From Candidatus Peribacteria bacterium RIFCSPLOWO2_12_FULL_55_15 (GTDB taxonomy: Bacteria; Patescibacteriota; Gracilibacteria; Peribacterales; Peribacteraceae): a stretch of DNA of 38,889 bases. The notes below the pieces were generated by a model. The model saw only the letters and a list, made by a program, of their open reading frames with translations, was not told the origin of the DNA and did no database searches. Numbering within the stretch: the stretch's first letter is position 1; every line of letters begins with the position of its first letter. Shown one piece after another: positions 1-38,889 of the stretch. Location: positions 1-38,889 of the forward strand of contig MFYG01000008.1 in assembly GCA_001789045.1 (NCBI GenBank), written 5' to 3'. The translations under genes and the position numbers were made by a program.

Positions 1-350
1 CCCAAGTCCTCCGGTTCGAGTTCGGGACGGGTAGGAGGAGCCGGTAGTAGCCGGATTCCGCCTTCCATTCGTACTTCCCGTACCAGTCGTCCTGGTCCGG
101 CCACATCCGCTTCTTGCCACCGGGGCTGAGACACAGTGTCTTCAAGTCCCAGCCGCCGTAGTAGATGATGATCTCGCCGGCTTCGGCCTGCGGGACGGGA
201 TCGCTACTCTCACAGGGAAGACCGAGGATGCGGCTGACCGCAGCGGCATCGTAGACGATGCCTGGCTGCTTCTGAGCACATCCAACGACGGTCACGAGAC
301 CGACGAGGATGAGACACCACCAACCTTTCTTAAAAAAGTACTTTCCTCAC
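1..350 (-). CDS. Putative lipoprotein, 3' end outside window, apparent frameshift near the start
   Basis: Read leftward from 350, a GTG with an upstream AAGGA gives MRKVLF and then stops at a TAA inside a run of six T (plus-strand A run 332-337). Removing one T joins this start to a long open frame running off the left edge: FKKGWWCLILVGLVTVVGC, then AQKQPGIVYDAAAVS. The joined N-terminus is a textbook lipoprotein signal: basic residues, hydrophobic stretch, lipobox VVGC. The mature part is Trp/Tyr-rich and I do not recognise it. Without the shift the frame has no ATG, GTG or TTG before the GTG inside the hydrophobic stretch. Either a sequencing or assembly error in a homopolymer, a real inactivating indel, or slippage could explain it; error or indel seems likeliest. 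Confidence 0.5.
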
Positions 351-474
351 TGATCCTGAATCCTTGCGATGCTTTCAAGGAACACTAACGATGATCATTC
401 CATAAAAGGAATGGGGACGCAAGGCGTGGATGCCAAAAATGGCCCCTCACCCTCTCGCCCCAGCCACAGCCGCG

Positions 475-523
475 TCCCACTGCACCTCGATGCGGCGAGC
501 GGTGTGGACATTAGGGAGCATGC
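475..523 (-). pseudogene. Duplicated scrap of the RelA/SpoT homologue C-terminus
   Basis: These 49 bases match 1122-1170, the 3' end of the RelA/SpoT gene, at about 40 of 49 positions and in the same orientation. Translated leftward the scrap reads MLPNVHTARRIEVQW, against MLAHVHPDRRIEVQW in the intact gene, so the similarity is at protein level too. No larger part of a second synthetase is present. The toxin-antitoxin pair lies exactly between the two copies. The copies may be traces of an insertion or of unequal recombination. The bases between 351 and 474 hold no gene that I can see. Confidence 0.6.
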
Positions 524-769
524 TCAAAGTCCCCTATATGTTTTCTCATTTCTCCGCGTTATCCGAAATATGTTCGCCTTCCCATTACTACGCATCGTAA
601 AAAGTATGCGATAGGGACCCATACGCACGCGGTACACATCATGCTTTCCCTGGAGTCGCTTCACCCCTGGTATCTTCCGAAAGTCCCGCAGAATCTGCTG
701 CATGACAAGGAGTACGGCTTCTCGTTCCTTTGTAGAGAGTGTCCTGAGGAATTTCTCAATCGCGTTCAT
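524..769 (-). CDS. RelE/ParE-superfamily mRNA interferase toxin
   Basis: An 81-residue protein starting MNAIEKFLRTLSTKERE. It has the small RelE/HigB-like fold signature: an N-terminal helical pair, KIPGVKRLQGKHDVYRVRMGPYRILF, then FRITRRNEKTYRGL. The block of G-x-x-x-L-x-G, YRVRxGxYRILF and the basic C-terminal RRNEKTYR fits the YoeB/RelE type, toxins that cut mRNA in the ribosomal A site. The open frame extends further upstream, but the ATG at 769 overlaps the antitoxin end by 14 nt, as is usual for these pairs and consistent with coupled translation. Its stop lies at the edge of the duplicated RelA-tail scrap. Activity is inferred from family only. Confidence 0.82.
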   Translation of the reverse strand: MNAIEKFLRTLSTKEREAVLLVMQQILRDFRKIPGVKRLQGKHDVYRVRMGPYRILFTMRSNGKANIFRITRRNEKTYRGL

Positions 770-1007
770 GTTGGATTTTCTTGAGAATGCGAATGATTTC
801 TTCGGGACGGACCCCCTTCCCGTTGTTATCCCGTTCTGCATCGAAGAGTAGTTCTTCCCCAGCCGCAACATCGATGTCAAGCGGTTTGATGGTGAGTGAT
901 TGGTCATGCATTTCAATGAGATAAACATCTGTGCCGAATGCGCGACGCCATTGCTTTGGAAGAGTGATCTGCCCGCGCGAGGTGCTCTTGATGATTTTTC
1001 GCGTCAT
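756..1007 (-). CDS. AbrB/MazE-type antitoxin (SpoVT-AbrB domain)
   Basis: An 83-residue protein, MTRKIIKSTSRGQITLPKQWRR onward. Residues 1-45 are a swapped-hairpin AbrB domain (S-x-x-GQITLPKxWR, then V-x-L-I-x-x-x-x-x-L-x-I-x-P). The C-terminal half is acidic and then helical (EEIIRILKKIQHERD), the usual toxin-binding tail. A longer frame reaches 1100 but the AbrB domain begins at the ATG at 1007. It is transcribed first and overlaps the RelE-type toxin by 14 nt. An AbrB-type antitoxin beside a RelE-fold toxin is a known mix-and-match combination. It probably represses its own promoter, which carries a short palindrome. Confidence 0.82.
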   Translation of the reverse strand: MTRKIIKSTSRGQITLPKQWRRAFGTDVYLIEMHDQSLTIKPLDIDVAAGEELLFDAERDNNGKGVRPEEIIRILKKIQHERD

Positions 1008-1034
1008 AACGGTAAGAAGAAAAGTACGAAAGTA

Positions 1035-1074
1035 AGTATATCTTCTATTCATACAATACGCAAGAGTCACTCTA
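1035..1074 (-). promoter_or_regulatory. Promoter and candidate operator of the toxin-antitoxin operon
   Basis: On the minus strand TTGCGT (1058-1063) and TATACT (1035-1040) are separated by exactly 17 nt, placing the start about 20 nt before the antitoxin ATG. The palindrome AGAGTCACTCT (1064-1074) abuts the -35 box and could be where the antitoxin or complex binds. Binding is inference. Confidence 0.55.
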
Positions 1075-1100
1075 CGAAGAACTTCTCCTATCCCCCCCAT

Positions 1101-2783
1101 CTAGTCCCCTATCCCCTCCCAATCCCACTGTACCTCGATGCGGCGATCGGGATGAACGTGCGCGAGCATGCGGCATCCGTGATGATGGATCCTCACACGC
1201 CCAAGGCGGGTGACGACGCCGGCAATGGTCCCACCTCGCTTCTCCTCAGGATGGCAACAGAGCGCATAGGAGAGGGGAAAATCGAGTCCGCCTCCGACGG
1301 TCACCGGAATCGCCTTGCAATGATGGGGGGCAGAGGGGCGACGAGAGGGAAGAGCAGAAACCGACGCTATGGAGGAGGAGGTCGCTCGAAGCGATGGTAC
1401 ATGTCGCGGGGACGGTGCAGGAGCAACACCATCCCGCACAGCATCGCGCTCCGCGATGAAACGCCGGAGCTTTGAGCGGGCTTCCGCAGTATGGAGGTAC
1501 TGCATCCACCTGGGGGACGGACGAGGATCGCGATGGCGGATGACCTCCACGACGTCACCGTTCTCGAGGTGATGGGTGAGAGGGGCAATGACCCCATTCA
1601 CCCGCGCGGCTCGGAAAGAGAGACCGAGCGTCGAATGCACCTGAAAGGCGAAGTCAAGCGGCGTCGCACCATCGGGGAGTTCGACGATGTCCCCCTTGGG
1701 GGTGAGGACGAAAATACCCGGTTGGCACGCGAGGAGTTTTTGCACGCGCCGGGTTGCCTCCGCCGACGGACCACTCTCCTTGTACTGCCAATGAGAAGCA
1801 ACGCCATACTCCGCCTCATAGGCCATCTCCTCCGTCCGCACCTGGACTTCAATGAAAACACCGGGTGGAACGCAGGGAAGCTGCGTTAACGTCGTATGGA
1901 GACTGCGATAACCATTGGGCTTGGGGAACGCAAGATAGTCCTTGAAGCGGTTCGGGATCGGATGCCCTCTGTTGTGGAGATGGCCAAGCACTTGGTAGCA
2001 CTCTTCCGGAGAACGCACGGTCACCCGGAAAGCGAAGAGATCGTACACAGCAGAGACAGCTGTCATCCCTTTCGCCCGCATTTTCATAAAAATGCTGTAG
2101 GGCTGCTTCTCTCGAACCTCCACACTCGTAACCATCCCCTGCTCCTCCAGGAATACCCGGAGTGCGGCGGACGCCACAGGAAGGAATGCACCGTACTGAC
2201 AATGGAGTGAAGTGAGTTGCTCCGTAATCCTTTCAGCGTCCGCCGGATACACTACAGGAAATGCCAGGGACTCGATCCTATTCTTCAGGCTGAAGATACC
2301 AAGACGCGCTGCGGCGGGCGCAAAGAGATGGAGGGCGTCCTGACAAACCCGGCGCTGCTCTGCCGCCGGAAGGGAATGGAGCGCATCGAGCACATGGCAA
2401 CGATCGCAGAGAATGATGAGGAGAACGCGCATGTCGTCTGCCACCCGCACGAGCATCGCCCGGAGACGCTCGACTGGGAGGCGCCGATCCCGGAGAGTGA
2501 CATGGGAGAGGAGATGAATCCCCCGCACCATTGCCTGCACTCTCTCCCCATATTCCCGCTTCAGACGCTCCGCATTCCAGAAAGGAACCTGCAGGAGATG
2601 ATGGAGGAGACAGGCAATCATGGCATCCTCATCTGGACCGAACGGCTGGAGCGCGCGAAGGACGCCGAGAACATGCGCGGAGAGCGAGACGCCGGTCCAG
2701 TGGAGACCATCTCCGTAGGCTTCCCGCGCCGTGAGAAAAGCACGTTGGATACGGGGAGATTGGGCAAAAGTGGGAAAAGGCAC
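1101..2783 (-). CDS. RelA/SpoT homologue, (p)ppGpp synthetase with degenerate hydrolase domain
   Basis: 560 residues from a GTG start. Residues about 30-160 correspond to the HD hydrolase domain, but the metal-binding His-Asp is replaced (ACLLHHLLQ, His61-His62), so hydrolysis is doubtful. Residues about 225-340 are the synthetase: SIFMKMRAKG, YDLFAFRV, then NRFKDYLAFPKPNGYRSLHT (279-297) and EVQVRTEEM. A TGS domain follows (about 357-415). After a low-complexity linker comes a Cys-rich zinc-type region (YALCCHPEEKRGG, then HHHGCRMLAHVH). The long helical region is missing and there is no ACT domain, so the protein is shorter than the usual 700-plus residues. It probably makes (p)ppGpp in the stringent response. 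Its 3' end is partly duplicated at 475-523. Confidence 0.9.
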   Translation of the reverse strand: MPFPTFAQSPRIQRAFLTAREAYGDGLHWTGVSLSAHVLGVLRALQPFGPDEDAMIACLLHHLLQVPFWNAERLKREYGERVQAMVRGIHLLSHVTLRDRRLPVERLRAMLVRVADDMRVLLIILCDRCHVLDALHSLPAAEQRRVCQDALHLFAPAAARLGIFSLKNRIESLAFPVVYPADAERITEQLTSLHCQYGAFLPVASAALRVFLEEQGMVTSVEVREKQPYSIFMKMRAKGMTAVSAVYDLFAFRVTVRSPEECYQVLGHLHNRGHPIPNRFKDYLAFPKPNGYRSLHTTLTQLPCVPPGVFIEVQVRTEEMAYEAEYGVASHWQYKESGPSAEATRRVQKLLACQPGIFVLTPKGDIVELPDGATPLDFAFQVHSTLGLSFRAARVNGVIAPLTHHLENGDVVEVIRHRDPRPSPRWMQYLHTAEARSKLRRFIAERDAVRDGVAPAPSPRHVPSLRATSSSIASVSALPSRRPSAPHHCKAIPVTVGGGLDFPLSYALCCHPEEKRGGTIAGVVTRLGRVRIHHHGCRMLAHVHPDRRIEVQWDWEGIGD

Positions 2784-2810
2784 AGGATGTTAGCATAACA
2801 GAAACGGCGC

Positions 2811-2838
2811 TTGACAAGAGAGAATGAGCCACTAAACT
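2811..2838 (+). promoter_or_regulatory. Promoter of the rplJ-rplL operon
   Basis: TTGACA (2811-2816) and TAAACT (2833-2838) with a 16-nt spacer, about 165 nt before rplJ. It sits directly between the divergent RelA/SpoT gene and the L10 leader. Confidence 0.6.
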
Positions 2839-2844
2839 GTCCTC

Positions 2845-2993
2845 ACGTCCGAAGACCGGGAGCACAAGGCCGCAGGCCGAAATCAGTCTCCCCGAGGCAT
2901 ACAGCATCGGTCACCCGGCCCCGGCTTGATGGTTCGTGCCGTGTGCCTCGCTGGTCTCCCGGACGGAACGAAAATGGAAGGGAGACCTTTTTT
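2845..2993 (+). ncRNA. Ribosomal protein L10 leader
   Basis: The untranslated leader before rplJ is highly structured. It has CGGGAG (2856-2861 region) facing CTCCCCG (about 2888-2894), a GGCC-GCA-GGCC hairpin inside, and CGAGGCA (2893-2899) facing TGCCTCG (2944-2950). It ends in an intrinsic terminator. This position and layout are those of the autoregulatory L10 leader, where excess L10(L12) complex binds the mRNA. Covariance-model confirmation was not possible here. Confidence 0.6.
2953..2993 (+). terminator. Attenuator in the L10 leader
   Basis: GGTCTCCC (2953-2960) pairs perfectly with GGGAGACC (2980-2987), followed by six T. It ends 10 nt before the rplJ ATG, so it must be bypassed for the operon to be expressed. 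Confidence 0.8.
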
Positions 2994-3002
2994 AAACCCC
3001 AT

Positions 3003-3539
3003 ATGGCTCTCACTCGCGCAGAGAAGGCACGACTCACACAAGACCTCACGGAAAAATGGAAACAGGCCTCCTCCATCATCTTTGCCAACTACAGCGGCCT
3101 CTCGGTTGCAAACATTTCACGTCTGCGCTGTCAATTAAAAAAAGTGGATGCGGAAATGAAAGTGGCTAAGAAAACATTGCTCCGTCGAGCAGCAGAAAAC
3201 CTAAAAAATCCTTTCCCTGAAGAGAGTGATCTTCCAGGACCGGTTGCCTGTATTTTTAATTATGCCGATCCGCTCTCCGGAGCGCGAGTGGCTTTCGCTT
3301 TCGGAAAGGAACACCGGCAATTTCAACTCATCGGATCCATATTCGAGGGAAATATTTTTGCAGGACCCGCCACTGTTTCCATTGCGCAAATTCCCCCTCG
3401 TTTCACGCTCCTCCAAATATTTGCTGGCCTATGCCAAGCCCCACTCCAGCAATTTGCCTCCATTTGCAGCTCCCCACTCCAGAGCTTCGCCATAGCCCTC
3501 CAAGAACGTGCGAAGCAACTTTCCCCCTCCACTCCCTAA
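3003..3539 (+). CDS. rplJ: 50S ribosomal protein L10
   Basis: 178 residues beginning MALTRAEKARLTQDLTEKWK. The N-terminal globular part has the family pattern: SSIIFANYSGLSVANISRLR, MKVAKKTLLRRA, then a Gly-Pro-rich region (LPGPVACIF) and the C-terminal helix that carries L7/L12 dimers. Length matches the family. L10 forms the base of the ribosomal stalk and recruits translation factors. The open frame can be extended upstream to a TTG at 2811, but that TTG is the -35 box and the extension would translate the leader. There is no Shine-Dalgarno sequence. rplL follows after a pyrimidine-rich 51-nt spacer. Confidence 0.95.
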   Translation: MALTRAEKARLTQDLTEKWKQASSIIFANYSGLSVANISRLRCQLKKVDAEMKVAKKTLLRRAAENLKNPFPEESDLPGPVACIFNYADPLSGARVAFAFGKEHRQFQLIGSIFEGNIFAGPATVSIAQIPPRFTLLQIFAGLCQAPLQQFASICSSPLQSFAIALQERAKQLSPSTP

Positions 3540-3590
3540 TTCTTAATTCTTACTTCCTACTTCTTACTTCCCACGTTCCCCCCCACTCCT

Positions 3591-3986
3591 ATGTCCGACG
3601 CACAAACACTATCAGAGAAAGAGATGACAGTGATCACTGCCCTCGAGAAGCTCAATGTCATTGAGCTGAACACCGTCGTGAAATATATGGAAAAAACCTA
3701 CGGTATTTCCTCTTCCCCCGTCGTTGCTGCCCAAGCAGTAGGATCTGCAAAAGGGGCAGATCCAGTTGAGGAAAAAACAGCATTCACCGTAGAGCTTACT
3801 GATGCGGGAACCCAGAAAATCGCCGTCATTAAGACAGTACGGGAGATCACCGGCCTTCCCCTTGGGGAAGCGAAAGCCGCAGTTGATGGAGTCCCAAAGA
3901 TTCTCAAAGAGAACGTCACAAAAGAAGAAGCGGAGAAAATAAAGAAGAAGTTGGAAGAGGCAGGGGCCAAAGTAAGCCTAAAATGA
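3591..3986 (+). CDS. rplL: 50S ribosomal protein L7/L12
   Basis: 131 residues. The N-terminal dimerisation helices ([29 protein letters not shown]) are followed by an Ala/Gly hinge. The conserved C-terminal factor-binding domain covers about residues 62-131: [34 protein letters not shown], then [35 protein letters not shown]. It binds EF-Tu and EF-G on the ribosome stalk and is present in several copies per ribosome. It is co-transcribed with rplJ under the L10 leader. No ribosome-binding site is evident in the T/C-rich spacer. Confidence 0.96.
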
Positions 3987-3999
3987 AGAGGATTTACAT

Positions 4000-4028
4000 T
4001 TGACAAGGTGACGCTCAATCCCCATACT
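4000..4028 (+). promoter_or_regulatory. Promoter for the zinc-ribbon gene
   Basis: TTGACA (4000-4005) and CATACT (4023-4028) with a 17-nt spacer, predicting a leader of about 100 nt. Near its end GAGAAGGAA (4099-4107) pairs perfectly with TTCCTTCTC (4122-4130), 8 nt before the ATG. This hairpin hides the only purine-rich, RBS-like sequence, so it could control translation. Confidence 0.5.
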
Positions 4029-4138
4029 GCCATCGCGAAGTCCTTCAACAGATCGCATGGTCCAGAGTCGATCAACACGACGAAGTCCTAAAATACTGGA
4101 GAAGGAAACTAGCGCTTTATCTTCCTTCTCTTACTTGT

Positions 4139-4423
4139 ATGGCTGATCAACAGCTTACCTGCCGCGATTGCGGCGCGACGTTCACGTTCACTGACGGGGA
4201 ACAGGAGTTCTACACGCAACGGAACCTCCAGGCTCCTCAGCGGTGCAAGGCCTGCCGCTCTTCCCGCAAATCAGATCAGCGTGGTGATCGGACGCTTCAT
4301 GACGCCGTTTGCGCCAAGTGCAGCAACGCTTGTCAGGTCCCCTTCAAACCACGTCCGGAATCAGAAGGAGGAAGACCCGTACTCTGCACAGCCTGTTTTC
4401 AGGCTCAACGTGCATCAGCGTAA
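4139..4423 (+). CDS. Small zinc-ribbon protein (CxxC-x-CxxC type)
   Basis: 94 residues with four Cys pairs: LTCRDCGATFTFT, RCKACRSSRK, AVCAKCSNACQVPF, VLCTACF. The first half matches the short domain with a CxDCG-x-x-F-x-F-x-x-x-EQ-x-FY signature; the second half matches the C-x-x-C-x-x-x-C-x-VPF-x-P pattern common in CPR and Chloroflexi proteins. It probably binds two zinc ions; possible roles are nucleic-acid or ribosome binding, but none is established. It is a single-gene transcript, with its own promoter upstream and a strong terminator directly downstream. Confidence 0.8.
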   Translation: MADQQLTCRDCGATFTFTDGEQEFYTQRNLQAPQRCKACRSSRKSDQRGDRTLHDAVCAKCSNACQVPFKPRPESEGGRPVLCTACFQAQRASA

Positions 4424-4444
4424 TCTTGCCTCGTGCATGAATAC

Positions 4445-4474
4445 AAAGGACGCAGCAACCCTGCGTCCTTTTTT
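4445..4474 (+). terminator. Intrinsic terminator
   Basis: AAAGGACGCAG (4445-4455), loop CAACC, CTGCGTCCTTT (4461-4471) and a T tract to 4474. An 11-bp perfect stem, 22 nt after the zinc-ribbon stop. Confidence 0.9.
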
Positions 4475-4503
4475 GATCACAATCATTTGGTACACTAGCC
4501 ACC

Positions 4504-5997
4504 ATGCCGTTCACCGTACACCGACTAAAAGAAGAGCGCAGCAGAAGACAGTCTGCAGTTCTTTGCGCTCTTCTCTCTGTTCTACGCCACTCACTCCAGT
4601 GGTTCCTCTTTCGGCAACGACAGAGCAAGGAAAAGAAACATCGTCACCACATCACTACTATCACCATCGCCACAGCGTGCGCTGCACTTTTAATCACGAT
4701 CGCTTGGAATCTCTTGCAAACCTTCCGCACGCTCTCTGTCTCCACAATCCTATCCGCAGGATCCACAACAATCGAAGAGGACGCCTATGGGCACACAAAC
4801 TTCCTACTTCTCGGACAGGGTGATGCTCTGCATGATGGAATGGATCTCATCGACAGTATTATGATTGTGAGCCTCGACCGAAAATCAGAAAACTTTTCCA
4901 TCTTGTCTCTTCCGCGCGACCTCTACTTTCTCCGGACGGAAAAAATGGGATCAGGCCGCTTAAACAGTCTCTACCGCGATCATAAATACGCATTGAAACG
5001 CCAGGGACTGGATGAACACGAAGCATCTATGGAAACTCTCCGCACGCTTGCAGACGAAATCTCTACAGTGCTCTCCACGAAAATCCATCACGTTGTCAAA
5101 GTAAACTTCACTGGATTCATCGCAGCAGTTGATGCAATCGGAGGAATCCCGATCGATATTCCAGAGGACATTACTGATCCTGCTTTCCCCGGACCAAATT
5201 ACACCACAGAAACATTCTCCATTCACAAAGGTCAACAGTTACTCGATGGCCGAACCGCACTTAAGTACGCACGGAGCAGATCAACAACGAGCGATTTTGA
5301 CAGATCCGCTCGGCAGCAATTACTCCTCGAAGCACTCGAACAACATGTGCAAAAAATGGGCCTCCTCACGAAACCAAACAAACTCCTGGCACTTTTTAAA
5401 ATCATGAGCAAAAACCTCGAAACAACCCTCTCTATTCGTGAACTCCTCACCCTCGCAAAAATCGGCAAGGGTTTTCATTCTCCTCGTTTTCTTTCCATGC
5501 ATCTCTCCGATCGCAATGGTCTCTATGAAGAAATCCTCGAGCCTGGAGGTTTCCTCTATGCCCCTCCGCGGGATCAGTTCGATGGAGCATCGGTGCTCCT
5601 TCCACTCTCTCTCCCCGAATTTCCTGTGACGTGGAAACAATTAAAAGTTCTAACAAGAATCTTCCTCCACGAGCGTTCACTCCATCTTGCGAACCTCCCG
5701 ATCTCCCTCCTCAACGCTGGCGCCCCCACGGGCAGCGCGCACCTTCTCGCAGACGAACTTCTCCGGTACGGATTCTCTATCAACGACGTCAGTAACGCCC
5801 CCTTCCCCAAACAAGAACAGTCCTTCATTCTGGAAGGGGAGAATAGGGAGATGGAAAAGTTGCTCAGCTCCCTTCTGAATCTTCCTGTTCTTCCCGCACA
5901 GGTCGCACCTACGAAAGAAACTACAGGCATGAGCATTGTTATCGGAAAAAACTATCGCTTTGTTCCCCTCCAAGATCTTTCACCCTCTCGCCCATGA
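4504..5997 (+). CDS. LytR-CpsA-Psr (LCP) family envelope protein
   Basis: 497 residues. A basic cytoplasmic head with one transmembrane segment at about 50-72 (ITTITIATACAALLITIAWNLL) is followed by an extracellular LCP domain (about 95-265): TNFLLLGQGD, DLIDSIMIVSLDRK, FSILSLPRDLYF, INSLY-like GRLNSLYRDH, VNFTGFIAAVDAIGGI and TALKYARSR. The Arg and Asp residues in these blocks bind the polyprenyl-pyrophosphate donor. A LytR_C-like module lies at about 395-495. LCP enzymes attach glycopolymers to peptidoglycan or surface proteins. The start follows a TACACT -10 box by 7 nt, predicting a leaderless mRNA. The stop overlaps the next gene by ATGA. Confidence 0.88.
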   Translation: MPFTVHRLKEERSRRQSAVLCALLSVLRHSLQWFLFRQRQSKEKKHRHHITTITIATACAALLITIAWNLLQTFRTLSVSTILSAGSTTIEEDAYGHTNFLLLGQGDALHDGMDLIDSIMIVSLDRKSENFSILSLPRDLYFLRTEKMGSGRLNSLYRDHKYALKRQGLDEHEASMETLRTLADEISTVLSTKIHHVVKVNFTGFIAAVDAIGGIPIDIPEDITDPAFPGPNYTTETFSIHKGQQLLDGRTALKYARSRSTTSDFDRSARQQLLLEALEQHVQKMGLLTKPNKLLALFKIMSKNLETTLSIRELLTLAKIGKGFHSPRFLSMHLSDRNGLYEEILEPGGFLYAPPRDQFDGASVLLPLSLPEFPVTWKQLKVLTRIFLHERSLHLANLPISLLNAGAPTGSAHLLADELLRYGFSINDVSNAPFPKQEQSFILEGENREMEKLLSSLLNLPVLPAQVAPTKETTGMSIVIGKNYRFVPLQDLSPSRP

Positions 5998-6902
5998 CTC
6001 CACGAGAGATTATCGCCAATGCCTGGCAGATCACTCTGCAAGAGGCACCTCTACGACGGTGGGGCTTCGCTCAAACGCTCCTGGAAACACTTCTGGAAGC
6101 AAAACTTGTCTCCTACCAGATCTACTTCATATACAAATATATAAAAGAGGGAGAAGGTGCAGGATTCTTCGACATCGAAGCCATCCTGTACAAACAGCTA
6201 CCACTCTGGCTCTTCCTCACAATCATCATCACCTTCGTCCTCATGGTGATCATCGAAATCTTCCTCCCAAAGATGTGTCTCGGTGCAGTCATCGGACTGG
6301 CGGCAAAATCCTATCGCAAGGAAGAAATTCGCGGAGGTCTCGTCCTTGCACTCTATAACTTCTGGCCAATCTTCGCCATTCAGGAATTCTTCCTCTTCAG
6401 CAGTATCACCACCACAATCACCGCTCTCTCTCTTGCCCTCCGGTATGGCACAGAAGGATTGCGCTTTGCTGCTATCGGCTTTATTATTTTCTTCTTCCTT
6501 TTTTCCAACATCCTGCAGTTCTTTGCAAGTTTCGCGGAAGAAGCAATTGTCATTCGAAAAGTAAGCATTTTCCGCGCAATGGGACAAAGCTTTAAGTTAA
6601 TCGTGAGCTACCTCAGTCACGTGATGTTCCTCCTCCTTCTCCTCCTGATGATTTCCATTCGCATCGCCATGAACGCCATCACCATCCTCTTCATTCCCGG
6701 GATCGCCATCGGTCTCGGCCTCCTCCTCCCCATTTTTCTCCCCTCTGCTCTCAGCTACACTATTGCAGCAGTGGTGACCACCATTACTATAGTTTTCGTG
6801 AGTTACCTCCTCACCTACCTCCACGTCTTCAAGCAAACAGTATGGACCATCACCTACCTCGAACTCAGCACAAAGAAGGATCTCGATGTTATTTTGGAAT
6901 AG
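5994..6902 (+). CDS. Polytopic membrane protein of unknown function
   Basis: 302 residues with about five or six hydrophobic segments: LPLWLFLTIIITFVLMVIIEIFL, LVLALYNFWPIFAIQEFFLF, FAAIGFIIFFFLFSNILQFF, VMFLLLLLLMISIRIAMNAITILFIPGIAIGLGLLLPIFL and YTIAAVVTTITIVFVSYLLTYL. The amphipathic stretch EEAIVIRKVSIFRAMGQSFKLI resembles an element in uncharacterised CPR and Firmicutes membrane proteins with a repeated helix-hairpin layout. I cannot name a family securely. It overlaps the LCP gene by 4 nt, so the two are probably co-translated, hinting at a role in the envelope. Confidence 0.75.
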   Translation: MTPREIIANAWQITLQEAPLRRWGFAQTLLETLLEAKLVSYQIYFIYKYIKEGEGAGFFDIEAILYKQLPLWLFLTIIITFVLMVIIEIFLPKMCLGAVIGLAAKSYRKEEIRGGLVLALYNFWPIFAIQEFFLFSSITTTITALSLALRYGTEGLRFAAIGFIIFFFLFSNILQFFASFAEEAIVIRKVSIFRAMGQSFKLIVSYLSHVMFLLLLLLMISIRIAMNAITILFIPGIAIGLGLLLPIFLPSALSYTIAAVVTTITIVFVSYLLTYLHVFKQTVWTITYLELSTKKDLDVILE

Positions 6903-6905
6903 GAG

Positions 6906-6934
6906 TTGACAGTGGACATTCGTCCACCTATCAT
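6906..6934 (+). promoter_or_regulatory. lexA promoter with palindromic operator in the spacer
   Basis: TTGACA (6906-6911) and TATCAT (6929-6934) have a 17-nt spacer. The spacer begins with the perfect inverted repeat GTGGAC-ATTC-GTCCAC (6912-6927). Lying exactly between the promoter elements of lexA, it is an excellent candidate for this organism's LexA box and for autoregulation. Transcription should start at about 6941-6942, at the ATG. Confidence 0.7.
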
Positions 6935-6941
6935 GCCAACT

Positions 6942-7568
6942 ATGGCCACCGTAACAATTCACAATAAGAACCTCACACCGCATCAGCGCACAGTTCTTAC
7001 CTACATCAACGAATTTCAACACAAGCGCGGTTATTCCCCATCCCTTGCCGATCTCGCGATCGCCTTTGGCGTCCGCAGTAAAAATGCCGTGGCAAAAGTG
7101 GTGAATGCACTGGCGCGTGAGGGTCACCTCGAGAAAGACCCGAAAGGACGGATAAAGATCCTCGATTTTGAGGAAAGGAAAGCCGTTCTTCCATTAGCTC
7201 TCCCGCTTTTCGGGCCCATTGCCGCAGGATTTGCGACAGCCGCAGAAGAGCAGGCATCGGAATCCCTCTCCATCCAGGAGTACCTCATACGAAAGCCCAC
7301 TTCGAGCTTCCTCCTCCGCGTCAAAGGAGACAGCATGATCAACGCAGGCATCTTCGAAGGGGACATCGTGGTCGCCGAAAAAGGCCGGGAACCGCAGGTC
7401 GGCGACATCGTCATCGGCATGCTAGACGGGGAGTTCACCCTCAAACGCCTGAAGAAGAACAAAGGGAAGTACTACCTCCAAGCGGAGAACCCCGAGTACC
7501 CCGATCTCAATGCACGCGAAGATCTCCAGATCGCCGGCGTCATCCGTGGCGTGGTGCGACGGTATTAA
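6942..7568 (+). CDS. lexA: LexA repressor
   Basis: 208 residues. Residues 10-70 form the winged HTH (LTPHQRTVLTYINEFQHKRGYSPSL, then VRSKNAVAKVVNALAREGHLEKD). The autocleavage site is Ala95-Gly96 (PIAAGFATAA). The peptidase S24 dyad is Ser131 (VKGDSMINAGI) and Lys168 (GEFTLKRLKK). RecA filaments trigger self-cleavage and release the SOS regulon. Upstream in-frame TTG (6906) and ATG (6933) starts lie inside the promoter, so the ATG at 6942 is preferred and would give a leaderless mRNA. The stop overlaps the convergent valS stop by 4 nt. Confidence 0.93.
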   Translation: MATVTIHNKNLTPHQRTVLTYINEFQHKRGYSPSLADLAIAFGVRSKNAVAKVVNALAREGHLEKDPKGRIKILDFEERKAVLPLALPLFGPIAAGFATAAEEQASESLSIQEYLIRKPTSSFLLRVKGDSMINAGIFEGDIVVAEKGREPQVGDIVIGMLDGEFTLKRLKKNKGKYYLQAENPEYPDLNAREDLQIAGVIRGVVRRY

Positions 7569-10270
7569 TCGCCCGCTGTTCCTCCCAACCAGTGTTCCTC
7601 GATCTTCGACAATTTCTCCTTTTCCGAGGCAAGCTTCGCTCGTATCTCCTCCACGACACATGCAGGAGCTTTCACTCTGAACGCTTCGTTCGCAATTTTC
7701 GCCTCCAGTGATCCTATATACTCCACAAGAAAATCCCGCTCTTTGCGCATGGCGGCAGGATCAACGAGCCCCTCAAGAGGAACCTGAATCTCAAGTTCCG
7801 ACAAAAAAGCGCTCGCAGAGTTAGGATGTTTCACAGGCTTTACATCAATGGTCAGCGACCCCACTTGCGCCATACGACGAATGTGGTCGCTATGCTCCTC
7901 CAGCAAGACCCGATGCCTCTTGGAATGGATAAATGCCGTCATGGGCCTGCTCGCTTCAATGCCTTGATCAGACCGGATTTTGCGAAGCATCGTGATTACA
8001 TCGATCAGCACCCGGAATTGATTCCGAGCACTTTTCAAATGCGGCGCACCGTAAGCGCGCGGCCATTCCTCATTGATCAGCATCTGATCCTCGGAAGAAA
8101 GGTGTGACCAAATTTCTTCGGTCACGAAGGGGCAATACGGATGTAAAAGGATAAGTATTGTCCGCAAAGCGTGAACGAGCAGACCAGGATTCACTACAGC
8201 ACCTTTGCTTAGCTCCAGATACCAATCACAGAAAAAGTCCCATACGAAACTATAGAGCCGCTCTCCAGTTTCACTGAGCCGATACTCATCGAGCCCCTTT
8301 GTGACATCCTGAATTAGCTCTTGCAATTCGCAGTACAGAGCGGCATCGGGAATATCCAAATAGTCGGTCATCACCCAATCGAGCTCTCTGGGATCAACGC
8401 CTTTTTCCTCGCACTTCATCAGCACGAAGCGGCTCGCATTCCATAGCTTGTTCACGAAATTCCGATACCCAGCAATCTTCTCCTCGTAGAGCTTCGAATC
8501 CGCTCCAGGCGCCTGCCCGACAATCATCGAAAGACGCAGCGCATCCGCCCCATACTTCGCAATCATATCGAGCGGATCGATCATCGTCTCCGGATGCGAT
8601 TTGCTCATTTTTTGGCCATCGCGGGTACGGATGAGGCCATGGAGATAGACCGTTTTGAACGGAACCTGCCCCGTCGCATACGTCGTCATGAGAATCATCC
8701 GTGCCACCCAGAAAAAGAGAATGTCGTACCCCGTCTCCATCACTGTCGTTGGATGGAAACGCTTGTAGTCAGGGCTCCTCTCGAGAATTTGCTCAAGCGA
8801 AAGTGAGGTATCTTGAGCAACTGTTGGATCAACGAGCGTACTCCACGTCCAGAGTGCCGAACTGAACCACGTATCGAGAGTATCGGGGTCTTGTTCGAGA
8901 TTCCTCGACTTGCAATGCGGGCAGTACGGAGGAGGAAATACGGAAATAATCGGCTCCTTACATTGGGGAAAACACACGGTATCCCCCACGCAGTACCACA
9001 CAGGCACCCGGTGTCCCCACCAAATCTGCCGGCTGATGCACCAGTCACGAAGATTGTCGATCCAATGGAAATATACCTTCCCAAACCGGTCGGGAATGAT
9101 GCGAATATCCCCATGATGAACAACATCGTGCATCATCTCTTTGAGACTCATCGTCTTGCCCTTCCACGGAACAACCGACCGGTTCACATCAATGAACCAT
9201 TGGAGCTTGATCTGCGGCTCGATGGTCCCGCCACCGCGCTGAGAGACCGCTTTACGATGCACATACGACGGATCGGTCTTCACGAGAAGACCTTTCTTCT
9301 GAAGCTTTTCCACAATCTTCGGCCGCGCATCCGCAATCGTCTGTCCGGCAAATTCTCCCGCAATCGGCAGGAGCTTCCCATCGAAACCGATGATCTGCTC
9401 CTTTTCCAATCCATGCCGCTCGGCAATGTCAAAATCCGCGGCGTCGTGCCACGGCGTAATCGTCATACAGCCGGTCCCGAAGGCGGGATCAACGGCTTTA
9501 TCCTTAATAACTGTCGCACGGATAGGCCCGTTGATCCATTCACAATCAAACGTCTGTCCATGTGCGTAATCCTTATACCGTTCATCATCGGGATGCACGA
9601 CGACGTACTTGTCGCCGAACTTCGTTTCTGGACGCGCGGTAGAGATGTGGAACGGACCGTACTGAAACGTGGTGAACGGTGCCACTTCCTCCTTCCAATC
9701 AACTTCGTCATCACTCACCGTCGTCTGAAGCTTCGGATCCCAGTGCACGATTCTGTGTCCACGGTAAATGAGCCCGTCGTCGTACATCCGCTTGAAGACT
9801 TCATTCACGCAACGGTTCAACTGCGGATCCATGGTGTACCGCTCACGCGACCAGTCGCAGGAGCTTCCCATCTTCCGAATCTGCGCCCGGATCGTTCCGC
9901 GACTCTTCTCGACGTACTCCGCAATCTTTTCAACCAATCCCTCGCGACCGAGCTCCTTGCGCGGATCCTTCATCCCCTGCTCCTTCACCATGCGAATGAC
10001 AACATTCTCCGTCGCGATCGCCGCGTGGTCCGTCCCCGGAACCCAGAGAGCCTCCTTGCCCCGCATACGCGCGAAGCGGATGAAAATATCTTCCAATGCC
10101 AGCATCACCGCATGTCCGAGGTGGAGATTCCCCGTCGCATTCGGCGGCGGCATGGAGACTATGAACACCTCCTTCATACTCTTCGCATCGGCTCTGAACA
10201 CCCCACTCTCCTCCCACATCTTGTAGATGCGATCTTCGGTGGCCTTCGGATCGTAGGCTTTTTGAAGCAT
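7565..10270 (-). CDS. valS: Valyl-tRNA synthetase
   Basis: 901 residues, class I synthetase. MLQKAYDPKATEDRIYKMWEE opens as in other ValS. The HIGH-type motif is NLHLGH (48-53, in PPPNATGNLHLGH) and KMSKS is at about 553-557. The CP1 editing domain lies between them, including FGTGCMTITPWHDAADFDIAERHGL. The anticodon-binding domain and a C-terminal coiled coil (LEAKIANEAFRVKAPACVVEEIRAKLASEKEKLSKIEEH) complete it. A longer frame reaches 10654 but lacks similarity and crosses a tandem repeat. It charges tRNA-Val and clears Thr mischarging. It is convergent with lexA, with overlapping stops. Confidence 0.96.
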   Translation of the reverse strand: MLQKAYDPKATEDRIYKMWEESGVFRADAKSMKEVFIVSMPPPNATGNLHLGHAVMLALEDIFIRFARMRGKEALWVPGTDHAAIATENVVIRMVKEQGMKDPRKELGREGLVEKIAEYVEKSRGTIRAQIRKMGSSCDWSRERYTMDPQLNRCVNEVFKRMYDDGLIYRGHRIVHWDPKLQTTVSDDEVDWKEEVAPFTTFQYGPFHISTARPETKFGDKYVVVHPDDERYKDYAHGQTFDCEWINGPIRATVIKDKAVDPAFGTGCMTITPWHDAADFDIAERHGLEKEQIIGFDGKLLPIAGEFAGQTIADARPKIVEKLQKKGLLVKTDPSYVHRKAVSQRGGGTIEPQIKLQWFIDVNRSVVPWKGKTMSLKEMMHDVVHHGDIRIIPDRFGKVYFHWIDNLRDWCISRQIWWGHRVPVWYCVGDTVCFPQCKEPIISVFPPPYCPHCKSRNLEQDPDTLDTWFSSALWTWSTLVDPTVAQDTSLSLEQILERSPDYKRFHPTTVMETGYDILFFWVARMILMTTYATGQVPFKTVYLHGLIRTRDGQKMSKSHPETMIDPLDMIAKYGADALRLSMIVGQAPGADSKLYEEKIAGYRNFVNKLWNASRFVLMKCEEKGVDPRELDWVMTDYLDIPDAALYCELQELIQDVTKGLDEYRLSETGERLYSFVWDFFCDWYLELSKGAVVNPGLLVHALRTILILLHPYCPFVTEEIWSHLSSEDQMLINEEWPRAYGAPHLKSARNQFRVLIDVITMLRKIRSDQGIEASRPMTAFIHSKRHRVLLEEHSDHIRRMAQVGSLTIDVKPVKHPNSASAFLSELEIQVPLEGLVDPAAMRKERDFLVEYIGSLEAKIANEAFRVKAPACVVEEIRAKLASEKEKLSKIEEHWLGGTAGD

Positions 10271-10283
10271 AGTGAGCTCTTCT

Positions 10284-10311
10284 AGCTTCCAGCTTCCAGC
10301 TTCCAGCTTCC
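10284..10311. repeat. Four tandem copies of AGCTTCC
   Basis: Four perfect 7-bp units begin 13 nt upstream of the valS ATG. On the minus strand they read GGAAGCT repeated, a purine-rich tract just before the start codon that could pair weakly with 16S rRNA or act as slippage-prone DNA. The rest of 10271-10378 shows nothing else I can identify. Confidence 0.8.
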
Positions 10312-10378
10312 AGGAGCAAGTGGAAGACCACGGTGAAAACTTATTGCAAGGGGTTACCATTCCATTTACCGTAGGAGC

Positions 10379-10531
10379 ATGGCCCCATACCCATCGGAAG
10401 CCCCGTGGTACCCGTCTCCCGTCGATGGCCTGCTCCTGGAAGGCCTTAAAGTCGCAGGCGCGGTCTGGCTGATCACATGGCTCACGCACAAGGCATTGGA
10501 GAATGTCGGCCTCGCGAAAACGCCGCACTGA
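10379..10531 (+). CDS. Possible 50-residue membrane peptide
   Basis: An ATG at 10379 opens a 50-residue frame: MAPYPSEAPWYPSPVDGLLL, then EGLKVAGAVWLITWLTHKALENVGLAKTPH. It has one hydrophobic segment (VAGAVWLITWL) and a plausible amino-acid make-up. AGGAG lies only 1 nt before the ATG, too close for normal initiation. Its last codons overlap the -35 box of the next gene. No homologue is recognised, and it may be chance. Confidence 0.3.
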   Translation: MAPYPSEAPWYPSPVDGLLLEGLKVAGAVWLITWLTHKALENVGLAKTPH

Positions 10532-10555
10532 CAACGCCACAGAAACATCTATACT
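10528..10555 (+). promoter_or_regulatory. Promoter of the PH-like membrane protein gene
   Basis: CTGACA (10528-10533) and TATACT (10550-10555) with a 16-nt spacer. The GTG start at 10562 is 6 nt after the -10 box, which predicts a leaderless transcript. Confidence 0.6.
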
Positions 10556-10561
10556 GCGCCT

Positions 10562-11131
10562 GTGCACCTTCTCGCTCTCGATACCGACATTGATGGAATA
10601 AAACGACGTTTCCTCTCCGCAGGAGAACAGGAGATTGTCACAGTGTTCCGTCACGGTTTCTTCTTCTTCCTATCCATCGTCTATCAAATTTTTCTCACGG
10701 TAGCACTGTTCGCCGCCGGCATCGGACTCCGCGCCATCGATCTCCCGTTGGAAATTTCCCCGTGGTGGATCGTCGCCGCAATCGTCGCCGCATGGATGTT
10801 TCTCGCTTTTCCAACCGTCCTCAAAGCCTTCCTCGATTGGAAATTCGACTTCATCCTCGTGACAACGGATAAAGTGGTCATCGCCGATCAATCCTCTCTC
10901 TTCCACCAGAAAATTACCCCGATGAACCTCGAGAACTTCGCGAGCGTCACTGCTGCAACACAATTTTGGAATATTTTCCCTTTCGGGGCACTCCACTTTC
11001 AACTCAAGGAAGGAATCGGCGAAGACATCACGACGAAATACATTCCGCACGCGCGCGATGTGGCTGCGAAAATAGCGGACACCGTCACGCTGTACCAACG
11101 ACGCTTCATGGAGCAACCGCCTTCCTCCTAG
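10562..11131 (+). CDS. Membrane protein with bacterial PH-like domain
   Basis: 189 residues from a GTG start. Two transmembrane helices (about 30-58 and 66-88: FFFFLSIVYQIFLTVALFAAGIGL and WWIVAAIVAAWMFLAFPTVLKAFL) precede a cytoplasmic bPH2/YdbS-type domain: WKFDFILVTTDKVVIADQSSLFHQKITPMNLENFASVTAA. The tail PPSS ends where a GC-rich palindrome begins. Function is unknown; related proteins sit in the cytoplasmic membrane and may bind partners. Its TAG stop (11129-11131) overlaps the convergent proS stop (11128-11130) in a shared CTAG. Confidence 0.75.
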   Translation: MHLLALDTDIDGIKRRFLSAGEQEIVTVFRHGFFFFLSIVYQIFLTVALFAAGIGLRAIDLPLEISPWWIVAAIVAAWMFLAFPTVLKAFLDWKFDFILVTTDKVVIADQSSLFHQKITPMNLENFASVTAATQFWNIFPFGALHFQLKEGIGEDITTKYIPHARDVAAKIADTVTLYQRRFMEQPPSS

Positions 11132-12438
11132 CCCCCCCTCTCCTGCCGCAGCGGGAGAGGTGACGGGGGAGAGGGGTTACAGAGAGCTATGAGCTCCTTC
11201 TCCGTCATCCACTCTGTCTCCCCCACTTGCCTCTTCTTCACCTCGAGCTTCTTCTTCTGCAAAGTCTTCTCTGACACGACAACCCGGAAAGGGACGCCGA
11301 TAAGATCGGCGTCGGCGAGGCGCACCCCGGGAGAGGCATTCAATCGATCATCAAAAAGAGCACAGATCCCACGGCCCTCCAGCCGGGCCAGCAGCTCTTC
11401 TGCTTCTTTGTACGCCTTCTCCGTAACCTCCCGCGCCAACGGCACAATATGCACCGCTGCCGGTGCAATGGAGAGAGGCCACCGCAATCCTTCATCATCA
11501 GCAAATACTTCCGTGATAATGCCCATGAGTCGGGAAATCCCAATGCCATAGCATCCCATAACGACAGGATGGCTCTGCCCTCCATCATCCGTGTACTGAA
11601 GTTTGAAAGGAACCGAGAACTTCGTGCCAAGCTTAAAGATATTTGCTGCTTCCGATGCACATGCCTCACGGAAAGCCATGCCCCCTGTCACCGGGCACAC
11701 GGTCTCCCCCTTCCGGTAGATCTCGCTATTGATCGCAACACGCCGCCCGCGTGCCTCTGCAGCCTCGCTGATGTAGATCGTATCCTCACCCTGTGGAAGG
11801 AGCACTTGGTACTCGTGCGAGTATTGGGAGAATGACCCCCCTGACGCAAAGGTACGATACGTGCGCTCTGCAAGACCAAGGCGATCAAAAACCCTTCCAT
11901 ATGCCTCCTGAACACGCTCGTAGTACCGTTCGAGACATGCGTCGTCCTGGTGAAACGAGTAAAGATCTTTCATGAGAAACTCGCGATTCCGGAGAATCCC
12001 CGATTTCACCCGCAGCTCATTGCGGAACTTCGTCTGAATTTGGTAGCAGGCAAACGGGAGATCCCTGTGAGAATGAACGAAATGCCGGACCAGCGGTACG
12101 ACAATCTCTTCATGGGTTGGATTGAGCGCATACTCCTGATCGCCCGCTCCCGGAACATGGAAGAGAACATCGAACGTGCCCCAACGACCCGAGCGCTCCC
12201 ATGCCTCCCGAGAAGAAAGCGCAGAGAGAAGGAGTTCCTGCGCGCCCAGAGCATTCATCTCCTCCCGCACCGCCACTTCAATCTTCCGAAGAACGCACAG
12301 CCCAAGCGGGAGGTAGCTATAGACCCCTGCCATCGTCTGCTGCACAAACCCGGCACGAACGAGGAGGTCCGCATTGAGGCTATCCGCATTGTTCGGCGCC
12401 TGCCGTGCGGTTTTCGTGAAAAGGCGTGACAGTCGCAT
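11128..12438 (-). CDS. proS: Prolyl-tRNA synthetase, short form without editing insertion
   Basis: 436 residues. Class II motifs are visible: motif 2 around TKFRNELRVKSGILRNREFLMKDLYSFH, and motif 3 around GCYGIGISRLMGIITEV. TMAGVYSYLPLGLCVLRKIE is the bacterial ProS N-terminal signature, and the anticodon-binding domain follows (AAVHIVPLA to VPFRVVVSEKTL). The roughly 180-residue INS/YbaK editing domain of E. coli ProS is absent, as in several reduced lineages. ATGs at 12438 and 12447 are both possible. The last 15 or so residues come from a palindromic repeat. Confidence 0.94.
   Translation of the reverse strand: MRLSRLFTKTARQAPNNADSLNADLLVRAGFVQQTMAGVYSYLPLGLCVLRKIEVAVREEMNALGAQELLLSALSSREAWERSGRWGTFDVLFHVPGAGDQEYALNPTHEEIVVPLVRHFVHSHRDLPFACYQIQTKFRNELRVKSGILRNREFLMKDLYSFHQDDACLERYYERVQEAYGRVFDRLGLAERTYRTFASGGSFSQYSHEYQVLLPQGEDTIYISEAAEARGRRVAINSEIYRKGETVCPVTGGMAFREACASEAANIFKLGTKFSVPFKLQYTDDGGQSHPVVMGCYGIGISRLMGIITEVFADDEGLRWPLSIAPAAVHIVPLAREVTEKAYKEAEELLARLEGRGICALFDDRLNASPGVRLADADLIGVPFRVVVSEKTLQKKKLEVKKRQVGETEWMTEKELIALCNPSPPSPLPLRQERGG
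11135..11176. repeat. GC-rich palindromic repeat forming the proS 3' end
   Basis: CCCCTCTCC (11135-11143) pairs with GGAGAGGGG (11168-11176). The sequence GACGGGGGAGAGGGGTTAC is close to GACGGGAGAGGGTTAC in the pyrG insertion, so both probably belong to one dispersed family. The repeat encodes the last residues of ProS (PSPPSPLPLRQERGG). Confidence 0.65.
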
Positions 12439-12469
12439 GACGGACATTGTACGCGTGTATACTCGCCTC

Positions 12470-12826
12470 ATGCACATCGAACATTTCGAAAAGGGCGTCC
12501 GGTATACCGACCGCGAGCTTCTTCTCCTGGCACGAAAAATCGGGAAGCTCGTAACGTACTGCGAAAAGCTGAAAAATGACGATTCGCGCATCCGCGTGGA
12601 AGCCATGAGCCGCGACACAAAGAAAATGGAAGACCACGTAAAGGTGCTCATCAGCATCTACCTTCCTGAGAAAACGCTGCACGCGGAGTCCAGACACCCG
12701 ACGGCCATAGAAGCGATTGACCGGTGCGTCGAAAAACTCGAACCGCAAATCAAGCGCTACAAAGAACTCTGCGCGCCAAAAAATAGAGGGAAAACAGGGA
12801 GAAAACCGACGGAAAGCTCTCTATAA
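12470..12826 (+). CDS. Ribosome hibernation-promoting factor / RaiA-like protein
   Basis: 118 residues. The S30AE-type fold is suggested by MHIEHFEKGVRYTDRELLLLARKIGKLV, then RIRVEAMSRD, DHVKVLISIYLPEKTLHAE and the helix AIEAIDRCVEKLEPQIKRYKE. Length fits a short HPF without the dimerising C-terminal domain; the tail is Lys/Arg-rich. It should bind the 30S decoding region in resting cells. TATACT (12458-12463) is 6 nt before the ATG, so the mRNA is probably leaderless. Its stop TAA lies inside the -10 box of the next gene. Confidence 0.75.
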   Translation: MHIEHFEKGVRYTDRELLLLARKIGKLVTYCEKLKNDDSRIRVEAMSRDTKKMEDHVKVLISIYLPEKTLHAESRHPTAIEAIDRCVEKLEPQIKRYKELCAPKNRGKTGRKPTESSL

Positions 12827-12827
12827 T
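12822..12827 (+). promoter_or_regulatory. Perfect -10 box 6 nt before the 7TM gene
   Basis: TATAAT at 12822-12827 contains the stop codon of the preceding gene and is followed after 6 nt by the ATG at 12834. No clear -35 is seen. Confidence 0.45.
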
Positions 12828-12833
12828 GAGAAC

Positions 12834-14327
12834 ATGATCCGCGGCGCCTTCCTGTTGATCGTCCTCCTCCATTGCTCAGGGAATGTTGCCCTGGCCGAGT
12901 CCCCGTATCCCAAAGCGTTGATCACCGGCCCCAAGGACATTCCTCTCGGACGGACGATTATTCTGGACGCGTCGAGGAGCATCGCCGAAGGAGAGGAGGC
13001 GGAATACCGCTGGTACGTTGGGAAAGGGAAAGAGCCCATCAGCCGGTCCGTCGAAGCGGTGTACACCCCGGAACGAGCGGGAACTCTCTCCTTCCGCCTC
13101 GTCATCCGCGTGCGCAGAAACAATGAACGGTACGAGGCGGAGACGACGCAGGATACTACGATCTTCACGAGAAAAGTCGTCCTTGTGGCCGATGCGGCGA
13201 TCCCAAAGGAAAAACTCGACGTCCACGAAGAATTCGCGCGCGAGAATGGAACATTGCTGCGTTCCCTCCAGCCGCAAACACCAGCCCTCCCCATCCGCTC
13301 CGCCGACGAGCTTTCGTCCTTCCTCGCCGGCCAAAAAGACGCCTTCGAGAATGCCGAAACAATCATCCTCTGGCTCGATGGCCTCACGGGCCCAAACGGA
13401 CTCCTGCGCCTGGCACAAACGGAACCGGAAATCCTCGCGGGAATCCCGAAACAATCCATCGTGCTCATCACCGGACGCAGCATCTCTACGCTCGCCCGAA
13501 CCGCTCGCGGCCCATTTTCCATTCTGAAACCCGAGCGCATTCTCATCACGCGCAAAGAGGCGATAGGCCCCATACTCTCCGCAAAAAACTTCCAATCGTT
13601 CTTCACGGAAATACAGGAACGGGACATCGACGCGCTTCTGCTCGACACCTCCACCACGGGCCTCCGTCCATGGAACGCCCTCTCCACGCTGGTGAACTAC
13701 ATGCTCACCCATGGAGTTCCCAGTGAGACGGTCCTCCTGCTCCTCATGCTCCCGGTCATTGCCACCATCCTCACGTTTCTCAAGCAAGTCGTCGGCATTA
13801 CAACCTTCGGCCTCTATACGCCCTCCATCATCGCTCTCAGCTTCATTGCCCTCGGATGGCATGTCGGCCTTCTCTTCTTTTTCTTCATTCTCGGAACAAG
13901 TTACGCCACGCGGGAATGCATGCGCCGCTGGCGTCTGCTCTACATCCCAAAAGTCGCCATCATTCTCACCGTCGTGAGTTTCTCCCTCCTCATCCTCATC
14001 GCGCTTGGCGCGTTCTTCGGCGTCACGCCGAGTCGAGGCACAATCTTCATTCTCCTCATCATGTCGACGCTCGCGGAAAGCTTTCTCAATCTCAAGACGG
14101 AAGAGGGCTGGCGCGCAGCGTGTCTCGGCATTGGAGAAACACTCCTCGCGGCCATCCTCTGCGTCGCCCTCATCCAGTGGCCGCCATTCCAATCACTTAT
14201 CCTCGCCTATCCGGAGAGCATTCTCACCACTCTCCTCATCAACGCCTTCCTCGGTCAATGGACTGGCCTGCGACTCATCGAGTATTTCCGCTTCCGTGAA
14301 GTCTTCCGCCATCTCCAGGAAGAATGA
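12834..14327 (+). CDS. PKD-like domain fused to a 7TM domain (inactive-transglutaminase-associated type)
   Basis: 497 residues. A cleavable signal peptide (MIRGAFLLIVLLHCSGNVALA) is followed by a PKD/Ig-like domain at about 24-105 (GPKDIPLGRTIILDASRS, EAEYRWYVGKG, YTPERAGTLSFRLVIRV). A periplasmic region of about 110-285 follows, and then about seven transmembrane helices to residue 490 (LLLLMLPVIATILTFLKQVVGITTFGLYTPSIIALSFIAL onward). The membrane part resembles the 7TM domain usually fused to an inactive transglutaminase and encoded next to RimK-like ligases. It overlaps the ATP-grasp gene by ATGA, consistent with a joint role in peptide-amide modification at the envelope. No transglutaminase motif is seen. 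Confidence 0.7.
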   Translation: MIRGAFLLIVLLHCSGNVALAESPYPKALITGPKDIPLGRTIILDASRSIAEGEEAEYRWYVGKGKEPISRSVEAVYTPERAGTLSFRLVIRVRRNNERYEAETTQDTTIFTRKVVLVADAAIPKEKLDVHEEFARENGTLLRSLQPQTPALPIRSADELSSFLAGQKDAFENAETIILWLDGLTGPNGLLRLAQTEPEILAGIPKQSIVLITGRSISTLARTARGPFSILKPERILITRKEAIGPILSAKNFQSFFTEIQERDIDALLLDTSTTGLRPWNALSTLVNYMLTHGVPSETVLLLLMLPVIATILTFLKQVVGITTFGLYTPSIIALSFIALGWHVGLLFFFFILGTSYATRECMRRWRLLYIPKVAIILTVVSFSLLILIALGAFFGVTPSRGTIFILLIMSTLAESFLNLKTEEGWRAACLGIGETLLAAILCVALIQWPPFQSLILAYPESILTTLLINAFLGQWTGLRLIEYFRFREVFRHLQEE

Positions 14328-16672
14328 GTATCATTTTTCACCATGGCATCCTCGGACTGAATGCCCGGAACCTCCTCTACATCAGACCATTCAATCCGCG
14401 CAAAGCCATCGCCCTCGCCGATGATAAGATGCGAACGAAGGCGTTCCTCGCGACGCGCGGCATTCCCGTCGCAAAAGTGTATGCACGCATCGCCTCTCGA
14501 AAAGAGTGCTGCTCCTTTGATTTCCAAAGCCTCCCCGAGACGTGCGTTCTCAAACCCAACCGAGGATTTGGAGGAGAGGGCATCCTCATCCTCAAGGGAA
14601 GACGCGGCGGCATGTTTCTGGAACAAGGAAAAAACCCGATCCCCGAACGACGCCTCCGTGAGCACATCGAAGACATCCTCGACGGACGATTCTCCATTGA
14701 TGGAAGACCGGACATGGCATTTTTCGAGAAGCTTCTCATTGCGCACGAGTGCTTCGCCCCCTTCCGTCCTGCAGGACTTCCCGACATCCGCATCATCGTC
14801 TTCAACCTCATTCCCGTCATGGCCATGCTGCGCATTCCCACGGTGCAAAGCGGCGGGAAAGCGAATGTCCACCTCGGAGGCGTCGGCGTCGGCATTGATC
14901 TCGCAAGCGGAACCACCACCCATGCAGCACAGTACAACAGCATTATTCCGACATTGCCAAACGGACGTTCCGCCGGTGGGATCCGAGTACCCGAATGGCA
15001 CAACCTCCTCCTCATTGCCTCTCGCATCCAAGAACTCACCAACATCGGCTATCTGGCAGTCGATCTCACCATGGACGCTGAGCAGGGTCCGCTCCTTCTA
15101 GAAGTGAACGCTCGAGCTGGCTTGATGGTACAAGTGGCCAATCTCGCCCCCCTCCGCAGGCGCCTCGAACGCATTAAAGGCACGAACGTTCGCAAGCCGG
15201 AACAGGGCGTCCGGATCGCCCAGGATCTCTTTGGTCAAAAAGAGCGCCTTCCTCCGCAAGCGGAAGACGGACGCATCGTCATCGCTCCGCGGGAAACAAT
15301 CATCATTCCGGGGAACCAAACACATTTGGAAATCCCCTGTACCATCGCCCCAGAGCAGGAATGGACCACTTTTTCCCCTGAGCTTCTCCCGACGAAAGAC
15401 GACGGATCGAACACCCAACGGATAAAATTCTTCCTGAAAGGAAAGAAAATCCACACCATTGTCCACAGAGGCCCCATGCCGAATGCCGCAGTGCGCGCGG
15501 TCATTGGACGCCGAGATCTCGCCGGATTCCTCATTGACCCGTTCAAAGAACCGCCGGATCTCCTCCGCGGAGCAGCGAGAAGGAATATGCACATGATGGA
15601 CCGCACGATCGCTCGGATCGACCGGAACCTTTCGATCCTCCCCCTCTTGCAACCGCAAAATCTTTCGGAAGAGCGTGCGCACTGCGAGCAAGACCGAACA
15701 TGGAACCCCATCCTGCAGTACCCGCCGCTCCCGGAACATATCGATGTCTGGGAAAAGCAGCTGCGGAATCTGGCCTACGACGACTCCCCCCTCGGCATAC
15801 TCCTGCAAAAAAAACAGGAGGAGCTCCTTGCCCACATCGGGCTCCTCCGCACCCGCGGAAACGCGCAGGCATTCACCGAAGCATCAATGGAACTCTTTGG
15901 ACAGGCGACAGAGGAGCTCCAGCGCACTGCCAAAACATCCATGGACCGACGCGCCGCATGCGATCTCCCAACCAAATCGCATCTTCTCCTCTCGGCAGAG
16001 ATGACGGAGCTGCGCCTCAGCGAAGCCTTGTCCGCCTGCGGCCTCCATGAGTGGTCCGTCCGACGACGGCAACACATGATCGCCGACTGCGCCGTCGGAG
16101 GAAAAATCATCTACATCCGCCACGGCGCCCGTTTCGCCCCCGACCACATTGCCGCCCTCATCGCTCACGAAATCGAAACGCATGCCCTCACCACGGAAAA
16201 TGGAGAGCGTCAGCCATTCCAGATGTTCCGACGCGGATGCGCGAACTGCCTGGAAACCCAGGAAGGTCTCGCGATCTTCAATCAGAACCGCTTTCTCTCC
16301 CCCTACCATGAAAAACGTTTCAGCGCCCAGCGCACCACCCTTGCAGTCGCCTTCGCCCTCGGACATTCCTTTGCGGACACACGGCGGCACCTCGAGAAAG
16401 AACTCGGATACTCTCCAGAAAAAGCGCTCACGAAGACCCTTCAGGTGAAACGGGGCATCAGCAACACCGCGGAACCGGGAACCTTCACGAAAGGACTCGT
16501 GTACTTCCGAGGTTCCATCGCCATCGAGGAATTTGTGAAAAACGGCGGTGACCTCCGAAAACTCTACATCGGGAAAATTGCGCTGGAAGATCTCCCCCTC
16601 CTCGCGCAGATCCCTGGCATCGTGGAACCTGTATTGCTCCCAAAGTACCTGCAAAACCCTTCCTTACCATGA
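14324..16672 (+). CDS. Fusion of RimK-like ATP-grasp ligase and DUF1704 metallopeptidase
   Basis: 782 residues in two units. Residues about 1-290 are an ATP-grasp enzyme of the alpha-L-glutamate ligase-like type: VLKPNRGFGGEGILIL (75-90), DIRIIVFNLIPVMAMLRIP, and the metal site LEVNARAGL (about 259-267). Residues about 420-782 are DUF1704 (QEGLA-motif family): the zinc motif HEIETH (615-620, HExxxH) and TQEGLAIFNQ (645-654). DUF1704 includes the eukaryotic tyrosine carboxypeptidase MATCAP. So the protein may both add and remove an amino acid on one target; that is inference. It is translationally coupled to the 7TM gene. Confidence 0.82.
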   Translation: MSIIFHHGILGLNARNLLYIRPFNPRKAIALADDKMRTKAFLATRGIPVAKVYARIASRKECCSFDFQSLPETCVLKPNRGFGGEGILILKGRRGGMFLEQGKNPIPERRLREHIEDILDGRFSIDGRPDMAFFEKLLIAHECFAPFRPAGLPDIRIIVFNLIPVMAMLRIPTVQSGGKANVHLGGVGVGIDLASGTTTHAAQYNSIIPTLPNGRSAGGIRVPEWHNLLLIASRIQELTNIGYLAVDLTMDAEQGPLLLEVNARAGLMVQVANLAPLRRRLERIKGTNVRKPEQGVRIAQDLFGQKERLPPQAEDGRIVIAPRETIIIPGNQTHLEIPCTIAPEQEWTTFSPELLPTKDDGSNTQRIKFFLKGKKIHTIVHRGPMPNAAVRAVIGRRDLAGFLIDPFKEPPDLLRGAARRNMHMMDRTIARIDRNLSILPLLQPQNLSEERAHCEQDRTWNPILQYPPLPEHIDVWEKQLRNLAYDDSPLGILLQKKQEELLAHIGLLRTRGNAQAFTEASMELFGQATEELQRTAKTSMDRRAACDLPTKSHLLLSAEMTELRLSEALSACGLHEWSVRRRQHMIADCAVGGKIIYIRHGARFAPDHIAALIAHEIETHALTTENGERQPFQMFRRGCANCLETQEGLAIFNQNRFLSPYHEKRFSAQRTTLAVAFALGHSFADTRRHLEKELGYSPEKALTKTLQVKRGISNTAEPGTFTKGLVYFRGSIAIEEFVKNGGDLRKLYIGKIALEDLPLLAQIPGIVEPVLLPKYLQNPSLP

Positions 16673-16676
16673 CACA

Positions 16677-17687
16677 TCATTCCCACCGCACTCTTTCCAA
16701 AGACGGCAGCACCGTCATCCACGTCTGACCGGGGGCGAAAAGGAGAGGACTGCCATCGGCAATGAAAAACCGGAAAGGACCGTCGGAACTGCGTTCCCAG
16801 AACCCGTGTTGGAGAACGCCGGAACGGAAGAGGAGCACTCGAGAACGACCATCAGGATTGATTGCTAGACGCCCGTACTCCCCTTCCGAAACTATAGGAA
16901 CCTCAAGAATGAGCACATTGGCAGGTTTTCCCTGTTCCGACACAGACCCGCTGCGACGGATGTACGCCTCCTGGATCGTGTCGTACGTGTACATGACATC
17001 ATGGAGAGGACTGAAGAATTGGAGATGGATGACGTAAGCTCCCGACCCCGCAGGGGAAGGACCGATGCGGTACGGAGGCCACACAATCCTCCGCCGCGCG
17101 GCATGGCCGACCAAGGCACGAACATGTTCCGACCGCAGGAACATATTATGCGGCGCGGGAACGGAACGATCTCGTAATGGAGCATCGTCGACGCCGAGCA
17201 CATTCACCCACGGCACAGGACTTTCCTCAAGATTCTGCAGTGCTTCCGGACTTCCCCCTGCAAAGAGGAGAGCGGAGGCCCACGGTTCTATCACCGAGAG
17301 AAAATAGGGACGAAGGGAACGAACCGGACCTGTCTGCTCCGGGAGATGCTCTCGATCGAAGAATGCGACGAAGCGGGAGATGTATCCCTCCACGAGGAAT
17401 TCGCCGACAAAGAGCGCATCGGAGAGTCCACGCTGATGCGGCCGCGCATCCTCGTGGTTCTCGATGATGACGGCAACAGGGAATATGGATGGTTTGGACC
17501 ATGGAGCCAAGCCGAAACGGGAGAGAAAATCCGAAATTCCACCGGATGGTAATGCTTCTACAGAGGAAGGAACGGGAGGAATCGGCGGACGATGAGAAGG
17601 AGGCACGCTGAATAACCGGACGAAGAAGAGGATGCTCACACTGAGAGCAACCAATGCCGCGCCGAGGACAAAAGAACGCCTGAACAT
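16677..17687 (-). CDS. DUF3048 (YerB-like) membrane-anchored protein
   Basis: 336 residues. A single N-terminal transmembrane anchor (SFVLGAALVALSVSILFFVRLF) precedes the DUF3048 domain: FPVAVIIENHEDARPHQRGLSDALFVGEFLVEGYISRFVAFFD, GPVRSLRPYFLSVIEPW, and the C-terminal half with QGKPANVLILEVP and FAPGQTWMTVLPS. Members are extracytoplasmic proteins of unknown activity, often lipoproteins; here no lipobox is present. It is the last gene of the hppA operon, 1 nt after the L25 stop, and is convergent with the ATP-grasp gene with only 4 nt between. Confidence 0.85.
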   Translation of the reverse strand: MFRRSFVLGAALVALSVSILFFVRLFSVPPSHRPPIPPVPSSVEALPSGGISDFLSRFGLAPWSKPSIFPVAVIIENHEDARPHQRGLSDALFVGEFLVEGYISRFVAFFDREHLPEQTGPVRSLRPYFLSVIEPWASALLFAGGSPEALQNLEESPVPWVNVLGVDDAPLRDRSVPAPHNMFLRSEHVRALVGHAARRRIVWPPYRIGPSPAGSGAYVIHLQFFSPLHDVMYTYDTIQEAYIRRSGSVSEQGKPANVLILEVPIVSEGEYGRLAINPDGRSRVLLFRSGVLQHGFWERSSDGPFRFFIADGSPLLFAPGQTWMTVLPSLERVRWE

Positions 17688-17688
17688 A

Positions 17689-18363
17689 CTATTTCGTCCC
17701 TTCCATCGGCGCAGAACCTGCAGGAGGCGCTCCTTCTGCGGTAGGAACTGCCCCCTCCGCGGCTCCCTCTGCAACAACCGGTGGTGGGGCCACTTCCTCC
17801 TCTTTTCGCTGCTCCTGCACCGTCGCAATAACCACCGTTGGTCCTTCCAATATCACGACATTGGGCGGAAGCGGAATATCACGCACCATGAGGACATCGC
17901 CGAACTGTGCGAGAGCATCGAGAGAAAGGGGAAGTTCCGCGGGAATATGCGATGGCAGGCACCGCACGGTCACATGATCGAGAGGAACGACGAGCACTCC
18001 TGCAAGATCGCGCACGGCAGATGACACTCCCTCAAAGCGAAGAGGAATGGGAACCTCCACTTCCTTCGTGAGATCCACGGCGTAGAAATCCGAATGAATG
18101 CAGTGATCCGTGACGGGATCGAACGCGATGTCGCGGAAGAGGGCCGGCACCACCTTCTCCGCATCCCCATCGATGCTCAATTCCACCAATGCACTCTTTC
18201 CTGCATGATCAAAGGCTTTCTGGAGCACAGGCGCCGAACATTCCAGGAGAGTGTTCTCCATTTTTTGGCCGTAGAGAACACAGGGGATAGAGCCCAAACG
18301 ACGGAGGGCCGCTGCTTTGACCTTCGGCCGCCTGGTCGCAACCGCAAGAGGAATCATAGCCAT
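17689..18363 (-). CDS. rplY: 50S ribosomal protein L25 (CTC form)
   Basis: 224 residues. The N-terminal 5S-rRNA-binding L25 domain (about 1-95) shows RRLGSIPCVLYGQ, ALVELSIDGD and HCIHSDFYAVDL. The C-terminal TL5/CTC domain shows VEVPIPLRFEGVSSAVRDLAGVLV, VRCLPSHIPAELPLSLDAL and IPLPPNVVIL. A low-complexity Ala/Glu/Pro tail ends it. The start could be Met1 or Met3 (MAMIPLAV). It stabilises the central protuberance with 5S rRNA. It is encoded between a glycosyltransferase and DUF3048 in a minus-strand operon. Confidence 0.93.
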   Translation of the reverse strand: MAMIPLAVATRRPKVKAAALRRLGSIPCVLYGQKMENTLLECSAPVLQKAFDHAGKSALVELSIDGDAEKVVPALFRDIAFDPVTDHCIHSDFYAVDLTKEVEVPIPLRFEGVSSAVRDLAGVLVVPLDHVTVRCLPSHIPAELPLSLDALAQFGDVLMVRDIPLPPNVVILEGPTVVIATVQEQRKEEEVAPPPVVAEGAAEGAVPTAEGAPPAGSAPMEGTK

Positions 18364-18397
18364 AGGATCGCTATGGTACGCGAAAAATAGATAGCGG

Positions 18398-19252
18398 TCA
18401 ACGCCGCGGAAGCGGATGTCCGCGCCATTTCCAGAAGTACTTCGCGGCGCTCGCGAGATGGGCGCGCCCGGTGCGGTGGCAGAGAAGGGAAAGCAATCCC
18501 CCCTCGCTCAAGCGGCGCTTTCGATCCGTCGCCGTCGCCTGCGGGAAATAGACAACGCGCTTCCCCGCTTCCCACGAACGCCGGCAGAGGTCAATGTCCT
18601 CGAAGAAGAGGAAGAACCGAGGATCGAAGGCGCCGATCTCCTCAAGGAGCGACCGGCGGATGAGGAGGCACGCCCCCACCGCCCAATCGACGTCGCGGGC
18701 CGCCTGCGGATCCTGGTCCCACTGGAGGTACCGCCGCATGCGTCCGGGAAACGCGCGGCGCAGGACCGTCCGCTTGATGAGGAGGTCGGTCACGCTGGGA
18801 AACGTGCGGTAGGAATCCCGCACCGTGCCGTCTTCATGGAGAAGTCTCGGCGCGAGGACGCCGATGGTCGGATCTGCCTCCATCGCCGCCACCATGTACG
18901 CGAGACCGGCGAGCTCCAGTGTATTGTCAGGATTGATGATGAGGAGATATTTTCCTCCTGCGCGCGTGAGTGCGAGCGCATTCCCTCTGGCATAACCCAC
19001 ATTCCGCGGGGACTCGAGAATGTGAACCGATGGAAACCGTGCAAGCCTGTTGCGGATGACGCCGATGGAGTCGTCGCAGGAATGGTTATCAATAACCAGC
19101 ACCTCCAAGCCCCCCACCCCCCGTTCAGGGCATGAGGGCCCCTCAGGGCCTAAAACGGCTAGCCCATCCACACAGAGCAGCACCTCGGTGCACCGCACCG
19201 CCTCCTGCGGCGTGCGGTAGTTGAGGACGATGGCGGAGACGAGAGGACTCAA
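18398..19252 (-). CDS. Family 2 glycosyltransferase (rhamnosyltransferase-like)
   Basis: 284 residues from a TTG that overlaps the hppA stop (TTGA). The GT-A signatures are VSAIVLNYRT, EVLVIDNHSCDDS, VHILESPRNVGYARGNALAL and IINPDNTL (the DxN/DxD-like metal site); AVGACLLIRRSLLEEIGAFDPRFFLFFEDIDLCRR is typical of the WcaA/RfbF branch. An unusual stretch (about residues 29-45, VDGLAVLGPEGPSCPERGVG) interrupts the usual spacing and comes from a palindromic DNA segment. It probably transfers sugars to envelope polysaccharide. Confidence 0.87.
   Translation of the reverse strand: MSPLVSAIVLNYRTPQEAVRCTEVLLCVDGLAVLGPEGPSCPERGVGGLEVLVIDNHSCDDSIGVIRNRLARFPSVHILESPRNVGYARGNALALTRAGGKYLLIINPDNTLELAGLAYMVAAMEADPTIGVLAPRLLHEDGTVRDSYRTFPSVTDLLIKRTVLRRAFPGRMRRYLQWDQDPQAARDVDWAVGACLLIRRSLLEEIGAFDPRFFLFFEDIDLCRRSWEAGKRVVYFPQATATDRKRRLSEGGLLSLLCHRTGRAHLASAAKYFWKWRGHPLPRR
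19121..19158. repeat. Palindromic segment inside the glycosyltransferase gene
   Basis: TGAGGG-C-CCCTCA (19133-19145) is a perfect palindrome, flanked by CCGTT (19121-19125) and AACGG (19154-19158). It adds about 15 residues in frame between two conserved GT2 blocks. Confidence 0.45.
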
Positions 19253-21324
19253 ATGAACAGAGCGGCCAGTGCAAGAGTCAATGTCGAGAAAAGCTTAATG
19301 AGCACGTGGAGACTCGGACCGGCCGTATCCTTGAACGGATCACCGACAGTGTCTCCTGTCACCGCTGCCTGATGAGCAAAGCTCCGCTTCCCGCCATACA
19401 CACCTCCCTCGATGTACTTCTTCGCATTGTCCCACGCGCCGCCGCTGTTGTTGAAATACGCCGCGAGGATCACTCCTGCAATGGTCCCCACCATGAGCAT
19501 CCCCGCAACCGCCTCCGCACGGAAGAGAACCCCCACCACAATCGGACCGACCACGGCAAGGAGACCGGGTAGCACCATTTCCTTGAGCGCCGAACGCGTT
19601 GCAATATCCACCGCAACGGCATAGTCAGGCTCTTCCTTCCCTTCCATGATGCCTGGCTTCTCCCGGAACTGCCGCCGGACCTCTTCCACGATCACCCCAG
19701 CCGCCCGACCAACGGCACGAATGGCAAACGAGGAAAAAAGGAAGACGATCATGGCTCCGAGAAATGCTCCAATGAAAACCTCCACTCTCGCGAGATCAAC
19801 CGAGAAGAGGTGGGCCTCCTCAAGATATGCGGAAAAAAGAAGGAAGGCAGCAAGAGCGGCAGAGCCAACGGCGTACCCCTTCGTGAGCGCTTTCGTTGTA
19901 TTCCCAGTTGCATCCAACTCATCAGTCACTTGACGAACAGATTCCGCAGCATGCGACATCTCGACAATACCACCCGCATTATCGGTAATCGGACCGAACA
20001 TATCCATGGCAAGGACATACGCAACGACTGAGAGCATGCCTATAGTGGCCACAGCTGTTCCGTAGAGACCGCCGCTCGGAATTCCGGTCTGGATCCCACA
20101 CCAATACGAGGAAAAAAGAGCAGCACAGACAGTGATCACGGTGAAACCCGTCGATTCCATTCCTACCGCAGTCCCAGCAATAATATTGGTCGCATGACCC
20201 GTCTTCGATGCTTCCGCAATAGCCTGGACAGGACGATGCTGTTTCCCCGTGTAGTAATCAGTAATGTAGACGAACACGACACTGGTAAGAATGCCCACGA
20301 GCCCGGAGAGGAAGAACCAGAATGAGGAGTCTCCGGGACCAGCGAGCATCCAGCGCGTAGTTACGTACAATGCAAACGTGGTAAGAATCGCGGTCACCCA
20401 ATACCCGCGAATAAGTGCACGCATCGGTAACTCCCCTTCCTTCACTCGTACGGTGTAGACACCGATAATCGACGCCACGAGACCAATGGCGCGGAGGACA
20501 AGTGGAAAAAGAATGCCTTTCAACCCGAAGAGCGGCACAAGGGCGACGCCGAGAATCATCGCACCGATATTTTCCGCGGAGATAGATTCGAAGAGATCCG
20601 CCCCGCGCCCGGCGCAGTCGCCGACGTTATCGCCGACAAGATCGGCGATGACGGCGGGATTCCGCGGATCGTCCTCAGGAATCCCCGCCTCGATCTTCCC
20701 AACGATATCCGCGCCGACATCCGCCGCCTTGGTGTAGATCCCTCCTCCCAGCTGTGCGAAGAGCGCAACGAAACTCGCCCCGAAACCATACCCCACAATG
20801 AGCGCGGGAATCTCCGCTGCCGGACGGTCCAATCCGAAGCGATAGAAGAGGTAGAGACCGCTGATGCCGAGGAGCGAGAGGGAGGTGATCACAATGGCGG
20901 GAACTGCTCCCCCACGGAGCGCCATCTGCAGCGCGGCATTGAGACCGCCGTGCGCTGCTTGCGCGGTCTTTATATTCGCACGCGTCGCGACCACCATGCT
21001 CACGATTCCGGCAACTCCCGACAACACGGCGCCGAGCATGAACGAACCGGCAACTTCTCCTCCTCGCCTCCAGCCATCCTCCCCGCCCGTCCACACGTAC
21101 ACTGCCAGAATGAGAGCGGAGACGAGAATAGTGAGAATGGCAATCGTGCGATACTGGCGACGAATGAACGCATGTGCCCCAATGGAAATAGCCCGCGCGA
21201 CCTTGATCATGGCAGGACCACCATCGGGAGCTAAAGATACCCCTGACCAAAACACCCATGCATAGGAGAGGCAGAGAAGCGCAATCACTGGCGCAATGAG
21301 TTCGAGGAAAAGAGAGAGAACCAT
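19249..21324 (-). CDS. hppA: Membrane-bound proton-pumping pyrophosphatase, K+-independent type
   Basis: 691 residues and about 16 transmembrane helices. The substrate-binding loop reads DVGADIVGKIEAGIPEDDPRNPAVIADLVGDNVGDCAGRGADLFES, with later conserved blocks DMFGPITDNAGGIVEM and TGDTVGDPFKDTAGPSLHVLIKL. The residue that separates the two classes is Lys478 in GNTTKA, typical of K+-independent enzymes (the K+-dependent ones have Ala). It couples pyrophosphate hydrolysis to proton export, saving energy in a fermenter. A longer frame to 21813 runs into uvrC on the opposite strand and is not real. It heads the minus operon. Confidence 0.95.
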   Translation of the reverse strand: MVLSLFLELIAPVIALLCLSYAWVFWSGVSLAPDGGPAMIKVARAISIGAHAFIRRQYRTIAILTILVSALILAVYVWTGGEDGWRRGGEVAGSFMLGAVLSGVAGIVSMVVATRANIKTAQAAHGGLNAALQMALRGGAVPAIVITSLSLLGISGLYLFYRFGLDRPAAEIPALIVGYGFGASFVALFAQLGGGIYTKAADVGADIVGKIEAGIPEDDPRNPAVIADLVGDNVGDCAGRGADLFESISAENIGAMILGVALVPLFGLKGILFPLVLRAIGLVASIIGVYTVRVKEGELPMRALIRGYWVTAILTTFALYVTTRWMLAGPGDSSFWFFLSGLVGILTSVVFVYITDYYTGKQHRPVQAIAEASKTGHATNIIAGTAVGMESTGFTVITVCAALFSSYWCGIQTGIPSGGLYGTAVATIGMLSVVAYVLAMDMFGPITDNAGGIVEMSHAAESVRQVTDELDATGNTTKALTKGYAVGSAALAAFLLFSAYLEEAHLFSVDLARVEVFIGAFLGAMIVFLFSSFAIRAVGRAAGVIVEEVRRQFREKPGIMEGKEEPDYAVAVDIATRSALKEMVLPGLLAVVGPIVVGVLFRAEAVAGMLMVGTIAGVILAAYFNNSGGAWDNAKKYIEGGVYGGKRSFAHQAAVTGDTVGDPFKDTAGPSLHVLIKLFSTLTLALAALFI

Positions 21325-21357
21325 AAAAGGGGATTGGAAGTCGCTACACTGTGCCAT

Positions 21358-23094
21358 GTGCGTAAGGGGATTGCCAGCCATTCTCGGCTCCAACGCCGCA
21401 TCGCCGCCATGCCGACAGGACCGGGGGTATACCGCTGGCTGGATCAAAAGAAGAGCGTCCTCTACGTCGGGAAGGCCAGCAATCTCCGTAAACGTTTGCT
21501 GAGTTACCTCCGGAGCCACAAGAGCGACGGACCGTGGCGCAGAGCACTCTTGGATGCCGCGGTCGACGTCGACGTGACGCTCACGCCGAACGAACGCGAG
21601 GCACTCATCCTCGAAACAAACCTCATTAAAGAATTGCAGCCGAAATACAACGTCCTGATGAAAGACGGAAAGAATTACCTCTATGTCCGCATCGCCATGA
21701 ACGACCCATTCCCTCGCGTAGACCTCGTGCGACGCATGGAAAAGGACGGCGCCGAGTACTTCGGGCCATACCTGACGAGAGAATCCGTCGAGCAGATCCT
21801 CGCAATGCTCCATGAACTCTATGACTCTCGCGCATGCCGACGGTCACTGGACATGCTGAATAAGTGCCCTGAAACGGCATTCGTGAATGCCGTGCCGTGC
21901 CTCGAATACCAGATCGGCCGCTGCTGCGGACTCTGCGCGGGAATGGTGCGCCGGGAAGAGTACCGCGGAAGAATGGAACAAGTCGCGCGCTTCCTCCGCG
22001 GAGAACAGGGAGAAGCACGGAAGCTCCTCCACAATCGCATGACCGCAGCGGCGGCGGAGAGAAAATTCGAAAAGGCGGCAAGCATGCGGAATGCGCTCGC
22101 GGCGCTGGAGGAGACACCGCGCGGCAGCATGCTCGCGGCGGACGCCAGTGACGAGGAGGGGGATATTTTCGGCGTGGCGCTCCGCGCGGGGCGCGCGCAT
22201 GTGGTCATCTTCCTCCAACGACATGGACGCATCGTTGGGGACGTCCGCTTCACACTCGAAGGACAAGCGGACGCTCCAGCGCACGTCCTCGAACAATTCC
22301 TGCCCCAGTATTACGGGGAACACCGGAACATCCCGCGGCAGATCCTCCTCCCCATGGACGTGGAAGGAAAAGGCGCCCTCGCGCAGTGGCTCACGGAACA
22401 GCGAGGAAGCTCCGTGCGCATCGTCGCGCCGAAGCGCGGACAGCGATACCGCCTGCTGCAGCTCGCGGAGAAGAACGCAACGGAGCAGGCGCGGCAAGAA
22501 GCGCAGGAACGGGAGAAGAGGCAGAAAAATACGTCTGCGGCCCTCCGCGGCCTGCAGAACGCTCTCCGCCTCCCCCGCCCCCCGCGTCGCATCGAGGGAT
22601 ACGACATCAGTCACCTCAGCGGAACGGAAACGGTGGGAAGTATGGTCGTCCTGCGATGCGGAGAACCGCAAAACGCCCACTACCGCTCCTTCGTAATCCG
22701 CACGATGAAGGAGGGCGCCATCGATGATTGCGCCGCCATCTGCGAGGTTTTGACTCGCCGCCTCCGCCATCTCACGCACAAGGAAGAGGAACCGCCGCGG
22801 CGCCGGCAGAAACCCGACCGGTCGTTCTCCCGCACTCCCGACCTCATCGTCATCGACGGAGGAAAGGGGCAGCTTTCCACGGCACTGGACGTATGGAAGA
22901 ACTTTGCATGTACGATCCCCGTCGTTGCCCTCGCAAAACGCGAAGAAGAGCTCTTTGCCCCCGGTTCGCCGAAGCCCGTGCCGCTCCCGCATGATTCCCC
23001 TGCCCTTTTTCTCCTCATGCGACTCCGCGACGAGGCGCACCGCTTCGCCAACCGGCATCGTGAGAAACGCGCCCATCGGCATTTACTTTCCTAA
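21358..23094 (+). CDS. uvrC: Excinuclease ABC subunit C, lacking C-terminal HhH domain
   Basis: 578 residues from the GTG at 21358. The GIY-YIG nuclease is at about 18-100 (TGPGVYRWLDQKKSVLYVGKASNLRKRL, ALILETNLIKELQPKYN). A Cys cluster (CPETAFVNAVPCLEYQIGRCCGLC) and the UvrB-interacting UVR helix (ARKLLHNRMTAAAAERKFEKAASMRNAL) follow. The RNase H-like nuclease shows RIEGYDISHLSGTETVGSMVV and LIVIDGGKGQL. The protein stops at RDEAHRFANRHREKRAHRHLLS, just before the usual helix-hairpin-helix pair. It makes both incisions in nucleotide excision repair. TACACT is 7 nt before the GTG. Confidence 0.94.
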   Translation: MRKGIASHSRLQRRIAAMPTGPGVYRWLDQKKSVLYVGKASNLRKRLLSYLRSHKSDGPWRRALLDAAVDVDVTLTPNEREALILETNLIKELQPKYNVLMKDGKNYLYVRIAMNDPFPRVDLVRRMEKDGAEYFGPYLTRESVEQILAMLHELYDSRACRRSLDMLNKCPETAFVNAVPCLEYQIGRCCGLCAGMVRREEYRGRMEQVARFLRGEQGEARKLLHNRMTAAAAERKFEKAASMRNALAALEETPRGSMLAADASDEEGDIFGVALRAGRAHVVIFLQRHGRIVGDVRFTLEGQADAPAHVLEQFLPQYYGEHRNIPRQILLPMDVEGKGALAQWLTEQRGSSVRIVAPKRGQRYRLLQLAEKNATEQARQEAQEREKRQKNTSAALRGLQNALRLPRPPRRIEGYDISHLSGTETVGSMVVLRCGEPQNAHYRSFVIRTMKEGAIDDCAAICEVLTRRLRHLTHKEEEPPRRRQKPDRSFSRTPDLIVIDGGKGQLSTALDVWKNFACTIPVVALAKREEELFAPGSPKPVPLPHDSPALFLLMRLRDEAHRFANRHREKRAHRHLLS

Positions 23095-23117
23095 AATCCC
23101 AAGTTACACTCACCACC

Positions 23118-23492
23118 ATGAAAAAGTTTTCTTTCATTATCAGCACCCTCGGCGGCGCAGTCCTCGGATACCTCGCGAGCAATCAGCGTCTTCGCGAGGA
23201 ACTCACAAAAGCCAAAGGACCGAACGCCACGAGAAAAATCCTGGCCGGCCACCTCCAGAAAGACGGCAAGCGCATCGGTCAGGATATCCGCTCTTTCCTG
23301 GAAAGCGCCCACGTGCAAAAGAAAATCCGCGGCGCGCAGACCCTCCTGCAGCAGCAATGGCAAAAAGCGGAAGGGGAAATCCATCATCTCTTCGACAAAG
23401 GAAAGCATGAAGCGGAGAAGTTCTCACGCAAAACCCTTCGCTCTGCCCGTTCCTCCGTAAAACGAGTGAAGCGCTTGTCAAAAATCCCGTGA
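23118..23492 (+). CDS. Small membrane-anchored coiled protein, YtxH-like
   Basis: 124 residues. An N-terminal glycine-rich membrane segment (FSFIISTLGGAVLGYLASN) is followed by a long, basic, helical, coiled-coil-prone tail (QRLREELTKAKGP to RSARSSVKRVKRLSKIP). The layout resembles YtxH-type or apolipophorin-like small proteins, with no catalytic motif. Function unknown. TACACT (23105-23110) is 7 nt before the ATG, predicting a leaderless mRNA. The stop overlaps the GTG of pyrG (GTGA), so the two are co-translated. Confidence 0.7.
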   Translation: MKKFSFIISTLGGAVLGYLASNQRLREELTKAKGPNATRKILAGHLQKDGKRIGQDIRSFLESAHVQKKIRGAQTLLQQQWQKAEGEIHHLFDKGKHEAEKFSRKTLRSARSSVKRVKRLSKIP

Positions 23493-25225
23493 CCCCCCCC
23501 TCCCGCCACCCCCGCTTCATCGTCTTCACCGGTGGCGTCTGCAGCTCTCTTGGAAAAGGCATTGCCGCATCGGCGATCGGGGCCATTATGAAAGCCTGCG
23601 GGCTGAAAGTCTTCGTCCAGAAGATTGATCCCTACCTGAATATTGATCCAGGCACCATGAGCCCCTTCCAGCACGGGGAAGTGTTCGTGACGAACGACGG
23701 AGCGGAGACCGACCTAGACCTTGGGCACTACGAACGCTTCATCGATGAACCGATGAGTCGCCTTTCCACGGTGACAGCGGGTCAGATCTATCAGGACACC
23801 ATCAACAGGGAACGGCGCGGGGATTTCCTCGGAGGCACCATCCAGGTGGTTCCCCACATAACGAACGCGATCAAGCAGAAAATAGCGCAGGCCGCAGAAG
23901 CCATGGGAGCGGACATTCTCATGGTGGAGATCGGGGGGACGGTGGGTGACATCGAAAGCCCGGCTTTCCTGGAAGCTGTCCGCCAGCTGCGAAGCGAGCT
24001 GGAACCCGGTCGCCTCTTCCACATTCCCCTCACGCTCCTGCCATACCTGAAGGGATCGAAGGAGCTGAAAACGAAGCCGACGCAGCACTCCGTCCAGGAA
24101 CTCCACCGCCACGGCATCCAGCCGGACATGATTCTCGCCCGCGCCGATTATCCTATTCCTGATGATCTCCTCGACAAGATCAGCCGCTTCTGCGATGTTC
24201 CACGCGAGGCAGTCCTCCCCGCCCAAACCCTCCACTCCATCTACGACGTACCTCTGCACCTGGAAAAGTACGGTATTGCACGCATTATTGGGGATAAACT
24301 CGGTCTTGGGACCCTCGCGCCCAATATGACAGAGTGGGAGGAAGGCCGCCTACGTCACGACGCTGCAAAGAAGGTTATCCGGATCGCCCTCGTCGGAAAA
24401 TATACCGGTCTTGAAGACGCGTATCTCAGCGTGATCGAAGCGATAAAATCCGCTGCCGTGAAAAATGGCCGGAAAGCGGAGATCCTCTGGATTGATAGTG
24501 AGAAACTCGAAGAGAAAGACGAAGAAACCTGGGCGATCATGAGGAATGCGAACGGTATCGTCGTTCCTGGCGGATTCGGTTCGCGGGGAATCGAGGGGAA
24601 AATTGCAGCGATCCGTTATGCACGCACAAAGAAAATTCCCTATCTCGGCCTCTGCCTCGGCGGGCAGCTCCTCGCGATCGAGTTCGCACGCGCAGCCCTC
24701 AAAGATCCCGCCCTCACGAGCGAGGAATTTGACGAAAAAGGAGCGATCCAAAAGAGCAAATACGTCGTCCACTTCCTCCCTGGCCAGGCGAAGGGGACGA
24801 AGAAAGGAGGAACCCTGCGTCTCGGCGCCTACCCATGCTCCATCGTCCCACACACCAAAGCATGGCAAGCCTATCAATCCCCTCCCCCCGCCATTCGGCC
24901 CCGAGCTCATGGCCGAGGGACGGGAGAGGGTTACCCGCCCGTACCGATCAGCGGTACGGATCGGGCGGGAGGTGAGGGGCCGTTCATGGTTTCCGAGCGT
25001 CACCGCCACCGCTACGAATTCAATAATGCCTTCCAAAAGAGGCTGGAGGCAAAGGGACTCATCTTCTCAGGGATATGGGAGGAAACGAACCTCGCAGAGA
25101 TTGTGGAACTGAAAGACCATCCCTTCATGCTCGGCACACAATTCCACCCGGAATTCCAAAGCCGCCCGCACCGCCCGCACCCCTTGTTCGAGGCATTCCT
25201 CAAAGCTGCTATTGAGCACTCGTAG
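23489..25225 (+). CDS. pyrG: CTP synthase with palindrome-derived insertion
   Basis: 578 residues from GTG. The synthetase domain (1-270) shows FIVFTGGVCSSLGKGIAASAIGAIMK, KIDPYLNIDPGTMSPFQHGEVFVTNDGAETDLDLGHYERF and EIGGTVGDIESPAF. The class I glutaminase shows GGFGSRG, the nucleophile loop YLGLCLGGQLLAIEFAR, ERHRHRYEFNN and FHPEFQSRP. It makes CTP from UTP, glutamine and ATP. Residues about 464-497 (SPPPAIRPRAHGRGTGEGYP onward) are an extra segment just before ERHRHRYE, encoded by an imperfect palindrome. Reading frame and catalytic residues stay intact. Confidence 0.95.
   Translation: MTPPSRHPRFIVFTGGVCSSLGKGIAASAIGAIMKACGLKVFVQKIDPYLNIDPGTMSPFQHGEVFVTNDGAETDLDLGHYERFIDEPMSRLSTVTAGQIYQDTINRERRGDFLGGTIQVVPHITNAIKQKIAQAAEAMGADILMVEIGGTVGDIESPAFLEAVRQLRSELEPGRLFHIPLTLLPYLKGSKELKTKPTQHSVQELHRHGIQPDMILARADYPIPDDLLDKISRFCDVPREAVLPAQTLHSIYDVPLHLEKYGIARIIGDKLGLGTLAPNMTEWEEGRLRHDAAKKVIRIALVGKYTGLEDAYLSVIEAIKSAAVKNGRKAEILWIDSEKLEEKDEETWAIMRNANGIVVPGGFGSRGIEGKIAAIRYARTKKIPYLGLCLGGQLLAIEFARAALKDPALTSEEFDEKGAIQKSKYVVHFLPGQAKGTKKGGTLRLGAYPCSIVPHTKAWQAYQSPPPAIRPRAHGRGTGEGYPPVPISGTDRAGGEGPFMVSERHRHRYEFNNAFQKRLEAKGLIFSGIWEETNLAEIVELKDHPFMLGTQFHPEFQSRPHRPHPLFEAFLKAAIEHS
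24879..24979. repeat. GC-rich palindromic element inserted in frame in pyrG
   Basis: Outer arms are 24879-24892 and 24964-24979. Inside, CCCGCCCG-TACCG (24934-24946) faces CGGTA (24952-24956) and CGGGCGGG (24962-24969). About 101 bp long, it adds about 34 residues. GACGGGAGAGGGTTAC links it to the repeat at the proS 3' end. Confidence 0.7.
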
Positions 25226-25250
25226 AAAAGCTCTGAAAAAAGTGTACGTC

Positions 25251-25348
25251 TTGTCACCCTGAGGTGCGAGCCGAGCGAGGCACGAAGGGCGACAATGTGT
25301 CATGGTTCGTGGCTCGGCTTCGGCCTCGCACCTCACCATGACACATTG
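25251..25348. repeat. Nested inverted repeats between pyrG and the PHP gene
   Basis: CAATGTGTCATGGT (25293-25306) is a perfect inverted repeat of ACCATGACACATTG (25335-25348). GAGGTGCGAG (25261-25270) pairs with CTCGCACCTC (25325-25334), and TTGTC/GACAA (25251-25255, 25291-25295) is a competing stem. Two alternative folds are therefore possible. The 151-bp gap between convergent genes holds nothing else; the repeat may act as a bidirectional transcript end although no T tract follows. Confidence 0.7.
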
Positions 25349-25376
25349 GCATTTTTCAAAGTCTCCCCAACAACCA

Positions 25377-26183
25377 TCAACTCCCCGAACGAAAGTACTG
25401 CCGGAGAAGGGAGAATGGTCCTGCGCTGCAGAGAACATTCCATGCCGTCATGAGCCGCGTAGAGAGTCCTGCCTCCCGCAGATGCTTGCGGCAGAAATTG
25501 GGGTGCGCATGGAGAGAACAAAAAAGATTCTCCGCCGTCGGCGGCGCGTCGCGCCGGAGCGGAATGGATGTGTACGCTGCAAGGTACTGGTCCGGACGAT
25601 GACTGTCCGCCGCAGCAATGAGAGGACGATGCACCGCACGGGCAAACTCTTTCGCTTTCCTGTTTGCCTCCCGCGAGAGGAGAGCGTTGAGCTCGATAGC
25701 CACGGGAAATTTCGCGACTTCCCGCTGGAGGGACGGGGCGAGTACGGAAAGCCCCTCCGTATGATAGTAATGGGGGATGACCATCTTCATGCCCGCTTCA
25801 TGCGCAGAGCCCACGAGTTCCAGAATCTTCAGCCGCGTTGCGCCGTAGAGAGGATCGAATGGATCGAGTGTGGGACGAACGACATCATGGAAGAATGCGA
25901 TGAGCTTTTCACGCTCCGCGTAGAGAAGGACATCAACCCCCCCCTCCTGCACTTTCACCTCCACGCCCGGAATGATCCGAGGAGAGGCAAACGCTTCATG
26001 CGCACGCACATTGTTGTGATCGGTAATCCCAATGAGGGCATTCTTTCGCCGCGAGGCTTTGGCAATGGCGTCAATCTCCCGCGGCGTGCAGCTTCCATCG
26101 GAATAGGTCGAGTGCGCGTGGAAATTCACGCGATGGCGCCGATAGGGGAAAAACTTCTCGAGCACGGGCGCCGATTGTAGCAT
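25377..26183 (-). CDS. PHP-domain metal-dependent phosphoesterase
   Basis: 268 residues. PHP motifs are in order: VNFHAHSTYSDGSCTPREI (HxH), LIGITDHNNVRAH (xDH), IIPGVEVKV (GxE), a distal His in MVIPHYYHTEG, and AADSHRPDQ (DxH). These residues bind a trinuclear metal site that cleaves phosphoesters, as in histidinol phosphatase and the TrpH/RNase AM branch. The exact substrate is not evident. It follows the small membrane protein gene by 18 nt on the same strand. Confidence 0.85.
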   Translation of the reverse strand: MLQSAPVLEKFFPYRRHRVNFHAHSTYSDGSCTPREIDAIAKASRRKNALIGITDHNNVRAHEAFASPRIIPGVEVKVQEGGVDVLLYAEREKLIAFFHDVVRPTLDPFDPLYGATRLKILELVGSAHEAGMKMVIPHYYHTEGLSVLAPSLQREVAKFPVAIELNALLSREANRKAKEFARAVHRPLIAAADSHRPDQYLAAYTSIPLRRDAPPTAENLFCSLHAHPNFCRKHLREAGLSTRLMTAWNVLCSAGPFSLLRQYFRSGS

Positions 26184-26201
26184 GACCGGTTCAGCAGCCC
26201 C

Positions 26202-26567
26202 CTACACCCGCATGTGGTACCAGTAACAGACCACGGCGCGGCGGCGGGGAGGAGCGGTCCGCACGCGCACCGGCCTTTCTGTAGAGGACGCAAAGAACGC
26301 ATGAATCGCGCAGCCGAGCAGAATGAGGAAAATGCCAAGAGCAAATTGCCAGAGAACGCCGTCGCGCGCGGGAGCAGGCAGAATATCGGGGGCCGCGCCA
26401 TGGCCCTGAATGAGGCGCATTCCCTCTATGGGACGGGGAGTCGTTACATAGGACCCCTGCCACGTGAGCTGCGCACGGCTCGCCGCAGGAGTGATCGCAA
26501 AAACAGCGCTCGCAACCAACGCGACAACGGAAACCCAAAGAAGAGCGTGTCGGTATGTATTTGACAT
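26202..26567 (-). CDS. Small secreted or membrane-anchored hypothetical protein
   Basis: 121 residues: an N-terminal signal or anchor helix (HALLWVSVVALVASAVFAITPAASRAQ), a short extracytoplasmic stretch, a second helix (VLWQFALGIFLILLGCAIHAFFA) and a basic cytoplasmic tail. No family is recognised. On the minus strand TATAAT (26574-26579) lies 6 nt before the ATG, predicting a leaderless mRNA. It is divergent from ackA and probably co-transcribed with the PHP gene. Confidence 0.65.
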   Translation of the reverse strand: MSNTYRHALLWVSVVALVASAVFAITPAASRAQLTWQGSYVTTPRPIEGMRLIQGHGAAPDILPAPARDGVLWQFALGIFLILLGCAIHAFFASSTERPVRVRTAPPRRRAVVCYWYHMRV

Positions 26568-26610
26568 ATATCCATTATATTATATCAAAATAGTCTATGC
26601 TGGGCAACGC

Positions 26611-27800
26611 ATGCAACGAACGCGCATCCTCACATTCAACAGCGGTTCCTCGAGCATTAAATTCGCCGTTTTTCGCGACGAAACGGCATTGGAACGCCTG
26701 CTATCGGGAGCGGTTGAGCGCATCGGGCACGACGACGCGACGCTCGCGGTCCGAGACCACGGTACGGAGCGGACGACAGAGGAACGGTGCGCGGTCCGGA
26801 ACCATGCCGATGCGGTGGAACGCATTTTCACATATCTGCAACGCGCGCACTCATGGAACACATCGTCGGTATCGGGCATCGGATCGTGCACGGCGGCGAC
26901 CGGTACACGGCGCCGCTCCGCATCGACCGTTCCGTCTCCGACGATCTCCGCCGTCTCCTGCCCCTCGCCCCGGAACACCTCCCGCACGAACTGTCCCTCC
27001 TGGAATACGTGGCAGACCACTTCCACGGCATCCCACAGATCGCGTGCTTCGACACCGCGTTCCATGCGCAGATGCCCAGCGTGGCGCAGTGCATTCCTCT
27101 GCCGAGGAAATTCGCCGCGAAGGGAATCCGCCGCTACGGATTCCACGGCATCTCCTACGCGTACCTCCTCGAGGAACTCCGGAGGGAATCCCAAGCAGAG
27201 GCGGACGGGAGAGTGATTTTTGCGCACCTCGGACATGGCGCAAGCATGGCCGCAGTCCGCGGCGGGAAATGCCTCGATACCACCATGGGATTCACCCCGG
27301 CCTCCGGCCTCGTCATGGGTACGCGGAGCGGAGACATCGACCCGGGTATTGCGTGGTACATGATGAAGACGGAAAAGATGGCTGCCGATGCTTTCTATGC
27401 GCTAGTGAATACGGAATCGGGACTCCTCGGCGTATCGGAACGGAGCGGTGACATGCGCGATCTCCTGAAGGCAGAGACGCACGACCGACAGGCGGCGGAA
27501 GCGGTCGAGCTCTTCTGTTACCGCATCCGATGCTGGCTGGGCGCGTACTGCGCGGTGCTCGGCGGCCTCGACGCACTCGTGTTCAGCGGCGGCATCGGAG
27601 AACAGGCGAGCGCCATCCGTTCCCGCGTGTGCGAGGGGCTCGGCTTTCTCGGGATCGCCATCGATGCGCACAGAAATGCCGAGCATCTCCACGTTATTTC
27701 CCCAGAGAAGAACGCCGTCACCGTTCGCGTTATGCACACCGATGAAGAAGTGATGATCGCGCGGTGGACGCACGACCTCCTCCATAACGTACCAGTCTAA
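26611..27800 (+). CDS. ackA: Acetate kinase, interrupted by a -1 frameshift
   Basis: The N-terminal part ([21 protein letters not shown] to TYLQRAHS) is read from 26611. The rest ([20 protein letters not shown] to HDLLHNVPV) is in the frame one base back, beginning at the ATG at 26853. Together they give a full-length acetate kinase of about 395 residues with [67 protein letters not shown] and FSGGIGEQ. One added base near 26851-26856 would restore it. No slippery heptamer is visible. With phosphoketolase just downstream it would turn acetyl phosphate into acetate and ATP. Confidence 0.88.
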
Positions 27801-27801
27801 G

Positions 27802-30162
27802 ATGCCCCGACCCCTCACCCCCGACCTTATCCGGCGCATGCACGCCTACTGGCGGGCGGCAAATTACCTCTCGGTGGGGCAAATCTACCTGTTGGATAAC
27901 CCCCTGCTCCGCACCCCCCTACGACCGGAGCACATCAAGCCGCGGCTGCTCGGACATTGGGGAACGTCGCCGGGATTGAATTTCCTGTACGTGCATGTGA
28001 ATCGCATCATTACGGAACGGGATGTCAGCGTGATGATGGTCGTCGGTCCGGGGCATGGAGGACCTGCTATTCTCGCGAACGTCTACCTGGAAGGAACGTA
28101 CAGCGAGGTGTACCCGGAGATTGCGCGGGATGCGACGGGAATGAAGAACTTCTTCCGGCAGTTTTCTTTCCCCGGCGGCGTGCCAAGCCACATCGCACCG
28201 GAGACACCCGGATCCATACACGAAGGCGGGGAACTCGGCTACGCGCTTGCGCATGCATACGGTGCGGCCTTCGATAACCCCGACCTCGTCGTCGCATGCG
28301 TTGTGGGGGACGGCGAAGCGGAAACGGGTCCGCTGGCGGCAAGCTGGCACAGCAACAAATTCCTCAACCCCGCGCGCGACGGAGCGGTGCTCCCCATCCT
28401 CCACCTCAACGGCTACAAGATCGCCGGGCCAACCGTGCTCGCGCGCATCCCGCAGGAAGAACTCCTGCAACTTTTCAAAGGATACGGTTTCGCCCCCTCC
28501 ATCGTTTGCGGGGAGGAACCGGAACAGGTGCACCGGAACATGGCGACGGCGCTCGATGCGGCCTTCGACAAGATCGCCGCCATTCAGACCGATGCACGAA
28601 GAAAAGGCTGCACCCGGCGCCCGCGGTGGCCCATGGTGATTCTCCGGACGCCGAAAGGTTGGACGGGACCGCGGGAATGCAACGGAGTGCGCATAGAAGG
28701 AACACACCGCGCCCACCAGGTTCCCCTGGAACATCCGCGCACGGACGCCGCGCACCTGTCACTCCTGGAACAATGGATGAAGAGTTATGCCCCCGAGGAG
28801 CTGTTCGACGAGCACGGAACACTCCGGAAAGAATATGCGTCCCTCGCGCCGAAAGGCGAGAGGCGCATGGGCGCCAACCCCCATGCCAACGGAGGACGTC
28901 TCCTCCGCGATCTGCGCCTGCCGGATTTCCGCGCGTACGCGGTGAGGGTGCCGCGGCCGGGCGCCGTCCTCGGCGAAGCGACCGGTGCGCAGGGAGCATT
29001 CCTCCGGGACGTCATGCAGGAAAACGAGGATGCGAAGAACTTCCGCATCTTCAGTCCCGATGAGACGGCATCCAACCGTTGGGGGGCGGTGTTCGCCGTC
29101 ACGAATCGTATGTCCGCTGCGGAGATCATCCCCGGAGACGACCATGTGTCCCCCGACGGGCGCGTGATGGAAGTCCTCAGCGAACACCTCTGCGAAGGGT
29201 GGCTGGAAGGGTACCTCCTCACGGGACGCCACGGCTTCTTCTCCTGCTACGAAGCGTTCATCCACATCATTGATTCCATGTTCAACCAGCATGCGAAGTG
29301 GCTCAAAGTCGCGCGCGGCATTCCCTGGCGCGCGCCCATAGCATCGTTGAACATCCTCCTCACATCCCACGTCTGGCGCCAGGACCACAACGGGTTCAGC
29401 CATCAGGATCCGGGGTTCCTCGACCACGTCGTGAATAAGAAGGCGGACGTCATCCGCGTGTACCTGCCGCCGGACGCAAATTCACTGCTCTCGGTCACGG
29501 ATCACTGCCTGCGCAGTCACAACTACGTGAACGTGATCGTCGCGGGAAAGCAGAGCCAGCCCCAGTGGCTCACCATGGATCAGGCAATCAAGCACTGCGC
29601 AGCAGGGATAGGGATTTGGGACTGGGCCAGCAACGATGCCGGCGGATGCCCTGATGTCGTCATGGCCTGCGCCGGCGACGTGCCGACGCTCGAAACGCTC
29701 GCTGCGATTTGGATGTTGCGCGTCGCGCTTCCGGACCTGAAAATCCGCGTGATCAATGTCGTGGATCTCATGACGTTGCAGCCACAGGAAGAGCACCCCC
29801 ACGGACTCAGCGAGCAGGACTTCGCCAGGCTCTTCACGACGGATAAACCCATCGTCTTCGCATTCCACGGCTACCCGTGGCTCATTCACCGCCTGACCTA
29901 CCGTCGGAAAAGTTCACAGAATATCCACGTGCGCGGGTACAAAGAAGAGGGCGCCACCACCACGCCGTTCGATATGGTCGTGCGCAACTATCTCGATCGC
30001 TTCCACCTCGTGCAAGATGTCGTGAACCGCCTCCCGCTCGACCGAAAGCGAGCCGCAACCATCAACGACCAGATGCGAGAAAAACTGGCTGCTCATGCGG
30101 AATATATTGCCAAGGATGGCGAGGATATGCCGGAAATACGGAATTGGCAGTGGGAACAATGA
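27802..30162 (+). CDS. xfp: Phosphoketolase (xylulose-5-P/fructose-6-P)
   Basis: 786 residues, the family length. Diagnostic motifs are [76 protein letters not shown], the thiamine-diphosphate site [24 protein letters not shown], and [22 protein letters not shown]. It cleaves xylulose-5-phosphate (and possibly fructose-6-phosphate) with phosphate to acetyl phosphate. It starts 1 nt after the ackA stop, and the two form a carbon- and ATP-yielding bypass typical of CPR fermenters. The stop overlaps the next gene. Confidence 0.97.
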
Positions 30163-31052
30163 GTGATCCCTATACTCTGTGTTGTATGGATACGCACATG
30201 CGAGAGAAAATCGCGCAAGCGGCGGGCAATGAAATCACGGAATACCACATCTATCGGAACATGGCCGCACGAGCGAAGAATCCTCGGAATCGAGGAATTC
30301 TGGAACGCATAGCTGTGCAGGAGAAAGAGCACCATGCATACTGGACGCAACTCCTCGGTGAAAAGATGGAACCGTCCCGCGGAAAGGTATGGTTCTATTC
30401 ATTACTGGGAACGATCTTCGGCTTAAGTTTCACTCTGCGACTCATGGAAAAGGGGGAGGCATTGGCGCAGGACTTCTATAGGGAAATCATCACCGCGGAT
30501 CCGCAGGCTGCCGCCATCATCGAAGATGAACAGCAGCACGAGAGCGAATTGATCGGATTGATCGACGAAAAACGTCTCCAGTACGTCAGTTCGTTCGTCC
30601 TGGGATTGAACGATGCCTTAGTCGAACTGACAGGGGCGCTCGCGGGCCTAACCCTCGCGCTCGGAGATACGGATACCATCGCACTCGTCGGCCTCATCAC
30701 CGGCATTGCCGCCGCGCTCTCCATGTCCGCAGCGGAGTACCTTTCCACCCGCGAAGAGGCGGGAAAGAATCCGCTGCATGCCGGAACCATGACGGGTATT
30801 TCCTACATCGTGACCGTCGTACTGCTCATTACGCCATACTTCGTCCTACAGAGCGCGCTGATGGCGCTGATTGCAACACTTGCCATCGCGGTACTCATTA
30901 TTTTCCTCTTTACATTCTATGCCTCGGTAGCAAGAGGAACTCCCTTCAGGCGTCGATTCTTAGAAATGGCTGCGATCAGTCTCGGCGTGGCAACGCTCAA
31001 CTTCGGCATCGGCTTCATCGTGAAACGGACCCTCGGCATCGGGGAAACATAG
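30159..31052 (+). CDS. Ferritin-like domain fused to VIT1/CCC1 metal transporter
   Basis: 297 residues from the ATG that overlaps the xfp stop (ATGA); a second in-frame ATG at 30186 is also possible and follows a TATACT by 9 nt. Residues about 15-135 are ferritin/rubrerythrin-like with Glu/His metal ligands ([34 protein letters not shown]). Residues about 145-295 are the VIT domain: [32 protein letters not shown], and three further helices. This is the erythrin-VIT/MbfA-like arrangement, exporting or sequestering Fe2+ or Mn2+. It is the last core gene before the island. Confidence 0.85.
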
Positions 31053-31105
31053 CATCCTCATGTGGCAGGCTGCGTTCGCAAAAATTCGAACAGATTTTAG
31101 TAATC

Positions 31106-31152
31106 CCGGCTGCGGCGGCTGAAATTTTGGGGGCACCAGCCGCCGCAGCTCC
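31106..31152 (-). repeat. 47-nt hairpin repeat, left copy
   Basis: Identical over 47 nt to the reverse complement of 35175-35221. It contains a perfect 12-bp stem (GCTGCGGCGGCT with its complement) around a 17-nt loop. Similarity continues for about 25 nt on one side (CCGAAACGGCC). Confidence 0.9.
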
Positions 31153-31219
31153 TCGGCGACAACCGGCCGTTTCGGGTAATTTCAAGGTGTTCTCTGACAA
31201 AAGCATAAATGGGAAACAA

Positions 31220-31253
31220 TTCATCATCTTGTAAAGAGTAAATATATTTACTC
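31220..31253 (+). promoter_or_regulatory. Candidate island promoter overlapped by an 18-nt palindrome
   Basis: TTCATC (31220-31225) and TATATT (31243-31248) have a 17-nt spacer. The -10 box sits inside the perfect palindrome GAGTAAATATATTTACTC (31236-31253). This would start a transcript at about 31255 running into the structured RNA and the HTH-RT genes; the palindrome is a natural site for the HTH protein. Both ideas are inference. Confidence 0.45.
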
Positions 31254-31397
31254 CTAGGTAAAGAACAGATAGTCTACTTTCCACTGAGCCTCCCATGAGG
31301 AGGACCGTTCCTTCACAACGAAGTAGTAGAAGGCAGAAACAACGGGGCAGTGATGCCAAGCGAAGCCGAGCCGCTCGTCGCGGGGGCAAGGGGAAGG

Positions 31398-31606
31398 ACT
31401 GAGAAAAGATTAGCAGCGCACCAACGGGATTAACCCTTTGTGCTTACGCTGATGGTTTGATCAATTGTTCTCAGTATGACTCTTAGAAATTAGAAAAAGA
31501 GTTGAGGAAGATTGAAGACGCGACCACACAGGGTTAGTCCTGCTCGGCCTATGAGTCGTTTTCGGGGGTTCGATCATCTGCCGAGCATGGATGTACGACC
31601 CTGGTC
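31398..31606 (+). ncRNA. Structured RNA, candidate retron msr-msd
   Basis: Three successive folds are seen. (1) ACTGAGAA (31398-31405) pairs with TTCTCAGT (31468-31475), enclosing CAGCG/CGCTG, CAC/GTG and GGG/CCC stems. (2) ACTCTT (31479-31484) pairs with AAGAGT (31497-31502). (3) A long hairpin at 31522-31606: GACC/GGTC, AGGGT/ACCCT, CCTGCTCGGC (31539-31548) with GCCGAGCATGG (31580-31590), then ATGA-TCG (31551-31558) with CGATCAT (31571-31577) and a loop TTTTCGGGGGTT. Small hairpins followed by one long hairpin upstream of a retron-type RT is the msr-msd layout. TTAGC at 31410-31414 resembles the branch-G context. I found no convincing a1/a2 pair. Confidence 0.5.
31425..31441 (+). repeat. 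17-nt direct repeat, copy 1
   Basis: CGGGATTAACCCTTTGT, identical to 31834-31850 (409 nt apart). Here it forms the apical GGG/CCC hairpin of the first structured RNA domain. Confidence 0.85.
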
Positions 31607-31647
31607 ATTGGAATTGTAGGAAACTTTAATTTCATACCCCCACTACC

Positions 31648-31842
31648 ATGGATATCAGACATCCCAACAAGCCTACTACTTCTCTTCAGGAACGCCCCCA
31701 ACGACTCGCCCGGGTGTTACGAAGAATCGAAGGAGATATGTGCCATGTCGCTTTGTTCTCCAAGAACATCGTGACGCTGATGAAGATCGTAGCAATCCTC
31801 GTCAAGGCGACAATCAACTTCCTTCGTAACATCCGGGATTAA
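31648..31842 (+). CDS. Possible 64-residue amphipathic peptide upstream of the HTH gene
   Basis: MDIRHPNKPTTSLQERPQRL begins it, then ARVLRRIEGDMC, and a long amphipathic hydrophobic C-terminus (HVALFSKNIVTLMKIVAILVKATINFLRNIRD). The basic head and Lys-studded hydrophobic helix resemble small membrane-active peptides, but no family is recognised. There is no ribosome-binding site and the frame lies between the structured RNA and the HTH gene. Its last two codons and stop are part of the second direct-repeat copy. It could be a toxin-like effector, or merely open sequence within an RNA. Confidence 0.4.
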   Translation: MDIRHPNKPTTSLQERPQRLARVLRRIEGDMCHVALFSKNIVTLMKIVAILVKATINFLRNIRD

Positions 31843-31850
31843 CCCTTTGT
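31834..31850 (+). repeat. 17-nt direct repeat, copy 2
   Basis: CGGGATTAACCCTTTGT ends 15 nt before the HTH start codon, where an autoregulatory operator would be expected. Its core GGGATTAACCC is nearly palindromic. Confidence 0.85.
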
Positions 31851-31865
31851 TTCCCCTTTTCTATC

Positions 31866-32195
31866 ATGCGCATGACCAAGTACCGCCTTCTCCGGCTTCT
31901 GCGTGAAAGTCTCGGACGCAAACAGACTCAGGTTGCAGAAAATCTCGGCATTTCGGCCTGTTACCTTTCGTTAATCGAAAGTGGCAAAAAGGAACTCACG
32001 GCTGAACTGCTTGATGCTCTCTGCGAGGAGTACAACGTGCCTTCCTATCTTTTTTCGTGGAACGAGAAAGACCTCGACAGAACGGCAACACGTAAGGAGC
32101 GGTCTCTGTTGAAACGAATGAACGAGTACCTGGATGAATTGCTTTTACTCATTATGAAGCGCAATGAACGACACGAGGCTAAATCTTCGGTCTGA
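31866..32195 (+). CDS. XRE-family HTH protein of the retron-like operon
   Basis: 109 residues. An HTH_3/XRE domain covers about 8-60 (LLRESLGRKQTQVAENLGISACYLSLIESGKKELTAELLDALCEEYNVP), followed by a charged helical tail (KERSLLKRMNEYLDELLLLIMKRNER). Its end overlaps the reverse transcriptase start by 32 nt in another frame, so the two are surely expressed together. A small HTH protein directly upstream of the RT is the gene arrangement described for HTH-associated (type VI) retrons, where the HTH protein is the presumed accessory or effector. It could also simply be the repressor of the operon. Confidence 0.85.
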   Translation: MRMTKYRLLRLLRESLGRKQTQVAENLGISACYLSLIESGKKELTAELLDALCEEYNVPSYLFSWNEKDLDRTATRKERSLLKRMNEYLDELLLLIMKRNERHEAKSSV

Positions 32196-33123
32196 GAATG
32201 ATGTCGTGAATAGACTGCACCTACGGGACAAGAAGTTCCTACAAACTTTATGCGAAAACAGGGACAGGTATTTCCAAAAGAGGATGCTTAATACCGGCAC
32301 GAAGGAACGCGAGATTTGCATACCACACGATCCATTGGGGCACTTCTTACGGAAGTTCAATGCTGTACTGCGCACACTGCCAGTTCCTCCAGAATGCTAC
32401 GGCGGAGTTCCAGGCCGTTCTGTAAAAGACAACGCCAGCAAGCACACCAACAAACGCTTCGTGATGAATCTCGATATTCAGAACTTTTTCCCATCGGTGA
32501 CGGCCAATCAGGTATTCGAGGTTCTTCGGCGGCACGGCTGCTACAGAGAGACGAGCGAACTTCTGACCAAGCTTGTAATGATCGATAATCGGTTGCCGCA
32601 GGGCTTCAACACCAGCCCCCTGCTGTCGATTCAGGTGCTGACACCGATTATCGAGGAATTGCGTCCGTTGCTTTCTGAACAGGATGCAACGTTTACGGTT
32701 TGGATCGACGATATTGCAATTTCCAGTGACAAATCACCCGAGCCGCTTGTGAAGCGTATCGCAGAGAAATGCCGACGACACGGTTTCCGATTAAATACTG
32801 ATAAGTATCACTGCGGTGAACGTGGGGTGAGCGTCCAAGAAGTGACTGGTGTCGTAATTAACGGAGATGAACTGCGCCCAGCTGGTGGATTCATCAAACA
32901 AACAGAAAAAATGATTCATGTGCTTGTAAAATACGGCTTAGAAGACTTGAACGCAGCATTTGATCGAGAATTTTTAGATACAGCTAAGGCCCAAGCCCAC
33001 ATTGAAGGACGCATAGTTTGGATAGACGAATTCGATTCTGCAAAAGCAGACAAGCTCAAACAACAATTGCACAAACTAGTTGTTCCTGCGTCATTTCGGA
33101 GTGTCCTTGTCACCGCACAATGA
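32164..33123 (+). CDS. Retron-type reverse transcriptase with WIDD active site
   Basis: 319 residues. Palm motifs are FVMNLDIQNFFPSV (catalytic Asp104), RLPQGFNTSP (144-152) and VWIDDIAIS (Asp182-Asp183). Retron hallmarks are NASKH (90-94, the NAxxH of region X) and QEVTGVVIN (VTG at 227-229, region Y). GGVPGRSVKDN matches the HGFxxGKSIxxN block of bacterial retrons. It would copy the msd from a cognate RNA, priming at a branch G. The usual YxDD is WIDD here, and PQGAPTSP is PQGFNTSP. No maturase, integrase or Cas1 domain is fused. DGR-type SQ motif is absent. The C-terminal about 80 residues are probably the RNA-binding thumb. Confidence 0.9.
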   Translation: MNDTRLNLRSENDVVNRLHLRDKKFLQTLCENRDRYFQKRMLNTGTKEREICIPHDPLGHFLRKFNAVLRTLPVPPECYGGVPGRSVKDNASKHTNKRFVMNLDIQNFFPSVTANQVFEVLRRHGCYRETSELLTKLVMIDNRLPQGFNTSPLLSIQVLTPIIEELRPLLSEQDATFTVWIDDIAISSDKSPEPLVKRIAEKCRRHGFRLNTDKYHCGERGVSVQEVTGVVINGDELRPAGGFIKQTEKMIHVLVKYGLEDLNAAFDREFLDTAKAQAHIEGRIVWIDEFDSAKADKLKQQLHKLVVPASFRSVLVTAQ

Positions 33124-33141
33124 GGTGTACAATTGTACACC
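33124..33141. promoter_or_regulatory. 18-nt perfect palindrome after the RT stop
   Basis: GGTGTACAATTGTACACC begins at the base after the RT stop codon. It lacks a T tract, so a terminator is unlikely. A binding site for a dimeric regulator between the retron and RM cassettes, or a recombination scar, are the alternatives. Confidence 0.45.
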
Positions 33142-33196
33142 AACACATTCTTAGTTGCCCTGCATCACAAGATTTTTGCATTTCCGGTGGAAGAAT

Positions 33197-33215
33197 ACTA
33201 AAGTAGGCACTACTT
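33197..33215 (+). promoter_or_regulatory. Candidate C-box upstream of the methyltransferase
   Basis: ACTAAAGT-AGGC-ACTACTT, 8 nt before the methyltransferase ATG, resembles ACTATAGT at 35053-35060 before the controller gene. Such boxes let the C protein balance methyltransferase and nuclease. Confidence 0.35.
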
Positions 33216-33222
33216 CTCACAA

Positions 33223-34191
33223 ATGAATCCCCAGCAATCACTCATCGGCAGTAAATTAAAGATTACCCCACACTATGAGCGTGATTCTGATGTTGTGCTC
33301 TACCACGGGGACCGCTTGGAATTGATGCGATCTCTCCCAGAAAAATCTGTAAAGCTTGTTGTCACTTCACCTCCATATAATATTGGGAAGGAGTACGAAA
33401 AAAGGCAGGATTTAGAAACATATTTAGCAGCACAGGAGGAGACAATAAGAGAATGTGTCAGGGTACTAGCCGATGATGGAAGTATTTGCTGGCAGGTTGG
33501 CAACCACATTGCAAAAGATGGGGAAGTGTTTCCTCTGGACGCGCTGATTTATCAAATTGGGAAGAAGCTAGGTTTAAAACTAAGAAACAGAATTGTTTGG
33601 CATTTTGGGCATGGCCTTCATTGCACTAAGCGTTTCTCTGGCAGGCATGAAACCATTGTCTGGTTTACAAAAAATGATAACTACACATTCAACCTTGATC
33701 CAGTGAGAGTGCCACAGAAGTATCCTGGTAAAAGGAACTATAAGCAGAATGGAAATCACGGCCAGCTTTCATGCAATCCACTTGGAAAGAATCCTGCTGA
33801 TGTATGGGAGATACCTAATGTGAAAAATAATCATCCGGAAAAAACGATCCATCCATGCCAATTCCCCATTGAGCTGATTGAAAGATTGGTTCTTTCCATG
33901 ACGAACGAAAGTGACATTGTGCTTGATCCATACCTTGGTGCTGGCAGTGCTATCTGTGCAGCCGTTCTTCATAATAGAAGGGGATTTGGATCAGATATTA
34001 TGAAAGAGTATTTAGATGTTGCAAAAGAACGTATCGCGGAAGCCGCAAATGGTACTCTTCAGAAGAGAGAGATGGGTAAACCTGTCTACAGGCCAACTGA
34101 AAATACCAAATTAGCACAGATTCCTGAGGAGTTTGAACAGGCAAGGGAAAACCTATTTGGGGCCAGGACGGGCACCGTTGTATTTTCGTAG
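33223..34191 (+). CDS. DNA (cytosine-N4)-type methyltransferase of the RM system
   Basis: 322 residues, beta-class order: motif IV TSPPYN (48-53) comes first and motif I (LDPYLGAGSA, about 234-243) near the C-terminus, with HPCQFPIELIERLV (motif X-like) just before. SPPY rather than DPPY points to m4C, as for the BglII methyltransferase. It should protect the site cut by the neighbouring nuclease. Codon use is visibly more AT-rich than in flanking core genes, suggesting acquisition. The gene is convergent with the nuclease gene and overlaps it tail-to-tail by 39 nt. Confidence 0.92.
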   Translation: MNPQQSLIGSKLKITPHYERDSDVVLYHGDRLELMRSLPEKSVKLVVTSPPYNIGKEYEKRQDLETYLAAQEETIRECVRVLADDGSICWQVGNHIAKDGEVFPLDALIYQIGKKLGLKLRNRIVWHFGHGLHCTKRFSGRHETIVWFTKNDNYTFNLDPVRVPQKYPGKRNYKQNGNHGQLSCNPLGKNPADVWEIPNVKNNHPEKTIHPCQFPIELIERLVLSMTNESDIVLDPYLGAGSAICAAVLHNRRGFGSDIMKEYLDVAKERIAEAANGTLQKREMGKPVYRPTENTKLAQIPEEFEQARENLFGARTGTVVFS

Positions 34192-34824
34192 CTTGATAGA
34201 TTTCCGAGCTGTCTTTCGATCGTTTTTGAAGAGCCCTCGCAACTCCTGACACTTACTTTTCTCAGAGGAAGTAAGTCCGATACCTATGATGTAAACAGGA
34301 ATGTCGATGTTGCTTTCCCCACGGTGTTCTAGGTCTACAAGTAGTTGATCAAAAGATGACACACCAGTAGACATCTCTTTGACAAGCTCTGCACTGGGAA
34401 CCACTTCAATGCCGCATTCGATATATCCAAGATTCTTGAAGATGATCATTTTTGAGAATATGTCGTACCCCATGAAGGCGTACTTTCCGAATTGGATTTC
34501 CAGCCCTACTGTATTTTTGATCCCATCCATTTCTCTGAATCTTCCTTTGCCAAATGCGTGTCGCGGCTCTGCATATTTTTTGCGCTTTCCACTCGCCTTT
34601 TTTGTCCAACCATTTTTGTGTAATGCTACCTTGAGTCCATCATTCATATCTCTTGGAGAAAAAAGCAACTTCCCTTTCATGGTCTTTTCACTGCTTTCTT
34701 TTGTAAGGCATGCAGCTGCATCAAGATGCTTAATAGCATCAATCACTTCTCCGAGCTCGCGCGGATGCTTGCCTTGAATGAACTCTTTGCCATTCTTAAA
34801 CGAATAGGTATTAACGATCTGCAT
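34153..34824 (-). CDS. BglII/BstYI-family type II restriction endonuclease
   Basis: 223 residues from MQIVNTYSFKNGKEFIQGKH. Family blocks are EVIDAIKHLDAAACLTKESSEKT, KGKLLFSPRDMNDGLKVAL, VGLEIQFGKYAFMGYDIFSKMIIF, GIEVVPSAELVKEMSTGVSSFDQLL and PVYIIGIGL. The active site Asp100-x8-Glu109-x-Gln111 has the D, E, Q spacing of BglII. Relatives cut AGATCT or RGATCY, so a GATC-centred hexamer is the likely target. The start overlaps the controller gene by 14 nt, so C and R form one transcript. A longer in-frame start at 34851 is possible. Confidence 0.9.
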   Translation of the reverse strand: MQIVNTYSFKNGKEFIQGKHPRELGEVIDAIKHLDAAACLTKESSEKTMKGKLLFSPRDMNDGLKVALHKNGWTKKASGKRKKYAEPRHAFGKGRFREMDGIKNTVGLEIQFGKYAFMGYDIFSKMIIFKNLGYIECGIEVVPSAELVKEMSTGVSSFDQLLVDLEHRGESNIDIPVYIIGIGLTSSEKSKCQELRGLFKNDRKTARKSIKLRKYNGARPGPK

Positions 34825-35029
34825 CTTTGAAAAACGAAGAAAGAGGGACACTAAGTGCTTTGGAGAGCTTCTCGATGTTTGCCAGCGTAATGTTCTTCTC
34901 GGCTCTTTCGATCATTCCGATATACGTTCGGTGTAATTTGGCTTTCTCGCCCAATTCTTCTTGGGACCAGCCTTTCTCTTGGCGTAATTGCCTAATCTTC
35001 TTCCCGAAGTTTTTTCGCAAGGATGACAC
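34811..35029 (-). CDS. RM controller (C) protein, XRE family
   Basis: 72 residues from GTG. An HTH_3 domain fills the protein: FGKKIRQLRQEKGWSQEELGEKAKLHRTYIGMIERAEKNITLANIEKLSKALSVPLSSFF. Size, position and the overlap with the nuclease gene match controller proteins, which first activate and then repress their own operon so that methylation comes before cutting. Repeated ACTAT motifs upstream (35050-35076) are the likely binding sites. Confidence 0.9.
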   Translation of the reverse strand: MSSLRKNFGKKIRQLRQEKGWSQEELGEKAKLHRTYIGMIERAEKNITLANIEKLSKALSVPLSSFFKDADR

Positions 35030-35049
35030 GTATAAAATTTAGAAGGTTG

Positions 35050-35076
35050 CATACTATAGTTCTACATACTATGATT
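35050..35076 (-). promoter_or_regulatory. Candidate C-boxes of the controller-nuclease operon
   Basis: CATACTAT occurs at 35050-35057 and 35065-35072 with the symmetric ACTATAGT (35053-35060) between. The 15-nt centre distance and the ACTATAGT core fit known C-box tandem operators. They lie 21-47 nt upstream of the GTG start. Confidence 0.5.
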
Positions 35077-35174
35077 AGCATCATGAAGAAAAAGTTTGCG
35101 TTTGGCGGACCGAAGAACGTTCGAGACGATCGTTTTCCGGGTTCTTTGGCGGTTTTCCGAAACGGCCAGTCGTC

Positions 35175-35221
35175 GGAGCTGCGGCGGCTGGTGCCCCCAA
35201 AATTTCAGCCGCCGCAGCCGG
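35175..35221 (+). repeat. 47-nt hairpin repeat, right copy (inverted)
   Basis: Exact reverse complement of 31106-31152; stems at 35178-35189 and 35207-35218. In the recombinase frame it would encode an Ala-rich run (GAAAAGAPKISAAAAGG), and it sits exactly where recombinase similarity begins. Confidence 0.9.
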
Positions 35222-35621
35222 AGGTGCTAAGCGGAAACTGGAGAAGCTCCTCGACATGAAGCTGGAGGGAATGATCGAGGCCGGGGAATATGTCCAGAAG
35301 AAGAACAAGCTTTTCCAGCGAAAAGCAGACCTCGACCAGAGAATCCGAGACAGCGAACGAAACGGCAATGAGTGGCTCGAACCGATGCGGGAGTTCATTA
35401 TGTGCAGTTGCCAAGCCAAAAAACTGCTTTCACAGGATGATCCGCAGGAATTTCGCGCATTTCTCAAAACGATCGGCTCGAACGTTCTTCTCAAAGGACA
35501 AACACTGCGGCCGCAAGCCGCGAAGGGCTGGCGCGTAATGCTCCAAAACCGGCGATTTCGTAATTGGCAGCCCCACGGGGAGTCGAACCCCGGTTCACGG
35601 ATTGAAAACCCGCTGTCCTAA
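35222..35621 (+). pseudogene. Remnant of a large serine recombinase (C-terminal part)
   Basis: The frame reads KRKLEKLLDMKLEGMIEAGEY, QKKNKLFQRKADLDQRI, NEWLEPMREFIMCSCQAKKLLSQDD and FLKTIGSNVLLKG, the coiled-coil and C-terminal pattern of large serine recombinases. The catalytic serine domain and zinc ribbon are missing, so it cannot be active. The final residues (WQPHGESNPGSRIENPLS) are read through the antisense of tRNA-Glu, so the gene once ended at the tRNA, its likely attachment site. The remnant implies past integration of the island. Confidence 0.75.
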
Positions 35622-35639
35622 CCACTAGACGATGGGGCC
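35565..35639 (-). tRNA. tRNA-Glu (UUC)
   Basis: 75 nt including encoded CCA. Acceptor GGCCCCA pairs with TGGGGCT, the D arm is GTCTAGTGGTTAGGAC, and the anticodon loop TTTTCAA carries TTC at positions 34-36. The T arm is CGGGG-TTCGACT-CCCCG, discriminator G. A TAGAAT -10-like box lies upstream on the minus strand. It is intact, and a recombinase remnant runs into its 3' end. Confidence 0.96.
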
Positions 35640-35771
35640 AAGGCTGGACGTATTCTACTCGCTATCATCCATGTGGTGCACACGCATTTGCGTATCCCAC
35701 GCCCGGTAGAAATCCACCTCTTCCTGTGCTGAGGAAAAAACGGGGAGTGACACGTCGGGAGCATACTATGA

Positions 35772-35804
35772 TTGTCAACGCGTATCCATACCGTATAGGA
35801 TACG
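35772..35804 (+). promoter_or_regulatory. Promoter with inverted repeat before the FmdB-like gene
   Basis: TTGTCA (35772-35777) and TATAGG (35794-35799) with a 16-nt spacer. CGTATCC (35781-35787) and GGATACG (35798-35804) form a 7-bp inverted repeat over the spacer and -10, a possible operator. Confidence 0.4.
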
Positions 35805-35816
35805 GAAGCCATTCCT

Positions 35817-36110
35817 ATGCCACGGTACGATTTTCACTGCACGGCATGCGACGATGTTTTTGAGGCCACTGTGCCATTCGAAACAGATGGACTTCCGCCA
35901 TGCCCACGGTGCGGGAACAGGACCGCGGAGAAAGTCATTACGCCGCCGATGGGCATCCACTTCCGCGGCAGCGGCTTCTATAAGACGGATAGTCGCCAGC
36001 CGCAGAAAAGAAAATCTGAAGGACCCCCGCCAACGACCAAGTCCCCGGAGAAGAGCACGCCTAGAACGCCCTCACCCTGCCCTCTCCCAAAGGGAGAGGG
36101 AAATAGTTGA
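35817..36110 (+). CDS. FmdB-family zinc-ribbon protein
   Basis: 97 residues. The N-terminal FmdB/CxxC_CxxC_SSSS ribbon is MPRYDFHCTACDDVFEATVPF and then PPCPRCGNRTAEKVITPPMGIHFRGSGFYKTDS, binding one zinc ion through two Cys pairs; the motif GSGFYKTD is characteristic. A hydrophilic Lys/Pro tail follows. The last residues (PSPCPLPKGEGNS) are encoded by a perfect palindrome, so the C-terminus has been extended or replaced by a repeat. Role is unknown; relatives are proposed regulators. Confidence 0.88.
   Translation: MPRYDFHCTACDDVFEATVPFETDGLPPCPRCGNRTAEKVITPPMGIHFRGSGFYKTDSRQPQKRKSEGPPPTTKSPEKSTPRTPSPCPLPKGEGNS
36080..36100. repeat. Palindrome encoding the FmdB-like C-terminus
   Basis: CCCTCTCCC (36080-36088), loop AAA, GGGAGAGGG (36092-36100). 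No T tract, so a repeat rather than a standard terminator. It resembles the CCCTCTCC/GGAGAGGG elements at 11135 and in pyrG. Confidence 0.65.
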
Positions 36111-36188
36111 AAACTCCCTCTCTCCTGACTGGAAAGGGAATACAAACGAAAGCTCCCAAAACAGACAAAAAAAGCGTACAATAGGAGG

Positions 36189-36614
36189 ATGCCGAAACAA
36201 AATCACACGCTCCTCCATCTCCTCATAGAACGCGTGAATGCGCTCTCCTACGAAACGCTCGCCTTCCTCTGGATCGGCGTGATCCTCGGCAGTACGGGGC
36301 TCTACTTCATTGTCGGTTCCTCCCCGGTGCATGGCCTCACGACCATCGCGAACCTCACCCCTCATGAACAATTCTGGAACAGCCTCTACTTCAGTGTCAT
36401 CACCGCGACAACGGTCGGATATGGTGACATTACTCCGCTCGGTTTTTCCCGTGTCGTCGCAGCCACCGAGAGCGTCACGGCATTCGCCATCTTCGCCATC
36501 CTCGTCGCGAAGCTGGTATCCAACAGGCAGGAAACACGCATGGAGCGCATCGAGCAGCTGATGCTACGGAATGCTTCCGAAGGGAAATTATATCGAGGGA
36601 GAAAACACCGGTGA
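36189..36614 (+). CDS. Two-TM potassium channel
   Basis: 141 residues. Helix 1 (AFLWIGVILGSTGLYFIVGS), a pore loop with the selectivity filter TATTVGYGDITP, and helix 2 (VVAATESVTAFAIFAILVAKLVSN), then a charged tail (QETRMERIEQLMLRNASEGK). This is the minimal KcsA-like ion_trans_2 layout, forming a tetramer for K+ flux. No RCK or voltage-sensor domain is present. AGGAGG directly precedes the ATG but TACAAT (36177-36182) is only 6 nt away, so it may also be leaderless. Confidence 0.92.
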   Translation: MPKQNHTLLHLLIERVNALSYETLAFLWIGVILGSTGLYFIVGSSPVHGLTTIANLTPHEQFWNSLYFSVITATTVGYGDITPLGFSRVVAATESVTAFAIFAILVAKLVSNRQETRMERIEQLMLRNASEGKLYRGRKHR

Positions 36615-36628
36615 TCCCCCCCTCAGCG

Positions 36629-36673
36629 CAGGCATTCTTGCCTGCGGGCAGAACGGCCAGGCAAGAATGCCTG
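36629..36673. repeat. 16-bp perfect inverted repeat between channel gene and pnp
   Basis: CAGGCATTCTTGCCTG (36629-36644) and CAGGCAAGAATGCCTG (36658-36673) with a 13-nt loop. It lies between convergent genes; the only A/T tract (36679-36684) is on the wrong side for pnp and is A on the plus strand. Confidence 0.85.
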
Positions 36674-36693
36674 GCCTGAAAAAATAGATACGT

Positions 36694-38889
36694 TCATCGT
36701 CGCTGAAACCTCCCGCCCGGACGCGGAGGCCCCCCAAACGGACGAGGCCCGCGGGACGGGGCGACGAAGCCCGCAGGGGGAGCGGACATCTGCTTCAGAG
36801 AGAAACGTGTTTTTCCTTCCACCGCGTCGAACTCGACACACTTCGCCTCCAGCTCCTGCCCCATCTGCAACACATCCTCCACATTCTCCGTCCGCTGCCA
36901 CTGGAGTTCGGAAATGTGGATCATGGCATCTTTCCCACGGAGAAACTCCACAATCGCCCCCACGCCGGGAATGATGCGCACGACTTTGCAGGCATACACC
37001 TTCCCCACCTCCGGCTTCGCCACGATCCCCTGAATCCACTCCTTTGCTTTCTGCATTGCATCGCCGTTGACCGACGTGATGAAGATACAACCACTGTCTT
37101 CAATATCAATCTCAACGCCGAGTTCCTTCGTGATTTTTTGGATCATCTCACCTCCCTTGCCAATGACCAGACGAATATCCTCGGGATGGACCGTCACCGT
37201 CTCGATCCGCGGCGCGTAGGGGCTCAACTCCTTGCGCGGCTCGGGTATAGCTTGGAGCATGACCGCGAGGATATGCGCGCGGCCCGTGTGTGCGCGCTCG
37301 AGAGCCTCCGCAAAAACGGCGTCCGGCAGCCCTTTGATCTTGATGTCCATCTGGATCGCCGTAATCCCTTTCGCCGTTCCTGTCACCTTGAAGTCCATGT
37401 CGCCGCCAAAGTCTTCCTCGTCCTGGAGATCACTGAGAATCACGTACTTTCCCTTCGCCTCGTCCGATACGAGCCCAAGGGCAATGCCCGATACGGGCGC
37501 ACTGATCGGGACGCCTGCCGCCATGAGCGCGAGCGTGGAGCCGCAGCTCGCCGCCATCGAGGAAGAGCCGTTGCTCTCGAGAATTTCCGTGACGGTGCGG
37601 ATGGTGTACGGGAACGTTTCCTCTTTCGGAAGCACGGGCTCAAGCGCGCGTTGTGCGAGGTTCCCGTGCCCAATCTCACGATTGCCTACAAATAAGCGAT
37701 TGTTCGTCTCCCCTACCGAGAACGGCGGGAAATTGTAGTGGTGCATGTAGCGCAGCTCCGACTCCCCTTCCATTCCCTCGACGAGTTGCTTGTCGCCGGG
37801 AGCGCCGAGCGTGCAGGTCGTGAGCGCCTGCGTTTCCCCGCGCTGAAAGAGCGCGGATCCGTGGACGCGCTTGGGAAGCGGATCGAGCATGACAGAGAGC
37901 GGACGTATTTCATCAACTTTTCGTCCACTCATGCGCACGCCTTCCTCGAGAATGAGACGCCGCATTTCCTCCTTAATGATTTTGTCCACCAGATAGGCGC
38001 CGTGCTCGTAGAGCGATTCGAGCGTGGATTCGGGTCCGTTACCGAATTTTTCAATGAGCTTCGTCTCGGCCTCCCCCATGAGACGATTGAACAGGGAACG
38101 CCGCTCAAGCTTTTCCATAGGGGTACGGATCGCTTTGGTGATAGCGGGGAGTGCCCACTCCCGGAGATATGCGGCGGCCTCCTCATGCATGAATGGCGGC
38201 GTAACGGCAAATTTCTCCTTCCCCACCTCCTTCTGAATGTCGGCGAAAAACCGTGCGATCTTCTGCGCCCATTTCTTCCCAAACTCGATGGCGCGGAGAA
38301 CCTCCGCCTCCGGCACTTGATTGGCCCCAGCTTCAATCATCACGACACGGTCAATGGAAGCTGTAAGAAAGAGATCGAAATCACTTTTTGTTCGCGCTTC
38401 GCGCGAAGGATTGAGGACAAGTTCTCCTCCAATCATTCCAACACACACAGAACCGAGCGGCCCATCGCAGGGGCAGTCGGAGAGCGCGGTCGCGAGGTTC
38501 GCTGCATTCGCGGCAATGACATCGTGCTCATGCTCGAAGTCATACGAGAGGACCGTGCAGAAAATCTGAATATCATTGTAGAGCCCCTTGGGGAACATGG
38601 GCCGCAGCCCCCGGTCCACCATGCGGCCGAGGAGGACGTAATTATCCGACGGACGCCCCTCGCGCTTGCGGAAACGGCTCCCCGCAATCCTCCCCCCCGC
38701 GTAAAATTTCTCCTGATAGACCACCTGAAGGGGAAGAAAATCGATGGCATCTCGGGGTTTGGCACTCACGGTGCAGTTCCCAAGAACCACGGTATCACCC
38801 ATTTGGGCAACGACCGATGCATTCGCTTGATTTGCGAGAAGTCCGGTACGAATGATCAAGGGCTTGTCACCAAGCTCCAAAGCATATTC
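36694..38889 (-). CDS. pnp: Polyribonucleotide nucleotidyltransferase, 5' end outside window
   Basis: 731 residues are visible; the frame is open through the right edge (EYALELGDKPLIIRTGLLANQANASV), so only a few N-terminal residues are missing. Two RNase PH domains flank a helical linker: FLPLQVVYQEKFYAGGRIAGSRFRKREGRPSD in the first, and ALTTCTLGAPGDKQ, EILESNGSSSMAASCGSTLALMAAGVPI and ISDL-like ILSDLQDEEDFGGDMDFKVTGT in the second. A KH domain (VIGKGGEMIQKITKELGVEIDIED) and an S1 domain (VGKVYACKVVRIIPGVGAIVEFLRGKDAMIHISEL) follow, then a Gly/Pro/Arg tail. It degrades RNA 3' to 5' with phosphate. Confidence 0.97.
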   Translation of the reverse strand, partial: EYALELGDKPLIIRTGLLANQANASVVAQMGDTVVLGNCTVSAKPRDAIDFLPLQVVYQEKFYAGGRIAGSRFRKREGRPSDNYVLLGRMVDRGLRPMFPKGLYNDIQIFCTVLSYDFEHEHDVIAANAANLATALSDCPCDGPLGSVCVGMIGGELVLNPSREARTKSDFDLFLTASIDRVVMIEAGANQVPEAEVLRAIEFGKKWAQKIARFFADIQKEVGKEKFAVTPPFMHEEAAAYLREWALPAITKAIRTPMEKLERRSLFNRLMGEAETKLIEKFGNGPESTLESLYEHGAYLVDKIIKEEMRRLILEEGVRMSGRKVDEIRPLSVMLDPLPKRVHGSALFQRGETQALTTCTLGAPGDKQLVEGMEGESELRYMHHYNFPPFSVGETNNRLFVGNREIGHGNLAQRALEPVLPKEETFPYTIRTVTEILESNGSSSMAASCGSTLALMAAGVPISAPVSGIALGLVSDEAKGKYVILSDLQDEEDFGGDMDFKVTGTAKGITAIQMDIKIKGLPDAVFAEALERAHTGRAHILAVMLQAIPEPRKELSPYAPRIETVTVHPEDIRLVIGKGGEMIQKITKELGVEIDIEDSGCIFITSVNGDAMQKAKEWIQGIVAKPEVGKVYACKVVRIIPGVGAIVEFLRGKDAMIHISELQWQRTENVEDVLQMGQELEAKCVEFDAVEGKTRFSLKQMSAPPAGFVAPSRGPRPFGGPPRPGGRFQRR

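Follow-up and report, generated by a model that had tools for sequence, protein, structure and literature searches.

What does a single polypeptide that carries both an ATP-grasp ligase and a metallopeptidase act on, and how is it related to the seven-helix membrane (7TM) protein encoded beside it? The question is raised by a gene pair in a 38,889-nucleotide stretch of contig MFYG01000008.1 from Candidatus Peribacteria bacterium RIFCSPLOWO2_12_FULL_55_15, one of a group of very small bacteria (the whole stretch being the window), and all features given here lie on its + strand. The upstream gene encodes the 7TM partner (12834..14327; 497 aa; AF2 pLDDT 85.9), and the downstream gene encodes a fusion of an ATP-grasp ligase, a degenerate retropepsin, and a MATCAP metallopeptidase (14324..16672; 782 aa; AF2 pLDDT 87.6). 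The two overlap by 4 nt (ATGA), such that the A at position 14324 is both the last base of the final GAA codon of the 7TM gene and the first base of the fusion gene's ATG. A preliminary description had reported a ligase and DUF1704 peptidase fusion adjoining a 7TM gene; both open reading frames were confirmed, with Pfam matches above the respective cut-offs.

The fusion is neither a misassembly nor a freak event, since it is present in 46 of 59 related genomes, the window's own genome counted among the 59. Near-full-length single matches were obtained in 40 of these 46. Of the other six, G006, G014, and G031 have the gene truncated at contig ends; a change of frame divides it in G012, and it is interrupted in G040 and G044. 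A first scan of the genome contigs with the single protein as query found no relative. The fusion and the 7TM gene occur in exactly the same 46 genomes, linked or unlinked, and the other 13 have neither (Fisher p = 2e-13, in a test that treats genomes as independent). Across a 286-genome sample of the phylum, the 7TM gene was found in 86 of the 87 genomes with a strong ligase match and in no other genome; the ligase of the odd genome, G269, is cut by a contig end.

The N-terminal part of the fusion protein (residues 5-306; 14336..15241) is a RimK/RloC-like ATP-grasp ligase domain. It matched ATPgrasp_ST (PF14397, E = 6.8e-55) over residues 15-285 with 186.7 bits, above the Pfam curated cut-off of 31.4, and the NCBIfam model TIGR02291 (E = 3e-76) over residues 5-306 with 256.3 bits, below an equivalog cut-off of 314.2 that none of the 286 genomes of the phylum sample passed. 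The AF2 model has the same fold and catalytic residues as the RimK, LysX, and ArgX ligases (Z 17-19), with matches to RimK 5zct (Z 17.5) and ArgX 3vpb (Z 18.7), and identity to RimK is ~20-22% in structural alignments. Residues K77, R156, R170, N181, E260, and N262, which we take to be the ATP/Mg and catalytic residues expected from RimK-type motifs, are intact in the window protein and conserved in 22 of 24 aligned fusions. An inactive ligase is thereby ruled out for the window protein, as is the earlier concern that activity-critical residues might be lacking on alignment. The two exceptions are L039 (genome G042), the only degraded ligase among the 24 rows, and L040, which is masked over part of the ligase site. 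By analogy with RimK, the domain is predicted to add amino acids, most likely glutamate, to protein C-termini.

At the other end of the chain lies a MATCAP (DUF1704) metallopeptidase domain (residues 425-779; 15596..16660). PF08014 (E = 2.3e-47) spans residues 458-763 with 162.2 bits, above the Pfam curated cut-off of 27, and the NCBIfam QEGLA equivalog TIGR02421 (E = 3e-51), matching over residues 425-779, scored 174.9 bits, below its cut-off of 338.65. In the AF2 model, this domain matches human MATCAP (7z5g) with a Z of 27.7 and an rmsd of 2.6 over 286 residues. The HEIETH metal-binding/catalytic motif (residues 615-620; 16166..16183) is followed by a QEGLA motif (residues 646-650; 16259..16273) that holds the third metal ligand, E647, and H615, E616, H620, and E647 are conserved in 24/24 aligned fusions and likewise invariant in a 28-row alignment. 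The EEG motif described for human TMCP1 (PMC10499314) is the equivalent of the QEGLA motif here. Judged by its sequence, the domain is predicted to remove C-terminal amino acids.

Between ligase and MATCAP, we identified a third domain that the preliminary description had overlooked, a degenerate retropepsin of the RimB/RloA type (residues 312-412; 15257..15559), recognized by an HMM match to PF05618-type domains and by hhalign. Its homology was established only via intermediate ligase-retropepsin proteins and profile comparison: against a set of stand-alone RimB-like proteins, hhalign gave Prob 97.3 and E = 2.5e-11, with controls under 0.5%. PF05618 itself had no direct match in the window protein or in any of the 59 relatives (0/59, the window's genome included), and in 16 members a Pfam run restricted to the middle region was likewise without a retropepsin match. 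In an hmmsearch of the PDB with this region, unrelated acetyltransferases (E = 0.23) ranked ahead of retropepsin 9g58 (E = 0.75), and a plasmid tblastn returned chance matches only. The domain is modeled as all-beta with a short helix; whole-chain structure searches barely cover this part, the VIA-align matches of the whole model being taken up by its two enzyme domains, ligase and MATCAP.

At the position of the retropepsin DTGA motif (15347..15358), the alignment places APEQ in the window protein. The motif D[TS]GA is present in 37/37 rows without MATCAP in the locus, in 8/20 with a separate MATCAP, and in 0/34 fused rows, two of which retain D[TS]G; "without MATCAP" here means none in the fetched locus, as genomes G251, G137, G177, and G163 have a more distant MATCAP elsewhere. 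Motif and tree counts leave out ten loci: L070, from the same genome as L098; L112 and L025, which are split genes; and L063, L041, L042, L043, L069, L039, and L151, which are partial, of altered code, degraded, or misaligned. Among these, L112, L063, L070, and L151 have DTGA, L069 has DTGV, and L025 and L039 have lost the motif, which was not readable in L041 and L043; L042 is absent from the motif table. In other members of the phylum, this ligase is joined in frame to an intact retropepsin, and the degenerate domain therefore indicates that MATCAP took the place of an aspartic eraser. Ligase-retropepsin proteins acquired a MATCAP in at least one event and probably in two; the tree has two fusion events, and with so few independent origins a sign test over independent pairs is unable to reach significance.

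This history bears on whether the two activities belong together at all. MATCAP could be a processing or recycling peptidase whose substrate is unconnected with the ligase product. Stand-alone MATCAPs of the same class do occur in other operons, and G042 retains its MATCAP though its ligase is degraded, so that MATCAP must have some use without this ligase. However, the repeated or at least single joining of MATCAP to ligase-retropepsin proteins and the altered active site of the old eraser where the two are fused speak against unconnected activities, which we regard as highly improbable.

We then considered the 7TM partner, which runs from a signal peptide through a PKD-like domain, an alpha/beta ectodomain, and seven membrane helices to a cytosolic C-terminal tail. 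The probable signal peptide (residues 1-21; 12834..12896) was read by eye from a hydrophobic N-terminus ending in ALA, with similar N-termini in relatives. The membrane domain (residues ~297-475; 13722..14258), with helices in the AF2 model, matched PF14402 (E = 7.1e-26) over residues 301-490 with 91.6 bits, above the cut-off of 25, and so bears out the 7TM half of the earlier "PKD-7TM" assignment. The PKD half (residues 26-119; 12909..13190) was sub-threshold in Pfam (E = 0.012), but its predicted structure matches collagenase PKD domains (Foldseek, 4tn9, E = 1.1e-4). The NCBIfam RloB model gave 50 bits against a cut-off of 900. When the PDB was searched with the 7TM model, none of the 50 matches listed was convincing for the membrane part, an outcome that tells little for or against export by this protein. 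The C-terminus is placed in the cytosol because of positive charges in the loop at residues 356-372 and in the C-terminal tail (residues 476-497; 14259..14324), which has 5.0 K/R per row and a model helix at 481-496.

The 7TM tail ends in two glutamates, encoded at 14319..14324, and this -Glu-Glu (EE) end is found in 53/57 fusion genomes (43/46 plus 10/11). It ends the tail in only 3/20 loci with a separate MATCAP and in 0/35 ligase-retropepsin loci without MATCAP, and RloB-type 7TM tails outside the phylum, such as those of Vibrio, have it in 0/24 loci. Loci L140 and L149 are outside the tail counts, there being no 7TM end within the fetched stretch, and the tail-count set overlaps the set with the non-phylum and S6 loci, where the same contigs go by two names. 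Tail entropy is 0.13 and 0.35 bits at positions -1 and -2 and 2.6-3.4 bits at positions -3 to -6. In line with an expectation set down beforehand, 7/8 unlinked 7TM genes end in EE; as no ligase gene follows their stop codons, the end is no artefact of a Shine-Dalgarno sequence or of overlap with the next gene. A general habit of the genomes was also ruled out, with EE in 7/365 background frames. The eighth unlinked gene, in G042, ends in EEV, and G042 is the sole genome with a degraded ligase. The other fusion genomes with a different end are G034 and G052 (QE) and G277 (NE). At L186, the protein is fused with active sites intact, yet the 7TM protein ends in FKQN.

The EE end is a candidate acceptor because it lies exactly at the C-terminus, is kept in unlinked genes, and is missing from loci that have an intact retropepsin and lack a nearby MATCAP. 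On balance, we favor a two-gene module for reversible C-terminal tagging, the most likely acceptor being the cytosolic tail of the co-encoded 7TM protein. Writing and erasing at a C-terminus, as first proposed from the sequence, fits all findings; we infer both catalytic activities, the added amino acid, the acceptor, and the physiological role as follows. The ligase would extend the exposed -Glu-Glu tail at its free carboxylate by at least one amino acid, most likely glutamate, and the MATCAP domain of the same polypeptide would trim it back to the encoded -Glu-Glu. In this way, the module may set the tail state of its own partner and hence what that partner transports, binds, or signals; the analogy with RloABC suggests a role in control of the envelope or of osmotic conditions. 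The middle domain would be a relic of the original aspartic eraser, its DTG lost when MATCAP took over. Its retention is probably due to a second property of RimB-type domains, namely binding and stimulation of the ligase.

Could the tail instead be no more than a docking tether, tying the fusion protein to the membrane by way of the MATCAP or ligase groove, with another protein or a small metabolite as the true substrate? A short docking motif would likewise show conserved terminal acidic residues, and conservation of the tail extends to genomes with unlinked genes. Such a motif need not sit exactly at a free C-terminus, however, and nothing follows EE in 53/57 genomes; the one case of EE plus a residue comes from G042, and action on ends of this kind is known for both enzyme families. 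We therefore consider a tether unlikely. A little less likely still is synthesis by the ligase of a free chain, poly-glutamate or similar, which the 7TM protein exports and whose length MATCAP limits. The co-occurrence of ligase and 7TM gene in 86/87 genomes would suit an exporter, as would reports that RimK produces free poly-alpha-glutamate in the presence of RimB (PMC11957791) and that the secreted RloA cleaves polyglutamate (PMC12239564), but the eraser here has no visible signal peptide and shares a chain with a cytosolic ligase, and the -EE tail is left unexplained.

The earlier proposal named an envelope or ribosomal target without choosing between them; the evidence points to the cytosolic 7TM tail. 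Tagging of S6 or another ribosomal C-terminus, as by RimK, might be expected from RimK, which ranks with the best structural matches to the ligase, and from HPF, a ribosome factor, encoded just upstream in the window's family. Yet no readable S6 frame ends in EE (30 loci fetched, with position and length used to choose the frames and all but L276 resolved), and S6 is also present in fusion-free genomes such as G002 and G009, whereas fusion and 7TM gene co-occur perfectly. S6 is thus unsupported, and we attach very little probability to a ribosomal target.

To place the favored tagging module in context, we compared it with known systems. RloABC of P. aeruginosa (PMC12239564) likewise has an RloB-kind 7TM partner (PF14402), an RloC-kind ATP-grasp ligase, and a peptidase, with genes often adjacent, and its authors suspect post-translational polyglutamylation. 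There, RloA is a separate secreted retropepsin, whereas here the peptidase is a cytosolic MATCAP fused to the ligase, and the retropepsin domain has degenerated. The RloABC 7TM protein also has an inactive transglutaminase domain; in the 7TM protein here, the 7TM part was the sole transglutaminase-family match at E up to 1, and the PKD-like domain and alpha/beta ectodomain stand instead. Given the secreted RloA and the non-EE tails of RloB-type proteins outside the phylum, the module cannot be a mere copy of RloABC. A single chain with both writer and eraser is already published as the RimBK hybrid of Desulfotalea psychrophila and of Flavobacteriales/Rhodobacterales, a retropepsin joined to a RimK-type ligase (PMC11957791); RimB is described there as removing Glu from RpsF and stimulating RimK. 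RimB is N-terminal of RimK in that hybrid, whereas the order here is ligase, retropepsin-like domain, MATCAP, and by comparison with that account the lost DTG and the MATCAP third domain are features of the present protein. By term counts, the main text of that paper does not mention 7TM or transglutaminase. What is new here is the eraser swap and the partner's EE tail; searches of an open collection of papers yielded none on the fusion in these bacteria, though a 2009 amidoligase survey, outside the search, may mention parts.

The account of RloABC leaves open the ligase's target and the peptidase's in vivo substrate (PMC12239564), for which the EE tail is a concrete candidate acceptor; if true, tail tagging would name the missing polyglutamylation target for one branch of Rlo-like systems. 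More tentatively, the gene pair may form a bacterial equivalent of the tubulin tail code, in which one polypeptide writes and erases on its own partner's -Glu-Glu, MATCAP, from a family otherwise known from microtubules, has replaced the aspartic eraser, the dead retropepsin is kept as a ligase regulator, and the tail changed to -EE along with the swap. The fusion protein also shows clearly how a protease of one class can take over from one of another class within a single polypeptide, the old domain being kept without its active site. Human MATCAP1/2 (TMCP1/2, KIAA0895L/KIAA0895) differ in targeting tubulin and in having writers, TTL/TTLL, that are separate proteins; TMCP1/MATCAP is reported to require a penultimate Glu, and both human enzymes to remove polyglutamate (PMC10499314). 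Their action on glutamate-rich C-terminal tails is what we predict here by analogy. That a peptidase of the MATCAP family shares its chain with a writer of the glutamate-ligase type suggests an old role for this family in trimming off added tail residues. Along with the fold, the human and Peribacteria domains share the HExxxH plus E site and a KRG..T..PG.F.K..VY region.

The two genes that the preliminary description placed side by side are borne out by open reading frames on the forward strand, at window positions 12834-14327 and 14324-16672. The first encodes a 7TM protein of 497 aa (PF14402, E 7e-26; AF2 pLDDT 85.9); its N-terminus resembles a signal peptide and is followed by a PKD-like domain, an alpha/beta ectodomain, and a membrane domain of seven helices. 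The second encodes the 782-aa fusion (AF2 pLDDT 87.6), and its start lies inside the final codon of the 7TM gene, forming an ATGA overlap. Directly 5′ of the pair is an HPF/S30AE-type gene (12374-12826); the order HPF-7TM-fusion is repeated in further genomes belonging to the window's family, but more distant loci did not show it. A DUF3048 gene (16677-17828, reverse strand) converges on the fusion gene and adjoins it repeatedly in the same family.

Within the fusion, a RimK/RloC-type ATP-grasp ligase spans residues 5-306 and a MATCAP metallopeptidase residues 425-779, both far over the Pfam cut-offs; the TIGR02291 and TIGR02421 equivalog cut-offs were not reached. Sequence, active-site residues, and fold all assign the MATCAP domain to PF08014; the ligase belongs to PF14397, although it falls below the TIGR02291 cut-off. 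The top structural match of the AF2 model was human MATCAP (7z5g; Foldseek E 6e-12; Z 27.7 over 286 residues), followed by ArgX, RimK, and LysX over residues 8-289 (Z 17-19). All predicted catalytic residues of the ligase and of MATCAP are present in the window's fusion, and inspection by eye revealed no signal peptide or membrane helix in it.

The fusion is real and conserved, and the locus is more interesting than it appeared on first reading. In 46 of 59 related genomes the ligase part is present, and 40 of these show one near-full-length match; a 47th match, in G049, is a stand-alone MATCAP. The window's own genome measures 0.9 Mb in 24 contigs. Named relatives with matches in an alignment-based scan were Candidatus Peregrinibacteria, Peribacteria, and Gracilibacteria, and some relatives carrying the fusion read through TGA. 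One fusion (L025, G012:C4, 6761-9155) occupies two overlapping frames split within the MATCAP domain, reflecting a frameshift or sequencing error. The 7TM family occurs in exactly the 46 genomes with the fusion's ligase. In eight of them (G039, G041, G042, G048, G051, G053, G056, and G057) no 7TM gene was found beside the fusion, the unlinked gene lying on another contig or more than 70 kb away. Across 286 genomes sampled evenly from the phylum, 86 contained the 7TM family and 87 a strong TIGR02291 match. The two sets differ solely by G269, where the end of a contig truncates the ligase, and the ligase and 7TM protein are therefore an obligate pair. The RloABC paper places 96% of RloB hits in Proteobacteria (PMC12239564, available text); by contrast, RloB/RloC-like pairs were present in 86/286 genomes of the present phylum.

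Between the two catalytic domains, residues 306-425 gave no Pfam match. Elsewhere in the phylum, PF05618 (the RimB/RloA retropepsin) stands directly behind the same ligase, in frame. An HMM of the middle region matched these ligase-linked domains with E down to 3e-21, and also the stand-alone RimB-like proteins L082 (E 2e-7) and L085 (E 4e-7). Profile comparison gave Prob 99.8 against the ligase-retropepsin set and Prob 97.3 (E 2.5e-11) against the stand-alone RimB-like set; the controls, which comprised three slices of other domains together with five versions with shuffled columns, all stayed below 0.5%. Sequence-only searches with the middle region returned nothing significant, so the retropepsin homology rests on these intermediates. 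PF05618 itself was detected in 0/59 relatives, presumably owing to the extent of the domain's degeneration.

In counts that leave out ten loci, the catalytic retropepsin motif D[TS]GA was found in all 37 rows without MATCAP in the fetched locus, in 8/20 with a separate MATCAP, and in none of 34 fused rows, two of which keep D[TS]G. The motif reads NTGR in L071 and L147, the two f58 genomes whose ligase is adjoined by a separate MATCAP gene. The ligase tree requires two changes to explain the fused rows, one for a large clade and one for a second pair (L067, L068); a single origin could still account for them. The simplest history would begin with the 7TM protein and a ligase-retropepsin, after which MATCAP entered the locus, the retropepsin active site was lost, and MATCAP became fused. 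In family f38 (L102-L109, L113, and relatives), the ligase-retropepsin locus includes a separately encoded MATCAP on the other strand; its motifs are mostly DTGV or DTGI, and its 7TM tails are not EE. This family may represent a transitional stage in the eraser swap. Two ligase-retropepsin proteins, L072 (G131; 922 aa) and L101 (G302; 856 aa), have an additional C-terminal half that by eye looks like a second ATP-grasp domain.

The window's 7TM protein ends in ..FRHLQEE. An EE terminus was shared by 43/46 fusion genomes among the relatives, 10/11 additional fusion genomes from the phylum sample, and, in a set of named loci that overlaps these, 25/26 fused loci having a 7TM gene. It was found in 3/20 loci with a separate MATCAP (L071, L147, and L124, in each of which the retropepsin motif is altered), 0/35 ligase-retropepsin loci without MATCAP nearby, 0/24 loci outside the phylum, and 7/365 other frames of the same stretches. 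Entropy at the last two positions was 0.13 and 0.35 bits, against 2.6-3.4 bits at -3 to -6. A prediction set beforehand, that unlinked 7TM genes would also end in EE, held in 7/8. The eighth, in G042, ends in DDEEV, and the ligase of that genome lacks active-site residues. Other counter-cases were QE in G034 and G052, NE in G277, and L186, a fused protein with intact sites whose 7TM partner yet ends in FKQN. Fisher values make the association look too strong, since they treat related genomes as independent and independent events are few; with sign tests on independent pairs, 0.05 is out of reach.

EE might instead have encoded the ribosome-binding site of the next gene. This was ruled out, as GAA and GAG codons vary and no ligase start follows the unlinked genes. 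Positive charge in loop 356-372 and in the tail, together with the signal peptide, predicts that the 7TM tail is in the cytosol, on the same side as the fusion protein.

Taken together, these observations single out the obligate partner's terminal -EE as the best candidate for the acceptor. The ligase domain would extend a C-terminus ending in Glu-Glu, most likely, judging by its family, with glutamate; the MATCAP domain would trim it back, and the dead retropepsin domain may keep the stimulating function that RimB-type domains have. Human TMCP1 (MATCAP) is described as removing Y, F, or A behind a required penultimate glutamate, and both TMCP1 and TMCP2 as removing polyglutamate (PMC10499314, available text). 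For P. aeruginosa, the available text of PMC12239564 reports that RloA cleaves polyglutamate and that loss of RloA peptidases is rescued by loss of RloB or RloC; it identifies no RloC target. Where the preliminary description suggested reversible tagging of an envelope or ribosomal target, we infer a mechanism in which a writer and a swapped eraser act on a likely self-encoded target. A role of the 7TM protein in envelope or osmotic homeostasis is suggested by analogy with RloABC. The tagging mechanism is directly testable with a short synthetic peptide, e.g., one ending in ..RFREVFRHLQEE.

The module would resemble Rim/Rlo systems in operation, yet it is neither RloABC nor RimBK. Unlike RloABC, it comes without secreted RloA, no transglutaminase domain was found, and the eraser is different; relative to RimBK, the domain order differs, the retropepsin is inactive, and MATCAP is added. 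No description of the fusion was found in searches of an open-access library.

In G042, the fusion (L039, G042:C83, 4380-6896) has a degraded ATP-grasp active site and an intact MATCAP. Its 7TM partner (L160, G042:C51), on a separate contig, is the only one in a fusion genome with a residue behind EE, and this ..DDEEV tail looks like a genetically encoded substrate that a single MATCAP cut would process. Stand-alone MATCAPs also occur in other operons. L046 (G007:C26, 3879-9721) combines one with a carbamoyltransferase, an amidohydrolase, an ATP-grasp ligase, and an M20-type peptidase, and L047 has a similar gene order. In L048 (G045:C27, 5211-10100), a stand-alone MATCAP adjoins an N-formylglutamate amidohydrolase, with a MurD-like ligase nearby.

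Follow-up and report, generated by a model that had tools for sequence, protein, structure and literature searches.

The 38,889-nt stretch of DNA analysed here, referred to below as the window, contains a conserved RNA element of a divergent type VI retron that is not covered by Rfam. We assign a probability of about 0.68 to the interpretation that 31398-31606 forms the central portion of a type VI retron ncRNA, with an 85-nt hairpin as the msd, the stem-loops preceding it as the msr, and a small protein encoded downstream as the effector. That this RNA is a type VI retron RNA is very probable, because its hairpin recurs at the equivalent place of a related locus, L021, with compensatory pairs and a common loop. 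The assignment of the 85-nt hairpin as the msd is plausible, and is based on the order of the elements and their predicted structure.

The type VI gene pair and the small ORF

The window contig belongs to a 0.9-Mb genome in 24 contigs. Many genomes of its class have in-frame TGA, and those of its phylum measure about 0.5-2 Mb, which suggests Patescibacteria. The sequence-only reading had taken the genes downstream of the RNA for a retron HTH-RT pair; this context was borne out, and it can be made exact as type VI. The HTH (Xre) gene (31866-32195, plus strand, 109 aa) overlaps with its end the start of the reverse transcriptase gene (32164-33123, plus strand, 319 aa). NAxxH, VTG and xxDD are hallmark motifs of retron reverse transcriptases, and all are present in the RT (N90 A91 H94, V227 T228 G229 and D182 D183). 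When the RT ORF was compared with 59 PADLOC families, RT_VI was the best match (8.2e-54, 181 bits), with RT_III-A as runner-up at a small margin (8.9e-51). The HTH ORF matched HTH_VI with 1.9e-17, the next-best family reaching 3.7e-08. The gene pair of L021 matched RT_VI (1.2e-61) with a clear margin and HTH_VI with 3.4e-19. Despite the small RT margin, the HTH_VI match and the L021 matches settle the assignment, and the gene pair of the window is therefore predicted to encode the HTH protein and RT of a type VI retron or of its immediate kin. Type VI is used here in the sense of the scheme of Mestre et al. 2020, as implemented in PADLOC.

With type VI retrons the window has in common the overlapping HTH_VI/RT_VI genes, the upstream small ORF and the structured RNA before that ORF. 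It differs from them in its divergent RT, which scores 181 bits against RT_VI compared to 345 bits for L086, and in the start of its small ORF at 31648, which has no visible Shine-Dalgarno sequence. The best solved structural relative is Retron-Eco1 (Ec86), whose RT is related in sequence (7v9u, 1.1e-17), but whose effector and RNA differ from those of the window, so that it serves as a remote relative only.

Some neighbouring and distant loci deserve mention in their own right. A restriction-modification system adjoins the retron downstream, consisting of a type II methyltransferase and a REase_II-like gene (33223-34191 and 34153-34851, minus strand). Locus L003, from another Patescibacteria-type genome, encodes a type VI-like HTH and RT in one ORF (reverse complement, frame 1090-2412), an apparent natural fusion. 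RT_VI-like RTs were also found in genomes with in-frame TGA (L023-L037), where the HTH of the window recognises no upstream HTH genes.

The RNA does lie upstream of the HTH-RT genes, as had been proposed, but a small ORF that the proposal left out stands between it and the HTH gene. This ORF (31648-31842, plus strand) encodes 64 aa, with a net charge of +7 and a partly amphipathic hydrophobic helix at residues 41-58, near the C terminus. No database family matched the protein. In position and character it resembles its counterparts at other type VI loci; these have a hydrophobic helix in common, in most cases close to the C terminus, and the majority are cationic. Type VI systems have been described as consisting of an RT, a DNA-binding protein and a small auxiliary protein (PMC8541194, citing Mestre et al. 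2020), and the small gene is thus of a known component type. Judged by its sequence, the 64-codon ORF is a predicted gene for a small auxiliary protein, typical of type VI loci, and by analogy the small cationic protein is probably the effector. Small hydrophobic or amphipathic proteins are also encoded by short ORFs directly before the retron RTs of L008, L009, L018, L074, L076 and L078, with no HTH gene noticed there.

Loci of Pseudomonadota (L068-L071), Bacteroidota plasmids (L052/L083) and phages (L085/L086/L089) are all arranged with a structured region first, followed by the small ORF, HTH and RT. Type VI retrons of Peduoviridae and Mu-like phages (ST147-VIM1phi7.1, P2_2H1, YenM_56.17, MuM16-1) have the gene order of the window, and like it a small protein with a hydrophobic helix and msr-like stem-loops before a larger hairpin. 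The msr-then-msd-like order recognised in the window upstream of the genes recurs in phages and Pseudomonadota: at their type VI loci the RNA is strongly conserved, and small stem-loops (SL1, SL2) are followed by a larger hairpin. Comparison of 16 related phage loci shows hardly any variation in the RNA save at the tip of the large hairpin, where both sequence and length differ between loci; by analogy, this tip behaves as an msd would. In L068, L069 and L070 the hairpin before the small ORF holds the Shine-Dalgarno sequence of that ORF, and a similar phage hairpin covaries. Nucleotide similarity between the RNA of the window and the phage type VI RNAs was without significance. A likeness noticed by eye between GAGAAAAGAU..CGCACCAAC-GGG..CCC in the window and GAGATAA..CGCCACCAATTGGG..CCC in phages gave no significant pairwise score, and we retain it as a lead only.

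Fold of the upstream RNA and its relative in L021

Folding of 31398-31606 yields the two smaller stem-loops and the 85-nt hairpin that the sequence-only reading had described. On the plus strand, the msr-like SL1 (31409-31453, z -2.60) is followed by SL2 (31461-31515), which is weak alone (z -0.64 for 31467-31513), and by the main hairpin (31522-31606, z -2.88), the candidate msd. The latter is built of a helix 31537-31548/31580-31592 on a base 31532-31535/31597-31600, and its apical loop (31561-31572) contains CGGGGG. A further stem-loop, SL3 (31609-31634, z -2.71), forms with a probability of 0.98-0.99 in local contexts. No Rfam match was found in the RNA region at either gathering or E-value thresholds.

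The whole of 31398-31606 folds with z = -2.86 to -2.97. Windows of the same contig fold as well as the 85-nt hairpin in 2.2% of cases (n=790, same size), and as well as the whole region in 4.1% (n=246). Since z is about -2.9 and 2-4% of same-contig windows are its equal, folding energy alone makes a weak case; locally the fold is real but, on energy, only modestly remarkable. In the context 31380-31647 the pair probability is about 0.74 for the SL1 stem and 0.99 for the main hairpin stem, and the latter stays at 0.99 in contexts up to 31250-31700. In the longer context 31250-31865, in which it had been suggested that the RNA be folded, the main hairpin stem still forms but its probability drops to 0.56, and in 31256-31860 it is 0.15. 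SL1 holds the TTAGC motif (31410-31414) that had been put forward as a possible branch-G context; the motif is present as described but was not seen in L021. A stem ACUGAGAA/UUCUCAGU around SL1 (31398/31476) was considered and rejected, with a pair probability of 0.00. The CGGGGG of the apical loop could pair with CCCCC at 31637-31641, immediately 5' of the small ORF's start codon; this pairing gives no covariation signal because both sides are conserved.

With energy alone being weak, the case for the fold is carried by the comparison with L021. This locus, whose RT is 39% identical to that of the window, is the sole close relative found and the only one fit for a pair-by-pair comparison. Among genome contigs, a scan for closer RT relatives yielded only a remote Bradyrhizobium RT, among viral contigs none close was found, and a scan of the entire class plus several others returned L021 as the only close relative. 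A covariance model built from the window hairpin alone, a single sequence, was searched without filters against 17 loci (70.5 kb). The top match was L021 849-921 (19.1 bits, E 0.0095), at the place equivalent to that of the window hairpin, and the next match (14 bits) fell in an unrelated place. Against the upstream region of L021 alone, E was 1.1e-4 and the next match scored 4.7 bits. With default filters the L021 hairpin was missed, so that full scoring was needed, and the antisense strand of the window hairpin itself scores 17.8 bits with the single-sequence model. Because of this antisense score and the default-filter miss, the model score must be read as resting mainly on hairpin shape.

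The 14 stem pairs aligned between the window and L021 (about 844-926) comprise seven identical pairs, one with a one-sided change and six with two-sided changes, and none is broken. Both hairpins carry a CGGGGGUU-like apical loop (UUUUCGGGGGUU; UUCUUCGGGGGGUU) and a GGUU/GACC base with a 3' bulge, and the stretch from SL2 to the hairpin is collinear with L021 at weak significance (p 0.033). The aligned sequences thus show an RNA hairpin conserved by compensatory change. Compensatory changes in homologous loci had been named beforehand as the check on the stems, and in this comparison of the main hairpin they were found.

Ends of the RNA and alternative readings

The ends that the sequence-only reading had given the RNA were not supported, and the strongest structure nearby falls outside them. 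It is a long hairpin in the small ORF (31709-31838, plus strand), with 16-nt arms at 31709-31724 and 31822-31837, a z of -7.57 and a probability of 1.00 in long contexts. The arm duplex is significant in the window (p = 0.001) and in L021 (0.002), and also in L086, L087 and L089. The arms show no significant pairing in L004, L068, L069, L071, L083 and L085, about half of the loci, and the hairpin was rejected as a universal type VI feature. Combined by Fisher's method without the window, arm pairing has a value of 8e-5; related loci entered this test as separate cases, and the regions were partly chosen post hoc. The RNA and small-ORF region is further bracketed by a 17-nt perfect direct repeat, CGGGATTAACCCTTTGT, of which one copy lies in SL1 (31425-31441, plus strand) and the other spans the stop codon of the small ORF (31834-31850, plus strand). 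With up to one mismatch, its 15-nt core GGGATTAACCCTTTG occurs only at these two sites in the 0.9-Mb genome. As a conserved type VI feature the repeat was discarded, since it was not seen in 13 other loci. Upstream of the RNA, a perfect 18-bp palindrome, GAGTAAATATATTTACTC (31236-31253), is a candidate operator or promoter. In L068, L070 and L089 the small ORF is preceded, at a distance of 320-347 nt, by a TTCGCTNNCAGCGAA palindrome, of which L085 has a variant.

The a1/a2 pairing suggested earlier, GGTTT (31455-31459) with AAACT (31621-31625), has a pair probability of 0.00 and was abandoned. By exploration we found a perfect 10-bp complement between GAAGTAGTAG (31320-31329) and CTACTACTTC (31673-31682), both on the plus strand, which is the outermost perfect match of the region. 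Its probability is 0.75 in 31250-31700 and 0.00 once the fold is extended over the remainder of the small ORF (31250-31865). The duplex between 5' leader and ORF start gives p 0.13 in the window. For the corresponding regions of L021, in which several helices are nested at the equivalent place, p is 0.0065. The 10-bp pair as a1/a2 is suggestive only. It would put a2 inside the small ORF, in which the window would differ from type VI retrons. Other type VI loci have a helix of 5-8 bp whose two strands lie, counted from the small ORF, at about -265 to -232 and -64 to -41 (TGTCGCAT/ATGCGACG in L070, TCACGC/GCGTGA in L069, TCGCC/GGCGA in L086, TGTCGTC/GATGACA in L071). This short helix of differing sequence, picked by position among several candidates, fits a1/a2, although such a choice does not amount to statistical proof. 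The retrons of the Peduoviridae and Mu-like phages have their own short a1/a2-type helix (UCGCC/GGCGA and variants), with its strands some 235-265 and 45-60 nt before the small ORF, whereas the window has no equally clear one.

The strength of the hairpin in the small ORF raises the main alternative, namely that 31709-31838 is the true msd, or another essential part of the retron RNA, and that the 85-nt hairpin is a leader or the msr. It is by far the strongest local structure, its arms pair significantly in five loci including the window, and the 17-nt repeat has one copy in SL1 and the other at the 3' end of this hairpin. We nevertheless consider this unlikely, given that the arms are non-significant in about half of the loci, that the choice was partly post hoc, that the repeat was not found in other loci, and that in the phages the conserved RNA with its variable-tip hairpin is found upstream of the small ORF. 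The possibility that the fold merely reflects base composition, and that the match in L021 arose by chance, would be in keeping with the modest z and with an E of 0.0095 over 70.5 kb. It appears very improbable when the top match lies exactly at the syntenic place and shows seven pairs changed on one or both sides, none of them broken, in addition to the common loop, base helix and 3' bulge.

A rather improbable alternative is that the region acts in cis as a leader, regulating translation of the small ORF in the manner of type I toxin mRNAs, and has no role as an RT template. The Shine-Dalgarno sequence held by the hairpin in L068, L069 and L070, the covarying phage hairpin and the potential CGGGGG/CCCCC pairing would all be expected of such a leader; yet a retron-type RT with all hallmarks lies in one unit with the RNA, and the upstream RNA is long and multi-domain, beyond the needs of a leader. 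Leader and RT-template roles could also coexist. About equally improbable is that one and the same molecule serves, in overlapping parts, as RT template RNA and as mRNA of a small toxin-like protein, as might be read from an enclosing helix that reaches into the ORF, from the ORF hairpin being the strongest, and from the repeat that marks SL1 and the end of the ORF. If that were true, reverse transcription or RT binding would directly control effector production.

Proposed function and meaning for type VI retrons

In retrons, the RT binds the RNA, primes DNA synthesis from the branch G of the msr and copies the msd; the resulting RT-RNA/DNA complex restrains an effector, which is released upon phage interference. 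With 31398-31606 as the central part of the retron ncRNA, the transcript would probably begin near the palindrome at 31236-31253 and run through the RNA, the small ORF, the HTH gene and the RT gene. The main hairpin (31522-31606) would be the stretch that the RT copies into DNA, and the stem-loops before it would be the msr. The HTH protein may be a regulator, perhaps acting at the palindrome. Following the general retron pattern, the RT-RNA/DNA complex and the HTH regulator would restrain the small protein, and phage attack would free it, leading to membrane damage. By analogy, the locus is probably an anti-phage system, and we regard it as a candidate for one.

Almost nothing on type VI retrons was found in the open literature searched, and their RNA and effector therefore appear to have been little studied. 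The locus extends type VI retrons to a Patescibacteria-type genome of tiny size. Together with the collected phage loci, it leads to a testable layout: an operator, a structured RNA, a small ORF encoding a hydrophobic helix, an HTH gene and an RT gene. Should the small proteins be the effectors, a small membrane-active peptide would be the means by which type VI retrons kill.
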